This document shows positions 1 through 64,000 of a stretch of DNA of 64,000 bases, piece after piece. Every line of letters begins with the position of its first letter. The stretch's first letter is position 1. Made by a program: the position numbers and the translations under genes. Origin of the DNA: an uncultured Candidatus Saccharibacteria bacterium (lineage in GTDB: Bacteria > Patescibacteriota > Saccharimonadia > Saccharimonadales > Saccharimonadaceae); the NCBI GenBank assembly GCA_946408595.1, contig CAMJSX010000003.1, positions 32,613 to 96,612 of the forward strand, given 5' to 3'. A model generated the notes under the pieces. That model worked only from the letters and a program-made list of their open reading frames with translations, did not search any database and was not told the DNA's origin.

Positions 1-279
1 GATATGTATGTCGGCTTTGCTAAAACCGCTCGCGAGGAAGGCTTCGAAGAATTAGCCAAGAAATTTGAAGGCGTTGCCGCAATCGAAAAATCGCACGAAG
101 AAAGATATCGTAAGCTACTTAAGAATATCAAAGATAAAGTAGTGTTCTCGCGTGATGGTGACACAATTTGGGTTTGTCGTAACTGTGGCCACATTGTAGT
201 TGGCAAAGATGCTCCAGAAATCTGTCCAGTTTGTAGCCATCCAAAATCATATTTCGAAATCAAATCACAAAACTACTAA
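1..279 (+). CDS. Rubrerythrin, C-terminal part (truncated by window start)
   Basis: ORF open at the left edge; helical di-iron-type segment followed by rubredoxin-like CRNCG...CPVC. Confidence 0.85.
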
Positions 280-284
280 AAAAA

Positions 285-360
285 TGGAGCCGACTGTCAG
301 GTTTGAACTGACGACCTACGGTTTACAAAACCGTTGCTCTACCAGCTGAGCTAAGTCGGC
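285..360 (-). tRNA. tRNA-Thr (anticodon TGT), CCA encoded
   Basis: Minus strand GCCGACTTAGCTCAGCTGGTAGAGCAACGGTTTTGTAAACCG...AGTCGGCTCCA folds as a cloverleaf; loop TTTGTAA gives UGU. Confidence 0.93.
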
Positions 361-408
361 ATAAAGCTATTATAGCATATCTAGAAATAAATATGCTATA
401 ATTTTTTT

Positions 409-1524
409 ATGGATATAGCGTTAATGGTTGTGGGGGTATTAATAATAGTATTACTTTTGGTGCTGATTTTTAAAAAGTCAGGCACGGAGAAATCTGCCGA
501 TTTCAAATCGATGGAAGAAAGATTGATTCGTATGGAAGGCCAGGTCAAGGAAATCAATCCGGCCATCGACAGAAACTTCCGTGAAAACCGCAAGGAAATT
601 GCCGAGAACCTCGAAAGATTACAGACCGGCAACGAAAAGAAACTTGAGGAAATGCGTGAAACGGTTGATGAAAAACTAAAAGCATCAGTAGAAAAACGTT
701 TCAACGAAAGTTTCAAATCAATTTCGACCCAACTTACGCAAGTTTATCAAGGCCTTGGCGAAATGAAAAACCTCGCAACCGGCGTAGGCGATCTTAAAAA
801 AGTGATGGAAGGCGTAAAAACCCGTGGTATTTATGGAGAAGTGCAACTTGGTTCTATTATCAGTGATATGCTAAATAAATCCCAATACGAAGAGAACATC
901 GCCACGAAGCCAGGCTCAAATGACCGCGTAGAATTTGCAATTAAAATGCCAGGTAAAGAAGACAACGTTTATCTACCAATCGACTCTAAATTTCCAGTCG
1001 AGAATTATTCTAGATTAATTGCGGCCTATGATAGCGGAAATAAGGCAGATATTGCACTTTACCAAAAAGCACTGGCTAATGACGTAAAAGAACAGGCTAA
1101 AAAGATTTCAACCAAGTATTTGGAGCCACCAATGACTACAGAATTTGGAGTGATGTTTGTGCCAACTGAGTCTTTGTATGCGGAAATTATTCGTATCCCA
1201 GGTCTCTCGGACGAGATTCGTAAGAAACTAAAAATTACTATTGCTTCACCATCAACGCTCCCTGTGATGCTAAATGGCTTGGTGATGGGTTTCCGCACCT
1301 TGGCAATCGAAAAACGTTCAGCAGATGTTTGGCAGACTCTCGGTGCCGTCAAAACTCAATTTGGCAAGTTCGGTGACCTACTCGAGGGAGTACAAAAGAA
1401 ACTTCAAGAATCAGCTAACAAAATCGATGATGCTAAGACCACTTCTCGTCAAATTGAACGAAAACTTAAAGACGTCGAAGAACTACCAGAATCAGAATCA
1501 GTCAAGCTAATTGGCAAAATCTAG
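409..1524 (+). CDS. rmuC: DNA recombination protein RmuC family
   Basis: N-terminal TM, coiled coil, then RmuC core (TRGIYGEVQLGSII, LPIDSKFP, PTESLYAEI). Confidence 0.9.
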   Translation: MDIALMVVGVLIIVLLLVLIFKKSGTEKSADFKSMEERLIRMEGQVKEINPAIDRNFRENRKEIAENLERLQTGNEKKLEEMRETVDEKLKASVEKRFNESFKSISTQLTQVYQGLGEMKNLATGVGDLKKVMEGVKTRGIYGEVQLGSIISDMLNKSQYEENIATKPGSNDRVEFAIKMPGKEDNVYLPIDSKFPVENYSRLIAAYDSGNKADIALYQKALANDVKEQAKKISTKYLEPPMTTEFGVMFVPTESLYAEIIRIPGLSDEIRKKLKITIASPSTLPVMLNGLVMGFRTLAIEKRSADVWQTLGAVKTQFGKFGDLLEGVQKKLQESANKIDDAKTTSRQIERKLKDVEELPESESVKLIGKI

Positions 1525-2189
1525 AAACCACGAATTTTATCAAACGGGAATAACCTTAATATTACCGGACCGATAATACGACAAAACGGGATAGTACCAA
1601 GTCCATTTCTGGAGTCCCAAGAATGGGAACCTTCACGGTTGTCGCCTGAAACAAATAATTCACCTTCAGGCACTACCATATCAACCTCACCTGACGTGTA
1701 TTGTTTCGGGCCATCATCTTCGGATTTGCGCCAGTCAGTATCATAAACAAATCCCTCAGGATGCTCTTCATTATAAATGGTCATAGTGCCATATTGTACA
1801 ACAACACGTTCACCAGGGAATGCGATAACACGTTTAATAATATATTGATCATTAACACCAGATGGGACGGTACAAGTCATCGGATTATTCACACCGGCTT
1901 CTTTGTAAGCTTTAACAGCTTCTTCATCTTCATTTATAAATACTATAATCTGACCGCGCTCAGGAATGTATTCCTTACCTAGAAAATGTTCCCAAGAAAC
2001 CACCGCACGATTAACTACAACTCGGTCGTCATTATGCAAAGTGTTCTCCATACTAGCGCCGACAACATTATAGGAACGGTAAACATAAGTATTCAAGAAC
2101 AAAGTCCCCAGAACAATCGCAGCAATGAAGCCAAAAAGACTAAGTATATCTTTAATTAACGGGTGTTTTTGGAAAAATGTTGGTTGCAT
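1521..2189 (-). CDS. lepB: Signal peptidase I
   Basis: N-terminal TM; SMENTLHNDDRVVVNR, IIKRVIAFPGE, GDNREGSHSWDSR motifs. Confidence 0.92.
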   Translation of the reverse strand: MQPTFFQKHPLIKDILSLFGFIAAIVLGTLFLNTYVYRSYNVVGASMENTLHNDDRVVVNRAVVSWEHFLGKEYIPERGQIIVFINEDEEAVKAYKEAGVNNPMTCTVPSGVNDQYIIKRVIAFPGERVVVQYGTMTIYNEEHPEGFVYDTDWRKSEDDGPKQYTSGEVDMVVPEGELFVSGDNREGSHSWDSRNGLGTIPFCRIIGPVILRLFPFDKIRGF

Positions 2190-2246
2190 TATTTAATTAT
2201 ATCACTTTTAAGCTAATTTTTATAAATCTGCTATAATATAGAATAT

Positions 2247-3029
2247 ATGGCAGATTTCGTTTTTGCAAGAAAGTCTAGAAACATCGCAAGTACCACAGTA
2301 CACATTTTTCTAAATATCTTACTTGGCATTAGCGTTGTTTTAATCACCGTCTTCAGCGGCACACCACTATTTGGCTTGATATTAGTATTAGTATCAAAAT
2401 GGCGAGTCTTTGCAGTACGAAGCCGCTACATCTGGCTAAATATCAAGTCAAATCTAGTCGATTTAATAGTAGGTATTAGTATAGTCTTGTTGACATATTA
2501 CGCCGGGAACACCTTACTGCCAGTAGACTTCCTGTTAATGGCATTTTACATAATTTGGTTAACAGTAATCAAGCCACAATCAAACGAAACAGCTACACTG
2601 GTGCAATCATTATCCGCAGTATTTCTCGGCATGTCCACAGTGACGTTTATCGCTTCCGGCCAAAACCCACTTCTTACAATACTGCTGGCATTTCTAGTGG
2701 GTTATTCAGCGAGCCGACACGTCCTTTCGCAAACGAGCAGTAATGATTTTACTTTGACAACACTCGTATGTGGGTTAGTCTTCGCCGAAATAGCTTGGCT
2801 CTGCCAATCTTGGGCAATTATATACACCTTCGGAGCCTCCGGGATTAGAATTCCGCAGGTAGCGATTATCATGACCATCTTTGCCTTTGTCTATAATTAC
2901 GCAAGACAGGCGATGATTCGCTACCAAGATGATTTTAGATTTCGCCACATCATCGCGCCAGTATTATTTGGCGTGATTTTAGTAGGCATTATTGTAATTT
3001 GGTTTAGTAACCCAATATTTAATATATAA
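2247..3029 (+). CDS. Polytopic membrane protein of unknown function
   Basis: Multiple hydrophobic segments; -10 box TATAAT 9 nt upstream of ATG. Confidence 0.75.
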   Translation: MADFVFARKSRNIASTTVHIFLNILLGISVVLITVFSGTPLFGLILVLVSKWRVFAVRSRYIWLNIKSNLVDLIVGISIVLLTYYAGNTLLPVDFLLMAFYIIWLTVIKPQSNETATLVQSLSAVFLGMSTVTFIASGQNPLLTILLAFLVGYSASRHVLSQTSSNDFTLTTLVCGLVFAEIAWLCQSWAIIYTFGASGIRIPQVAIIMTIFAFVYNYARQAMIRYQDDFRFRHIIAPVLFGVILVGIIVIWFSNPIFNI

Positions 3030-3038
3030 AGGAGTAAA

Positions 3039-4244
3039 ATGGAAGAAAACAAGGGTGATAATTTTGAAAAAGAAAAAGCAAATAAGCCAGATGAAGGTAA
3101 AGAGCAAACAAAAAAAGCCAAAAAATCTCATGGCAATGGATTTGCAATCTTTTTAGCATCGTTGGCATTGATTGTATCGTGCACCGGAACAGTTTTTAGC
3201 GTTTTAAGCTATCAAAAATCAGCCACTCCGCTTACTATCCTGACCGGCGATGGTAAAGATGGCAATTCTGCAAATTTCGTTGAAGGTTCGGTAGCCGACA
3301 TTGTCAGCAAAGTGTCTGAAAGTGTGGTGTCAATAGTCACGTCCATCAAGTCAACCGGATTCTTTGGCTACAGTTATGATTCTCAAGCGGCAGGAACAGG
3401 GATAATCGTTACAGCCGATGGCTATGTTCTCACCAACAAACACGTCATTGAAGACGCAACGAAGATCAGCGTCGTTCTTGACGATGGCACTACTTATGAA
3501 GATGTAAAATTGGTAGCCACTGACCCACTAAATGATATTGCCTTCCTCAAAATCGACGGCGTATCTGATTTGAAATCAGCGACTTTAGGCAATTCCAAGA
3601 CCATCACTGTAGGTCAACAAGTCATTGCTATAGGTAATGCCCTAGGTATGTATCAAAACACTGTCACCTCAGGAATTATTTCCGGGATTGGGCGCTCTTT
3701 AACTGCAACAGATAGCACCGGCACTATGCAAGAAGAATTGAATGATATGATTCAAACTGATGCAGCCATTAACTCTGGTAACTCAGGTGGTCCATTGATT
3801 AATGCTGCTGGTGAAGTCATCGGGATCAATACCGCTACCGGAGTATCAGCAGAGAATATGGGTTTTGCCATTCCGATTTCATCCGTGAAAGGGATGCTCA
3901 CACAGCTGATTGAAAAAGGCGAAGCTCAGAGGGCATATATTGGTGTTTACAGCGTAGAAATTACACCAGACGTTGCCAAAGAGTATAATTTACCAGTCAG
4001 TTCAGGCGTATATCTATATAATTCAGCTAAATATTCAGCAATTGTCAAAGGCAGCCCAGCCGAAAAAGCCGGTTTACAGAATAAAGACATCATCACCGCA
4101 GTAAATGGCGTCAAAATTGGAGCATCTGGCTCATTATCAACCCTAATCGGTGAATACAAACCTGGTGATACGGTCCAATTGACAGTCATTCGCGACGGCA
4201 ATGAAATCGCAATCAATGTTACCTTAGGTGCTTATTCTAAATAG
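3039..4244 (+). CDS. HtrA/DegP-like trypsin-PDZ serine protease
   Basis: TM anchor; HVIEDA, NDIAFLKID, NSGNSGGPLIN triad context; C-terminal PDZ. Confidence 0.93.
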   Translation: MEENKGDNFEKEKANKPDEGKEQTKKAKKSHGNGFAIFLASLALIVSCTGTVFSVLSYQKSATPLTILTGDGKDGNSANFVEGSVADIVSKVSESVVSIVTSIKSTGFFGYSYDSQAAGTGIIVTADGYVLTNKHVIEDATKISVVLDDGTTYEDVKLVATDPLNDIAFLKIDGVSDLKSATLGNSKTITVGQQVIAIGNALGMYQNTVTSGIISGIGRSLTATDSTGTMQEELNDMIQTDAAINSGNSGGPLINAAGEVIGINTATGVSAENMGFAIPISSVKGMLTQLIEKGEAQRAYIGVYSVEITPDVAKEYNLPVSSGVYLYNSAKYSAIVKGSPAEKAGLQNKDIITAVNGVKIGASGSLSTLIGEYKPGDTVQLTVIRDGNEIAINVTLGAYSK

Positions 4245-4890
4245 CCTGAAACTCAAAGCTCAAGATATATCCTGCTGTTTTAAGTAGGGTATATTTTTTT
4301 GCTTTTGAATAATTGATGATAGCATCATGTTGACAAGGATCTGCTTCCAAGATGAGATATTTGATCTGACGGTTTGAAGCTTGATCAATTAGTTGTTTAA
4401 TTAAGGCTAAACCATGATCTTCGGCATAAAGAGCGATGGCCGGTTCTTCAGAAAGCGTTTTCTTGTCTAACCAATCCCAGGATTCGTCCACGTAAGGTAG
4501 ATTTGCCACCACCACATCAGGGGTAAAATTGACTTTTTCGAGCAAGTGTGATATAATAAAAGATATGGATGCGTCGAGTTTAGACGCATTTTTCTTTGCA
4601 ATCTCAAGTGCGGCTTCAGAAATATCCGAAGCGAAGATTTTGGCTTCAGGCAACTCTAGGGCAAGTGTTATAGCAATACAGCCAGAACCAGTACCAACAT
4701 CAAGAATAATAGGTTTTTCAGGTAAAACTCGTGGGTTAGGCTTCACACCAGGAAGATAAGACTTACCGGCGAGATCTAACACTGTATCAATAATCTGTTC
4801 CGTCTCTGGACGAGGAATCAAAACATCTGGCGTCACTAAAAAATCACGCCCATAAAAATTTTGATAACCTCTACTGTAGACTACGTTCAT
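4237..4890 (-). CDS. prmC: PrmC/HemK-like release factor glutamine methyltransferase, apparently without the N-terminal helical domain
   Basis: [30 protein letters not shown] (NPPY-like); overlaps the prfA 3' end. Confidence 0.85.
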
Positions 4891-5905
4891 GCTTAGTTAG
4901 CTCATGAATTAGGTCGTCAATGTCACCATCCATCACCGCAGGAATATTCGAACGAGAGTAATGAATACGGTGGTCAGTCACGCGGTCTTGCGGGAAATTA
5001 TAGGTACGAATTTTTTCGCTTCTATCACCGGTGCCAATCAGAGATTTGCGGGCTTCGGAAGCAGATTTAAGCTCTTCTTCCTTCTTGCGTTCAAGAAGCC
5101 TTGAGCGGAGAATGTTCATGGCTTTAATACGGTTTTGTTGTTGTGAGCGCTCATCCTGCATCGCCACAACAAGACCCGTAGGTAAATGCGTAATTCTCAC
5201 AGCAGAGTCAGTCGTGTTAACACCCTGGCCACCATGCCCACCAGAACGATAAATATCGATGCGTAAATCTTCCGGATTAATCACCAAATCTTGTTCAGAA
5301 GCTTCAGGAAGAACAGCCACAGTAGCGGTAGAAGTATGAATCCGTCCTTGTGATTCGGTCACTGGTACACGTTGGACACGATGTACGCCACCTTCAAACT
5401 TTAGTTGGCCGTAGGCATTGTCGCCAGATATCTTAAAAATCACTTCCTTCATGCCACCAGCCTCATTCTCGTTTTGGGACATAAGCTCTGCTTTAAGACC
5501 ATGGTTTTCAGCATATTTTACATACATGCGGTAAAGCTCACCAGCAAATAAGGAAGCCTCGTCTCCACCAGCCCCAGCACGAATTTCGATAATCGCTGGT
5601 TTGTCATCCGCTGGATCACGGGGAATCAGGAGCTCTTCAAGTTCAGCCTGCATCGAATCAATAGATTCTTTCAAAGTTTTTACATCATCTCTGGCAATCT
5701 CACCAAGCTCTGGATCATTAACGAGTGATTCCGCCTCTTCAAGATTAGCCTTAGACTGAGTAATTTGAGCATCTAAATCAATAATCTGATGAAGCAGCGC
5801 CACACGCTTACTTTTACTGGCAAAATCAGAGTCAGAAAAAGCATCAGGACGAGCCAAAAACGCTTCCAGTTCATTTAGTTCATCTTTATATTTTTGTATA
5901 TCCAT
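4871..5905 (-). CDS. prfA: Peptide chain release factor 1
   Basis: GGQ region [25 protein letters not shown]; start set at internal Met (5905), 6 nt after a minus-strand TATAAT. Confidence 0.95.
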
Positions 5906-5934
5906 GTTATAATTATAACATACTTTCATAATCT

Positions 5935-6011
5935 GGGGATTTAGCTCAGTTGGCTAGAGCGTACGATTCACATTCGTAAGGTCACAGGTTCGAGCCCTGT
6001 AATCCCCACCA
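5935..6011 (+). tRNA. tRNA-Val (anticodon CAC), CCA encoded
   Basis: GGGGATTTAGCTCAGTTGGCTAGAGCGTACGATTCACATTCGTAAGG...AATCCCCACCA cloverleaf. Confidence 0.93.
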
Positions 6012-6060
6012 TTCAGGTTATAAAATCATTTTCAACTATTTAGTAATCCGTAAATATCTG

Positions 6061-7029
6061 TTAAATCCCTTGCGATTTATTTTTTAATCGGTTGAGATTA
6101 GCGTTCCAGAAATTAAAGGCATCCTTATCTCCTAATATTTTTTCTTCTTTCATTTTTAACCTGTAAAATCTCTCTTTTTGTTCGTCATCCATATTATCCC
6201 AATCTTTCGGGGACACCTCGAGACGATTTCTTTCAACTACCATTTTTAATGCAGCACGATAGCCTCTTGCAGTCTCTTCGTCGCCCTCTTCCTGTGCTTT
6301 AATTAATTCCGCCTCAAGTTTACTTAATTGTTCTGCTGCTGGATGGTTAAAAGAATTTGGATTACTGGATGCTCTTTCAGCTTTTGTGATTGGAGCAGTA
6401 TCTACTTTTATGTCTACTGTGGAATACCCGTCTTTTTTAAAGGTGGAAGAATCAACATTTATATTCATATTGATCATCTCTAAGCCATGTTGCTTGAGTC
6501 TGCGCCCCAGAAGTGCTCTACCAAGGTCTCCCTTATTACCGATAAACATATCAAATTTCGAATTAATTAGGCTGTCATTTCCTATTGATTGGTGGTAAGC
6601 GCCATTATTGACTAGGTTTTTCAGAAGTTTTCCTTCGGCGTACTCGGTGTCCTCGTTCTTAAAACCGTACCTATCCATTATCTTGTCTACATAATAGTCT
6701 GGCCCTTTGTCAACAAATCTATCGCCAAGCATTTGGGCTTGTTCGTCACGGAGATTTTTAGCTTCGTTGAACAAAAACCTTGATGTTTTCACTCTAAGGA
6801 CTGTATCCTCATCAGATTCTTCTTGGCCAGTTTCTCTTGAATATATTTTTCCGTTCTTAATTACAAATTTTTGGGTATCATTCAAAACATCGGAAGGGGA
6901 AGTCAGTTCCGTTTCATAACCTTCAGAATGTTTTTCACCACTAAAAGGAATATCTTTCAACCCGTCCCATCCTGTCAATTTTAGGGTTTCAGATGCTTGT
7001 TCACCAGTATTTGATAATGTTTCTGTCAT
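6061..7029 (-). CDS. Hypothetical soluble charged protein
   Basis: Long ORF, no family recognised; lies between tRNA-Val and a 13-bp copy of its 3' end. Confidence 0.7.
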   Translation of the reverse strand: MTETLSNTGEQASETLKLTGWDGLKDIPFSGEKHSEGYETELTSPSDVLNDTQKFVIKNGKIYSRETGQEESDEDTVLRVKTSRFLFNEAKNLRDEQAQMLGDRFVDKGPDYYVDKIMDRYGFKNEDTEYAEGKLLKNLVNNGAYHQSIGNDSLINSKFDMFIGNKGDLGRALLGRRLKQHGLEMINMNINVDSSTFKKDGYSTVDIKVDTAPITKAERASSNPNSFNHPAAEQLSKLEAELIKAQEEGDEETARGYRAALKMVVERNRLEVSPKDWDNMDDEQKERFYRLKMKEEKILGDKDAFNFWNANLNRLKNKSQGI

Positions 7030-7135
7030 AAGTATACTTAAATTATATTATATCATTTGTTAGCAACCACTTGCCATTTTTCCTATAGCCTTTTAAAACC
7101 TGGCGAATTAATCCCCACCATGAAAGTTATTTGTT

Positions 7136-7164
7136 AGAAAAATCCCCCGACAACAGTCGGGGGA
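7136..7164 (-). terminator. Intrinsic terminator of the 7174-7494 gene
   Basis: TCCCCCGAC-TGTT-GTCGGGGGA followed by T-run on the minus strand. Confidence 0.85.
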
Positions 7165-7173
7165 TAAATGAGA

Positions 7174-7494
7174 TCAGGCGGCTGGCAGAAAGTATAATTG
7201 ATCACAGAGATTGACAATCTCTTCTTCACTGAGGTCAAAGTAAAATGCATTGAATTCCTCAGCTTCTTTAAAGATCTTCCCCTTAGAAAGGAGGGAAAGA
7301 TCCCAGCCACCAGAATCTTCTCCAGACGAAGAGCGACGCTCAAAATAGACGCCGTATCCGTTCGGATAGAAGACCTCAGCACTATATCTATTACTCATCC
7401 TGTGCAGAGAGTAAACGAAGTTCTGTTCAAAAGAAACAGCGCCTCTAGATATATGTGCAATGGTTTCGGGGGAAAGAGAGATAAGGTTCATCAT
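7174..7494 (-). CDS. Small hypothetical protein (start MMNLISLSPETIAH)
   Basis: ORF with GAAAGG SD-like sequence before ATG at 7494, consensus promoter and terminator. Confidence 0.65.
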   Translation of the reverse strand: MMNLISLSPETIAHISRGAVSFEQNFVYSLHRMSNRYSAEVFYPNGYGVYFERRSSSGEDSGGWDLSLLSKGKIFKEAEEFNAFYFDLSEEEIVNLCDQLYFLPAA

Positions 7495-7677
7495 GGCGAT
7501 GACCTTTCTAACCGCGACCTTCGTGCAAAGCACTTATAGTCGTGAAAGCGGCACCCATTCTCTTTGAGATGGGCGGAACCTCGAGGGCCCTTTTCATCTG
7601 TTCACCAAATGCGCATATATATTAATATGCGCCACAACCTCTTTTTAATTTACTGATTCACACCTCAATGTGAATAT
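7495..7677 (-). promoter_or_regulatory. Long structured 5' leader of the 7174-7494 gene
   Basis: About 180 nt between predicted TSS and ATG with four inverted repeats. Confidence 0.5.
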
Positions 7678-7683
7678 AATATC

Positions 7684-7712
7684 ATTATAGCATACTTTAC
7701 AAAATTTGTCAA
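7684..7712 (-). promoter_or_regulatory. Consensus sigma70-type promoter TTGACA-N17-TATAAT
   Basis: Exact consensus on minus strand. Confidence 0.8.
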
Positions 7713-7756
7713 TAGTACAGCTTTGTTGTATTTTTTACATTTTTAGCATAAAAGTC

Positions 7757-7785
7757 TTGAAATACTAGATTTAGTGGTGTATGAT
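7757..7785 (+). promoter_or_regulatory. nrdD promoter TTGAAA-N17-TATGAT
   Basis: Near-consensus elements with 17-nt spacer. Confidence 0.7.
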
Positions 7786-7900
7786 AGATACAAGACGCTA
7801 AATGTAGGGTTGCTGCAACAAGCATTACCACCGTAGTCACCCAACAAAAAGGTCATATATTATAAATAACGAAATGAAATACTTGAAGGAGGTATATTTC

Positions 7901-10096
7901 ATGTTCAAACGAATTGTAAAGAGAGACGGAAAGATCGCCAAATTTGATCCCGAGAAAATTACCAATGCGATTGCAAAAGCTGGGTTGGCAACGGAAGAAT
8001 TCAAATATGATAGAGCAAAAGCTTTAACTGAGAAAGTATTAGAGCGCGCTGAAGAGCAAATTAAGGCTCGCACCCCAAATGTCGAGCAGATTCAGGATAT
8101 TGTAGAAGAAGTTTTGATGGACTCTTCATTCAAGAAAACCGCAAGAGCTTACATCCAATATCGTCAAGAACGTTCTCGTATTCGCGATGCCAAATCTGAT
8201 CTCATGATGATTTACCGTACCATTTCCCACGCGGACGCTTCAGAAGATTCCGATGTGAAGCGTTCAAATGCTAACGTCGATGGCAACTCCGCCATGGGCA
8301 AAATGCTCCAATTCGGCGCCGAAGGCTCGAAGGTGTTTGCCAAGACATTACTACTTCGCCCAGATATCGCAGCGGCTCATGATAATGGCGACATCCACAT
8401 TCACGATCTAGATTTCTATGCTACTGGTACCTTGACCTGCTGTCAATCAGACCCGTTTGTATTATTCGAAAATGGCGGGTTTAACACTGGTCACGGCCAT
8501 CTAAGAACACCAAATTCAATCAGTTCTTACGGTGCTTTGGCAGCAATTTTGCTCCAAGCCAACCAAAATGAACAACACGGTGGTCAATCTATTCCAAACT
8601 TTGATTATGCAATGGCGCCAGGCGTCAACAAATCCTTCAGAAAAGCCCTCAAGCGAAATCTCGATAAATACAACAAATTCACCAAGAAAAAGATTGAGCT
8701 AGATGTTAAAGACAGTTATGAATACGGCGACGATAAGAAATTAGAGAAGGCTAAGTGGCCACGCGAAGTTGTTGAAGCCGCCAACGAAGATGTCGAGCGC
8801 GAAACTTTGCAGGCTATGGAAGGCTTTGTCCACAACCTCAATACCATGCACTCACGTGCTGGTGCTCAGGTGCCATTTACTTCAATTAACTTCGGCACCG
8901 ACACCACACCATCTGGACGTTTGGTTTCTCTAGACTTACTCCAGGCCACCGAAAATGGTCTCGGCAAAGGTGAAACTCCAATCTTCCCAATCTCCATTTT
9001 CAAGGTTAAGGAAGGTATCAACTACAATCCAAAAGATCCTAATTACGACTTGTTCAAAAAAGCTATGGAAGTATCCGCCAAGCGTTTGTTCCCGAACTTC
9101 TGTTTCATCGATGCTCCATATAATCTCAAATATTACAAAAAAGGTGATTACCGCACCGAAATTGCCACCATGGGCTGCCGCACTCGCGTATTCTCCTCAG
9201 TTTTCCCAGAATCTGACGGCATCGTCACTGGTCGTGGCAACCTTTCCTTCACCACGGTCAATCTAGTCCGCATCGGTATCAAGCACGGCATTTGCCTCGG
9301 TGAAAGAAAAGAAGCTGACTGGGAAGGATTCTACAAAGAGTTAGACGAGAAGATGGACCTAGTAAGAGACGAGCTTCTCGAGCGCTTTGAATTCCAAGCC
9401 AACCAACACGTCAGAAACTTCCCATTCTTGATGGGCCAAGGCAACTGGTTCGGCTCTGAAAAGCTTGGTTGGAATGACACCTTGCGTGATGTGATTAAAC
9501 ACGGCACCTTATCAATTGGCTTTATCGGCCTAGCAGAAACCTTGGTAGCCATGACTGGCAAACACCACGGTGAAGATGAAGATGCCCGCGAGCTTGGTCT
9601 TGATATCATCACTCATATGCGTGAAAAATGTGACTCATATTGTAAGAAGCACAAACTAAACTTCTCACTTCTTGCCACCCCGGCAGAAGGTATCGCTGGT
9701 CGCTTCACCAAAATTGACCGCAAAGAATACGGCAAGATTAAAGGTGTCACTGACCGAGAATTCTACACTAACTCATTCCACGTGCCAGTCTACTATCCAA
9801 TTTCCGCTTTCGAAAAGATTGAAATTGAAGCACCATATCATAATCTCTGTAACGCTGGACATATTACTTACATTGAACTCGATGGCGATCCATCACAAAA
9901 TATCGCTGCCTTCGAATCCGTAATTCGCAAAATGCACGATTGTGGCATTGGCTACGGTTCAGTTAACCACCCAGTAGACCGCGATCCAGTCTGTGGATTC
10001 TCCGGCATCATCAAAGGTGAGCGCTGCCCACATTGTGGACGTCTCGAAGGTGATGTGCCATTTGAAAAAGTCTGTAGCTGCGCGAAAGGCAAATAA
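7901..10096 (+). CDS. nrdD: Anaerobic ribonucleoside-triphosphate reductase
   Basis: ATP-cone (VKRDGKIAKFDPEKI), class III core, C-terminal CGFSG glycyl-radical motif and CPHCG/CSC Zn site; SD GGAGG before ATG 7901. Confidence 0.95.
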   Translation: MFKRIVKRDGKIAKFDPEKITNAIAKAGLATEEFKYDRAKALTEKVLERAEEQIKARTPNVEQIQDIVEEVLMDSSFKKTARAYIQYRQERSRIRDAKSDLMMIYRTISHADASEDSDVKRSNANVDGNSAMGKMLQFGAEGSKVFAKTLLLRPDIAAAHDNGDIHIHDLDFYATGTLTCCQSDPFVLFENGGFNTGHGHLRTPNSISSYGALAAILLQANQNEQHGGQSIPNFDYAMAPGVNKSFRKALKRNLDKYNKFTKKKIELDVKDSYEYGDDKKLEKAKWPREVVEAANEDVERETLQAMEGFVHNLNTMHSRAGAQVPFTSINFGTDTTPSGRLVSLDLLQATENGLGKGETPIFPISIFKVKEGINYNPKDPNYDLFKKAMEVSAKRLFPNFCFIDAPYNLKYYKKGDYRTEIATMGCRTRVFSSVFPESDGIVTGRGNLSFTTVNLVRIGIKHGICLGERKEADWEGFYKELDEKMDLVRDELLERFEFQANQHVRNFPFLMGQGNWFGSEKLGWNDTLRDVIKHGTLSIGFIGLAETLVAMTGKHHGEDEDARELGLDIITHMREKCDSYCKKHKLNFSLLATPAEGIAGRFTKIDRKEYGKIKGVTDREFYTNSFHVPVYYPISAFEKIEIEAPYHNLCNAGHITYIELDGDPSQNIAAFESVIRKMHDCGIGYGSVNHPVDRDPVCGFSGIIKGERCPHCGRLEGDVPFEKVCSCAKGK

Positions 10097-10656
10097 TGGC
10101 AGAGAAAATTGATTGGGATAAATTAGCTGTGGAGCGAATGGGGGCCGCTCCACAGCCACCAAAAGGCATGATACGCCTCTCAGGCCCGCTAGAGCACGAT
10201 AACATCGTCAATGGCGATGGTCTTAGAGCAGTTATCTGGACTCAAGGATGTCCGAATCATTGTAAAGAATGTCAAAATCCAGAAACTTGGGACTACGAAG
10301 CCGGTTTTCTCGTCAGCACCAAAGAGATTTGTGAAAGATTAAAAGAGTTCAAAGGCCAAGCCGGATTAACCTTCTGTGGTGGCGAACCATTCGTCCAACC
10401 AGAAGCCTGTAAAGAGATTGCTGACTGGGTCCGCAAGAACTTAGGCTGGAATGTCTGGTCATTTTCAGGCTTTACCTATGAGCAAATCAAAAAAGCCGGT
10501 GGTGCACAGTGGGAATTTCTAAAATCTCTCGACGCCCTTATCGATGGTCCGTTTATCATTGGTCTGAAGGATTTAAGTCTCAGATATCGTGGTTCCAAAA
10601 ACCAAAGACTACTCCATCTTGAATATAAAACAGGCAAGATTTTAAAGATTGAATAA
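10096..10656 (+). CDS. nrdG: Anaerobic RNR activating radical-SAM protein
   Basis: CPNHCKECQNPETW (CxxxCxxC); overlaps nrdD stop. Confidence 0.95.
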   Translation: MAEKIDWDKLAVERMGAAPQPPKGMIRLSGPLEHDNIVNGDGLRAVIWTQGCPNHCKECQNPETWDYEAGFLVSTKEICERLKEFKGQAGLTFCGGEPFVQPEACKEIADWVRKNLGWNVWSFSGFTYEQIKKAGGAQWEFLKSLDALIDGPFIIGLKDLSLRYRGSKNQRLLHLEYKTGKILKIE

Positions 10657-10702
10657 CGTACATCGTGATATAATATTAATAGCAAGTAAGTAATGGAGGA
10701 AT

Positions 10703-11557
10703 ATGGAGAGTCTAAATATGTTCACGGTGACTCCTATGAGTCAACGAATTGAACTAAAGCCTGGCGAAACATACAAAGGTTCGATTACCGTAGTAAACCC
10801 CGACAATGCAGAAAGTGATTTTACATATAAAGCCGAGATTTCATCATATGGCGTAGTTGGAGAAGGCTATAATGTAGATTTCTTAACGTCGACCGAGCAT
10901 ACACAAATTACCAAATGGATCACGATTGAAAATCCAACTGGAGTAGTCAAACCAAATGAATCAGTTAAGATTAATTTCAGCATTAAAGTCCCAGAGACGG
11001 CTCCAGCCGGTGGTCAATACGCGGCTATTTTAATTAGCTCAGCCGATGATGGCACTAGCAGCGACGGTCTAGCAGTCAAAAACATTTTTGAAATGGCCAG
11101 CTTAATCTATGCCGGTGTTGATGGCGAGACTGATCGTAAAGGTGAAATTCTCGAAAACAATGTCCCAGGATATGTCACCGCCGTTCCAATTCAGGTCAGC
11201 GCTAAAGTGACAAATGAAGGCAAAGTCCATGAAATCGCCAAAGTTGCCCTTGAGGTAAAGAGCGTCTTCTCATCTAAAGCGATTTATCCAACAGAAGGCG
11301 AAAGTGGCATCATTGAAGAAGTCATCATGCCAGATACTACCAGAGCAATGAGCCGAAACATTGAAGGTATTTCTCCACTAGGTATTTATAACGTTACACA
11401 AACAGTCACTTATATGGGCAACGTCTTAACCACCCAAAAACTAGTAGTCGCCTGCCCAATTTGGTTCTTAGTATTAGTTGTTCTAACCGTAAGCGCTATT
11501 ATCTTCTCAATTGTGAAATCCATTAAGAAACATCGCAGTAAAAAAGAAGTATTTTAA
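10703..11557 (+). CDS. DUF916-like Ig-fold protein with C-terminal TM helix
   Basis: ELKPGETYKGSITVVNP, PAGGQYAAI and C-terminal hydrophobic helix plus basic tail. Confidence 0.55.
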   Translation: MESLNMFTVTPMSQRIELKPGETYKGSITVVNPDNAESDFTYKAEISSYGVVGEGYNVDFLTSTEHTQITKWITIENPTGVVKPNESVKINFSIKVPETAPAGGQYAAILISSADDGTSSDGLAVKNIFEMASLIYAGVDGETDRKGEILENNVPGYVTAVPIQVSAKVTNEGKVHEIAKVALEVKSVFSSKAIYPTEGESGIIEEVIMPDTTRAMSRNIEGISPLGIYNVTQTVTYMGNVLTTQKLVVACPIWFLVLVVLTVSAIIFSIVKSIKKHRSKKEVF

Positions 11558-12624
11558 TGATCTATTTAGACTATGCAGCCACGGCGCCTCTTTTGCCAGA
11601 AGTGTTAGATGCTATGCACGGCGCAGAAAAAGAGCTTTTTGCTAACGCATCGGCGCTTCATACGCCAGGGCATTTGGCAAAAAATGAAATTGAAAAATGT
11701 CGTGAGCTCCTAGCCAAGATAGTTCATGCCGAACCAGAAGAAATCATATTCACTTCCAGCGCCTCCGAAGCAAACAACACAGTAATTCGTACTTTCGAAG
11801 GGTGTCAAATTGAAACATCACCCTTAGAACACCATTCAATTATTGAAACTGCCAAGATATATGGCGGCAAAAAGCTACCCAAATTATATTCTTATATGTT
11901 GGCCAATAATGAAACAGGTGAATTTCTGAAACTGCCATCAAAAAAAGAAGGTGAGTATTTGCATTCCGATTTAACTCAAGTACTAGGCAAAATGCCAATC
12001 GATGTAAAAGGGCTAGGACTAGACTATGCGACATTTTCAGCTCACAAAATTGGTGGTCCAGTCGGCGTAGGCGCTCTATATGTTAAAAATGGAGCACCAT
12101 TTAAACCCCTAATCATTGGCGGTAATCAAGAGAAAAAACGTCGTGGTAGCACGTACAATACTATCGGGATTGTTGGCTTCAAAGCAGCATTAGAATATAT
12201 TGAAAAAAATCGTACCTGGGAAAAATATGACCACGAAATACGTGAACTTCGGGATACTTTAGCAAAACGCATTTTATCAGAAATTCCAGGCAGCAGCCTA
12301 AATACAGAAATCGACAAAGATAAATCGCTACCAAATATTCTAAACGCTTCTTTCGCTGCGGCCGAAGGTGAATCAATTCAACTATATCTAGATGCCGAAG
12401 GAATTATTGTTTCAACTGGTTCAGCCTGTGCAGCAGGTGACATTAAACCTTCACACGTTTTAATGGCCAAGACCGGTGACGCTGAGGTAGCGCATTCATC
12501 AATTAGATTTTCATTTGGGCCAGCAAATACCATGAAAGATGTCGAAAAAGTAATGGATGTATTGCCGGGTATTATTGCAAAATTACAAGGTATGAGTACA
12601 ATTAAAATGAAGGATATAAAATGA
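11557..12624 (+). CDS. iscS: Cysteine desulfurase (NifS/IscS type)
   Basis: YLDYAATAP, SAHKIGGPVGVGALY, STGSACAAG; adjacent iscU. Confidence 0.9.
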   Translation: MIYLDYAATAPLLPEVLDAMHGAEKELFANASALHTPGHLAKNEIEKCRELLAKIVHAEPEEIIFTSSASEANNTVIRTFEGCQIETSPLEHHSIIETAKIYGGKKLPKLYSYMLANNETGEFLKLPSKKEGEYLHSDLTQVLGKMPIDVKGLGLDYATFSAHKIGGPVGVGALYVKNGAPFKPLIIGGNQEKKRRGSTYNTIGIVGFKAALEYIEKNRTWEKYDHEIRELRDTLAKRILSEIPGSSLNTEIDKDKSLPNILNASFAAAEGESIQLYLDAEGIIVSTGSACAAGDIKPSHVLMAKTGDAEVAHSSIRFSFGPANTMKDVEKVMDVLPGIIAKLQGMSTIKMKDIK

Positions 12625-13034
12625 GTGACGGTAAAACCGAAGAACAAGACTGGGTTTATTCTGACATCGTAAAAGATCATTTTTTAAACCCACGAAATTT
12701 TCTAATGGGAAATGAATCTAATTTTAAGTACGATGCCATGGGGCTAGTAGGCAATCCAATCTGTGGCGACCAGATGAAAATGTATATTAAAGTGCAAGAT
12801 GATAAAATCGTCGATATCCGTTGGAAAACTTATGGCTGCGCTTCGGCCATTGCCTCAACGTCTGCCTTATCAGAACTTGCTAAGGGAAAGACCTTGGATG
12901 ACGCGCTTTTAATCTCGGCTAAAGATATTGATAACTACTTAGGCAATTTACCAAAGCATAAATTTCACTGTTCAATATTAGGGCATGATGCTCTTCGTGA
13001 TGCAATTAATAATTATAGGAGTAATAAAAAATGA
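12621..13034 (+). CDS. iscU: IscU/NifU-like Fe-S scaffold
   Basis: GNPICGDQM, KTYGCASAIASTS, HKFHCSILG. Confidence 0.9.
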   Translation: MSDGKTEEQDWVYSDIVKDHFLNPRNFLMGNESNFKYDAMGLVGNPICGDQMKMYIKVQDDKIVDIRWKTYGCASAIASTSALSELAKGKTLDDALLISAKDIDNYLGNLPKHKFHCSILGHDALRDAINNYRSNKK

Positions 13035-13810
13035 AAATCGCGATTATGGGTGCTGGAGCGTTTGGAACGGCTCTTGGTGGGATTCTAGCCGACAAAGGTT
13101 ATGATATCGATTATTATGACTCTAAATTTGAGCACGAAAGTCTATCCGATGTATTAAAAGGTGCTAAGTATATTCTACTTGCAGTACCATCTAAATCTGC
13201 ACCATATGTATTACCATACTTACCAAAAAACGTCCCGCTCATCGTAGCAACTAAAGGTATTTTATCAGACAAGACCTTTGCTGGTTTCAAAGATTATATG
13301 GTCTTATCTGGCCCAGGTTTTGCCGATGATATCAAAGCCGGCAAGAAGACTAAACTCACCGCGACCGATCAAAGAGTAATTGATATGTTTGAGACAGATT
13401 ATCTCACATTTGACTATACAACTGATGAACGTGGCGTTTTAATGTGTGGCGCACTTAAAAATGTTTACGCAATCCTCGCTGGTATTCTCGGTTTGAAGCG
13501 AGATACTGATGCTTGGCGAGAATTCGTATTTGAAGTGGCAGATGAAATGAGGAGTATTCTAGCCTATAACGGGGCTGAGGCCAAAACTGTTGATCTAGTA
13601 TGTGGTATCGGCGACTTGAAACTAACCTGTGGTTATCCATCTAGAAACTACGAATTTGGAGATTTACTAAGAGGTGATCCAAATTATCAACCAGAAAAAA
13701 CCGTTGAAGGAGTTAGCGCCCTGAAAAAAATCAAACGGAATGAAATAGTCTTACCAGAAAACCTACCGCATCTGGATGATCTAATCTCACGGAGTGAAAA
13801 ATGGGCCTAA
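13031..13810 (+). CDS. gpsA: NAD(P)H-dependent glycerol-3-phosphate dehydrogenase
   Basis: IMGAGAFGTALGGILADKG; LSGPGFADDI; LKNVYAILAG; GIGDLKLTC. Confidence 0.9.
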   Translation: MKIAIMGAGAFGTALGGILADKGYDIDYYDSKFEHESLSDVLKGAKYILLAVPSKSAPYVLPYLPKNVPLIVATKGILSDKTFAGFKDYMVLSGPGFADDIKAGKKTKLTATDQRVIDMFETDYLTFDYTTDERGVLMCGALKNVYAILAGILGLKRDTDAWREFVFEVADEMRSILAYNGAEAKTVDLVCGIGDLKLTCGYPSRNYEFGDLLRGDPNYQPEKTVEGVSALKKIKRNEIVLPENLPHLDDLISRSEKWA

Positions 13811-16800
13811 ACGAAGGACAGAAAAGAGCGGTAGAGTATCTAGACGGTCCGCTCCTTGTCTTAGCCGGTCCAGGCACAGGTAAAACCCAGTTACTATCCG
13901 AAAAAGTAGCATATATATTAAAAAACACTGATACAAACCCAGAAAATATTTTGTGTTTAACTTTTACTGAAAGCGGTGCCAAAAATATGCGCGAGCGCTT
14001 GAAAGCCATCGTAGGCAAAGATGGAATGAAGGTAAATATTGGTACCTACCATGCATTTGGCCAAGACATCTTAGCTCAGTACAAAAATTACGCCGATGAT
14101 TACAATCGAAAACTCGACGCAGCCATAGACGAGGTGATGCAATATAAAATCATCAAATCACTGCAAGATAAGTTGCCAGGAAACGATATTTTAAGAGGAG
14201 ATAAAGTAAAAGATATCATTTCCGTCATTTCCGAGGCTAAAACAGCCAACCTGACGGCAGATGATTTATTGAAAATCGCCAAACAAAATTTCGAAGATTC
14301 AGCTGTGTTGTCAGAAGTAATCTCACCGTTCTTGCTACAGGTAGTACCACGCAAATTTAAGGAATCATTAGAAAACGCCTATCAACCGATCTATGAACTT
14401 CTCAAAAATCACGAAAATGATAAACCGATATTAAAAAAAATTGAACGCTCCATCGCGGTACTTGCACGAGAATTAAAACAAGCAATTGTTCTCGCAGAAG
14501 AATCAGAGAGTATTGCACCGCTCACTAAATGGCGAAATGATAATTTCGAAAAAGACAGTAAAGGGAATTACTGCCTAAAAGATAGAATTGCTAACAAAAA
14601 ATTATTGTCCTTAGGCCAAATGATGCTCGAATACGAATCATTTCTCGCTGAACATGGTCTATTTGATTTTGATGATATGATAGAGGAAGCAGCTAAGGCT
14701 CTACAAAACAATGATGGCTTTAGAATGACCTTGCAAGAACGCTACCAGTATATATTATTAGACGAATTTCAAGATACCAACCCATCACAATTCGAGATAG
14801 TTAAACAGCTTACCGATTACGAAAAGCCGATGATTATGGCAGTTGGAGATGACGACCAGGCAATCTATGAATTCCAAGGAGCCATGAGCTCTAATTTGAC
14901 AGATTATCAAAAACATTATAAAGCTGAGGTCATGGCCCTAACGGAAAATTACCGTAGTACACAAGAGATTTTAGATTTTTCGCATCATATTATTGAGCAG
15001 GCGCCTGACCGATTTGGCGACAAAGAACTAGTAGCTCACAAAAGCGCACCAAAATCATCCCAGATCTACCGCTATGAATTTAATTCCTCAGACCTAGAGT
15101 TTGGTTTTATCGCCGATAAAATTGCCGAACTAATTAAAAGTGGTGTTAAACAAAGCGAAATTGCCGTCATCTCATACAAATCGAAATATTTTGAACCGCT
15201 ACTACCATATCTAAAAGCACACGATGAAATCAAGATTGCCTACGAAAAGCGCGATAACTTGTTCGAAGACACTAGAATTCATCAGTTACTAGCCCTTGCT
15301 AGATTTGTAGACGAAATCGCGAGCGAAACCAAACCAACCGTGCAAATCATGGAAGTATTATCCTTCCCATTCTTTGAGCTACCAATGCTTGACGTTTTGA
15401 AACTCGCCGCACATGCTAAAGCAGAAAGACGGACTATATTTGACTGCCTAATGGAAACGGAAGATCCAAAATTAAAAACCGTAGCCGAAAAAATTGCCGA
15501 ATTGATTAAGGAATCCTTCAGCGAAACTCTAACAGGGATGCTCGGATATTTTACGACATTAATGAAAATCGATAAACTCGATGAATATGATAGGTTTTTG
15601 TACTATGAAAACTTGGCAGCATTAAGAGGTAAGCTAATCAAACATTTTGGCGACAAATCATTGAAACTCCACGATCTTATTGAAATGGTTGACGATTACG
15701 AAGCCGCCGAAATGCCGCTAAATTCTTCAAGCCCATATCGCGAGGCAGACGAAGCTGTCCAAATACTGACTGCTCACAAAGCAAAAGGCCTAGAATTTGA
15801 ATACGTCTTCATTATTTCAGCTGATCACACGGCGTGGGGTAAAGGAAAGGGCAATAATACCTTCTTAAGTCTTCCTAAAAACCTCATTCAAATCAGGCAT
15901 ACCGGCATCACAGATAGCGAAAGATTAAGAGTGCTATATGTAGCGTTAACGCGAGCAAAAAGTGCACTATATATTACTAATTCGCTGTATGATTTTGATG
16001 GTAAAAGCCCAGAACGGCTAGAATACCTAGAAGAATACGTCAAAAAGGACGAAAGCGGGAAAGAAAGCATCGTCTCGCCATTCTTACCAACAAATTATGT
16101 AAAAACAATTGAAGTAAACCAAGATTATGCCAAACATGAAAAAGATATTAAAAACTGGCTAGCGGCTTACATAGCCAAAACGCCAGACATGCGTGAATTT
16201 TACAAGAATAAAATGTCGAACTTTAAAATGTCCGCATCGGCATTAACGAATTTCGTAGATATTATATATGGTGGCCCACAATCATTCTTCGAAAGATATG
16301 TCTTGGGCGCGCCAAGTGGGCCAGAAACCTGGCCATTGATGCTCGGTAATCTAATGCACGCCACATTTGAAGAAGTTACTAATAATAATCTATCCGACGA
16401 AAAAGCAGTACAATTCTATCTAGCGGCCGTAGAAAAATACGACGCCAAAGAAGAAGATAAGAAAATATTACGCGACAAAGGCGTTATCAACCTCGAACTT
16501 GACTTAAAACAATTTGGGGACATTATTCGTAACGGTCTTGCTGAACTAAACTTCTACGCTGATAAAATAGCAGTGGAAGGTGTACCAGTCACAGGGAAGA
16601 TCGACCATATCGTCATCGATGAAAAGAATAAAACTATCGAAATATATGATTACAAAACCGGTGGCTATCATCCTGAAAAATGGCAAACTATGCCAAACCT
16701 ATATGGCTACATGTTGCAATTAGAATTTTATAAACTACTCCTCAACAATTCCATCAAGTATCGCGACTATAAAGTCACTAAAGGCCATATTCTATTTGTC

Positions 16801-17013
16801 ATGCAAGATAAGTATGAAGAAGTACACGATAAAGAATATGAATTCAACAAAGAAGATGAAACAGAATTCATGAAATTATTAAAGGCGATCTATCACCAAG
16901 CCACCACACTAGAGTTTCTTGATGACAAATCTCTATTTGTCGAAGCCGACAAGAGAAATACCATGAAAAATGTCCACGAATTCATCGAGCTTTTGCTTGC
17001 AAAATCTAGCTAA
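13801..17013 (+). CDS. UvrD/PcrA-type superfamily 1 helicase with C-terminal PD-(D/E)XK nuclease domain
   Basis: GPGTGKTQLL, DEFQDTNPSQ, VLYVALTRAK; C-terminal GKIDHIVID...IYDYKTG. Confidence 0.93.
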   Translation: MGLNEGQKRAVEYLDGPLLVLAGPGTGKTQLLSEKVAYILKNTDTNPENILCLTFTESGAKNMRERLKAIVGKDGMKVNIGTYHAFGQDILAQYKNYADDYNRKLDAAIDEVMQYKIIKSLQDKLPGNDILRGDKVKDIISVISEAKTANLTADDLLKIAKQNFEDSAVLSEVISPFLLQVVPRKFKESLENAYQPIYELLKNHENDKPILKKIERSIAVLARELKQAIVLAEESESIAPLTKWRNDNFEKDSKGNYCLKDRIANKKLLSLGQMMLEYESFLAEHGLFDFDDMIEEAAKALQNNDGFRMTLQERYQYILLDEFQDTNPSQFEIVKQLTDYEKPMIMAVGDDDQAIYEFQGAMSSNLTDYQKHYKAEVMALTENYRSTQEILDFSHHIIEQAPDRFGDKELVAHKSAPKSSQIYRYEFNSSDLEFGFIADKIAELIKSGVKQSEIAVISYKSKYFEPLLPYLKAHDEIKIAYEKRDNLFEDTRIHQLLALARFVDEIASETKPTVQIMEVLSFPFFELPMLDVLKLAAHAKAERRTIFDCLMETEDPKLKTVAEKIAELIKESFSETLTGMLGYFTTLMKIDKLDEYDRFLYYENLAALRGKLIKHFGDKSLKLHDLIEMVDDYEAAEMPLNSSSPYREADEAVQILTAHKAKGLEFEYVFIISADHTAWGKGKGNNTFLSLPKNLIQIRHTGITDSERLRVLYVALTRAKSALYITNSLYDFDGKSPERLEYLEEYVKKDESGKESIVSPFLPTNYVKTIEVNQDYAKHEKDIKNWLAAYIAKTPDMREFYKNKMSNFKMSASALTNFVDIIYGGPQSFFERYVLGAPSGPETWPLMLGNLMHATFEEVTNNNLSDEKAVQFYLAAVEKYDAKEEDKKILRDKGVINLELDLKQFGDIIRNGLAELNFYADKIAVEGVPVTGKIDHIVIDEKNKTIEIYDYKTGGYHPEKWQTMPNLYGYMLQLEFYKLLLNNSIKYRDYKVTKGHILFVMQDKYEEVHDKEYEFNKEDETEFMKLLKAIYHQATTLEFLDDKSLFVEADKRNTMKNVHEFIELLLAKSS

Positions 17014-17079
17014 AAATCTTATAATACTGCTAAATTTCGCACAGCGAAATAAATCGTACTTTGAAAGGGGGTGGCATGA

Positions 17080-17259
17080 TTGACTTGGTCATGTCCAAGA
17101 TGTGGAAAGGTTTTCCTTTCCGAAAAGGCACGCGATAGCCATGTCGCAGAGTGTGGATTAGGCTATAAGCCTAAGAAATGCTACCACTGTGATGGCACCG
17201 GATATGATGTCTGGCGTCGCAAGTGTATCTACTGTGGAGGTAGCGGCAAGCTACCGTAA
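17080..17259 (+). CDS. 59-aa zinc-finger/zinc-ribbon microprotein (TTG start; not in the ORF track)
   Basis: Frame TTG..TAA encodes (M)TWSCPRCGKVFLSEKARDSHVAECGLGYKPKKCYHCDGTGYDVWRRKCIYCGGSGKLP; GAAAGGGGG SD upstream; terminator just downstream. Confidence 0.7.
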   Translation: MTWSCPRCGKVFLSEKARDSHVAECGLGYKPKKCYHCDGTGYDVWRRKCIYCGGSGKLP

Positions 17260-17268
17260 TTTACCCCA

Positions 17269-17298
17269 GGCAAGGTAATAAACCTTGCCATTTTTTTT
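17269..17298 (+). terminator. Intrinsic terminator
   Basis: GGCAAGG-TAATAAA-CCTTGCC A T8. Confidence 0.9.
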
Positions 17299-17324
17299 AT
17301 TCTGTGGTAAAATAAATGCTAATT

Positions 17325-17534
17325 ATGGCAAAGAAGAATAATACCAAACGCAAACTCGTTGGTCTCGTTTCGGAAGAATCGGGTGTTCGTGCTTACTATA
17401 CCAAAAAGAATACGATGAATACTCCAGATAAACTATCTCTCAAGAAGTATGATCCAATTCTTAGAAAACACGTAGTATTCACGGAAACCAAGAAAAATCT
17501 TGGCCGCAACGAAGTCAAAGAGAAGAAACGCTAA
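17325..17534 (+). CDS. rpmG: 50S ribosomal protein L33 (cysteine-free form)
   Basis: Small basic protein ending [18 protein letters not shown]; start at [10 protein letters not shown]. Confidence 0.85.
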
Positions 17535-17567
17535 AAATAATCCCTCCAAGAGGGGTTATTTTTTTAA
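17535..17567 (+). terminator. Intrinsic terminator of rpmG
   Basis: AATAATCCCTC-CAAG-AGGGGTTATT T-run. Confidence 0.85.
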
Positions 17568-18755
17568 TCTATATTCAATATCTCGAAGAATGTTCATATA
17601 ATACATAAATGATTCATATGGTGAGGCATAGGCAGAAAAATATGCGTGAACATCGCCATCATTCCAATACTTGGTACACATCGAATAAGGATGATCTGAA
17701 GTTGTCAAATATCGCCAATCAGCAATTAATTTGCCGTCATGAGTATTTAAGATGCTGTTGCGCAAGGAATAAATCTGATCCATTGCAGCACACTGCATAG
17801 AATTCGAAAGCCAAGCTGACAAATCACGCTCCGTATCAGCCCAAGTCACAGTATCAGGCATTGAAATTTCACCAACTGGCGGCTCAATCTCCGCTGCCTC
17901 AGAAACGGTCACAAACTTATTTTCATATTCTGAAAGCCAAGATGGGATCAATGTACTAACAAAATCAAAAATGCCAGTATCTCTCCATTGGTGTTCACCA
18001 AAGGTTTCAAAATCCATGAAAAGATTAATTAAATTACCACGCAAACAATCGTTATTGAGCCAATCTTGGTACTTCGGCACCGTAAGTGGCCATTCGCTCC
18101 AACCACGATTCGAAAAACGGAAAGCAATATCATCAGATAAACGGTAATTTTTCAACAATAATTTCAATTTTTGACAGCCAATCGGACGGTAGACGTGGTT
18201 AGGACTGCGCCATTCAAGAATTCGATCCCAACCCTCAGCAAGTATTGCATTATACCCTTGAGACTCAGCCCACCTAGCAAGGGAATCGTTATAAGCAAAC
18301 TCCGTATTACGAAACGCCTTTGGTTTCACCCCAAAGAAGCGCTCAATAGTTTCAGCATGCATTTTGACTTGGTCGTTAAATTCATCAAGATTATAAAAAT
18401 AAGCGAGTGAATGATAATATGTCTCACCCACAATCTCGCATTGTCCCATCTCGACCATTTTCCGAATTAGCTCAATCAACTCTGGTCCCCATTTTTCAGC
18501 CTGTTCAAGCCAAGTGCCAGTAATGCTGAATGAAACTTTAAACTCTGGATATTTTTTCATATTATCAAGTAAAAGACTCAGCATAGGATAGTAGCTTTTT
18601 TCAGCCACTTTCTTAAAAATACGTTCGTTGCTTTGACGACCGTTAAAATTATCAACATAATAATTGGAATTATTGCCTACATCAAAAATCGAATACTCGC
18701 GATAGCGAATTGGCTGGTGGATATGAAGATATAGACAAATCGCACGCATGCTCAA
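17556..18755 (-). CDS. Glycoside hydrolase family 57 (alpha-amylase/branching-type)
   Basis: LYLHIHQPIRYRE start, MDFETFGEHQW catalytic region, FRNTEFAYND. Confidence 0.88.
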   Translation of the reverse strand: MSMRAICLYLHIHQPIRYREYSIFDVGNNSNYYVDNFNGRQSNERIFKKVAEKSYYPMLSLLLDNMKKYPEFKVSFSITGTWLEQAEKWGPELIELIRKMVEMGQCEIVGETYYHSLAYFYNLDEFNDQVKMHAETIERFFGVKPKAFRNTEFAYNDSLARWAESQGYNAILAEGWDRILEWRSPNHVYRPIGCQKLKLLLKNYRLSDDIAFRFSNRGWSEWPLTVPKYQDWLNNDCLRGNLINLFMDFETFGEHQWRDTGIFDFVSTLIPSWLSEYENKFVTVSEAAEIEPPVGEISMPDTVTWADTERDLSAWLSNSMQCAAMDQIYSLRNSILNTHDGKLIADWRYLTTSDHPYSMCTKYWNDGDVHAYFSAYASPYESFMYYMNILRDIEYRLKK

Positions 18756-19975
18756 AAACCCTTATGCTTCATGGTTTTATTATAAACCTTCAAGCATTTT
18801 TTAGCAACTTCATCCCAAGATATTTTATGATATTCATTTTTGATATTTTTTTGGAGCGAATCCTTAAGCGCAGGATTATCAACAATCGCCAGAATCTCAT
18901 CTGCAAGTTTCTTAGTATCCCAAAAATCATAAGTCATTGCCGACCAAATAACTTCTGAAACACCAGACTGCTTCGTAAGAATCAATGCATCACCGTGGTG
19001 CGCTGCCTCAAGAGCAGTTAAACCAAATGGCTCTGAGACCGAGCTCATCACAAAAATATCAGAAATAGAATAAATATCACGTAATCTTTTACCACGAATG
19101 AAACCGGTAAATATTACATTCTTAGAAATACCCAAATCAGCTGCGAGCTCAATCAAACTATTTCTCTCTTCACCATCACCAGCAAACACAAAAATCAATT
19201 TAGGATTCTTAGTAATTGCAAGAGCAGCCGCTCTCATCAAATTCTGCAGGCCCTTTTGAACTGTGAAACGACCAACAGTAGAGATGATCGTACAACCTTC
19301 TTGTTTTTGTCGTAGTAAGAAACCGTAAGTCTGATCCTTGAAATGATAATCAGATTTTTCGTAATTTTCGTCGAGTGAATTATAAATCACGTCAATTTTA
19401 TTTAGTGGAATATAATATTTTTCGTGAATAATACGTTTTGTAGCCTCAGATACTGCAATAATCTTATCGGCCAGCATCAAACCTTCATATTCAATTTCAT
19501 GAATCAAAGGATTTCCATAATGCATTCCAGCCCGGTCGAACTCAGTAGCATGAACATGCGCAACCAAAGGAATGCCATAATTTTTCTTAGCTAAAATACC
19601 AGCTTCATAAGTCAACCAATCATGTGCATGAACCACATCCGGCTTGTATTCCATTAGATATTTATCAACAAACTCACAATATGATTTCTGAACATCGCGT
19701 ATAGAAATCATCCTATGTTCGTGTGTCGGAATAATCTTTTCTAGCAGCTGCATCGTTTCATAAGCGCCACCACCATAACGATAAATCGGATCAAGATGAG
19801 TCGCTGAAATTACGTTCATGAAATCAATCTCAGGATGCTCAGCTTCATAAGGCACCACAAAATCAATTCTGGCGCCTTGGCGCGAAAGAGCACGAGCCAT
19901 ATTTAGACAGGCCACACCGAGTCCACCACTATTGTGGGGTGGAAGTTCCCAACCAAGCATGAGTATTTTCATCAT
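18752..19975 (-). CDS. GT4 glycosyltransferase (glycogen-synthase/GlgA-like)
   Basis: MLGWELPPHNSGGLG, HAHDWLTYEAG, SVSEPFGLTALEAAHHGDALILT. Confidence 0.88.
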   Translation of the reverse strand: MMKILMLGWELPPHNSGGLGVACLNMARALSRQGARIDFVVPYEAEHPEIDFMNVISATHLDPIYRYGGGAYETMQLLEKIIPTHEHRMISIRDVQKSYCEFVDKYLMEYKPDVVHAHDWLTYEAGILAKKNYGIPLVAHVHATEFDRAGMHYGNPLIHEIEYEGLMLADKIIAVSEATKRIIHEKYYIPLNKIDVIYNSLDENYEKSDYHFKDQTYGFLLRQKQEGCTIISTVGRFTVQKGLQNLMRAAALAITKNPKLIFVFAGDGEERNSLIELAADLGISKNVIFTGFIRGKRLRDIYSISDIFVMSSVSEPFGLTALEAAHHGDALILTKQSGVSEVIWSAMTYDFWDTKKLADEILAIVDNPALKDSLQKNIKNEYHKISWDEVAKKCLKVYNKTMKHKGF

Positions 19976-20042
19976 ATTTTATTTTAGCATAAATTCTATG
20001 ATTTGTGTTAAAAATATGCTAAAATAACTACATAACTTATAT

Positions 20043-20118
20043 AGGGGTGTAGCTCAGGTGGTAGAGCACTGGTCTCCAAAACCAGGTGTCGCGAGTTCGA
20101 GTCTTGCCGCCCCTGCCA
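20043..20118 (+). tRNA. tRNA-Trp (anticodon CCA), CCA encoded
   Basis: AGGGGTGTAGCTCAGGTGGTAGAGCACTGGTCTCCAAAACCAGGTG...CGCCCCTGCCA. Confidence 0.93.
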
Positions 20119-20123
20119 TAAAT

Positions 20124-21122
20124 ATGATCAAGAAATTATTATCTGCGGTCTTTGTCATAATAATGATGAGTTTTTGGGGGATATTATTAGCTACAGATAT
20201 TACAATTCACAATAACAAAGCGGTGCCAAAATCAGCATCGCTAAGTTTTTGTAAAACCAGCGACACCGAAGCACCAACAATTAGTATGAATGGAGATAAA
20301 GAAATCACCTTAAAAATCGGCAGCGAATACCAAGAAGCCGGCGCAAACGTCATAGATGATTGCGATGAAGTCGAACTTGAAAAAGAAGGTGAAGTTGATA
20401 CCAAGACAGTAGGAATCTACACCATCACTTACATTGCGACAGATAATTCAAATAACACAACAAAAGAATCACGCACCATTAAAATAATTCCAGAATATCG
20501 TGGCACTATCTATCTGACTTTCGATGACGGCCCAGGAGATTACACGGCAGAGCTTTTAGATATTTTAGCCAAATACGATGTTAAGGCCACCTTTTTTGTG
20601 ACCGGCTACGGTAGTGACGACATGATTGTCCGCGAATATAACGAAGGTCACGCCATAGGACTCCACACATCCTCACATAATTACGCCACCATTTACCAAA
20701 GCACCGATGCATTTTTCGAGGATCTTTATCGCGTACAAAATCGAGTGAAGAACCTGACCGGCTACACCTCATATCTCATGCGTTTTCCGGGCGGCAGCTC
20801 AAATACGGTTAGCTTCAAGTACGATGGCGGCACCAGAATCATGACCAAACTTGCCAAAATGGTAGAAGAGCGTGGCTTTACTTATTTTGATTGGAACATT
20901 TCTTCCGGCGATGCTGGCGCCACTACTTCAACCGAACAAGTATATCAAAACGTCATTAACGCACTCAAAGAAAATGGCGATTCAGTAGTATTGCAACACG
21001 ACGTCAAAAGTTATTCAGTGGCTGCCGTAGAAAGAATTATCAACTACGGCCTCAACAACGGTTATACATTTAAGAAACTAGACGCCACATCCTTCACCGC
21101 CCATCACCGCATCAACAATTAA
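20124..21122 (+). CDS. Polysaccharide deacetylase (NodB domain) with N-terminal Ig-like DUF5011-type domain
   Basis: AGANVIDDCDEVE..YTATDN-like Ig repeat; YLTFDDGPGDYT, HTSSHNY; start 5 nt after tRNA-Trp CCA. Confidence 0.88.
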   Translation: MIKKLLSAVFVIIMMSFWGILLATDITIHNNKAVPKSASLSFCKTSDTEAPTISMNGDKEITLKIGSEYQEAGANVIDDCDEVELEKEGEVDTKTVGIYTITYIATDNSNNTTKESRTIKIIPEYRGTIYLTFDDGPGDYTAELLDILAKYDVKATFFVTGYGSDDMIVREYNEGHAIGLHTSSHNYATIYQSTDAFFEDLYRVQNRVKNLTGYTSYLMRFPGGSSNTVSFKYDGGTRIMTKLAKMVEERGFTYFDWNISSGDAGATTSTEQVYQNVINALKENGDSVVLQHDVKSYSVAAVERIINYGLNNGYTFKKLDATSFTAHHRINN

Positions 21123-21162
21123 CTTGCAAAATAATTTTATAGTGTGCTACAATATAGGTATT

Positions 21163-21660
21163 ATGGAAGGTAAAAAATCTCAATCACGTGCGCTTATGGT
21201 GTTTGGGGCGCCGTGTAGTGGCAAATCAACATTTGCCAAAAAATTTGCAGACAAATTTGGGTTGGCATATTACAATTTTGACGAAATCAAGAAAAAATCA
21301 AACTTCTCAAAAGACCAGGTGTTTGAAATCTTTTCATTAATTTTAAAGACACACCAGACCATAATTTTTGAAGGTGGCATCGACACTGAAGCCGAACGCA
21401 AAAACATCAAACATCTTCTAATGAAAGAGAACTACGAGCCATCCTTAATCTGGGTTCAAACCGACGCAGCCACCATTCGCACGAGAATGAAGGCCAAATA
21501 TAAATCAGTTACGAAGGCAAAAAATATTTACGAAACGGCAGTTAACGAAATCGAAGCCCCGACCGAAGCTGAAGCGCCAATTATTCTATCGGGCAAACAC
21601 ACTTTTGAAACTCAGACCAAACACGTACTTGCTGGTTTAGCAGATGTTCCTAAGAGATAA
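21163..21660 (+). CDS. P-loop AAA/zeta-like kinase
   Basis: [17 protein letters not shown] Walker A; TIIFEGG. Confidence 0.75.
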
Positions 21661-22189
21661 AGAATTTGGTGAAGTTTTAGTCCGTAAAAATTCCTTATCA
21701 AGAGGAGTTAAATTTTCTGTTTCAACTTCCGGACGTCTGCAAATGAGCGTGCCCAAATATACTTCCGAATTCCTAGCCAAACGCTTCCTAAATGCCAATC
21801 GCGATGCCATCCGTGAGAAACTTCCCATCAAAGACCCAAACGAACAGCGCTCGCGCGATTATCAAAAAAAGCTCCTCATGAAAAGAGCCCGCGAATATTT
21901 ACCTTATCGCTTAGAATACTATGCCAAATTATACGGCTACAAATACACCAAATGCCGCCTCTCCCACGCCGGTACTCGCTGGGGCTCATGTTCCAGCAAT
22001 AAAACCATTTCTCTAAACATCGGGCTGATGAAAGTACCAGAAGTTTTACGCGATTACGTAATTCTGCACGAACTCGCCCATCTAAATCACATGGATCACT
22101 CAAAGGCATTTTGGACCGAAGTCGCCTCCCACGACAAAAATTACAAAAACCACGAAAAAAAGCTAAAAATGTTTAGCCCGGGTTTATAA
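21644..22189 (+). CDS. YgjP-like (DUF45/WLM) zinc metallopeptidase
   Basis: [14 protein letters not shown]...[18 protein letters not shown]. Confidence 0.88.
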
Positions 22190-22220
22190 TTCTTGTGCTA
22201 TAATTAAAAAAAGGATTGGT

Positions 22221-22712
22221 GTGGAACTAAAAAAATCTTTTAGTTTTCGAAAAATCATAATTCCATTATACATGGTAGCATTTTTGACATACCTTTTGAT
22301 TGGCTTACTTCCAGCCGAAGCAACTAGCTACGCCGTCACATCTAAAATCATTATTCCCGAAATTAATCTCACTTCAGACGTTGCCGAACTCAAACTCGAA
22401 AATCATACTTTAAACACGCCCGACACGATCGTGGGAAGTTTTTCGCGCGCGGAGAATAAAACTTTATTAATCGGGCATGCTAAAACCGTCTTCAAAAATC
22501 TTAAGAATTTAAGAGAAGGAGACGTGATTATCTACGAAAGTATGATTTATCACGTCACAAGTATAATTGTTAAAGAAAAAAGTATGATTTCTATGAGCGA
22601 ATTATTAAAAGCCGCCGACAAAGAAACAATTGTCATTATGACTTGCGCCGGAGAATCACTCGAAAACGGTGATGCTACGCACCGTTTGATTGTGACGGCA
22701 GTAGCCGAATAG
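22221..22712 (+). CDS. Sortase family protein (GTG start)
   Basis: N-terminal TM; TLLIGHAK (His), IVIMTCAGE (Cys), THRLIVTA (Arg); SD AAGGAT. Confidence 0.8.
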   Translation: MELKKSFSFRKIIIPLYMVAFLTYLLIGLLPAEATSYAVTSKIIIPEINLTSDVAELKLENHTLNTPDTIVGSFSRAENKTLLIGHAKTVFKNLKNLREGDVIIYESMIYHVTSIIVKEKSMISMSELLKAADKETIVIMTCAGESLENGDATHRLIVTAVAE

Positions 22713-24657
22713 CAAAACCACCACCAGAAGCCATGAAAATATCAAGTGATTCGTTTTTGCTAACATGTTTTTTAGTAATTACATGACCAAATGGGTTATC
22801 GCGATAGTGCGCGTCATCAGAATCGGTGTAAATTTCAGCAAGATAAACACCGTCGTTAAGGAAGTCAAGAGTAATATTAATACGTCGAGGATTTTCGTCA
22901 GTCACACCGCCCACAAACCACTCACCAGTATCACGCGCTTGACGGGCCACGACATAATACTCGCCAATTTCACCGGCCAGCGGAATTGTTCTTTCAAAAT
23001 TAGTTGGCACATCACGGATAAACTGGAACACGTCCATAAATCTTTCCTCGTAAATGTAAGGACGATCGGCCGCCATCGCCATGCCAGAATAAATCGTCAC
23101 AAAGTAAGCAATCTGCCTGGTCAAAGTCGTGGAAATATGTTTAACGCTATTCATAATATCAAAAATTCCATTAGTATAGTCCATCCCGCCAGCCAGCAAC
23201 CTAGTATACGGCAAATAGCAAGCATGCGACGGGGAAATGGCACCACCTTCATATTCCTGACCACGAGCACCCTCGCGTGAAAGCAAATTCGGCCAGGTGC
23301 GCTCAATACCAGTGCCTTTAATCGGCTCATGAATGTCAAGACAAATGTGATTTCTCGCAGCCACTTCAACTGTTTTTTGATAATGCATCACGCCAAGCTG
23401 AGAATGATGATATTCGCGACGACCGTTAATCATAATTTGACTTCCGGCATAGCCAGTTTTTACATAATGGATACCATTTAAAGCGTAGTAGCTATAGGCC
23501 GCATCAAGTTGCTTTTCATAATTATCAACGAATCCAACCGTCTCGTGATGGCCAACGATTTCAATGTTGCTGTTTTTAGCATATTCCGCTACTTCTTCCA
23601 AATTAAAATCAGGCGCAGCTTTGGTAAAGCTATTATTCACACCGTTTTCGAGCCAATCACCTTCCCAACCGTCATTCCATCCCTCAATAAGAAGGCCCGA
23701 GATTCCAAGACGCACTGCCGCATCAATATATTCCTTTGCATGAACAGTAGAAGCACCATGACGTTCACCAGGCGCCCAAGTGTATTCACCAACATACATC
23801 GCCCACCAAATGCCAATAAATTTCAAAGTCTTAACCCAAGAAAAATCTTGTCGTGGTGGTTCATTCAGACAAAGCATCGTACGATTAGTAGTAAGTTCAA
23901 TCGCCGAATCAGCAACCATAATTAATCGCCACGGCGTTTCAAAAGGCAGATTGAGATGCGCTCTTGTCCCATCGGAAAGTGGCGTAATATCAGACTGGAG
24001 CTTATTCTTATTATTTAATTTAATAGTCATCGAGCCGTAATTATAAAGCGCGGCTTCATGAAGCGACAGGAAATAACCATTAGGCGTCTTCATCGTCAAC
24101 GGAGTATGCACCGAATGTTTCAAATCAAACACTTGGCATTTTTCGTAATTGTATTCATATCTATCAGGCTGATAAGCAGGAATTTTAAAAACGATAGAGT
24201 TAAGATTGATGTTAAATTCAGTCAATTCATCGGCCACGCTAAGTCGTTGGAACTTAGGCTGCGGAGGAATTTCGTAGCGAAAAGCAATGGCATTATCAAA
24301 CACCCGAAAACGCATCGTGAAAATACGCTTAGGCTCCTTTGTCTCAGCAAAATAAAAAGCCATTTCATTGTAGCAGTTTTGGATAAAATGATCTTCGCCC
24401 CAACTAAGTTCAATCGTCTCTTCATGATGTCTCGGCACGTACCGAATGAGCTTCAAGCCTTTACCAAATGGACTTTCACCACAAAGATTAAAACCAAGCT
24501 CCGAAAAATTAACAATAATCTTATCATCACGCACTACTTTATAAGAAAGCTGCCCATTTCTCAAAAAAACCTGGCATTTATTACGGCCATTTGGCGAAGT
24601 AATGGTTTTTTCGACATCTTGGCTCTTAAAACCAAACAAGCTAGCCCACTTAAACAT
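22675..24657 (-). CDS. Glycoside hydrolase family 97 (alpha-glucosidase/SusB-like)
   Basis: TSPNGRNKCQVFLRNGQLSYKV N-domain; GIWWAMYVGEYTWAPG; LLIEGWNDGWEGDW; HHETVGF. Confidence 0.88.
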   Translation of the reverse strand: MFKWASLFGFKSQDVEKTITSPNGRNKCQVFLRNGQLSYKVVRDDKIIVNFSELGFNLCGESPFGKGLKLIRYVPRHHEETIELSWGEDHFIQNCYNEMAFYFAETKEPKRIFTMRFRVFDNAIAFRYEIPPQPKFQRLSVADELTEFNINLNSIVFKIPAYQPDRYEYNYEKCQVFDLKHSVHTPLTMKTPNGYFLSLHEAALYNYGSMTIKLNNKNKLQSDITPLSDGTRAHLNLPFETPWRLIMVADSAIELTTNRTMLCLNEPPRQDFSWVKTLKFIGIWWAMYVGEYTWAPGERHGASTVHAKEYIDAAVRLGISGLLIEGWNDGWEGDWLENGVNNSFTKAAPDFNLEEVAEYAKNSNIEIVGHHETVGFVDNYEKQLDAAYSYYALNGIHYVKTGYAGSQIMINGRREYHHSQLGVMHYQKTVEVAARNHICLDIHEPIKGTGIERTWPNLLSREGARGQEYEGGAISPSHACYLPYTRLLAGGMDYTNGIFDIMNSVKHISTTLTRQIAYFVTIYSGMAMAADRPYIYEERFMDVFQFIRDVPTNFERTIPLAGEIGEYYVVARQARDTGEWFVGGVTDENPRRINITLDFLNDGVYLAEIYTDSDDAHYRDNPFGHVITKKHVSKNESLDIFMASGGGFAIRLLPSQSNGA

Positions 24658-24691
24658 AAATAAATTGTAACACATATGTTATAATTAATCT

Positions 24692-26170
24692 ATGGCGAAA
24701 CGAGGTACGGCGAGAAATCTAATAGTTGGCATTATTTCATTTGCCCTATTCTTCGCGGCAGCATTCTTCGGGGTACAATTCTTTACTAAAACCGGCATTT
24801 TTAGAATACCAGGTGTAGTATATTATGACGAAAACCTAGACGAGGAAGAATTAGCTTTCTTACAGGGAATATTTACAGAAGAAGTCGATCTAGATAAGGA
24901 CGTCAATATCACGGTCAGAAATGAGTTGACGCTTCCAGAACTAGAGAATAACGAATTCCTATACAACATTTATGTCCCAGTGACGGATTTTTATAGTAGT
25001 GAGACAAATGTTGCAATAGAAAGAGTCGACGAATTATTCACGAACTGCCTAGAATGCGCCTGGAAGCTCATCCCAGTCGATGAGTTAAGTTTTAACCGAA
25101 AACTATTAAAAATAAACGACCAATACTATCTAGATGATTTCAAAAACGGAGCAGTATTTAGAATCATCAAATTCGAATCAGAATTATACGAAAAAAAAAT
25201 CGAGCCACTCGTAAAAGACGCACTAGCAAAAAATTTCCCAGAAAAAGAAACTGTTTTAACCTTTGCGCAAACGGGTGTCACCGCCTTGTCACGTGGCATG
25301 AACGCCAAACTATATAAAGTCGGCGACGCAAACTATTTCGCAGAGCTAATAAAAGACTATTTATCGAGTTTTGACCTAACCCATACTTCAAACGAATCAT
25401 CCTTTAGCGATTGGGCAGGAACCCGCAATATTTGCTCAGACAAAAGATTTATTGACACCCTAACGGCAATTGGCCTAGATATCGTGGAGCTAACCGGCAA
25501 CCACAATCAAGATTGTGGCGACGCATCCGCACTTGAAACCATCGATACCTATAACGAAAATGGTATCAGAATCGTCGGCGGAGGCAAAACAGCTGACGAA
25601 GCAGCGGTTCCACTAGTAATAGACCAAAAAGATAACAATATCACAATGCTAGCTTTCAATTTATCAACCGGCGGTGCTACTTACGATGCCACACCGGGCG
25701 CCAACCAATATTATGAAGAAACTGCTGCCGCTCAAATCAGCGAAGCCAAGAACCGTGGCGATATCGTAATCGTAGACATTCAATACTATGAATGTAACGC
25801 CTATGCCACAGAAGTAGAATACACCTATTGTGACTACGCTGGTTCAATGGCAGGAGATCAGATCGGATTCTTCCGTCATCTAATTGACCTTGGAGCCGAT
25901 GTCGTAGTCGGTACCAGTGCTCATCAACCACAAACATTTGAATTGTATGGCAATGGGGCAATTTATTATGGACTAGGCAATCTATTCTTCGATCAAGTTT
26001 GGTGGCCAGGCACCACAAGAAGCTTAATTCTAGTACACCATGTTTACCAAGACCGCATTTTACAAACCGAAATCGTACCAACAGTGTATGGCGACGAAAT
26101 GCAGACAAGACTAATGGATGAGGAGACCGTCAAATGGTTCATCAATCGACTAGTAAGCGCAAGACCATAA
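24692..26170 (+). CDS. CapA family (poly-gamma-glutamate-type metallophosphatase fold) protein
   Basis: LTGNHNQDCG; GADVVVGTSAHQPQTFELYGNGAIYYGLGNLFFDQ. Confidence 0.85.
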   Translation: MAKRGTARNLIVGIISFALFFAAAFFGVQFFTKTGIFRIPGVVYYDENLDEEELAFLQGIFTEEVDLDKDVNITVRNELTLPELENNEFLYNIYVPVTDFYSSETNVAIERVDELFTNCLECAWKLIPVDELSFNRKLLKINDQYYLDDFKNGAVFRIIKFESELYEKKIEPLVKDALAKNFPEKETVLTFAQTGVTALSRGMNAKLYKVGDANYFAELIKDYLSSFDLTHTSNESSFSDWAGTRNICSDKRFIDTLTAIGLDIVELTGNHNQDCGDASALETIDTYNENGIRIVGGGKTADEAAVPLVIDQKDNNITMLAFNLSTGGATYDATPGANQYYEETAAAQISEAKNRGDIVIVDIQYYECNAYATEVEYTYCDYAGSMAGDQIGFFRHLIDLGADVVVGTSAHQPQTFELYGNGAIYYGLGNLFFDQVWWPGTTRSLILVHHVYQDRILQTEIVPTVYGDEMQTRLMDEETVKWFINRLVSARP

Positions 26171-27060
26171 TTACGATTATCTTTTTGATGTTTTTACTTG
26201 CTTTGGTAGTAGCCTTTACGACCTTCGCCATATTAAAGCTTTTAAACCCACCGGTCAAAACTGACGATACTACTGAACCCGAAGAAATCATTATAGAAGA
26301 ACCAGAGGAGCCTGAGCCAATACAAGAAATCAACTTCCAACCAATCGTAGATGACTGGGTTAACACAGTTGATGGCAACAAGGGAATCATGATTTATGAC
26401 CTAGATTTGGGAAAAATTGCAGGCGCTTATAATACAGAAGCTAAGTTTCAAACCGCCTCCCTTTATAAACTATTCGTTGTGTATGAAGGATATCGACGTT
26501 TGCAAAATGGCACTTGGAGTAGAGATGATGTTGCTGGTTGGACTAGAAAAACAATCCCCGAATGCCTAGATTTAGCTATTCGTGAGTCAAATTCTCCGTG
26601 TGCAGAGACACTCTGGAACATGATTGGCCACGATGAACTAAACTGGATCGTGCAAAATGATTTCGGTCTACCAGATGTTTATGTCAATGGTCTTTCAGCA
26701 ACAACAACAGAAATCATGTTCATCATGAAAAGATTCTACGAGCATCCAGACATCACGGACGAAGATTTGGTTGCCCAAATGGAAGATTCCTTCTTAAACC
26801 AACCAATCACTACCTATGATTGGAGACAAGGTCTGCCAAGTGGTTTTTCAGATCGCGTCAATGTTTATAATAAAGTCGGCTGGAATTTTAACGGTTCATA
26901 TTGGACTATATATGATGATGCCTCAATTCTAGATTTCGTGAATGAAGAAAGGCATTTTATCGTCGTTATTATGACAAACAATATTCATTTTAGACTCATT
27001 AAGCAATTCGGAACTGATTTAGAATCTAGCTTCTACCATCAATACGTGCTAAAGAATTGA
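26134..27060 (+). CDS. Membrane-anchored serine hydrolase (class A beta-lactamase-like)
   Basis: TASLYKLFV (SxxK), RESNSPCAE (SxN-like), YNKVGW. Confidence 0.8.
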   Translation: MVHQSTSKRKTIITIIFLMFLLALVVAFTTFAILKLLNPPVKTDDTTEPEEIIIEEPEEPEPIQEINFQPIVDDWVNTVDGNKGIMIYDLDLGKIAGAYNTEAKFQTASLYKLFVVYEGYRRLQNGTWSRDDVAGWTRKTIPECLDLAIRESNSPCAETLWNMIGHDELNWIVQNDFGLPDVYVNGLSATTTEIMFIMKRFYEHPDITDEDLVAQMEDSFLNQPITTYDWRQGLPSGFSDRVNVYNKVGWNFNGSYWTIYDDASILDFVNEERHFIVVIMTNNIHFRLIKQFGTDLESSFYHQYVLKN

Positions 27061-28001
27061 GACCAATAAGTTCGATAAGTGGTATCTGGCTCATACACGA
27101 AGCCGACTGCTAAGTTAGTATAATCAGGGTTTAAAATGTTTGCCCGGTGCGACTCAGAACCCATCCATAAAGCCACAACTGAAACAGGCGAGACTGCAGC
27201 ATTACCAATCGCAAGATTCTCGCCACTTACCCCGCCAGCATTTGGCGCTGGGCAGGCTGTATCCCAACCACTACCATCTGGACGAACATGAGCATAAAGC
27301 GTGATAGTTTCCGTGGCACGAGTATCAGCCGCCGACTCACATGTAGTGCCCCAAGCCAACTGTTCAAGCTTGTTTTTAACACGAATCTTATTGACGAGGG
27401 TCAGAACCTCGTGCTTCCACTGTTCAACTGGTGGCATCACTACGGTAACTGTAATGGAGTCCTTGCGTTTACCATCATAAGTACCAGCCGTAATCGTAGT
27501 AGTACCTGCACCATTAACCACCGGATAGCGGCAAGTATTATTATCATAGCCAAGCCAAGTGCGTGCCGAATCATAAAAACCGGAAATCACGTCGGTATTA
27601 GAAGTCTGCCAGTACATTGAGCCAAGATCAGTTAGTCCTCCACCTACGCAAATATCAATATCTGGCGTCGCATAAATCGTAATGGCACTTTCATTCCATA
27701 ACTCACCCGCTGCTACACTAGAGCTATCAAATTCATGGCTCGACGTAGAAATATAATCAAGATTACCAATGTCATTCGCCGTATCCGGAATTTTCGCATC
27801 GGAGCCAGAAGCTGATTCGAGCAAGGCCATTTCACCCGCCTGATCATTCACAATATCTGAACGCTCATCGACTGCGCGAAATTCCAAACCACCATTAAAC
27901 CAAATTGCACTAGCCACCAAAATTCCCGCCACCAAAATCGCTGCGGCATTTACCGAAAGCAGAATGGTCATCTTAGAATTATGTGGTTTTTCGGGATTCA
28001 T
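27039..28001 (-). CDS. CAP/SCP-domain secreted protein with N-terminal TM
   Basis: ETITLYAHVRPDGSGWDTA, GENLAIGNA, SESHRANILNPDYTNLAVGF. Confidence 0.88.
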   Translation of the reverse strand: MNPEKPHNSKMTILLSVNAAAILVAGILVASAIWFNGGLEFRAVDERSDIVNDQAGEMALLESASGSDAKIPDTANDIGNLDYISTSSHEFDSSSVAAGELWNESAITIYATPDIDICVGGGLTDLGSMYWQTSNTDVISGFYDSARTWLGYDNNTCRYPVVNGAGTTTITAGTYDGKRKDSITVTVVMPPVEQWKHEVLTLVNKIRVKNKLEQLAWGTTCESAADTRATETITLYAHVRPDGSGWDTACPAPNAGGVSGENLAIGNAAVSPVSVVALWMGSESHRANILNPDYTNLAVGFVYEPDTTYRTYWSQFFSTY

Positions 28002-28945
28002 TATTTATCCTCTTTTCTAAGTTCTTTAGAACCAGATATCAACGAACGAATGAAAGTCAAAATCTCGTTTAGGGCTGGCATTAAGATAAGGAATACCAGA
28101 ATCATAATGAAGTTTAGAACAATTACTTCAACCGAAGGCATCGAACCTCTAAAGAGTGCGGTAAAGATTAGAGCAAAGATTATCATGTAGATAATTGCAA
28201 TCGAAGAAATCAGCACCACATATGAGAATATTTTAAGCCAAACCGATACAAGATTAAGCGAACGATAACGTAAAATCGTGTAATAAAAACCAATAATAGT
28301 TGCCGAAAGTGCAAGCGGTCCAATCCAAATCAAAGACCAGTTATTAAAGAGTGGCAAAATGAGGTTGAATATGAGAACTAGTGTACTAGAACCACTAAAA
28401 GCCAACATAATCACTAAATCACCGCCACGACGCCGGTTCGATTTAGTTTTAATAAATTGCGTGAGGAGGGAAATTACAATTGCCGGAACAATAGAAGCAA
28501 AGAATATGATATATGTATAATATAGTGAGCCAAAAGCCATATTCATTGTTACGCTATTGCCAGTATTGGCGAGAATCACACCTTGATAAAGGAGTTCAGG
28601 TTTTGCAAAAATCAGCGCACTAATAATTCCGCCAAAAGCTAAGAAAAAGAAGGTAGCGAATTTACCATATTTTTCACGCCAAACAATATAGCCAAGGAAC
28701 GCTACATCGATAATAATAGCGCTTGCAAAAGTCCATTTAACGTGCCAATCAATTACATCTGCCATATCCTTTCCTGCAGTCAAAAAGACTGAAATGGATG
28801 CCATCCAAATGGTGGCAAAAATCGCCGCCAGGAAAAACCAAGCCGAACGAACTTTATTGCCTTTCGATGCGCCGAAAAAGACAATAATACCAGACAAAAG
28901 TGTCAGAATCGCCACAGTCGCCAGTAATATTATGATTAATTGCAT
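28001..28945 (-). CDS. 7TM histidine-kinase-type sensor membrane region (no kinase domain)
   Basis: Seven or more hydrophobic helices resembling His_kinase_N 7TM (LIWIGPLALSATIIGFYYTILRYRSL). Confidence 0.55.
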   Translation of the reverse strand: MQLIIILLATVAILTLLSGIIVFFGASKGNKVRSAWFFLAAIFATIWMASISVFLTAGKDMADVIDWHVKWTFASAIIIDVAFLGYIVWREKYGKFATFFFLAFGGIISALIFAKPELLYQGVILANTGNSVTMNMAFGSLYYTYIIFFASIVPAIVISLLTQFIKTKSNRRRGGDLVIMLAFSGSSTLVLIFNLILPLFNNWSLIWIGPLALSATIIGFYYTILRYRSLNLVSVWLKIFSYVVLISSIAIIYMIIFALIFTALFRGSMPSVEVIVLNFIMILVFLILMPALNEILTFIRSLISGSKELRKEDK

Positions 28946-29002
28946 AAACCTCCTTTATGCTTATATTATAGCATAAGTTATATAAAATTTGGAAGGGAAA
29001 TG

Positions 29003-30943
29003 CTATTGAGCGACGCAACGTACTGAATAACCGATGTTTTTTTGGTCGTTGTCTGTACCTGGATGGGTGGCGTTAGCTATAAAGGACAGGTGAAAAGCAT
29101 AAATACTACCATAAACTGTGCTAGACCAGTATTCGCCGCTACTGCTACTCCCCCTACTATTAATCGATGAGCCGCTGAGGTTACCGGAATAAACGAAGTT
29201 GTTTGGGAAGGCTCTAAGCGATTTGGAGGCTTTAGCCCCTAGGTTCACGTTATCTACGATGCCATTATAAACACCATAACCATTAGTGTTGTTTTGATTT
29301 GGTTCTGTGCCACCCATGAGAGTTTTGGTGAGGACATAGAAGTCACCAGTAGTGTTTACAGTGGTTTGGCCACCAATTGGAAGACGCCAACCTGCAGGGC
29401 ATAAGTCGCCAGTTACGGAATTATTATTGTTATTGAAACTATATGTACCATTACCAGCAGTAGCGGAATACCAGTTGTAGTAGTTACCATAGCTATACCA
29501 TTGATAATAAGTAGTACTTCCTGTGCCATTATATGAAGCAGTAAGACCACGGTTAATATTATTAGTGTTTAGCATGGTTTGGTCATAACAAGCAGCATCG
29601 ATAGTCCCACACCATGTATTGCTTGAAGAAGCAAGATGATTGGCGATAGTATCATTGGCATAATCTATTTTGAGAGTAACATTGTTGTTGATATTTAATG
29701 GATTATGAGTATTGGCAGTAGTTATTGTAGCAGTATTATCTAATCTTAAGTTTTCTACCATCCAACACTTACCATCAGCTAATCTAGCTACGGCATAGAC
29801 ATTATTATCTCTAGTATCTGTTAATGCAGTCATGGAAGCAAGAGTGGCTCTAGTACTAGTAGGAGCAGTAGTAAGTGAAGAACAACCAGACCAACCTTGG
29901 AGATTGCCAGCTGAGGCTATCCAGACAGGGTAAAGTATAAGGCCTTTAGATGAGAAAGTAATACCTTCATTAGTTGGTAAATCTGCTACGGTGATGGTTT
30001 CATTTGGACCATAAATAATTGGATTAGTTGCAGTTGTGACGTCCCACTTTGTAGACCAGCCAGCGAAACCATAACCAGGGCGTGAATAATTTGGAGCGAT
30101 GAGATTAAATGTAGCAACTCCACTCACATTATTCTTACCAGCTTTAGGTGAACCAGAAATTGAACCTAGTGAAGACATAGAACCTTCAATATCATTAGTA
30201 TTCGGCGCATAGCAGACATTACGAGCAGGGCAATCAGTAGCTTTAAGTGGTAGAACTGGCTTATTAGAATTGTCGGTCATATTTGGATGAACTAGGGTAT
30301 ATTTAACTTGTCCAACATATGTACCAGCAGGCTGAGTGGCAGAAACATAGGCATCGTAAGTAGTGGTTAAGGATGATCCAGTACCTTGGCCATTATTATC
30401 CGCATCAGTAGTAGAGGTTCTATAAGCTACTTTAGTATATTCAGTTGGTATTTCGTGCCAAGTAGTGAAGTTTTCTGTATTATTAGTACCATCAGCAATA
30501 GTAGGAGCATAGGTACCGTATACACTAGTTAGTTTCATGGACCAAGTAGAGTTTACAGTAGTTCCTGATGTATATTTACCAGTACTAATATCATAGTTAG
30601 AGCCTAATGTATCATTATGTAGTTTAGTATTGCCATATTCATTGCCAGTGTAGCCTATAGCATAGATAGCAAAGCCGGCATTATCATTACAGAAGACTTT
30701 GAGTGTAGTTTGTCCTATACCATTTGGATAACTAGAACCTGAATAGGTACCATTAGCTAGATTAGCTGTATGAGCAGTATTGGTAGTGCCTGACATTGAA
30801 CAAGATTGGTTGATGGTGACTGTGGCGGTAGAGACTGAGGATTCTTCGGCAAAGACGGAATAGTTAGATAAGAAAAGGATAGAAAAAGATGTTAGAGCTA
30901 GCAAAGAACATGCTACTTTAAAACCAACACCTATTGTTCTCAT
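29003..30943 (-). CDS. Secreted/anchored surface protein with InlB/Listeria-Bacteroides-type repeat and C-terminal FISUMP domain
   Basis: Signal/TM N-terminus; PGYGFAGWSTKWD; DGKCWMVENLRLD, LCPAGWRLP, YWSSTVYG, SVRCVAQ. Confidence 0.85.
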   Translation of the reverse strand: MRTIGVGFKVACSLLALTSFSILFLSNYSVFAEESSVSTATVTINQSCSMSGTTNTAHTANLANGTYSGSSYPNGIGQTTLKVFCNDNAGFAIYAIGYTGNEYGNTKLHNDTLGSNYDISTGKYTSGTTVNSTWSMKLTSVYGTYAPTIADGTNNTENFTTWHEIPTEYTKVAYRTSTTDADNNGQGTGSSLTTTYDAYVSATQPAGTYVGQVKYTLVHPNMTDNSNKPVLPLKATDCPARNVCYAPNTNDIEGSMSSLGSISGSPKAGKNNVSGVATFNLIAPNYSRPGYGFAGWSTKWDVTTATNPIIYGPNETITVADLPTNEGITFSSKGLILYPVWIASAGNLQGWSGCSSLTTAPTSTRATLASMTALTDTRDNNVYAVARLADGKCWMVENLRLDNTATITTANTHNPLNINNNVTLKIDYANDTIANHLASSSNTWCGTIDAACYDQTMLNTNNINRGLTASYNGTGSTTYYQWYSYGNYYNWYSATAGNGTYSFNNNNNSVTGDLCPAGWRLPIGGQTTVNTTGDFYVLTKTLMGGTEPNQNNTNGYGVYNGIVDNVNLGAKASKSLRAFPNNFVYSGNLSGSSINSRGSSSSGEYWSSTVYGSIYAFHLSFIANATHPGTDNDQKNIGYSVRCVAQ

Positions 30944-30982
30944 GGTTATAATTATAAAAAATCAAAATTAAAATTGCAAGCA

Positions 30983-32437
30983 CTAAAAACCTTGCCGACC
31001 ACCCGGCCCCATCATCATACCAGGCTGCGAAGTACCACCACTATTCCCAATCGTCGTAGTAATACCCGAAATCGTGAACGATTGATACTTAACATCATCT
31101 AGATAAATCGTATAAGTTTCGCCAAGTTCAAATTCTTCCGTCCCGGCCGCCAAATGATTAAAGGCTTTAGCAGCAATATGCCGAATCAAAGTTTTACCAG
31201 ACGAATCCTTAATCGTAACCTTAGTCTCCGCTTTCTGCGAAGTTTCGAAATATACACTTATATTATATATACTAGATGATTCACCCAAAGTCTCCGCCAT
31301 ACCACTTGAACCAACGGCGATCACCGTACCACCAGTTTGATTAATTGAAATCCCAAAATCCAGCGCGCCATTGCCATTATTAGTCGGGCCATCAACCACT
31401 ACATTACCACCATTAAAATGAATATAGCCGTTACTATCCACGCCATCACCAGAAGCATTAATATATACATCGCCACCCTCAATCGTTAACACGCAATTTG
31501 CATCGGAACTAAAGGCACCACCCCCACGCGGATCTTCGGAAGTTGCATCCGAACCGCCACCTGCATTAATGCCATCGTCCGACGCATAAATTTTAATTTC
31601 ACCATCACTAATCAAAATATTCTGCGCTTCCAAACCTTCATAACTTTTCACAATATTAATGTTGCCATTATTAATAATTAGTGATCGCTCGGCATGAATC
31701 CCATCATCGCCCACAGACAATTCTATGTTTCCATTTTCGATCAAAACGAAACCTTTACCAGAAGTCGTATCGTTGGTCGACTTAATTCCATCTCCACGAG
31801 CAGTAATCACAAAATTGCCATCTACAATGTACACCGAATCCTTGCCACGAATTGCATCATCAGTTGCTGTAATATAATATGTGCCAGCGCCAAATTTAAG
31901 ATCATCTTTACTCACAATGCCGTCTTGATAATTCGCAGTCAAATTCAAAATTCCATCACCCTGAAAAGTTAAATCAGACTTACTATAAATCGCGCCTTTC
32001 ACATCTTCGTCATAATCGTTACTATATTTGGAGCCATCTTCCAATACATTCTCGCCCACAAGTTCAATCACTAAATCATCCGCTGCATAACAAGCAATCG
32101 CCGGGCCATTAGAATTTTTAATACTTACGCTATCCAAAATTAATTTGACCACGCCTTCGCTATTGGTATTAACAATTAAAACCCCGTCAGCAATACTGCC
32201 AGTCAAATGATAAATCCCAGAACCCGTAATAGTATATGATTCAGAAAGCTCAACTTCATAAGTGTTATAACGTTCCCAATTTATCTTAGTGTCACCATTA
32301 TCTACATTGATGCCACTAACAATTTGTTCAGTAGTCGTCCCATTGTGAAAACCATTCACAATCACAGCCGCGCCTAATAGAACAACTAGCGATAAACTAA
32401 ATAATACCCACTTGGTAGTTTGTGAAAGAGAAGCCAT
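30983..32437 (-). CDS. Cthe_2159-like carbohydrate-binding beta-helix protein
   Basis: Repeated D-D-GI/N-GG pattern (SDDGINAGGGSD, SGDGVDSNGYIHFNGG); N-terminal TM. Confidence 0.75.
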   Translation of the reverse strand: MASLSQTTKWVLFSLSLVVLLGAAVIVNGFHNGTTTEQIVSGINVDNGDTKINWERYNTYEVELSESYTITGSGIYHLTGSIADGVLIVNTNSEGVVKLILDSVSIKNSNGPAIACYAADDLVIELVGENVLEDGSKYSNDYDEDVKGAIYSKSDLTFQGDGILNLTANYQDGIVSKDDLKFGAGTYYITATDDAIRGKDSVYIVDGNFVITARGDGIKSTNDTTSGKGFVLIENGNIELSVGDDGIHAERSLIINNGNINIVKSYEGLEAQNILISDGEIKIYASDDGINAGGGSDATSEDPRGGGAFSSDANCVLTIEGGDVYINASGDGVDSNGYIHFNGGNVVVDGPTNNGNGALDFGISINQTGGTVIAVGSSGMAETLGESSSIYNISVYFETSQKAETKVTIKDSSGKTLIRHIAAKAFNHLAAGTEEFELGETYTIYLDDVKYQSFTISGITTTIGNSGGTSQPGMMMGPGGRQGF

Positions 32438-33109
32438 TTAGACCTCCTCTTCGCAGCAAGGCTCCGAAAGTAAAACTTTAAGGTTGCAATTTTTCACACG
32501 AATTTCATCAAGAAATTCTTTTTCTTTCACGCCATGCTTCATCTTCACGTCATAAGTCAATTTATAAAGACTACCCATGTTCATGGTTTTCATTTTGACC
32601 AAACGATGACGAGAAGTATATTTCTTAAACACATCAGCAAAAACATCATCATAATCTAAGTCTTCCGGAATCACTACTTTGAGCACGCGTTCATGACGAT
32701 CAGGCTCCAAAAAGTGCGTATAGGTAAATATAATAATTGCCAAAATAGCCACAATAGTTATTACGGTACCAAATAATATGTGTCCCATCCCACAAGCAAG
32801 ACCAATCATCATCGCAAAGAAGATAGCAAGTAAATCTTTCGCCTTACCCTGCAAGGAACGAAAACGAATCAATGAAAATGAACCCAGAATCGCAATTGAC
32901 GTGCCAAGATTACCATTTATCATAATCATCACTGCCATGACGAGAAGCGGCAACGTAGCCAGCGTCACTAAGAAACCTTTATTGGTCTGCGACGTCTTCA
33001 TGTGAGTTATGGCTAGCGCAATGCCAAGCAGCAGCGCAGCTCCCGCGGCAAGCAAAACGGTCTTAACGTCAAGCCCTGTAGCGGTTGTGTCAAATATAGT
33101 ATTAAACAT
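32438..33109 (-). CDS. DUF4956 membrane protein
   Basis: GSFSLIRFRSLQGKAKDLLAIFFAMMIGLACGMG signature. Confidence 0.82.
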   Translation of the reverse strand: MFNTIFDTTATGLDVKTVLLAAGAALLLGIALAITHMKTSQTNKGFLVTLATLPLLVMAVMIMINGNLGTSIAILGSFSLIRFRSLQGKAKDLLAIFFAMMIGLACGMGHILFGTVITIVAILAIIIFTYTHFLEPDRHERVLKVVIPEDLDYDDVFADVFKKYTSRHRLVKMKTMNMGSLYKLTYDVKMKHGVKEKEFLDEIRVKNCNLKVLLSEPCCEEEV

Positions 33110-33827
33110 TTTTTTCCTTTCTTATACGTGCGTATATTTTACCTATTTTGCTAAACTGCTGTGGATAAATATGTAGCCTAGACATCTCTTTCACCAACCA
33201 AAGCGGCATTGCGCCGGTAGTTTTGACTTCCATTATAATGTTAGGCTCCGTCTTAAAATACATTTTATCATGCTTTTTCTTTGTGAAATTTAAATTGGAA
33301 GTGCGATATTTTAAATTCTCATCAAAAGTAATACGCAAATCATTTTCGTCCTTATAGCTTTCACGGTCATAACTAATAAAAATTTTCGGCTTCAAATCAA
33401 ACCTAGATATTAAATAATCTGCTTCCTTAGCAATTTGAATATCGTTAGCAGTCTCAATAGATCTCTTCGCGAGCTCCTCGAGCGTGGTCTTTTTCTTAAC
33501 CAACTCATTATAATCTTCGTGCGTAATCATCACGCGACGTTTATATCCAATATTATCCTCAGCACCCTTAAACTTTGTTTTGATCTCGATAAAAACGCGG
33601 TCATAACCACCATAGGAACGCGCCCGCAACTTTTCTTTAAACTTTGGTCGGTCAATTGATTGAATAATTAAATCATAATTATCGTTGTCAAAATAAATAT
33701 TCATCACGTCAGAATGAAAATAGCCATCTTCTTTCATATTTTTAGTAATTAGCTCAAGAAGAGTCTGCTTCTGTTCCGAAGAAATCAAATATTTCTTTTC
33801 CACCCGGTCAAATACCTTATCGTGCAT
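33102..33827 (-). CDS. VTC-domain (polyphosphate polymerase-like) protein
   Basis: ERVEKKYLI-type start, YFDN, KEKLRARSYGG, FIEIKTKFKG, KRRV, YDRESY. Confidence 0.85.
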   Translation of the reverse strand: MHDKVFDRVEKKYLISSEQKQTLLELITKNMKEDGYFHSDVMNIYFDNDNYDLIIQSIDRPKFKEKLRARSYGGYDRVFIEIKTKFKGAEDNIGYKRRVMITHEDYNELVKKKTTLEELAKRSIETANDIQIAKEADYLISRFDLKPKIFISYDRESYKDENDLRITFDENLKYRTSNLNFTKKKHDKMYFKTEPNIIMEVKTTGAMPLWLVKEMSRLHIYPQQFSKIGKIYARIRKEKNV

Positions 33828-33911
33828 ATATATATTATATATGATAAAAGCTGAAAGGAAATTAAAAAATAACACAATAACTTAAGCTTTTTATGTTATA
33901 CTAAGTATAAT

Positions 33912-36900
33912 ATGTTGGAGTTAAAAGGCGTATCCAAGGTCTACGAGACCGGAGGTCTTAAGCATCGAGCGCTTGATAACGTGTCGATTAATTTTCGTGT
34001 GAACGAATTTGTCGCCATTCTCGGACCTTCAGGCTCCGGCAAAACTACACTTTTAAATATTATTGGCGGTTTAGACCATTACACAAGTGGCGAATTAAAA
34101 ATCAACGAAGTCAGCACTAGAAAATTTCGCGACAAAGATTGGGATTCATACCGCAATCATCGAATTGGTTTCGTATTTCAAAGTTACAACCTCATTCCAC
34201 ATCAAACCGTATTATCAAATGTTAAATTAGCCCTTACTTTATCAGGTATTTCTAAACGTGAAGCCACTCGTCGAGCCAAAAAAGCCCTCGAAGACGTCGG
34301 TCTGAAAGACCAGATTAGCAAAAAACCTAGCCAATTGTCTGGCGGGCAAATGCAACGTGTAGCCATTGCGCGCGCCCTAGTCAACAATCCAGATATTTTA
34401 CTAGCCGACGAACCGACTGGCGCTCTTGATTCCGAAACCAGCGTGCAAATAATGAATTTACTCAAAAAAATCGCTAAAGACAAGCTCGTAGTCATGGTTA
34501 CGCACAACCCAGACCTAGCCAACAAATATGCCACTCGCATTGTCACATTAAAAGACGGCAAAATCACTTCCGACTCCAAAAAATATAATGGTAAAATCAA
34601 GACCTATTTAGACACTGAAGAGGCTTCCAGAAAGCAAAAGAAAACCCGCATGTCGTTCTTTACGGCACTCAACTTGTCTTTGAATAACTTGCTGACCAAA
34701 AAAGGGCGTACCGTACTAGTATCATTTGCTGGCTCAATTGGCATTATTGGCATCGCCTTAATCATGGCGGTCTCAACCGGTTTCCAAAATTATATCGACA
34801 AAATTGAAGAAGACACCTTAACGTCCTATCCTTTGGCCCTAATGAAAGAATCGGCCGATCTCACCGGAGTCTTATTAAGCATCACCGGCAGCAGTGGGGC
34901 AGAATACGAAGAAGGTAAATTACACGAAAACCAAGTCATCACTTCTACTCTCGGCACTGTTTCGAATAACGATTTACTTAGTTTCCGCGATTATTTAGAT
35001 AAACACTATGATGAAGTCAAAGATGATATTCGTCTGATGGAATATCAGTACAATATTGACCCGTTGATTTATACAATTGATGCCACCAACACTTTGGCCA
35101 AAATTAATCCGACCAATATGTTTAGTTCGTTAATCGGCGAAACTTCGCTTCTTTCAACCTATTCATCAATGACTTCAATTTTCAAACAAATGGAACGCGA
35201 AAACTTGGAAGAGGACACCAAACTGCTCGCCGGTAGATACCCAGAAAAATACAATGAAATGATGGTAATTATTAATAACCCAGGCGAAATTTCAGAACTC
35301 CTCACTTATTCACTCGGTTTCCACGATACTGGCGAACTCGACGAAATCATGGCCAAGATTTTAAGTGGCGAAAAAGTCGACACCAAACGCGAACCGTTAG
35401 AGCTCACCTATGACGATTTATTAGCTGCCGACCTACGTTTGATGCCGGCCACAGATATTTATAAATATAATGCCAAATATAATGTTTATGAAGACATGAG
35501 CGGCGACAAAGATTACATGATGCGCATCTACGAAAAAGCCGACCGGCTCAAAATCGTTGGTGTTGGTATTATGAACGATGGCATCATGGCTTCCGGAAGT
35601 GGCATCGTGTATTTACCAAGTTTAATTACGCACATTATTGATAAATCCAGCCAAAGCGAAATTGTCAAAAAACAATTAGACAACCCGACCGTAGATGTGT
35701 TTTCTGATACAAAATTTGGCGAAGAAGGGAATGATTTTAATTTTCAGTTTTCTGATTTAGTGTCAATTGATGAGAATAAATTGGCTCAGGCTTTCGGCGT
35801 TAAGCTCGATCAAAATGCCATCACTACCAAAACTACTGAATATATGACCGAAATATTAAACGATGTAACAGCCGATATCTCACCAGTAGAAGAAGAATTA
35901 AATAATAAACTCACAGAACTAAAAACTGGCTTCATGACTTTCATGATGGCAAAAGCCCACGAACCAGATTTTGATATTAGTAAAGTTCAAGAATACGCCG
36001 ACGAGTTTATTAATACGCAAGATTTTTCCGAACTAGAAAATAAGTACGATATTCCAGAATCCGAAAGCTTCAGTTTTAAAACTATTTTTAAAGGCTTGCT
36101 GCTAGCTTCATTTGCCAACACACCAGAAACCAATCTCGCGGTAGAACAAATGATTAAAAACTTAGCAATCAATCTCACCGAACTCACCATGAAAAAAGAA
36201 ATTGCCTCCGGCATCATGGGCCTCACCTCGTATCTCACCAGCAGTTTTGCAAACTCCTTTAAGGTTGACCAAAACGCCATCATTGGCGCCTTTAAGCTCA
36301 ATTTCACAGAAGATGAGCTTTCCAGAGTAGTTCGCGCCATGTTCACCAAGAAAAAATCATCACTATCCAACAATTTATCAATTTTGGGCTATCAAGACAT
36401 CGATGACCCGATGGAAATCGCAGTTTATTTCACGAGCTTTGATGGCAAAACTCATTTTATGGAATTTTTGGATCATTACAATGATTTGATGCGTTCGTAT
36501 AACCAAGAAGACAAAGTAATTGATTATACTGACGCCACGGGCATTTTGATGTCTTCCGTAAAAACCATCGTCGACGCTGTATCATACGTGCTGATTGCAT
36601 TTGTTTCAATTTCGCTCGTTGTATCATCAATCATGATCGGCATCATCACCTACATTTCAGTGTACGAAAGAACCAAAGAAATCGGCATCCTGCGCGCCAT
36701 CGGTGCCAGCAAACGCAATATTTCTAATATTTTCAATGCAGAGACATTTATAGTAGGGCTGCTGGCTGGCTTATTTGGCATAGGTATATCCTACGCGCTA
36801 ATACCAGTGATCAATCTAGTATTACACCATTTCACGGGAGATATACCACTATGTGTAACGCTAATTCCAACCAACGCCATCATTCTCGTGGTATTAAGCG

Positions 36901-36983
36901 TGATTTTGACTTTAATTGGTGGTATTATTCCAGCCCGAGCCGCCGCCAAAAAAGACCCTGTCGAAGCACTACGAAGTGAATAA
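33912..36983 (+). CDS. ABC transporter ATPase fused to FtsX/MacB-type permease
   Basis: [37 protein letters not shown]-terminal FtsX helices. Confidence 0.93.
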
Positions 36984-36989
36984 AAATGC

Positions 36990-37019
36990 AAAAACCCCGG
37001 CAAGTTGCCAGGGTTTTTA
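36990..37019 (+). terminator. Intrinsic terminator of the ABC transporter gene
   Basis: AAAACCCCGGCAA-GT-TGCCAGGGTTTTT. Confidence 0.85.
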
Positions 37020-37021
37020 GG

Positions 37022-37801
37022 TTAAGAAAGGATACTGAAAGCTTCATGGCCTTCTACCGCACGAACTGCACGCTCAATCTCTTCCAGGTCCCGTCTGCTC
37101 AGATTCCTAACCTGAGGCCACTGGTCCTTGGAGAGATTAATGATATCAGCAATGGTGTTAATTCCTGCCCGTTTCAGACAGTTATAACACCGAACGCTGA
37201 GTCTCAGGGTCTCGATCGTGCCAGGCTCTACCTGGACGGGTTCGAAAAACCCATAGAGCGAAGGGAGCGGATGATAGCAACCCGCATAGTAGCATTTTGT
37301 AGCACTGCGGAGTTTCCTGATTGCGTGTCTCAGCATGTGGATGACTTCCTCACGCTGGAGACCGAGTTGGTCAGCAATCCGATCGTAGCTCATCATTGTT
37401 CCTTCTAAACCGTAGCAGTTGACGATGGCTCTCCTCCCAGCTGGGCCAAGCACATAGTCAAGCACTTGGAGTATAGCTCCAATTTGCTCATCAGTGACCG
37501 GTTTGATCGTCTCATAGACTTCAGGATCGAAGAAAAATGAATAAAACCTTTTTTCATCAACCGCGCAATAAAGTTGAATTACGCGCAAGGTCCTGTTGTC
37601 TAAATCGTGACGGATGAAACCAGCTTCATCAAGGGCAGCAACGAGAGTAGCCGGAAAAGGCTTGAGAAATCGGTGCATCGCCAATTCTCTTCCGTATGCC
37701 ACAAGCTCGCCAAAAGATTCAACACGTTTCTTATAGTAGGTGCGAATGTTTTTCGGCATATTCAGTTCATCGATGGAGTTCAAGGACTTTGCTTCTTTCA
37801 T
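37022..37801 (-). CDS. Hybrid protein with sigma70 region-4-like HTH and RNAP alpha-CTD-like helix-hairpin-helix
   Basis: [29 protein letters not shown] (sigma4-like); [46 protein letters not shown] (alpha-CTD); SD AAAGGAG before ATG 37801. Confidence 0.75.
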
Positions 37802-37883
37802 GGTTTTATCTCCTTTTGCAGTATTTTTCATGAATTATCAGTATTCCTTCCCAAATTATAAAGGTTCACACCCAATACCTACT

Positions 37884-37912
37884 ATTATAGCACAAACTCT
37901 TTATTTTGTCAA
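37884..37912 (-). promoter_or_regulatory. Consensus promoter TTGACA-N17-TATAAT
   Basis: Exact consensus on minus strand upstream of the hybrid gene. Confidence 0.85.
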
Positions 37913-37956
37913 GAGTATAGAGACAAAAACCAACAAAAAATGCCTCGAGAAGGCAT

Positions 37957-38031
37957 TGGCTGGGGTGGTAGGACTCGAACCCACGAATGGCGGGACCAGA
38001 ACCCGCTGCCTTACCACTTGGCGACACCCCA
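37957..38031 (-). tRNA. tRNA-Gln (anticodon CTG), CCA encoded
   Basis: Minus: TGGGGTGTCGCCAAGTGGTAAGGCAGCGGGTTCTGGTCCCGCCATTCGTGGGTTCGAGTCCTACCACCCCAGCCA. Confidence 0.93.
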
Positions 38032-38176
38032 TCGGCCTTCACAAATTATACCACAATTTTGAAATAATACATAATTAATCAAACTTATGGTTTGGATTTT
38101 AGAACAAGTTTGATATAATATGCCAAGGCGTGGTAAGCCTCCCCTTGCCATGTACTTTAAAAAGGAGGGATGACAA

Positions 38177-40339
38177 ATGATCGTCTACTTAGCGTCTTTC
38201 ATCATCATCGCAGTAGCTTTCGTTCTGATCGCGAGAAACTTCAAGGATCTCAAAAACCACAACGAAGGCACGGAAGATATGAAAGAACTAGCGGGCATCA
38301 TTAGGGCAGGAGCTAAAACATTCTTGAAACGGGAATATCGAATAATTATTCCTACGGTGATTATCGTAGCAGTAATGTATTCGCTATTCCGCGAGGCGTG
38401 GTCTGGATTGACCTTTATCTTCGGGTCCCTAATGAGCATCGCAGCCGTGGAAATCGGCATGAGGGGTGGCACGTATGCTAACGTACGTACCACTAATGCG
38501 GCACGCGTGACCGGAGCAATGAGTAGAACTATGCGAATTGCTCTGCTCGGAGGTTCCTTAAGCGGTTTCACAGTACCAGCATTTGGACTTTGTGGGTTCT
38601 TGATTGTCTGGCTAGTATCAGGCGGCGCACACAATAGTGCCACCGGTTACGGACTGATTCTCAAAAATCCATGCAACGCAGCGGCTGTACGATTGATGAC
38701 ATATTCACTCGGTTGTTCCGTAGTGGCCATGTTCAATCGTGTAGCAGGAGGAAACTATACTAAGGCAGCGGACATTTCGGCGGACATCGTGGGCAAAAAC
38801 ATCTATGATATGCCCGAAGATGACTCGAGAATGCCAAACTCTATTGCAGACTTCATCGGAGATTGCGTCAACGACATCGCTGGCAACATTTCCGACCTGC
38901 TTGAGAGCTTTGTGGCTACTCCGACAGCTTGCATTCTAATTGCACTGCAGCTGTTCGCGACAAATTCCGATGCACTTAGCTCAGCCACTTTGTTTCCGTT
39001 TCTTCTAGCCGGTGGCGGTCTGCTCAGCAGCTTGCTGAGCGTCAGTTACGTCATCTTCAAGAATCGGAAGCGTAAGAAGCTGATGATCAACCGAGACACG
39101 GACGAGGTCGAGGTGGTAGAATTCTCGCGTGAAGCGAAGAATCCTGGCGAAGAACTCAACATTGCGACTTACCTATCAGCCTGTCTGATGATGGTAATCA
39201 CTCTGGTCGGTTCCTACTTTATCTTTAAAGGAGTTCCAGGGTTTGATAGTTTCAGGTTGGGATGGATATCCCCGTGGATCGCCGCCCTACTCGGAATTGT
39301 CAGCTCAGTAGCAGTTGGTAAAATCACCGAATACTACACTAGCACTAAATTCAAGCCAGTGCGTGATCTTGCTACCATGGCTACTGAAGGCGAAGCTTTC
39401 GTCGTCACTAAGGGCGATGCAATTGGCTCTCGTTCAGTTTTAATTCCAGTTCTCATCATTGGTATTTCCATGATTGTAGCTGGTAACCTGTGCGGAACCT
39501 ATGGTATCGCAATTGCCGCGCTCGGCATGCTTAGTTTCGTCGGAACTACGGTTTCCATCGATGCGTTTGGTCCAATCGCTGACAACGCTGGCGGTATCGC
39601 CGAGAGCTGTCACCTGGACCCCGAAGTCCGTGTTATCACGGACGAGCTGGACGCAGTCGGCAACACGACCGCGGCCATCGGCAAAGGCAACGCCATCGGT
39701 TCGGCAGCCTTTGCAACAGTGGCATTAATCATGTCGTATATTGGTAGTTATCCAAAATCTAACTACGAAGATCCGAAAGTGATTATTGCCGTCATCGTAG
39801 GCGGTATTATCGGCGGAGCACTCATCGAGTATTTCTCGGCACTCCTGACTGACAATACCATCAAGTCGGCCAAACTCATGGCCGACGAGGGCATCCGGCA
39901 GTTGAAGATTCCTGGCGTACTTGAAGGGACCAAAAAACCCGACTACGACCGAGTGATCGGCATGGCAGCTGACCAGGCACTCAAATACATGTTAGTGCCT
40001 TCAGTTCTCGCGCTGGTCTCGCCAATCCTTTTCGGTATTCCGTTCGGGCCCGAAATGGTTCTTGGCTTACTCGGCGGTAGCACCATCATGGCTATCTCGC
40101 GCGCTATTTTCAATGGCAATTCTGGCGGCGCATTCGACAACGCCAAAAAATACATTGAAAGTGGTATGCTAAAAGGGCACGGTAAAGGCTCTCATGCACA
40201 CAAGGCCGCAGTAGTCGGTGACACCGTTGGTGACACCCGAAAAGACGTAGTAGGCGTCGCACTAGACATTTTTATCAAAACAATGTCGACCGTGGCGAAT
40301 ACTTTAGCCCCGATATTTTACAACTATCGGCTGTTCTAA
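38177..40339 (+). CDS. hppA: Membrane-bound ion-translocating pyrophosphatase
   Basis: ADISADIVGKNIYDMPEDDSRMPNSIADFIGDCVNDIAG; GPIADNAGGIAE; GDTVGDTRKDVVG; about 16 TM. Confidence 0.95.
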   Translation: MIVYLASFIIIAVAFVLIARNFKDLKNHNEGTEDMKELAGIIRAGAKTFLKREYRIIIPTVIIVAVMYSLFREAWSGLTFIFGSLMSIAAVEIGMRGGTYANVRTTNAARVTGAMSRTMRIALLGGSLSGFTVPAFGLCGFLIVWLVSGGAHNSATGYGLILKNPCNAAAVRLMTYSLGCSVVAMFNRVAGGNYTKAADISADIVGKNIYDMPEDDSRMPNSIADFIGDCVNDIAGNISDLLESFVATPTACILIALQLFATNSDALSSATLFPFLLAGGGLLSSLLSVSYVIFKNRKRKKLMINRDTDEVEVVEFSREAKNPGEELNIATYLSACLMMVITLVGSYFIFKGVPGFDSFRLGWISPWIAALLGIVSSVAVGKITEYYTSTKFKPVRDLATMATEGEAFVVTKGDAIGSRSVLIPVLIIGISMIVAGNLCGTYGIAIAALGMLSFVGTTVSIDAFGPIADNAGGIAESCHLDPEVRVITDELDAVGNTTAAIGKGNAIGSAAFATVALIMSYIGSYPKSNYEDPKVIIAVIVGGIIGGALIEYFSALLTDNTIKSAKLMADEGIRQLKIPGVLEGTKKPDYDRVIGMAADQALKYMLVPSVLALVSPILFGIPFGPEMVLGLLGGSTIMAISRAIFNGNSGGAFDNAKKYIESGMLKGHGKGSHAHKAAVVGDTVGDTRKDVVGVALDIFIKTMSTVANTLAPIFYNYRLF

Positions 40340-40349
40340 TCCCCCTCCT

Positions 40350-40378
40350 AATCCCCGGCTTTTTAGTCGGGGATTTTT
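40350..40378 (+). terminator. Intrinsic terminator of hppA
   Basis: AATCCCCG-GCTTTTTAGT-CGGGGATT T-run. Confidence 0.88.
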
Positions 40379-40411
40379 CATGCTTACTTATTTTTGATGT
40401 ATAATAAATCT

Positions 40412-41368
40412 ATGAGCAAAAAAACTTTTTCAAAAGAACAACTTGAATCCTTATCCGCCGAAGGAATAATCGACAAACTCCAGCACGAAAACTATTCACT
40501 TTTAAAAACTCTTGGTGCTGAAAATTTACGCAAGGAAATGGTCCCCGTAGGCAAAATCTGTAATGCCGCCATTGATTATGTACTTGGCACCACCGGACCC
40601 AAGAATAATCCTACCGAACATTCCCGCCACGCCCGAGCGAAACTAGTCAAAAAACTAGCTAAACTCACCCCTGGTAGTTACAAAGGTTTTCCACATGATT
40701 CTAAAAACGGTTTAGTCATTGGCTTCAACCACCCATCTCTTGGTGAAATCGCCCGCATTTTAATGATGAAAATGGACGTCATGGGTGAAAAACCGATGCT
40801 CTTTCCAGTCAATTTGCCATGGTATGAAGCCTTAGCACCGGATTACGACCGGATTTTGAAACTTGGCATTATTATTACCCCAACTATCACGCCGGCCACT
40901 TGGCACAAAATTAATCTTGAAAAAGGCACCGAACTCTACGATGCCGGTAGTCGCTTAAAACGAGATTTTCGCGATTTGTACACCAAATTATCACACGACA
41001 CGGTAAGAGATGGTGGCGTCATCTTCGTCGCGCCATCCGCTACTCGGCAAGCTACCGTATTTAAAACTAAAGATGTCTATAACAAGAAAGAGCCAATCAT
41101 CCCAACCATGTCAGTACTCGCTTTGGAATTATATAAAGATCCAAAAATGAATTGCGATTTTCTACCAATGGCTATTTTGCCACCAGAAAACTACAAACGC
41201 GGTCTCAATTTCTATAAAAAATATCAATTAATTCCAGGTAAAATAATGACCGCCAAAGACATCCGCAAGAAATATTTCAAAACCAAAAATCCTGAAAGAT
41301 TAGACGGCTTCGATTACGATTTCCACATGAAAATTGCCGAAAAATTGCCCAAAAAATTTTGGTATTAA
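40412..41368 (+). CDS. PlsC-like acyltransferase family protein (tentative)
   Basis: GFNHPSLGEI resembles HX4D-type motif (here HX4E); APSATRQAT later block. Confidence 0.45.
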   Translation: MSKKTFSKEQLESLSAEGIIDKLQHENYSLLKTLGAENLRKEMVPVGKICNAAIDYVLGTTGPKNNPTEHSRHARAKLVKKLAKLTPGSYKGFPHDSKNGLVIGFNHPSLGEIARILMMKMDVMGEKPMLFPVNLPWYEALAPDYDRILKLGIIITPTITPATWHKINLEKGTELYDAGSRLKRDFRDLYTKLSHDTVRDGGVIFVAPSATRQATVFKTKDVYNKKEPIIPTMSVLALELYKDPKMNCDFLPMAILPPENYKRGLNFYKKYQLIPGKIMTAKDIRKKYFKTKNPERLDGFDYDFHMKIAEKLPKKFWY

Positions 41369-41389
41369 TATGCTATAATCATAAGCAGA

Positions 41390-43126
41390 ATGGACGATGA
41401 ACCATATTTTTACCACCCGCTAGAAAACATCGAGGATATCGATGAATTCGAGACAGCTATTGAACGAACCCATTTCAATAAGGCACTTTCAGAAGAGCGA
41501 CCATATACTTATTGGACTCTAGAAATCTACGACCAAGAAAACGGAATACGAGGTGGTGGAGGTTTAGGCGTACTTGCTGCCGATACTAGGCGCGTAGCCG
41601 AACAAATGGGAGTCCCATTTGCCCTCATTACCCCATTTTATCCAGCAGAAAGTAAGCAAATTCTCAAAGATAATAAAGTCGCCGACGAACATATCAAAGT
41701 CGACTATCACGATTTTGGTTTTCGTTTAATCGACAATGTCTATGTCAAATGCTGCGGAAACCTATGCAAACTAGACGTAATTGAAAAACGATTTAAAAAC
41801 ACTCGCATCATCTGCGTCACCGAACCAAATTTCGGCGAGTTGTATTCTGGCATGAGCGGCTCAGATCATCGTTTGTATCAGGAAGTATCTTTAGGATTCG
41901 GCGGTTACTCAGCCTTAAAACTACTCGGTCTCAAACCAGCTATCATGCAGTTAAACGAAGTAGCCACATTCTTTGCCGCCCTAGCACGTTTAGATGAATT
42001 GGCCTCCAATGGCATGGATTTTTATGAAGCTGTAGTCTACACCAGAAAACATACTTTATATACCAACCACACTTTAGTGCAAGCTGCCGAAGCCGAATTC
42101 TCCGAAGAACAATTTGAAAGATTTGTTTATCCAAACCTCAAATCACCAGCTGTCAAAAAATGGCTCAAAGACAAATTTGAAAACAGCAAACTAAAACTAT
42201 CATCAGTAACCATTGAGATAGCAGAATTACGTAGCGGAGTATCAAAACTACACGCACGAGTCGCCAACTACCATGACATTTCAGGAAACAAAGTTAAATT
42301 CCGCGCCATCACAAATGGTATCGACTTTGATAAATGGGTCCTCCCAGAAGCCTTGACTTTCTATAAGAAATATGATATAATAGACAGTATAGGGCTACCT
42401 ACGGCTAATTATAAGGTAGCATTAGATAATCTTACTTCAAAAACAGTTCGTGAAATAAAACATCTAGGGCGTGAAGTTTTGAACGAGGTTTTATCAGATC
42501 GGCCAGATCAAAATGGCAAAATTCTGCATTTTACCGACCAAGATTTTATTTTTGATTTCAAGCGCCGCTTCGTAGATTATAAGCGACCAGATTTGCCATT
42601 CGAAGATCCTACAAGACTAAAAGCGATTCTCAAATCTCGCGATGCACATTATATTATTGCTGGGAGGATCCATACCGGCGATGAAAGAATGGCAGCAAGA
42701 CTAGAAAAACTACTAAATACCGTAAAAAATGACGATTACTTAAGCGCCCATGTCCATTACATACCAAATTATGACGAAAAGCTCGCCTACGGCCTTTCTT
42801 GTGGTTCAAATGTAGCCATCAATATTCCAATTGTCGGGCTTGAAGCCTGTGGCACGTCCTGGATGAAAGATATCGCAAATTTGAACTTACTTATTTCCAC
42901 CCACGACGGCGGGGTAGCAGACGTTTCAGCCGAAAACTATCTCAACGTCCATGGCACGAGCGAAGCAGAAGAATTGGAAGAACTATATCGCCGCATGGAA
43001 GAAGCTATTTCCGCCTGGGAAAATGATTTTGATTTGGAATTTTTGATGAAAAAACAACTCGCCGCCTTCCTCCCCGTCATCTCCGGCGCCCGCATGCTAA
43101 ATGATTACTTAGAATACCTATTTTGA
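41390..43126 (+). CDS. Alpha-glucan phosphorylase-like GT35 protein (short form)
   Basis: GGGGLGVLAADTRRVAEQMGVPFALITPFY; GLEACGTSWMKDIANLNLLISTHDGG matches phosphorylase PLP-Lys block. Confidence 0.75.
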   Translation: MDDEPYFYHPLENIEDIDEFETAIERTHFNKALSEERPYTYWTLEIYDQENGIRGGGGLGVLAADTRRVAEQMGVPFALITPFYPAESKQILKDNKVADEHIKVDYHDFGFRLIDNVYVKCCGNLCKLDVIEKRFKNTRIICVTEPNFGELYSGMSGSDHRLYQEVSLGFGGYSALKLLGLKPAIMQLNEVATFFAALARLDELASNGMDFYEAVVYTRKHTLYTNHTLVQAAEAEFSEEQFERFVYPNLKSPAVKKWLKDKFENSKLKLSSVTIEIAELRSGVSKLHARVANYHDISGNKVKFRAITNGIDFDKWVLPEALTFYKKYDIIDSIGLPTANYKVALDNLTSKTVREIKHLGREVLNEVLSDRPDQNGKILHFTDQDFIFDFKRRFVDYKRPDLPFEDPTRLKAILKSRDAHYIIAGRIHTGDERMAARLEKLLNTVKNDDYLSAHVHYIPNYDEKLAYGLSCGSNVAINIPIVGLEACGTSWMKDIANLNLLISTHDGGVADVSAENYLNVHGTSEAEELEELYRRMEEAISAWENDFDLEFLMKKQLAAFLPVISGARMLNDYLEYLF

Positions 43127-43139
43127 CAAAATTTTACTA

Positions 43140-43168
43140 TTGACAACTTGTTGTCAAAATAGTAAAAT
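43140..43168 (+). promoter_or_regulatory. secE promoter TTGACA-N17-TAAAAT embedded in a palindrome
   Basis: Exact -35, near-consensus -10, 17-nt spacer. Confidence 0.75.
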
Positions 43169-43212
43169 CTTGACAAGTCTGGTATCAGACTTTTTTGATG
43201 GAAAGGAGTAAA

Positions 43213-43605
43213 ATGGCAAAGCCAAAAATCACCAGAATTAAAGCCGGTGAGTCTTCGAAAAAAACCGAAGAAGAGCAGGCACCGATTACTCGTAAGAAAG
43301 TGGTCGTAAAAGACAAAAAGCAAGAGAAACTAAAAGCAAAAGAAGAAAGAAAAGCTAAAAAAGCCGAGAAAAAGGCAGCGAAAAGAGCCGAAAACAAGAA
43401 AGTGTTCATCTTGTTTAGACCATTCGTAGCGCTATTTAGATATTTGCGTGATTCGTGGCACGAAATTCGCCAAGTACGTTGGCCAAATCGCAAGGCAACC
43501 TGGAAAATGGTGCTCGCGGTTATAGCTTACACCGCTCTATTTGTAATATTAATTTCGCTACTTGATTTATTCTTCAGGTGGCTGTTTGGTTTAATCTTAG
43601 GATAA
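43213..43605 (+). CDS. secE: Preprotein translocase subunit SecE with Lys/Glu-rich N-terminal extension
   Basis: YLRDSWHEIRQVRWPNRKATWKM; SD AAAGGAG; followed by nusG. Confidence 0.9.
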   Translation: MAKPKITRIKAGESSKKTEEEQAPITRKKVVVKDKKQEKLKAKEERKAKKAEKKAAKRAENKKVFILFRPFVALFRYLRDSWHEIRQVRWPNRKATWKMVLAVIAYTALFVILISLLDLFFRWLFGLILG

Positions 43606-43618
43606 GGAAAGGAAAAAT

Positions 43619-44164
43619 ATGGCAGTTAACCGTTATGATGCAACCCGCTCTTGGTACGCAATTTCGACCTACAGTGGCTACGAAGACAAGGTAGCGGATT
43701 CAATCAACCAACGTACCAGCACCGTCGAAATGGCGGACAAAATTTTCGAGGCGATTGTGCCAAAAGAAAAGCAAATTGAAATCAAAAATGGCAAGCGCAA
43801 AGTAGTTGATCGCAAGATTTTACAAGGCTATGTGCTAGTTGACATGAAGCTTTCCGATGAAACCTGGTACATTATTAGGAACACTCCTGGCGTCACTGGT
43901 TTTATCGGCACCGGCACTCAGCCAACTCCAGTTTCCGAAAAGGAAATCGCCAAAATCAAGAAACGTATGGGTGTCGAAGATCCAAAATTCTCCGTTAAAT
44001 ACGAAATTGGTGAGGTGGTTTCTATCACCGATGGTCCATTCAAGGGCTTTGATGGCACCGTTTCCGAAATTGATGCCGCCAAGGGCAAACTCAAAGTCAT
44101 GGTTTCCATGTTTGGCCGCGAAACACCTGTCGAACTTGATGCTTTACAAGTAAAACAATTGTGA
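43619..44164 (+). CDS. nusG: Transcription termination/antitermination protein NusG
   Basis: WYAISTYSGYEDKVADSI; GPFKGFDGTVSEID KOW. Confidence 0.95.
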   Translation: MAVNRYDATRSWYAISTYSGYEDKVADSINQRTSTVEMADKIFEAIVPKEKQIEIKNGKRKVVDRKILQGYVLVDMKLSDETWYIIRNTPGVTGFIGTGTQPTPVSEKEIAKIKKRMGVEDPKFSVKYEIGEVVSITDGPFKGFDGTVSEIDAAKGKLKVMVSMFGRETPVELDALQVKQL

Positions 44165-44223
44165 TATAATAGTAATGTTACGTAAATGCTTCTATTTTAT
44201 TAACTGAAAAAGGATTATTGAAG

Positions 44224-44652
44224 ATGGCAGAAAAGAAAGTTATCGGCAATCTGAAACTCAGAATCCCAGGTGGCAAAGCCACAGCTGGACCTCCGGTAGG
44301 TTCTACCCTCGGTCAGTGGGGTCTTAACATGATGGATTTCATTAACCCATTCAATGAAAAGACCAAGGAATTCATGGGGAAAAATGTGATTGTACACATT
44401 CGTGTATTCGAAGATCGCACTTTTGACTGGAAATGTCTCGGTCAACCAGTGGATGATTTAATTCGCGAAGCAATCAAAATCGAAAAAGGTTCGGGCAAAC
44501 CAAACGTAGACAAAGTTGGTAAAATCACCCGCGCTCAACTCGAAGAAATTGCCAAGAAGAAAATGGATCAACTAAACGCTAACGACCTCGATGCAGCAGT
44601 GAAAGTAGTAGCTGGCACCGCACGTTCAATGGGTGTAGAAGTCGCTGACTAA
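44224..44652 (+). CDS. rplK: 50S ribosomal protein L11
   Basis: LRIPGGKATAGPPVGSTLGQWGLNMMDF; ARSMGVEV. Confidence 0.97.
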   Translation: MAEKKVIGNLKLRIPGGKATAGPPVGSTLGQWGLNMMDFINPFNEKTKEFMGKNVIVHIRVFEDRTFDWKCLGQPVDDLIREAIKIEKGSGKPNVDKVGKITRAQLEEIAKKKMDQLNANDLDAAVKVVAGTARSMGVEVAD

Positions 44653-44662
44653 TCAAATTATT

Positions 44663-44694
44663 AAAACAGGCTCCGAATAAAGAGCCTGTTTTTT
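44663..44694 (+). terminator. Intrinsic terminator of rplK
   Basis: AAAACAGGCTC-CGAATAAA-GAGCCTGTTTTTT. Confidence 0.9.
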
Positions 44695-44765
44695 ATCTTG
44701 ATTTATATTGAAAAGTATGATATAATTATAAGAGGTTAGTCGTAAAAATAAATTATAGGGGGAAA

Positions 44766-45218
44766 ATGACTATGGCACCTTACAGCCGGACGAGACAGGA
44801 ACTTATCGACCGTGCGATGCGACTATGGGAAATCCATGCCGAATCGTACAGGACTATGCCGTTACAATACCAATTTTTATTGGCAGAAAAACGGCGCTTG
44901 GGTATCGCACCACTCAACAAAATCAAAAAATGCGTACTGGATGATTACCCAAAGGTCCCATTCTTTGCTATCTGCGACGCAGAAGTCGCTCGAGCAAGGC
45001 TAAATAAGCTCAGCGAATTACAGCTCATCTGCCAAATCAGATGGCTGGAAGACGTTGTAAATTACAACCAAGCCTATCGCACGTTGCGCAATCGTATTAT
45101 TGATTTTACCTACGAGGTAGATCATTATGGCAGTCCGGATTGCCCCTTTGGACTTGATCCAGACTATTCAATGCGTTCAACACATAGGCGAACCAATAAA
45201 CGTCCATTATTAGACTAA
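44766..45218 (+). CDS. Hypothetical protein between rplK and rplA
   Basis: ORF with AGGGGGAAA SD, own promoter (TTGATT-N17-TATAAT) and terminator. Confidence 0.65.
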   Translation: MTMAPYSRTRQELIDRAMRLWEIHAESYRTMPLQYQFLLAEKRRLGIAPLNKIKKCVLDDYPKVPFFAICDAEVARARLNKLSELQLICQIRWLEDVVNYNQAYRTLRNRIIDFTYEVDHYGSPDCPFGLDPDYSMRSTHRRTNKRPLLD

Positions 45219-45224
45219 CCTAAC

Positions 45225-45250
45225 CTGGGGCCGCATGGCCCCCTTTTTCT
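45225..45250 (+). terminator. Intrinsic terminator
   Basis: GGGGCC-GCAT-GGCCCC T-run. Confidence 0.85.
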
Positions 45251-45299
45251 TGCAATTTAAACAAAAGTTTGATATAATATAACAATATTATTTAATTTT

Positions 45300-45328
45300 G
45301 TGGGAGGGTTAAAACCCACTTGCACCAC
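45300..45328 (+). ncRNA. L1-type autoregulatory leader upstream of rplA
   Basis: GTGGGAGGGTTAAAACCCACTTGCACCAC: outer GTGG/CCAC with inner GGGTT-AAAACCC, as in known rplKA/L1 leaders. Confidence 0.6.
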
Positions 45329-45340
45329 TGAAAGGAAATC

Positions 45341-46252
45341 ATGGCAGAAGAAGATGCCAAAAAACTTGAAGCTGTTGAAGCAACTGAAGAAGTTACCGAA
45401 GCAGAACAACCAGAAGTTTATGCTAAATCTGGTAAAAAATCTAAGAAGCACATCGAAGAGGTTAAGGCCGAAGAGGAGCGCCAAGCTCGCAAGGCTGAAA
45501 GAAAAGCTGCAGACGAAGCAGGCGAAAAACCAAAAGGAGCTAAGCCAGTCACTCGTCCTCGTATTGAACGCCGGGGCAAGAAATACCAAGAGGCTGCTAA
45601 ACTAGTTGAAAAAGGCAAGTTCTATACCTTGAAAGATGCTATCGAATTAGCCATCAAGACCAGCCCAGTAAAATTTGATGCCGCTCTTGAAGCACACGTT
45701 CGTCTTGGTGTAGACCCACGCCAGGCAGATCAAAACATCCGCACCACCATCGTTCTTCCAAACGGAAGTGGTAAAACTGTACGCGTAGCTGTATTTGCAC
45801 CACTCGATGTTTGCAAAACCGCTAAGACCGCAGGTGCCGATATTGCTGAAGACGAAGATTTCCTGAAGCAACTCGACAAAGGCGTAATTGATTTTGACGT
45901 TTTTATTTCAACCCCACAATATATGCCAAAACTTGGTAAATATGCCCGTTTACTTGGTCCTAAAGGCTTAATGCCAAATCCAAAGGCCGGCACCGTCACT
46001 ATGGATGTCGAAAAAGCTGTCAAAGAATCCAAGGCTGGTAAAGTTGAATATCGTGTTGATAAGCAATCCATTGTTCATATTGGCCTCGGCAAAGTTTCAT
46101 TTGGCGCCGACAAATTATTGACCAACGCTGAAACCTTCTTTGACTCACTAAAATCACAAAAACCAACCTCACTCAAAGGCACCTACGTAAAGTCAGTATA
46201 TATTACTACTACGATGGGTCCATCAATTGCAGTTGAAAACCTTTACAACTAA
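45341..46252 (+). CDS. rplA: 50S ribosomal protein L1 with long charged N-terminal extension
   Basis: GKKYQEAAKLVEKGKFYTLKDAIEL; LGPKGLMPNPKAGTVT. Confidence 0.96.
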   Translation: MAEEDAKKLEAVEATEEVTEAEQPEVYAKSGKKSKKHIEEVKAEEERQARKAERKAADEAGEKPKGAKPVTRPRIERRGKKYQEAAKLVEKGKFYTLKDAIELAIKTSPVKFDAALEAHVRLGVDPRQADQNIRTTIVLPNGSGKTVRVAVFAPLDVCKTAKTAGADIAEDEDFLKQLDKGVIDFDVFISTPQYMPKLGKYARLLGPKGLMPNPKAGTVTMDVEKAVKESKAGKVEYRVDKQSIVHIGLGKVSFGADKLLTNAETFFDSLKSQKPTSLKGTYVKSVYITTTMGPSIAVENLYN

Positions 46253-46258
46253 TTAATA

Positions 46259-46289
46259 AAAAGACGAGTTTAAAGACTCGTCTTTTTTT
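46259..46289 (+). terminator. Intrinsic terminator of rplA
   Basis: AAAAAGACGAGT-TTAAAG-ACTCGTCTTTTTTT. Confidence 0.88.
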
Positions 46290-46305
46290 GTGCTATAATG
46301 TGGTT

Positions 46306-46875
46306 ATGAATATAAATCTAGATTTAACAAGACTACAAATACCAGAAGTAATACTAATGGCTATAGCTGGGGTTTTACTACTCTTCCTTGGTTATAGAAT
46401 TAAAAAAGTAGGGTTTTTCATCATTTGGTTTTTGATTGGCTTTAACTTAATGAGAATACTAATGCCAGCCATCAATAGCGTCTCGCCAGACGCCATCAAA
46501 ACAGAACTATGGCAAAACTTATTACCAATCGCTGGCGGGCTATTACTCGCTTTGCTTGGTTTCTCAATTGAAAAACTCTGCGTAGGCGGTATGGTATTTG
46601 CCATGATTATAATGCTCACGGCGCAATACTTCGGAACCGACATTCAAACACTGGTCATCGGCGCAATCATAGGTGTAGTACTTGCTGGCCTCGCGGTCAC
46701 TTTAATGAAGCCAACGATTATCGTTGCCACCTCTTTAATGGGTGCCTACACGCTAGCTCTTGCTATCTTCAAGTTCTCAAGTTTAGATTTTCAAACCTAT
46801 TATTTCCCACTTTTGATCGGATTAACCATCCTCGGTTCAGCCGTCCAATTTGCTACCACAAAACGCATCGACTAG
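46306..46875 (+). CDS. Hypothetical multi-TM protein (TMEM198/DUF4203-like architecture)
   Basis: Repeated Gly-rich TM segments; -10 TATAAT 6 nt before ATG. Confidence 0.6.
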   Translation: MNINLDLTRLQIPEVILMAIAGVLLLFLGYRIKKVGFFIIWFLIGFNLMRILMPAINSVSPDAIKTELWQNLLPIAGGLLLALLGFSIEKLCVGGMVFAMIIMLTAQYFGTDIQTLVIGAIIGVVLAGLAVTLMKPTIIVATSLMGAYTLALAIFKFSSLDFQTYYFPLLIGLTILGSAVQFATTKRID

Positions 46876-46910
46876 TTGTATTTTTAAAACTAGTGTGATA
46901 TAATATTTGA

Positions 46911-46986
46911 AGTTACCAAAGACAGTGGCGAGGTTTCACCTTTAATAATGCCACCGAGGAAATTCTTGTGATTTATTTGGTGACGC
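46911..46986 (+). ncRNA. Ribosomal protein L10 leader
   Basis: GTTACCAAAGACAGTGGCGAGGTTTCACCTTTAATAATGCCACCGAGGA...GGTGAC matches the conserved L10-leader layout (GACAG..., CCGAGG) before rplJ. Confidence 0.85.
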
Positions 46987-47035
46987 TATTTAACAATTAG
47001 CTAACTAAATTATTAATTAACCAAAGGAACTTTTT

Positions 47036-47536
47036 ATGGCAATTTCAAAGGATAAAAAGCAGACATTGGTTGCTGATCTTACGGAACTTCTTTCTGATTC
47101 CAAAATGGTGGTTTATGCCAAATATCAAGGCCTCACCGTAGCAGAACTCCAAGAGCTCCGCAAACTTGCTAGAGAAGCTAACGTGAAAATCAAGGTGGTA
47201 AAGAACCGTCTTGTAAGAGTTGCGATGAAAGAAATCGCTGCCTACAAAGACACCGATACTACCAACCTCACTGGCCAACTTCTCTACGCACTTGGCACTG
47301 ACGAAGATTTCGACGCCGCGAAAGTTTTAACAAAATTTGCTAAAACCCACGACCAAATGGAACTCGTTGGTGGCTTCAATGGCGAAGGTGCTACACTTTC
47401 GACTGAAGAAGTTAAAACTCTCGGCTCTCTCCCAACCAAGAACGAACTTATCGCTCAAGTTGTCGACACTTTGTTGTCTGGCATCAATGGCGTCGTTTCT
47501 GGGCTTGAGAAGCACGCAGAAGAAGCAACCAAATAA
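47036..47536 (+). CDS. rplJ: 50S ribosomal protein L10
   Basis: YQGLTVAELQELRKLAREANVKIKVVKNRL. Confidence 0.95.
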   Translation: MAISKDKKQTLVADLTELLSDSKMVVYAKYQGLTVAELQELRKLAREANVKIKVVKNRLVRVAMKEIAAYKDTDTTNLTGQLLYALGTDEDFDAAKVLTKFAKTHDQMELVGGFNGEGATLSTEEVKTLGSLPTKNELIAQVVDTLLSGINGVVSGLEKHAEEATK

Positions 47537-47557
47537 TATTATTTGAAAGGATAAATT

Positions 47558-47932
47558 ATGGCAACTGATATTAAAAAGTTAGCTGAAGAGCTCGTCAAAT
47601 TGACCGTGCTTGAAGTTAACGAACTTAAAACTGTCCTTAAGGACGAATATGGCATTGAGCCAGTGGCAGCTGTTGCTGTCGCCGCAGCTGGCGCTGAAGG
47701 CGCTGCTGCTGATGAAGGCAAATCTGAATACGATGTAGTCTTGAAAGACGCTGGTGCTCAGAAGATCGCCGTCATCAAAGCTGTTAAGGAAGCTACCGGA
47801 CTTGGTCTTGGCGAAGCTAAGGCTATCGTCGATGGTGCTCCTGCAACCGTGAAAGAAAAAGTCGCTAAAGCTGATGCTGAAGCGATGAAGAAAGCCCTCG
47901 AAGAGGCTGGTGCGACCGTCGAACTCGCCTAA
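47558..47932 (+). CDS. rplL: 50S ribosomal protein L7/L12
   Basis: [39 protein letters not shown]. Confidence 0.97.
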
Positions 47933-47955
47933 ATCTTCAAAAGTTAGCTAATTAC

Positions 47956-47981
47956 AAAAATCACCCCTCGGGTGATTTTTT
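47956..47981 (+). terminator. Intrinsic terminator of rplJL
   Basis: AAAAATCACCC-CTC-GGGTGATTTTTT. Confidence 0.88.
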
Positions 47982-47998
47982 GTTATATAATATATTAC

Positions 47999-49162
47999 AT
48001 GAATGATTTTGATTATTTAGGCGAGGGGGAAGTATATCTTGATGCGGCATGTCAAAGTTTAAGACCGCGTCCAGTGATTGACGCCATTAATGATTACTAT
48101 ACCAAACACAACTCTTGTGGTGAACGTGTCAAATACAAATGGGGCCGCATTACCGACGAAAAAGTCGACGCCACCCGCGAAAAGGTTCTGAAATATTTGA
48201 GACTAAAAGGCAAAAAATATACTGTTTCATTTACCTTAAACACCACTTACGGGATTAATTTGATTCTAAACCAAATCGACACTTCAAAATTCAAAAAGAT
48301 TATGACCAGCGAGATTGAACATAACTCTCCATTTCTTGGTTCCATGGCGTTTTCCGAGAGAACCAATTTGCCACGCGAAGTCATGAAACGAAATGAAGAC
48401 GGTTCAATTCTAATTAATGATTACGATTTTGAAAAAGCTATCGTGGTGGTAAACTGTGCTTCCAATTTCGACGGCAGAAAACTAACGAATATTGAAGCAT
48501 TAAACAAAGCCGTCCATAAAGCCGGCGGGATACTAATCATTGATGCCGCCCAAGCCATGGCACATTCAGTTGATATCATCCGTGGCGTAGAAGTCGACGC
48601 GATTTGTTTCTCGGCTCATAAACTGTACGCACCGTCACTCGGCGTCATTGTTTGGCGTGACGAACTCGACAAAGTTCTATTACCATATTGGCTAGGCGGT
48701 GGCATGGTTGACGACGTCAAAAAGGATTCATACACCCTGTCAGCAGCTAATAAAGAACATCGTTTCACCAGATTCGAATCCGGCCTTCAAGCCTGGGGTG
48801 AAATTGTTGGTCTCGGCGCCGCATTAGACTGGCTAGAACATCTCTCCAAAAAAGATTGGGCTATGCTTCAAGAAAACACCAGAGAATTATATGACTTCTT
48901 AAAAAGCTCACCTAAAGTTCATTTGGTGAACAACGAGCCCAACCCAACCATGTCGTTCTATGTTGAGGGAATTGATTCGCATCTTCTCGGCGAAGCCCTT
49001 TCTCGCGAGAATATCATGGCCCGCACTGGATATTTCTGCGTACACTATTACCTTGATCACGTGCTTCATCTCCCACCTCTCATCCGTTTTTCTCTTGGAT
49101 TGCATACTCGTCACGAAGACATTGAAAAGATCAAACAAGTTCTAGGAAAAATCATAAACTAA
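47999..49162 (+). CDS. SufS/Csd-like class V aminotransferase (second cysteine desulfurase)
   Basis: YLDAACQSLRPRPVIDAINDYY; DAAQAMAHSVDI; CFSAHKLYAPS; RTGYFCVHYY. Confidence 0.85.
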   Translation: MNDFDYLGEGEVYLDAACQSLRPRPVIDAINDYYTKHNSCGERVKYKWGRITDEKVDATREKVLKYLRLKGKKYTVSFTLNTTYGINLILNQIDTSKFKKIMTSEIEHNSPFLGSMAFSERTNLPREVMKRNEDGSILINDYDFEKAIVVVNCASNFDGRKLTNIEALNKAVHKAGGILIIDAAQAMAHSVDIIRGVEVDAICFSAHKLYAPSLGVIVWRDELDKVLLPYWLGGGMVDDVKKDSYTLSAANKEHRFTRFESGLQAWGEIVGLGAALDWLEHLSKKDWAMLQENTRELYDFLKSSPKVHLVNNEPNPTMSFYVEGIDSHLLGEALSRENIMARTGYFCVHYYLDHVLHLPPLIRFSLGLHTRHEDIEKIKQVLGKIIN

Positions 49163-49189
49163 AGCTTTTAGTGTTATAATAATCATATT

Positions 49190-50242
49190 ATGGTGTGTAT
49201 AGCTGCATTTATTATTTTGGCGGTAATTGGAGTATTTGTTGCCGCAATTTCAATCTTCAAACCCAAAATCGGCAAAGCATATTTGAAGGCTCTCAAAAAA
49301 GCCTGGGGTTGTCTTTGGAAAAAAGTCCGTCTCCAAAAATGCGAAACCGGTTTTAAAGATGACGTCAAAAATACTTTACTCAGCCGAGTAATCATCAAAC
49401 ACCCAAAATGGGTCAAACCATTATCCATAATTATTGAAATTATTTCAGTATTAATTGTCATTATCGCTATTTGGGCAATTCTCACCGCCATTAAGTCACT
49501 ACTCGCCTTGTGGGTGCTTGGCTCTTGTAACGTAACACAGCCTTCGGCCTGTTCCATGGGTGCAGAAATGTGCGGTATTGACGAAGAGGAACCTTCGAAT
49601 ATCTTCGAAGCTACCGGCCGTTGGTTCACCGAATGGGGCGAAATCTTCGAAGCAATTCCAGATAAGTTCAAGACCTATAACCCTGAAGATTACAGCTTTA
49701 ATTACGTAACAACGACTGAGCAAAGCTTAGAAAAACCAATTGCAGTAGACATTTTTGATCCTGGCTGTTCAGTATGTATGTTCTCGTATCGCAACCAAAA
49801 AGAAGCCGGATTTTTTGACAATTATAATGTACGTTTAGTTCCATTTGCCATTCAAGGTGCAGACAACACGTATAAATTTAAGAATTCCGAAATTGTAGTT
49901 CGCTACATGTTTGCAGCCGAGCAAATTGAACCAGGACTAGCACTCACAATTATCGACCACATCTTCACGGAAAAGGATGAGGATGGAGCATCATACCAAA
50001 CTTTAATCAACGACTATTACTCAAAAGATGAAACAATTAAACTAATTGAAAAATGGCTAAAAGAAGCTGGGCTTAAGAAAGAAAAAATAACAGAAATTAG
50101 ACAAATCGTCGACGACACAGAAACTACTGCCAAAATGGAACAGAATCGAGACATCATAGAAAACCAGCTCAAAGCCAAAGGCATCCCGACGATCATACTT
50201 GATGGCAAAAAGCACACAGGACTCTGGAAAGCAGCCGAATAA
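49190..50242 (+). CDS. Membrane protein with periplasm-type thioredoxin/DsbG-like domain
   Basis: Two N-terminal TM segments; DPGCSVCMFSY (CxxC); GIPTIILDGKKHTG. Confidence 0.65.
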   Translation: MVCIAAFIILAVIGVFVAAISIFKPKIGKAYLKALKKAWGCLWKKVRLQKCETGFKDDVKNTLLSRVIIKHPKWVKPLSIIIEIISVLIVIIAIWAILTAIKSLLALWVLGSCNVTQPSACSMGAEMCGIDEEEPSNIFEATGRWFTEWGEIFEAIPDKFKTYNPEDYSFNYVTTTEQSLEKPIAVDIFDPGCSVCMFSYRNQKEAGFFDNYNVRLVPFAIQGADNTYKFKNSEIVVRYMFAAEQIEPGLALTIIDHIFTEKDEDGASYQTLINDYYSKDETIKLIEKWLKEAGLKKEKITEIRQIVDDTETTAKMEQNRDIIENQLKAKGIPTIILDGKKHTGLWKAAE

Positions 50243-50384
50243 GCTTATTCTTATTGTATTTTTTACAACAATTTTTTAACTACCGAAGTTTTTGTGGTGG
50301 AAAACTTTTTCATAAAAACCTTGACTTTGGGTCGGGGAGGGTATAATATAATATTAATACTATGTTTAGACAGGATGCGAGGTG

Positions 50385-50903
50385 ATGTCTGAAATATCGG
50401 AAAAACAAATAAAAAGATTACGAAGTCTCTTAAGTGAAGCTGAGACGAATTTGTCGGCAGCTAAGGAACTTTTAATTTCCATTATTGGAGATGGTGATGC
50501 AATTACTGCACCACGCGAGACAATCGTATCGGGTCCAGAAGGAAAAGTTATCGAAGGCATTTTTGATGGCCAAATCATGATCGGCCCAGACGGCAAGAAC
50601 TATCCAGTCCCAGCCAACTATGCTTCAAAGTCAAAATTAGTTGAAGGCGATATTATGAAGCTCACCATCACAGAAGATGGTAAATTCCTTTACAAGCAAA
50701 TCGGTCCAGTTGAAAGAAAGACTGTGATTGGCACTCTGCTTCATCATGATGACAAATACTACGTTGAAGTTGCCGGCAAAGAATATCAAATATTGTATGC
50801 TTCAGTGACTTATTTCCATCTCCGCGATGGCGCGCAAGTTTCCGTAACGATTCCAGCAAATAACGATGACGCGACCTGGGCAGCCGTAGAAGCTGCACTC
50901 TAA
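50385..50903 (+). CDS. Hypothetical protein (N-terminal helix plus two small beta domains)
   Basis: ORF with GAGGTG SD, 1-nt overlap with dnaX. Confidence 0.7.
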   Translation: MSEISEKQIKRLRSLLSEAETNLSAAKELLISIIGDGDAITAPRETIVSGPEGKVIEGIFDGQIMIGPDGKNYPVPANYASKSKLVEGDIMKLTITEDGKFLYKQIGPVERKTVIGTLLHHDDKYYVEVAGKEYQILYASVTYFHLRDGAQVSVTIPANNDDATWAAVEAAL

Positions 50904-52255
50904 TGAAGTCTTTATATCGACGATATCGCCCCATGACGCTACGTGAGGTGGTTGGTCAGCCCCAAGTCACAGAACCATTGGCTAAGTCTATAGAACAGGA
51001 AAAAATCAACCACGCCTATCTTTTCATTGGACCACGCGGTACCGGCAAGACTTCTGTAGCTAGAATTTTTGCCCACGAAATCAACGGCTTTAAGTACGAA
51101 CTAGAAGATGATTACGTAGACATTATTGAAATCGATGGTGCCAGCAACCGCGGCATTGACAATATCAGGGAACTTCGCGAAAAAGCCGCCATTGCCCCAA
51201 CTTCCGGCAAATATAAAGTATATATTATTGACGAAGTCCACATGTTGACTAAAGAGGCATTTAACGCCTTACTTAAAACTTTGGAAGAGCCACCAAAACA
51301 CGTCATTTTCATCATGGCCACCACTGATGCCTACAAAGTACCAGTCACCATTACTTCCCGTGCTCAAACCTACACTTTTAAACTAGCCGATACTAAGATG
51401 ATGCTTGACTATCTAAAATCGGTCAGCAAAAAAGAAAAATTCAAGATTGAAGATGCCGCACTTGAAATCATTGCTAAACTCGGCGGCGGTTCTTTCCGTG
51501 ATTCGTTGTCACTTCTAGATCAAATTTCCACGTTATCAAATGAAAAAATCACCAAGGAAATGGTGATTTCAGCAATGGGCCTACCAGAAGACGAAAAAAT
51601 CAAAGAGCTACTCGAAGATTATGCGTCTGGTGATATAAATAAGATTACAGATGACTTAAAAGAACTTTTAAATACCGGCGTCAAAGCCGAAACCATAGTC
51701 GAAGAACTTATCGCATTTATAATTGAGCACCCAAAGGCCGAATTCATCCCGCTACTTTCCAAATTATCTGAGATAAAAGCGCCCTTTGCTGAGGCTAAAC
51801 TTTTGGTGGCATTAACACTGTCTCAGTCAACGAAAAAATTGGAGCATGTTTTTCGGGGGCTTCCGGAGGTCACGACCGAGGATGAGGGCGCGAGCCCCGT
51901 AACGACGGGCGCGAGCGACCCGTCCCCCGAGAAATCGTGCTCCAATTTTCCATTCGACTGGAACAAATTTGTCAAGACGGTAAAAGAAATGAATGATGCA
52001 GTAGCAGCGCAATTAAAATCCGTTGAATATCAAGCAAATAATGATACATTAGATATCTACCCAGCCAAGCGTGTCGTCAAACTTATTTTAGATAAAATCA
52101 ATAATAAGAAGATTCTGATTGATGCGGCAAACGGCATGAAAGTGATTATCCACAATGTGGAAGAAAGACCAGAAAAGAAGGACACATTAATTTCCAAAAT
52201 ATCTGATATAATGGGAGGAGAGGTACAAAATGACGGAGGAGGTAACCCATTCTAA
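50903..52255 (+). CDS. dnaX: DNA polymerase III gamma/tau subunit
   Basis: YRPMTLREVVGQ, GPRGTGKTSVARIFA, DEVHMLTKEAFNALLKTLEEPP. Confidence 0.95.
   Translation: MKSLYRRYRPMTLREVVGQPQVTEPLAKSIEQEKINHAYLFIGPRGTGKTSVARIFAHEINGFKYELEDDYVDIIEIDGASNRGIDNIRELREKAAIAPTSGKYKVYIIDEVHMLTKEAFNALLKTLEEPPKHVIFIMATTDAYKVPVTITSRAQTYTFKLADTKMMLDYLKSVSKKEKFKIEDAALEIIAKLGGGSFRDSLSLLDQISTLSNEKITKEMVISAMGLPEDEKIKELLEDYASGDINKITDDLKELLNTGVKAETIVEELIAFIIEHPKAEFIPLLSKLSEIKAPFAEAKLLVALTLSQSTKKLEHVFRGLPEVTTEDEGASPVTTGASDPSPEKSCSNFPFDWNKFVKTVKEMNDAVAAQLKSVEYQANNDTLDIYPAKRVVKLILDKINNKKILIDAANGMKVIIHNVEERPEKKDTLISKISDIMGGEVQNDGGGNPF
51835..51949 (+). repeat. 115-bp palindromic GC-rich element in frame within dnaX
   Basis: Perfect 12-bp terminal inverted repeat AAAATTGGAGCA/TGCTCCAATTTT, then CGGGGG/CCCCCG; two internal hairpins; composition unlike flanks. 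Confidence 0.7.
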
Positions 52256-53594
52256 AACTGGTGGTCGTGTGCCACCACAAGACATCGTCGCAGAAAAATC
52301 TTTGCTCGGCGCCATTATGTTGTCGGACAGTGTTTTACCAGAAATTTTGACGATTTTAAAACCGCGCGATTTTTATGATGAAAGACACCAGACGATTTTT
52401 GCGGCAATGATGAATTTGTACGATCAGCATCGACCGGTAGACTTATTAACTCTCACTTCTGAATTAAAATCATTAAAGAAATTGAAAGAAATTGGCGGGG
52501 GACCATATCTAACAGAATTGTCAAATTTTGTACCGGCGGCTTCGCACGCTAAGGCTTATGCTGAAATCATCGAAAAAGCATCAACTAGAAGGCGTTTAAT
52601 ACAGGCTGGCACGCAAATCGCCAATAAAGCTTTTGAAGATGACGCTAATGTAGACGATTTGGTGGGGGCAGCCGAAAAAGAATTGTTTGAAGTGTCGGAC
52701 AAAATTGTACGAAGTGATTATGTGGCGATGGACGAGCTGCTCGCGGATGCATTTGATCGAATTGAAAAATTGCACAAAAATAAAGGTACGCTTCGAGGAC
52801 TTAAAACTGGGTTCCGCGACCTTGATAAAATGACGGCTGGATTCCAAAAGGGCGATTTGATTATCGTGGGTGCACGGCCGGCAATGGGTAAAACGACCTT
52901 TGCACAAAATCTTGCCTATAATATTGCCAGTATTAATAATAAAGGTGTTTTGTTTTTCTCAATGGAAATGGCGGCAAGCCAAATCATTGATCGTATGGTT
53001 TCGGATGTGTCAGGAGTGGATAACTGGAAAATGCAAACGGGGAATTTGTCTGACGAAGAGTTTTCGAAAATTGGTGATGCGCTTGCCGAAATGGACGAAC
53101 TCCCGATTTATATAGACGACACTAGCTCAATGAATGTTATGGAGCTTCGCAATAAAGCCAGGCGCGCAGTGCACGAGCACGATATCGGCGTGATTCTGAT
53201 TGATTACTTGCAGCTAATTCAAGGTTCAGACCGTTACAAAGGCCAGCGTGTACAAGAGGTAACGGAAATCTCAAGAGGTCTCAAGATTTTGGCACGTGAA
53301 CTTGAAATCCCGGTCGTAGCACTAGCACAGCTATCCCGTAACGTAACAGGACGAGACAACCCGCGACCAGTACTATCAGACTTGAGAGAGTCAGGCTCCA
53401 TCGAGCAAGACGCCGACCTTGTTATGTTCTTGCACCGTCCAGATTATTATAAACAAAACGATGATGACTATGAAGAAACCCATATTACCGAACTCTTGAT
53501 CGCCAAACATCGTCACGGCGCCGTTGGCAAGATTGAACTCTACTTCCACCCAGAGCTTCTCCGCTTCATGTCACTTGATAAAACACGCGAATAA
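52230..53594 (+). CDS. dnaB: Replicative DNA helicase DnaB
   Basis: VGARPAMGKTTFAQNLAYN, SLEM-like FFSMEMAASQI, DYLQLIQGSDRYKGQRVQEVTEISRGLK. Confidence 0.96.
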   Translation: MTEEVTHSKTGGRVPPQDIVAEKSLLGAIMLSDSVLPEILTILKPRDFYDERHQTIFAAMMNLYDQHRPVDLLTLTSELKSLKKLKEIGGGPYLTELSNFVPAASHAKAYAEIIEKASTRRRLIQAGTQIANKAFEDDANVDDLVGAAEKELFEVSDKIVRSDYVAMDELLADAFDRIEKLHKNKGTLRGLKTGFRDLDKMTAGFQKGDLIIVGARPAMGKTTFAQNLAYNIASINNKGVLFFSMEMAASQIIDRMVSDVSGVDNWKMQTGNLSDEEFSKIGDALAEMDELPIYIDDTSSMNVMELRNKARRAVHEHDIGVILIDYLQLIQGSDRYKGQRVQEVTEISRGLKILARELEIPVVALAQLSRNVTGRDNPRPVLSDLRESGSIEQDADLVMFLHRPDYYKQNDDDYEETHITELLIAKHRHGAVGKIELYFHPELLRFMSLDKTRE

Positions 53595-53610
53595 GTGCTA
53601 TAATGTTTAT

Positions 53611-55047
53611 GTGAAGAAAATTATAATTTCCAAACTTTTTTTATACCGATACCGGTTCGTTATTGGCTATATCGTACTAGGCGCGTCCTTCATTTTTCTG
53701 TTATTCTTCCTACCTTTAATCTCTCAATCGGGTCTATCGGCAGCCGAAATGGATTCAGCAACCAGCTCTTATTATCTAAGCTATGATGCTCCATTACATG
53801 GCGACGTCGTTGATTTACCGTACCGGTTAGTCCAAAAACTATCCATCTTAATCTTCGGCCTTACGCCATATTCCATTAAGCTTCCAAGCATCATTATTGG
53901 CTTATTCTTTGGTCTTCTATTGGTTCTTTTGTTAAACCGGTGGTTCAAAAGCAACGTTTCGCTCCTTGCATCTATTTTGATGATTCTGTCCACTCCATTC
54001 TTATTCCTTGCCGGCTCTGGGACGCCATTAATTATGATCGTATTCTGGCCGACATTATTACTGTGGTTAGGCTCCAAGATTCAAGGAGAAAATCGGCCAA
54101 AACCAATGTATTCACTTCTTTTCTCGATTGCATTACTCCTTGCAATCTATACGCCATACATGATTTATTTTGCAATCTTCTGTGTTTGTTTTGTATTTTT
54201 GCAACCACATCTGCGTTTCATTCTTAAAAGCCTGCCAAAACTTCCGTTAGCTATCGTCGGAATAATCATTATAGCCGGCATTACCGCCCTCACTATGAAT
54301 ATTATTAGTCACCCAACTACCATTATGGAATTATTGTTCGCAGACGGATTTGAAATTACCAAATTCTTTTCGAACATTGGTAATGGTCTAGCACCAGTAT
54401 TCTTATGGAATGGCTCACTAGAAAACGTGTTCTTAGCACCACTTATCAGCTTACCAGTCTTTGCGCTAGCTTTAATCGGGCTATTTTCTACTACTAAAGG
54501 GTTCTTCGCCTCACGCAACTCCATCGCCTCTCTGCTTCTTGTTTTCACAATTGCCATCACCGGCTTTAACCCACAAGCTATAATCTTCTTAATTCTCCCA
54601 TGTTCAATTTTAATTGCACACGGGCTGAAATATTTGTTGGAAAAATGGTATGGCCTTTTTCCAGAGAATCCATACGCCAGAATCGCCGCCCTTATCCCAT
54701 TATCCCTACTCTTTGCTGTAATGCTAATTCCAGGCTTGCTCCAATATGTCAATGGGTATCGTTACAATCCAAGTGTGGTAAATGAGTTTAGTTACGATTT
54801 AGAGGTGATACGTAGCAACCTAACCACCGAAACCTTACTCGTAAAAGACAATTACGATTTTTACAAAATATTAAGCGATTCAACTAGTCTAACCATCGTT
54901 AATGATCTAGGCGACAAAACCTATGAAAACTTAGCGATACTGCGCGAACAAACTGATGACGAAAAATATGTCCTTAACAGAATTATTACCTCACCAATGC
55001 GAGAGAATTCTGATATAATATATCTATATACAGTAAAAGGAGAATAA
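53611..55047 (+). CDS. ArnT/GT39-like multi-TM glycosyltransferase or membrane protein (GTG start)
   Basis: About 10 TM; EMDSATSSYYLSYDAPLHGD, PYSIKLPSIIIGL typical of GT-C fold. Confidence 0.6.
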   Translation: MKKIIISKLFLYRYRFVIGYIVLGASFIFLLFFLPLISQSGLSAAEMDSATSSYYLSYDAPLHGDVVDLPYRLVQKLSILIFGLTPYSIKLPSIIIGLFFGLLLVLLLNRWFKSNVSLLASILMILSTPFLFLAGSGTPLIMIVFWPTLLLWLGSKIQGENRPKPMYSLLFSIALLLAIYTPYMIYFAIFCVCFVFLQPHLRFILKSLPKLPLAIVGIIIIAGITALTMNIISHPTTIMELLFADGFEITKFFSNIGNGLAPVFLWNGSLENVFLAPLISLPVFALALIGLFSTTKGFFASRNSIASLLLVFTIAITGFNPQAIIFLILPCSILIAHGLKYLLEKWYGLFPENPYARIAALIPLSLLFAVMLIPGLLQYVNGYRYNPSVVNEFSYDLEVIRSNLTTETLLVKDNYDFYKILSDSTSLTIVNDLGDKTYENLAILREQTDDEKYVLNRIITSPMRENSDIIYLYTVKGE

Positions 55048-55048
55048 A

Positions 55049-55345
55049 ATGGGGCAGACAATGGACCAGATGAAGCTTTTAAACCAGCTTCGCAAAGCAC
55101 AAAAAGAACTCAAGAATGAAATCGTAGAAGTAGAAGCCGGCGATGGCGCAGTAGTAATTCAGATTAATGGTGAACTCAAGGTCAAGAAAGTCAAAATCGA
55201 CCCAGCCAAAGTCGACCTAGATGATATCCACGAACTCGAACGCTGGATTGAGAACTGTATGCGCGATGGTTTCGCCAAAGCTCAAGAAATCGCCACCGAC
55301 AAGATGAAACCACTGATGGGCGGTCTCTCTGGTCTAGGAATGTAA
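55049..55345 (+). CDS. YbaB/EbfC nucleoid-associated protein
   Basis: MDQMKLLNQLRKAQKELKNEIVEVEAGDGAVVIQINGELKVKKVKID. Confidence 0.9.
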   Translation: MGQTMDQMKLLNQLRKAQKELKNEIVEVEAGDGAVVIQINGELKVKKVKIDPAKVDLDDIHELERWIENCMRDGFAKAQEIATDKMKPLMGGLSGLGM

Positions 55346-55363
55346 TATTAATTAGGTGCGGAT

Positions 55364-55969
55364 ATGCTTCCAAAGGCCCTAAGTAGTGTTGTAGATGCGC
55401 TAGGATTACTGCCTGGCGTCGGTCAAAAAACCGCAGAAAGGTATGCGTACTATCTTTTTAAATCCGATTCAAAAATTGCCGAAGAAATCGCCGACGCACT
55501 ATCTGAGCTGCACTCAAAAGTAAAATCCTGCCCAGTAACCTTTGCTCTCATTGATGCCGATGAAGATATTTCACCACTCTATACTGACGATCTGCGCGAT
55601 AAGACCACAGTATTAGTGGTCGAAGAGCCTCTCGATATTTACGCTATCGAAGCCACCCACGGCTATAAAGGCACCTACCACGTTTTAGGTGGCGCTATTT
55701 CTCCAATTGACGGCATCACCCCAGATCAATTACACATCAAAGAATTAGTCGAACGTGTCAAAAAAGACAAAGTCAAAGAAATCATCATTGCCACCAATCC
55801 TTCAGTGGAAGGGGAATCAACGGCGCTACTCCTAGAAAAAGTCCTGCACGAGGGAAATCCGGACTTAAAACTCACCCGACTCGCCCGCGGTTTACCACTA
55901 GGCGTAGATTTATCCTATGCCGATCAAATCACTTTGACCGCCGCCTTAGAAAACCGCACTAATCTATAA
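55364..55969 (+). CDS. recR: Recombination protein RecR
   Basis: LLPGVGQKTAERYAYYL; TOPRIM VVEEPLDIYAIE; HVLGGAISPIDGI. Confidence 0.95.
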   Translation: MLPKALSSVVDALGLLPGVGQKTAERYAYYLFKSDSKIAEEIADALSELHSKVKSCPVTFALIDADEDISPLYTDDLRDKTTVLVVEEPLDIYAIEATHGYKGTYHVLGGAISPIDGITPDQLHIKELVERVKKDKVKEIIIATNPSVEGESTALLLEKVLHEGNPDLKLTRLARGLPLGVDLSYADQITLTAALENRTNL

Positions 55970-55998
55970 AAATAGCCCCCTTTTTAAGGGGGCTTTTT
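55968..55998 (+). terminator. Intrinsic terminator of recR
   Basis: AAAAATAGCCCCCT-TTTTA-AGGGGGCTTTTT. Confidence 0.88.
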
Positions 55999-55999
55999 G

Positions 56000-56938
56000 T
56001 TAGATTTTAATTACCGCGCCAGGTTTAACCCAGGTGTAATTAAATCCGGAGCCAACAAATCCCATCATAGACGGATAAGCATCCATTCTAGGATCATTTG
56101 CTCCAAGGTGAATGTGTCCAAAATAAATTTGGGCATCTTTGAGCTGCAACTCGTCAAGAATCTTACGTAGATTGTCGATTCTCTTGACGTCAACCTTGTT
56201 AGGCGTCCAGAAGCCGAAAGCGCTCCCGAGCGGACTAATCGTCGGCGGATAATGCACGATTACCGTCTTTAATTTGTTCTTTAATAGACCGCAGGTCTGA
56301 AGCATAATGACGGCTTCTTTAGGATTTAGATCCAAAAGATTAGTGCTGATAAGCGCCATTTTACTCTTAACACAGTGCGAAACGTATCCAATATAATGGA
56401 TACCGTACTTTTCGAAATAACCATCCTTGGCCAATTTCGTGTAAAAGCGCTGCTCAGGAGGAAGCGCCTTCTCAACGGTGATATCCTTCGTCGAAAAATC
56501 GTTCGGTACCATTTCGCCATTACCGGGAAGATAATAAATCTTCACCTTATCTTTGGCGGCTTCAGAAAGCGGTTTAACGGTCTCTTCAATGACCGCTAAA
56601 AGCTCTTCTTCCATACATTTGTTGAATTTTGCGAAGTGTTCAGCCATGAGCTTACGAAAAACTGCGGCATGAACCGACTCAAATACCCATTCTTTTGGAA
56701 TATCAGGAATTTCACCGATGATTCCAGAAAGAGCAGAGAGTAGTTCAGAAATATCAGTTTCACCACGCCGAACCTCGTAAAAGATTTTTACGATTCGATT
56801 CATGCGAGGACCACGCGCACCGGCACCATCACCATTAATAATCAGCCTATCGCCTTTTGCCATATTCATAATAGCGTCCACGGTTTGCTGAATTAGGTCA
56901 TAGTTACCATGCAAATCATTGACAATATACGTTGCCAT
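56000..56938 (-). CDS. Calcineurin-like metallophosphoesterase
   Basis: VNDLHGNYDLI, INGDGAGARG, LPGNGE, YFGHIHLGAND. Confidence 0.8.
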   Translation of the reverse strand: MATYIVNDLHGNYDLIQQTVDAIMNMAKGDRLIINGDGAGARGPRMNRIVKIFYEVRRGETDISELLSALSGIIGEIPDIPKEWVFESVHAAVFRKLMAEHFAKFNKCMEEELLAVIEETVKPLSEAAKDKVKIYYLPGNGEMVPNDFSTKDITVEKALPPEQRFYTKLAKDGYFEKYGIHYIGYVSHCVKSKMALISTNLLDLNPKEAVIMLQTCGLLKNKLKTVIVHYPPTISPLGSAFGFWTPNKVDVKRIDNLRKILDELQLKDAQIYFGHIHLGANDPRMDAYPSMMGFVGSGFNYTWVKPGAVIKI

Positions 56939-56991
56939 ACACTCACCCCTTTTTAAAATACTAGTCAGCCAAAAAACTGCTCTATCTTATT

Positions 56992-57020
56992 ATTATACCA
57001 AATTTTTGCTATTTTGTCAA
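56992..57020 (-). promoter_or_regulatory. Consensus promoter TTGACA-N17-TATAAT for the phosphoesterase
   Basis: Exact consensus on minus strand, -35 overlapping the stop region of the adjacent acyl-CoA synthetase. Confidence 0.8.
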
Positions 57021-58747
57021 TAATCTTCTAATGCTTTAAAATCAACCTTGGCTAATTTTGTCTTCGGAAGCTCTGGAATAAAGCGAATTTCACGCGGAAT
57101 TTCGTATTTTGCTAGGTATTTCTTATAGATATTCATCAGTTCTTTTCTAACGGCACGTTCAGAAGCTTCTGGCTTCAATACTGCAAATACTACCACCTTC
57201 TCACCACGTAACTTATCTTCGCGACCTACTACGGCACAGGAAACTACATTTTTGGATTTCAGAGTTACATCCTCGATATTAGCCGGATAAATATTATAGC
57301 CATTTGAGATAATCATCCTCTTCAGACGAGAACGGAAGTGAATTACGCCACGTTCATCAGCATAGCCAATATCACCAGTGCGAAGATATTTTTTGCCACC
57401 AACCACAATAAACGCCTCTTCGGTCTCTTTTGGCTTATTGAGATAACCCTTCATCACTGAAAGACCACGTACCAAAATCTCGCCATCATCGCCAAGTTTA
57501 GCTTCTTTTTTAGTCTTGAGATTCATAATGAGAACGTCATTATCTGGAATCGGATAGCCAATTGAATCAGGCTCCTCGGCTACACTCTTTGGTGAGAAAA
57601 TGAATCCACCAGAAGCCTCAGTTAGACCGTAACCATTCTCGATCACCGCCTTAGAACCGTGAGATCTCAAGAATTCGTTAATTTTCTCTTTGCTCGACAT
57701 GCTAATCATGTCGCCACCAGAAACCACGAATTTAACGTGCTTCAGACCGTCCTTTTTGAACTTAATCTTCGTAAGATAGTCAAAAACGGTCGGCACACCA
57801 ACCAAAATATCCACTTTATACTTAGTAATATATTTTTTGAATTTCTTCGGATTAAATTGCGGGATTAAAAAGGTTCGCGCGCCGAAGTAAAGTGGCATAT
57901 GAATACAGCATCCTAAGCCAAAAGCGTGGAAATTTGGCAAAAATGCCATGAAAGAATACTCTGGCTTGAATAACTCTGGCACCAAATACTTAGCTCCGAG
58001 TGCCTGGGCGTTAAAGTTTAAGTTCGAGAGAATAATACCTTTCGGCTTACCAGTAGTACCACCAGAATACATAATCACTGCATCGTCTTTGGCATTTACC
58101 CGAGCGTGAGGATTCCCGATGTATTTACTGGCTTTATTGAGGAATTGGTCCCAAGTAATCACGTGCTGAGACTTCTTGATGTGGTTTTTGCGACCTTTAG
58201 TTAGTTTATAAATCACCCGCACAATAAAATCCATCGAACGAGTTGGCGAAACGACCACTACCTGTTCAACATTGGTATTCTTAATCACCGCCTCAACCTT
58301 AGGATAGCTCACATCCACACAGAGAATAATCTTAGAATCAGATTGGATAAGATAATCTTCAATCTCTTTTTCGGAAGACAACGGATGTACCATGTTCGCC
58401 ACAGCACCAATCTCATTCACTGCATAAAAAGCGTAAATAGCCTCTGGAGTATTTGGCATACAAATCGTAATCCGGTCACCTTTTTCAGCCCCGAGAGATT
58501 TGAGCGCCGCCGCCACGCGATTAATCTTCTTGATTAAATCTTTATATATCACCTGCGTGTCGAAAAATTCCAACGCGACATTGTGCGGCCATTTGCAAGA
58601 TGCCTCATAAACAGCATCATATAAACCACCCTCAAAATATTGAATATCCTTAGGCATTCGGTCGATATAGCCATATTTGGCACGCTCCAGGCGCATATCG
58701 ATTTTACGTAAGGTATTTTTAATCTTATTGTATACAAATTCGAGCAT
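57017..58747 (-). CDS. Long-chain acyl-CoA synthetase/AMP-dependent ligase
   Basis: VIMYSGGTTGKPKGIILSN; GYGLTEASGGF; LRTGDIGYADERG. Confidence 0.9.
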   Translation of the reverse strand: MLEFVYNKIKNTLRKIDMRLERAKYGYIDRMPKDIQYFEGGLYDAVYEASCKWPHNVALEFFDTQVIYKDLIKKINRVAAALKSLGAEKGDRITICMPNTPEAIYAFYAVNEIGAVANMVHPLSSEKEIEDYLIQSDSKIILCVDVSYPKVEAVIKNTNVEQVVVVSPTRSMDFIVRVIYKLTKGRKNHIKKSQHVITWDQFLNKASKYIGNPHARVNAKDDAVIMYSGGTTGKPKGIILSNLNFNAQALGAKYLVPELFKPEYSFMAFLPNFHAFGLGCCIHMPLYFGARTFLIPQFNPKKFKKYITKYKVDILVGVPTVFDYLTKIKFKKDGLKHVKFVVSGGDMISMSSKEKINEFLRSHGSKAVIENGYGLTEASGGFIFSPKSVAEEPDSIGYPIPDNDVLIMNLKTKKEAKLGDDGEILVRGLSVMKGYLNKPKETEEAFIVVGGKKYLRTGDIGYADERGVIHFRSRLKRMIISNGYNIYPANIEDVTLKSKNVVSCAVVGREDKLRGEKVVVFAVLKPEASERAVRKELMNIYKKYLAKYEIPREIRFIPELPKTKLAKVDFKALEDY

Positions 58748-58792
58748 GCTACTATTTTATCATTTTTTGTCGCAAAGTGGTATAATGAAAAT

Positions 58793-59485
58793 ATGGATAA
58801 GAATTTTAAAGTGCGGGTAACTGTGGGGCTGTCCATGTTTATCGTGGCAGTAGTGGCACTCTATACTTTCGATAGTATCCCATTCAAAATAATCTATACG
58901 ATCTTTTCAATCGTGGCGATGATCGAGCTATTTAGCTTCTTCAAGCGAAAATACAATGTTAAAAACATCCTTCTAGCCATTATTGAACTATTATTCATTG
59001 GTGGTGGCATCTCATTCGTTATCCAAACCGATTTAGTCCGATTCTGGTATATTATTCTCGGTGTTTGCGGCTACGATATTTTTGCCTATCTCTTTGGTAA
59101 GCTGTTTGGTGGCAAAGTTTTTGGCAAAGCCCGTCCATTTCCGCACATCTCTAAGAATAAAACTTGGGAGGGAACCATCCTCGGACTTCTCATGGCCATA
59201 GCCATGGTCTTTATCATGATGTCAATTAGAGGCACCTACGCCGGCGAATGGATGTATCTTCTCTGTGGACCTTTGGCCCTAGTGGGTGACCTATTCGAAA
59301 GCTACATGAAGCGCAAATTCAACGTCAAAGATTCCAACGAAATCCTTATCAAAAACAAATTCTTCTCGAAACTTGAAATGCTTGTGGGTGGTTCAGAAGG
59401 TCATGGCGGGTTCTTAGATCGTCTCGATTCAACAGCCTTTGCTACGACGATTTTGTTAATCATCACATTTGTGGTATCATTATAA
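58793..59485 (+). CDS. cdsA: Phosphatidate cytidylyltransferase
   Basis: GYDIFAYLFGKLFGG...ISKNKTWEGTILG...GDLFESYMKRKFNVKDS...GGFLDRLDS. Confidence 0.92.
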   Translation: MDKNFKVRVTVGLSMFIVAVVALYTFDSIPFKIIYTIFSIVAMIELFSFFKRKYNVKNILLAIIELLFIGGGISFVIQTDLVRFWYIILGVCGYDIFAYLFGKLFGGKVFGKARPFPHISKNKTWEGTILGLLMAIAMVFIMMSIRGTYAGEWMYLLCGPLALVGDLFESYMKRKFNVKDSNEILIKNKFFSKLEMLVGGSEGHGGFLDRLDSTAFATTILLIITFVVSL

Positions 59486-59489
59486 AACT

Positions 59490-59927
59490 ATGTTTAGTAT
59501 TCACGCTGACAAAAAATTTGAGAGGTTTGAAGACGTTACGCCTGAACTTTTGAAAAAATCAGGCGTGAAATTATTGTTGTGCGATTTAGATAATACCTTG
59601 AGGCTTCACTCTGAAAAAGAACCTGCCGAAGAGCTCGCTGAATGGATTGAAAAATGCAAAAAAGCAGACGTTAAAATCGTTATTATTAGCAACAATGGTC
59701 GCAAGAAAATGATGCGTAAATTCTGTGAACCACTCAATGTCCCTTGTGTCTGGTGGGCGAAAAAACCTCTGTCCGTTAAACTGACCGCCACTATGGAAAA
59801 GTATCAATTTAAACCAGAAGAAACCGTGATGCTCGGCGATAAATGGTCCACCGACGTGCTCGCGGCGAAGTTTGCAAAAATCAGGGCCTGGAAAGTAGAG
59901 CACCGTCGTGACATCATCAAAATCTAA
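59490..59927 (+). CDS. YqeG-type HAD phosphatase
   Basis: LLCDLDNTLRLHSE; IISNNGRKKM; MLGDKWSTDVLAAK. Confidence 0.88.
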   Translation: MFSIHADKKFERFEDVTPELLKKSGVKLLLCDLDNTLRLHSEKEPAEELAEWIEKCKKADVKIVIISNNGRKKMMRKFCEPLNVPCVWWAKKPLSVKLTATMEKYQFKPEETVMLGDKWSTDVLAAKFAKIRAWKVEHRRDIIKI

Positions 59928-60471
59928 GAAATCTCTTATTAACGGTCCGACCATTCTCACCATCCTCCGGATGATTCTAGTATGGCCAGTCATCGCTGGT
60001 ATCTTCATCGAAGGATTACCGGCCAAAATCGTCGCGTTAGTTTGTTTCATTCTTGGTTCAATCACCGACAACATCGATGGTCGCTGGGCTAGACATGACA
60101 AAATCGTTACCGACCTTGGCGCCTTTCTCGACCCCCTAGCCGACAAAATGCTCACCAACTTAACCTTTCTTGCTTTTGTGATTCTCGGACAAATGCCACT
60201 CTGGATGTTTATGGTGATTATGATTCGGGATTACGCTGTGGATGGTCTTCGCATGATCGCGGCCAAAAAGAACGTCACTATTTCAGCTTCAATTTTCGGC
60301 AAAGTCAAAACCACCATGCAGATGATCACTCTCATTTCAATGCTGCTCAATCTCATCTTGGCATGGGAGCCACTAACTATTATTAATACTGTATTATTAT
60401 ATATTGTGATGTTCCTCACTATCTATTCTGGTATTGATTACCTCGTAAAGGGGCGAAAACTTATGATATAA
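59908..60471 (+). CDS. pgsA: CDP-alcohol phosphatidyltransferase (PgsA-like)
   Basis: ITDNIDGRWARHDKIVTDLGAFLDPLADK (DGxxAR...GxxxDxxxD). Confidence 0.92.
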   Translation: MTSSKSKKSLINGPTILTILRMILVWPVIAGIFIEGLPAKIVALVCFILGSITDNIDGRWARHDKIVTDLGAFLDPLADKMLTNLTFLAFVILGQMPLWMFMVIMIRDYAVDGLRMIAAKKNVTISASIFGKVKTTMQMITLISMLLNLILAWEPLTIINTVLLYIVMFLTIYSGIDYLVKGRKLMI

Positions 60472-60479
60472 TATAAGAT

Positions 60480-61469
60480 ATGTATCAAAAGTTTAGCGAT
60501 TTTTTAGAAAATAAGAGTAAAATTTGTATCATTCAAGCCGAAAATCCCGACGGGGATTCTCTTGGGAGCGCTCTCGCACTAGATTATTTGCTAGAAGGAA
60601 AAGAAATTTCTCTGTATTGTCCGGTAGACATTCCAAAATATCTCCATTATTTCGGTGACTGGTCAAGAGTCACGAATGAATTCGATTTTAAAGCTGATGG
60701 TTATATTATTGTTGACACGGCAGCAGAGATTTTACTGTCCAAACTTCTTGACGACACCGCTATCAAAAATCGCCTCTACTCAGCACCGGTACTAGTTATT
60801 GATCATCACGAAACCGAAGACGATATCAATTTCCCACACGAGAGCATTATTGAGGTTAAACCAGCCTGTGCAGAATTAATCTACGAAATCGCCGCGTCTG
60901 AGAAACTTGCTATCAACAAACCAGCCGCCGAAGCAATCCTGCAGGGCATCTCATCAGATACCCTAGGTTTTACGAGCTCGGCCGTATCCGCTCGCACTTT
61001 TGAAATCGCCGCTGAACTAACCAGACTAGGCGCCAACATTTCCGAACTTGAAGAAAACCGTCGCGAATATATGAAAAAATCACCACGTATTCTAGATTAC
61101 AAAGCTGATTTGATTAAGCGCATTGATTATTCACTAGATGGCGACCTCGCCACCGTGCATATTCCATGGGACGACATTAGAGAGTTTTCCGACGAATATA
61201 ATCCAAACGTTCTTATTCTAGAAGAACTCCGTTTAGTCGAAGGTGTCAAAGTCGCCGTCGCAGTCAAAACTTATCCCGATGGCAAAGTCACCGGTAAAAT
61301 CCGTTGCGCCTATGGATACGGTATCGCCGAACAAGTTGCCGGCTATTTTGGTGGTGGCGGTCACGAATATGCTGCAGGCTTTCGAACCTACGACACATCT
61401 TACGAAGAAGTATTAAAAGACCTTGTCAAAATCGTCCCGGAACTATTAGCAGGAGCCGAACATGCTTGA
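60480..61469 (+). CDS. DHH/DHHA1 phosphoesterase (NrnA-like)
   Basis: ENPDGDSLGSALAL; VIDHHETED; FGGGGHEYAAGF. Confidence 0.9.
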   Translation: MYQKFSDFLENKSKICIIQAENPDGDSLGSALALDYLLEGKEISLYCPVDIPKYLHYFGDWSRVTNEFDFKADGYIIVDTAAEILLSKLLDDTAIKNRLYSAPVLVIDHHETEDDINFPHESIIEVKPACAELIYEIAASEKLAINKPAAEAILQGISSDTLGFTSSAVSARTFEIAAELTRLGANISELEENRREYMKKSPRILDYKADLIKRIDYSLDGDLATVHIPWDDIREFSDEYNPNVLILEELRLVEGVKVAVAVKTYPDGKVTGKIRCAYGYGIAEQVAGYFGGGGHEYAAGFRTYDTSYEEVLKDLVKIVPELLAGAEHA

Positions 61470-62181
61470 GCTCGCCAAAACTAAAGATATAATTCTAGGC
61501 GAGCCTAAACTAACCGTAGTTTTTTTGCATGGCATTGCAGCTGACTCATCAGACTACAATAACTTGCTTAAATACCTAGCAGTTGACGCCAAACTTGATA
61601 ATATACGCTTGGTTACTTTTGACTTACTTGGTTCTGGCAAATCATATACCTCGGACGAGCTTGAGTATAATTTTGAAGAACAACTCGAAGCTCTCAAAAA
61701 CTCTGTCGACAAACTTGGCGAAGGACCGTTTGTTATCGTGGCGCATTCAATGGGCACCATGATCGCCACAAGATTTGCCGATGCACACAAAAGGTTAGTA
61801 AAAGGTCTGGTTTTAATCTCGGCGCCAATCTACAAAAAAGAAGATATTGAAAACCCAATGTACCAAATCGCCATTGATAGTTTCCGTGAAGTAGTTGGAA
61901 GGAAAAAGCACGGGCTTTTGACCGCCAAATCCTTCAACAACGAAATTAAAAACATCGTGTCAAACAAACACAACTACGATTTTTTGACACGCGTTTCAAT
62001 CCCTACTACAATAATCTATGGTGAGTTAGATAAAATCATTGCCGCATTTAACTTGCCGGGGTTGTTAAAAGAAAACCCTAACATAAAGGCCATTAAAACA
62101 CCTGGCCCGCACGGCATCACGATTGATAAATACAGCAAAATTTCAGCCGCAATTAAAAACTTCTTGAAGGAGGAAGCATGA
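61462..62181 (+). CDS. Alpha/beta hydrolase
   Basis: VFLHGIAADSSDY; FDLLGSGKS; VAHSMGTMIA. Confidence 0.88.
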   Translation: MLELAKTKDIILGEPKLTVVFLHGIAADSSDYNNLLKYLAVDAKLDNIRLVTFDLLGSGKSYTSDELEYNFEEQLEALKNSVDKLGEGPFVIVAHSMGTMIATRFADAHKRLVKGLVLISAPIYKKEDIENPMYQIAIDSFREVVGRKKHGLLTAKSFNNEIKNIVSNKHNYDFLTRVSIPTTIIYGELDKIIAAFNLPGLLKENPNIKAIKTPGPHGITIDKYSKISAAIKNFLKEEA

Positions 62182-63521
62182 AATTATATAACACCGCAAG
62201 TAAGAAACTAGAAACCTTTAAACCATTGTCTGACGTGGTCAAGATTTATACTTGTGGACCAACGGTTTATAATTTTCAACACATCGGAAACTATGCGGCT
62301 TATATTTATTGGGATTTGCTAGTCCGGACGCTCATTGCTAACGGCTACCAAGTCAAACGAGTTTTGAACATTACTGACGTAGGACATTTAGTCTCAGACG
62401 CCGACGACGGGGAAGATAAGCTAGAAAAAGGCGCCGCCCGTGAAGGGAAGAGCGTAGAAGAAGTCGCTAACTACTATATTGATGACTTTATGAAAAACTT
62501 CCGGGCTCTAAATCTAAAAGAGCCAGAAGTCATCGCCCGTGCCACGGATTATATTGAAAAAGATGAAAAAGCCGTAGACCAAATGACCGTTAATGGCTAT
62601 ACCTATGAAACCTCGGATGGCGTTTATTTTGACACCGCTAAATATGATAAATATGCTGATTTTGCCAAGTTAGATTTATCCGGCCTTCAAGCTGGTGCAA
62701 GAGTCGGGTTCTCCGATGAAAAGCACAACGCCTCAGATTTTGCCGTCTGGAAATTTATTAAGCCAGGTGAAAAACACGCCATGCGCTGGGATTATCTTGG
62801 TCGGCCAGGTTACCCAGGTTGGCACCTAGAGTGTTCAACCATTATCCACGAAGAACTCGGCGAGCCAATTGACATCCATTGTGGCGGTATCGATCACATA
62901 CCAATTCATCACACCAATGAAATCGCTCAAACCTTCGCCGCTTACGGGCACGAGCTATCTCGTTATTGGTTACACTGTGACTTTATTAATATCGACGGGC
63001 AAAAAATCTCGAAATCACTCGGCAACGTCTATTTATTGTCTGACTTAGCCAAACGTGGCTTCTCGCCAATGGATTATAAAATGTGGCTTCTGTCTGGTCA
63101 CTACCAAGGCGCACGCAACTTTACTTTTGAATCACTTGCCGGTGCAAAGGCTAGAAGGCTTAATTGGCGAAATCGCATTGCGCTTTGCTACCAAAAAGAA
63201 ATTGTCGGTGGCACTGATGTATATGAAAGGGTTTTGGAAGCCGTATCAAATAATCTCAATTCAGCCGAAGCTTTCGCAATCATCGATTCTTCAACTATTG
63301 CACTTGAAGATTGGAAAAAAATCGATGAGCTATTTGGTTTGAATCTAATTACCGATACGCCAGACGTTTCAGAAGAAATTGTCGACAAAATCATCGCCCG
63401 TGAAAAAGCTCGCGCCGACAAAAACTACGCCCTTAGTGACGCAATCCGCGATAATCTTCTCACTCGTGGTATCGCTCTTCGCGACACTCCCGACGGCGCT
63501 GTGTGGGAATATAATAATTAG
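62178..63521 (+). CDS. cysS: Cysteinyl-tRNA synthetase
   Basis: YTCGPTVYNFQHIGN; GWHLECS; KISKSLGNV. Confidence 0.96.
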   Translation: MKLYNTASKKLETFKPLSDVVKIYTCGPTVYNFQHIGNYAAYIYWDLLVRTLIANGYQVKRVLNITDVGHLVSDADDGEDKLEKGAAREGKSVEEVANYYIDDFMKNFRALNLKEPEVIARATDYIEKDEKAVDQMTVNGYTYETSDGVYFDTAKYDKYADFAKLDLSGLQAGARVGFSDEKHNASDFAVWKFIKPGEKHAMRWDYLGRPGYPGWHLECSTIIHEELGEPIDIHCGGIDHIPIHHTNEIAQTFAAYGHELSRYWLHCDFINIDGQKISKSLGNVYLLSDLAKRGFSPMDYKMWLLSGHYQGARNFTFESLAGAKARRLNWRNRIALCYQKEIVGGTDVYERVLEAVSNNLNSAEAFAIIDSSTIALEDWKKIDELFGLNLITDTPDVSEEIVDKIIAREKARADKNYALSDAIRDNLLTRGIALRDTPDGAVWEYNN

Positions 63522-63575
63522 TATTACTTTCAAAGCGTGGGTCCGCGCCAATAAAAATGATTAAACAAAACTACG

Positions 63576-64000
63576 TTAAAAACTAATCTGCTTATTTTGT
63601 ATCGTAATAATTACATCGTCACGTGGCATAATCATTGTGTACGTATACCCATTTAGTGGTGATCCACCCACAAGAGTAATTTCAACCGAAGAATTATCCT
63701 GTAGCTTAGTTACGGTCATAGTACTCTTAGGGCCAACAGCAGCTAAATAATCATCAGCCCCTAAATGTATTGTTATAGTTTCTCCATAAATAAAATCACT
63801 GTTAACAGTTACGCCATCCCTTGTCGTGTAGGCCGTAGGCCCCCAATTAAAGTTGACAAAAGACACATTGTAATATGCCAACTCTTCTTCCCACACCGCA
63901 TTCAAATTAATAGTGCTGCTACCACCAACATTCCTGATTGTATATGTATCACCAGGCTGATAAGTAGTACCAGAGCAAGCTTCATTAGTTACCGTCCCAT
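63576..64000 (-). CDS. C-terminal part of a surface protein with bacterial-repeat/Ig-like modules (runs off window)
   Basis: Minus frame stays open through 64000: ...GTVTNEACSGTTYQPGDTYTIRNVGGSSTINLNAVWEEELAYYN...IITIQNKQISF*. Confidence 0.7.
   Translation of the reverse strand, partial: GTVTNEACSGTTYQPGDTYTIRNVGGSSTINLNAVWEEELAYYNVSFVNFNWGPTAYTTRDGVTVNSDFIYGETITIHLGADDYLAAVGPKSTMTVTKLQDNSSVEITLVGGSPLNGYTYTMIMPRDDVIITIQNKQISF

Follow-up and report, generated by a model that had tools for sequence, protein, structure and literature searches.

The segment behind the tRNA-Val(CAC) gene of the window, by which we mean the whole 64,000-nucleotide stretch of DNA analyzed here, is very probably one worn copy of a family of one-gene, recombinase-less cassettes of ruminant-gut Saccharibacteria, found singly or in rows after the CCACCA of tRNA genes. 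With comparable confidence, we take this segment (Table 1) to be a decayed non-autonomous single-gene integrative cassette, of a kind shuffled among CCACCA-ending tRNA genes. More tentatively, and at somewhat less than even confidence, the family may represent a gene capture system that arose independently of integrons. In place of a single attI next to an integrase, any CCACCA-ending tRNA gene would then be a landing site, and a recombinase, possibly the host XerD or a further enzyme, would shuffle single-gene cassettes among some ten tRNA genes and also across species in two episymbiotic Saccharibacteria genera. All genomes compared here are metagenome assemblies (MAGs).

Table 1. Features of the tRNA-Val(CAC) locus in the window (positions are those of the window).
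Feature	Position	Strand	Basis or remark
tRNA-Val(CAC), anchor	5935..6011	+	ARAGORN; Rfam tRNA, 70.5 bits
CCACCA core at the left junction	6006-6011		Last six bases of tRNA-Val(CAC)
Cassette (left end, one reversed gene, right end), 1109 bp	6012..7120		Alignment with homologous cassettes
Left end, type A (TTCAGGTTATAAAAT...)	6012..6070	+	
Left-end arm repeat CTGTTAAATCCCT	6058-6070		
Cargo gene P0001, 322 aa	6061..7029	-	
Candidate -10 elements of the cassette promoter (TATAAT, two overlapping)	7042..7052	-	Read from the sequence
Right end TTAAAACCTGGCGAATTAATCCCCACCA, 28 nt	7093..7120	+	Recurring recombination site of the family
Segment absent from the examined relatives	7122..7726	.	Possibly a second decayed cassette
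Strong terminator hairpin of the 119-aa ORF	7142-7165		
119-aa ORF inside the segment 7122-7726	7174-7533	-	

The boundaries of the segment are set by a 13-bp repeat, TAATCCCCACCAT, present in two exact copies at 6000-6012 and 7109-7121, just where an earlier note made from the sequence alone had placed them. These are the only exact copies in the whole 738-kb genome, and an extended 22-nt match between them reaches 86% identity. The same note had read the right copy as a duplicated tRNA 3′ end, and here the interpretation has to change: the right copy belongs to a conserved cassette end of 28 nt, of which it is the 3′ tip and which shares only CCACCA with most anchors. Relatives of the window cassette behind other tRNAs carry this same end with AATTAAGCCCCA[C/A]CA, which has no origin in their tRNA, and in alignments of the window with homologous cassettes behind tRNA-Val(UAC) and tRNA-Met, homology starts and stops exactly at CCACCA. 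The obligatory shared core of both boundaries is CCACCA; the TAATCC match beyond it in this species is partly fortuitous, and the GTTAT after the right repeat copy belongs to the flank. Between the repeats, the gene for the 322-aa protein is the only convincing ORF, as had been proposed, and no terminal inverted repeats were detected within 5800-7300.

Compared with the copy behind tRNA-Val(UAC), the window copy has lost 121 bp, hairpin region included, from the stretch that separates the first left-arm repeat from the second, which leaves its left end without the second arm repeat and the terminator hairpin. Its right arm is mutated as well, with TTTTAA in place of TGTTAA at 7091-7096. The tRNA-Val(UAC) copy terminates in CCCCAACA and sits behind a 17-nt duplication of the tRNA end, at most a few hundred bp downstream of its tRNA. 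Judging from these sequences, the window copy looks like a decayed cassette and is probably no longer mobile. The adjoining segment, which encodes the 119-aa ORF, is possibly a second decayed cassette that would have lost its right end.

The tRNA-Val locus has prfA on one side and, on the other, an anaerobic ribonucleotide reductase gene, presumably nrdD as named from its sequence; the distance from the tRNA to this gene ranges across the genus from 149 bp to more than 6 kb. A comparison of related genomes, as the earlier note had suggested, revealed both allelic states. Two genomes (G009 and G015) have an empty site, in which the native flank follows directly after CCACCA, while a third (G004) carries a 584-bp insert after the tRNA, ending in CCACCA and followed by the same native flank; these empty-site alleles come from other species of the genus than the window's. 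Together with the presence of the same cargo behind other tRNAs, these empty and precisely filled alleles strongly support the proposed site-specific insertion at the tRNA 3′ end. In several relatives, a sequence resembling the window's left end stands directly after the tRNA. Contigs often end at tRNA-Val (within ~160 nt of its 3′ end in G008:C46, G008:C19, G013:C19, G013:C16, G015:C13, and G020:C20), which is consistent with mixed alleles within populations. Copies of the tRNA 3′ end (17-26 nt, mostly with T-arm sequence) were also observed downstream of tRNA-Val in three genomes (G006, G007, and G012) and downstream of tRNA-Val(UAC) at one further locus (L186); these copies, downstream of the tRNA or beside cassettes, look like classical-island footprints mixed into cassette arrays.

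Synteny of the cargo gene with tRNA-Val in all relatives had been named as the finding that would speak against insertion. Instead, P0001 is absent from 59 relatives, 35 of them of the same genus, and present in six of 394 family genomes. A homology search of the protein, proposed in order to find it in phage or satellite contigs, turned up no relative in IMG/VR; what it did reveal is that the protein recurs as cassette cargo in other Saccharibacteria genomes, with 93% protein identity behind tRNA-Val(UAC) and about 67-69% identity behind tRNA-Met(CAU). Comparisons with Pfam, PHROGs, PADLOC, and PDB gave no convincing match, and the AlphaFold model is poor (pLDDT 63) and had no Foldseek match in PDB or BFVD. 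A 302-aa homologue with 55% identity lies outside any cassette at two loci (L353 and L354, in G566 and G561), in an ordinary chromosomal setting whose neighboring genes, named by sequence inspection, are an ABC-2-type transporter gene and a DUF1810-like ORF; this homologue could possibly be the source of the cassette gene.

The window cassette belongs to a genus-wide family that has conserved ends, forms tandem arrays, and uses about ten tRNA anchors; it is not the isolated remnant of a phage or satellite that the first reading had entertained. With up to two mismatches allowed, 53 of 99 same-genus genomes contain the conserved right-end site, GTTAAaaCCTGnnnAATTnnnnCCCCACCA, at a total of about 105 places, compared with a single occurrence of a reversed-pattern control. 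Its exact version occurs at 87 loci in a GTDB scan of 84,980 bacterial and archaeal species, where our own estimate of the chance expectation is ~0.2 matches; all 87 loci belong to Candidatus Saccharibacteria, nearly all of them in ruminant-gut MAGs. Across the 143 genera sampled from the order, the site is restricted to two members of one family, the window's genus and a second one. The recurring right-end motif marks, at three sites, the unit boundaries in a relative whose units stand in a row. A genome of the second genus (G334) has 18 sites and carries rows of four to five single-gene cassettes (contigs C13, C20, C26, and C18; loci L229, L231, L242, L249, and L275), arrays that by analogy recall a chromosomal super-integron.

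To describe the format of the family, we compiled a set of 143 non-redundant units, in which some intervals counted as one unit hold an additional older insertion (“other” left type, 30/143). Median cassette length is 1031 bp (n = 143; a few of the units >2 kb may include chromosomal genes), and 117 of the 143 cassettes contain exactly one gene of at least 100 aa. Genes of this size mostly point towards the tRNA (122/158). The unit is preceded by a tRNA in 96 cases and by another unit, i.e., in tandem, in the remaining 47; CCACCA stands immediately before the unit in 137 of the 143 and forms its last six bases in 132. Cargo is diverse, with about 100 distinct families across cassettes, represented by GNAT acetyltransferases, Nudix hydrolases, chloramphenicol acetyltransferase-like proteins, ABC-2 transporters, HD proteins, and a C5 methyltransferase. 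Searching all fetched loci with a recombinase profile identified no recombinase encoded in any cassette, which strongly supports the earlier suggestion of a passive cassette without an integrase.

The ends of these units have a shared anatomy. In 130 units the right end has TGTTAAaaCCTG at a distance of exactly 31 nt from its tip, and at the left end this repeat is found near +47 in 103 units and again near +125 to +145. Measured inwards from the cassette ends, TGTTAA repeats are at 18-31 nt on the right and at about 47 and 140 nt on the left. The two ends covary in type (A-r2, 54; B-r1, 42; crossed, 14); since the types pair, the ends therefore travel together. The left end contains a hairpin followed by a T-run, i.e., a terminator, in 113 of the 143 units (9 in shuffles), and 75 of 91 single-gene minus-strand cassettes have a TATAAT in the interval from the start codon to the right end (11.3 expected). 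A typical unit thus comes with a terminator for the tRNA as well as a promoter for its own gene.

Ten types of tRNA serve as anchors: Val-CAC, Val-UAC, Val-GAC, Phe, Met, Leu-CAA, Ile-GAU, Ile-UAU, Ala-CGC, and Ala-UGC. Nearly all tRNA-anchored cassettes (94/96) stand behind a tRNA ending in CCACCA, the two exceptions being single Met tRNAs that end in CTACCA and GCACCA. In the window genome, eight of the 33 listed tRNA genes end in CCACCA, and all eight are of anchor types. The tRNAs for Arg, Asn, Asp, Cys, Gln, Glu, Gly, His, Lys, Pro, Ser, Thr, and Trp end otherwise, and none of them is an anchor among the cassettes compiled. Where enough upstream sequence is available, sites lie, with few exceptions, behind a tRNA on the same strand, and in rare cases behind a GGTTC...CCACCA element on that strand; no anchor was recognized upstream of three loci (L167, L189, and L148), and some other tRNA-less sites are on contigs cut short. 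Four sites (L178:5423, L173:880 in the oriented locus, L162:4183, and L177:136) follow a GGTTC...(C)CACCA element, a short element that replaces the tRNA and in which GGTTC stands 29-30 nt before (C)CACCA; in two of these (L162 and L177), a -10-like box precedes a small hairpin ending in (C)CACCA. An Rfam search of these odd anchors returned no family, and their layout suggests possible tRNA-mimicking landing sites.

Evidence for movement comes from full-length units that are 92-98% identical and found behind different tRNAs. One pair of cassettes, behind tRNA-Val(CAC) and tRNA-Val(UAC), shares 97.7% identity over 1331 bp, and the corresponding values are 94.7% for a pair behind Ala-CGC and Val-CAC and 93% for a pair behind Phe and Val-CAC. 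The window's own cargo family is found behind three anchors (Val-CAC, Val-UAC, and Met-CAU). In a boundary test of 18 cassette pairs in different settings, identity was 0.79 and 0.91 just inside the two ends and 0.58 and 0.57 just outside, with a background of 0.52.

Based on this organization, we propose that a recombinase acting in trans would excise the cassette as a circle, which would be reinserted by strand exchange within the 6-bp CCACCA core; with an identical core on both sides, the tRNA would stay intact. A tyrosine integrase is the favored candidate for this role because direct-repeat arms flank the 6-bp core. Given their position and conservation, the direct repeats TGTTAAnnCCTG may be the arm-type binding sites of such a heterobivalent enzyme; the right end holds one of them, 31 nt inwards, and the left arm holds two, near +47 and +140. 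The left-end terminator behind the tRNA and the gene's own promoter would leave tRNA expression intact and allow the cargo to be expressed anywhere. The net effect would be an integron-like store of exchangeable genes, with the cell's CCACCA-ending tRNA genes as landing sites.

Explanations differ on the source of this recombinase. Searches for PF00589 (23, then 20 genomes) and PF00239, for arm motifs near integrases, and with the profile on fetched loci yielded no recombinase with a distribution matching that of the sites. A helper phage or plasmid of the same hosts may supply a heterobivalent tyrosine integrase, the cassettes being its minimal satellites; we give this a little under an even chance. 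It would account for the attP-like layout, with direct-repeat arms on both sides of the 6-bp core, and other integrases do occur sporadically in these genomes, including a 369-aa protein whose sequence reads as having an apparent N-terminal arm-binding region. However, no cassette-type ends lie within 1.5 kb of the integrases checked, and no right-end site, cassette end, or attP was found in the viral contigs of IMG/VR. The host's single XerD-like recombinase could instead move the cassettes as Xer-exploiting elements (IMEXs), with no helper element needed. This protein, XerD-like by sequence, is the sole PF00589 protein in the window genome and in at least 11 site-rich genomes, and the arm repeat ATCTGTTAAAT resembles a XerD half-site by comparison with the E. 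coli dif (TTATGTTAAAT). Still, we consider it unlikely that XerD is responsible: the cassette boundaries are at CCACCA, outside the TGTTAA repeats, and cassettes are found in only two of 143 genera of the order despite XerD being presumably near-universal. A dif pattern search stayed at background level and identified no dif site for the genus.

The remaining explanations appear much less probable. Resolvase-domain proteins of about 400-600 aa are encoded in 13 of 20 genomes, and nine of ten fetched serine recombinase loci have a tRNA within the 1.5-kb flank, raising the question of whether this large serine recombinase family also serves the cassettes. These genes are, however, associated with Leu-GAG, Glu, Lys, Ser, and Gln tRNAs without overlap with the CCACCA set, they are absent from seven of the 20 site-bearing genomes, and direct-repeat arms far from the core are unlike symmetric serine attP sites, which makes their involvement quite improbable. 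That the segment is a classical tRNA-Val integrase island shrunk to a remnant, with the 13-bp repeat as att duplication, would fit the sharing of this repeat with the tRNA end, the decay of the window copy, and the true tRNA-fragment duplications at the locus in some relatives; yet more than 50 genomes show the same end and the same one-gene units of 1 kb, at ten tRNA types, and the right end has no tRNA origin, so we place almost no weight on this origin. Equally hard to credit is an origin without site-specific recombination, either by homologous recombination of tRNA loci with one another or by ordinary gene flux in which insertions behind tRNAs are selected: tRNA 3′ flanks do tolerate insertions, but this would not predict exact CCACCA boundaries, paired end types, strict orientation, and homology at background beyond the boundary.

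Among known systems, the closest working principle, by analogy, is that of integron cassettes and of CALINs, i.e., attC cassette arrays without an integrase (PMC11389934). Shared features include one gene per cassette, tandem arrays, cassettes common to several arrays, and, if the mechanism proposed above holds, an integrase provided in trans (PMC11389934), along with GNAT-, Nudix-, CAT-, and methylase-like cargo. Membership fails, however, on the recombination point and on promoterless genes. Whereas integrons recombine at GTTRRRY in a folded attC, both cassette-to-cassette and tRNA-to-cassette switches in Saccharibacteria are at the tRNA 3′ CCACCA; and whereas cassette genes are promoterless by the integron definition (PMC1382264), Saccharibacteria cassettes bring their own promoter (the TATAAT upstream in 75/91) and terminator and have ~ten alternative landing sites per genome. 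No IntI is encoded inside the cassettes, and the only PF00589 protein of the window genome is XerD-like, but a donor elsewhere may supply one.

The same mixture of likeness and difference holds for other mobile elements. As in the tRNA islands of the Islander set (PMC4383910), insertion is at the tRNA 3′ side, the tRNA is restored, tandem arrays form, and empty and filled alleles exist. But islands carry an integrase and a tRNA fragment, and their crossover is in the anticodon loop, T loop, or T/acceptor junction (PMC4383910), whereas the cassettes measure about 1 kb, contain one gene and no integrase gene, cross over at the CCA tail, have no displaced tRNA fragment at the far end nor need one beyond CCACCA, and use many tRNAs for one family. 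CIMEs, which are cis-mobilizable elements between the attL and attR of an ICE or IME (PMC5704250), likewise lack their own recombinase, have recombination sites on their flanks, and grow by tandem accretion; unlike CIMEs, the cassettes have no parent ICE in sight, a uniform one-gene format, and many targets. Phage satellites and tycheposons (named in PMC11389934) would share helper-dependent hitchhiking and, in some cases, tRNA targets, but are far larger, and the cassettes have no packaging, replication, or regulatory genes, with a single cargo gene in 117 of 143. Transposons and MITEs differ by their terminal inverted repeats and target-site duplication; no such inverted repeats were detected within 5800-7300, and insertion is fixed to CCACCA at tRNA ends. 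We found no published description of such cassettes in the literature searched, which covered subscription papers and preprints only in part.

Saccharibacteria genomes are about 0.7 Mb in size, and accessory-gene exchange among them is poorly documented. The cassettes described here provide a sequence-defined exchange system for this group with a precise rule (CCACCA), and raise the question of which recombinase can use ten different tRNA ends. They also suggest that integron-like gene banks have more than one origin and can do without a dedicated array locus, since tRNA genes can themselves provide the platform. The cassettes would escape standard island finders such as Islander, for which an integrase and a minimum of 2 kb are required (PMC4383910).

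Finally, the large serine recombinase genes found behind other tRNA genes in these genomes (L346, in G000:C2 at about 44.2-46 kb, behind Leu-GAG; L342-L350, behind Glu, Lys, Ser, and Gln elsewhere) apparently represent a second tRNA-targeting element family, on tRNAs without CCACCA; only tyrosine integrases were known to target tRNA genes (PMC4383910).
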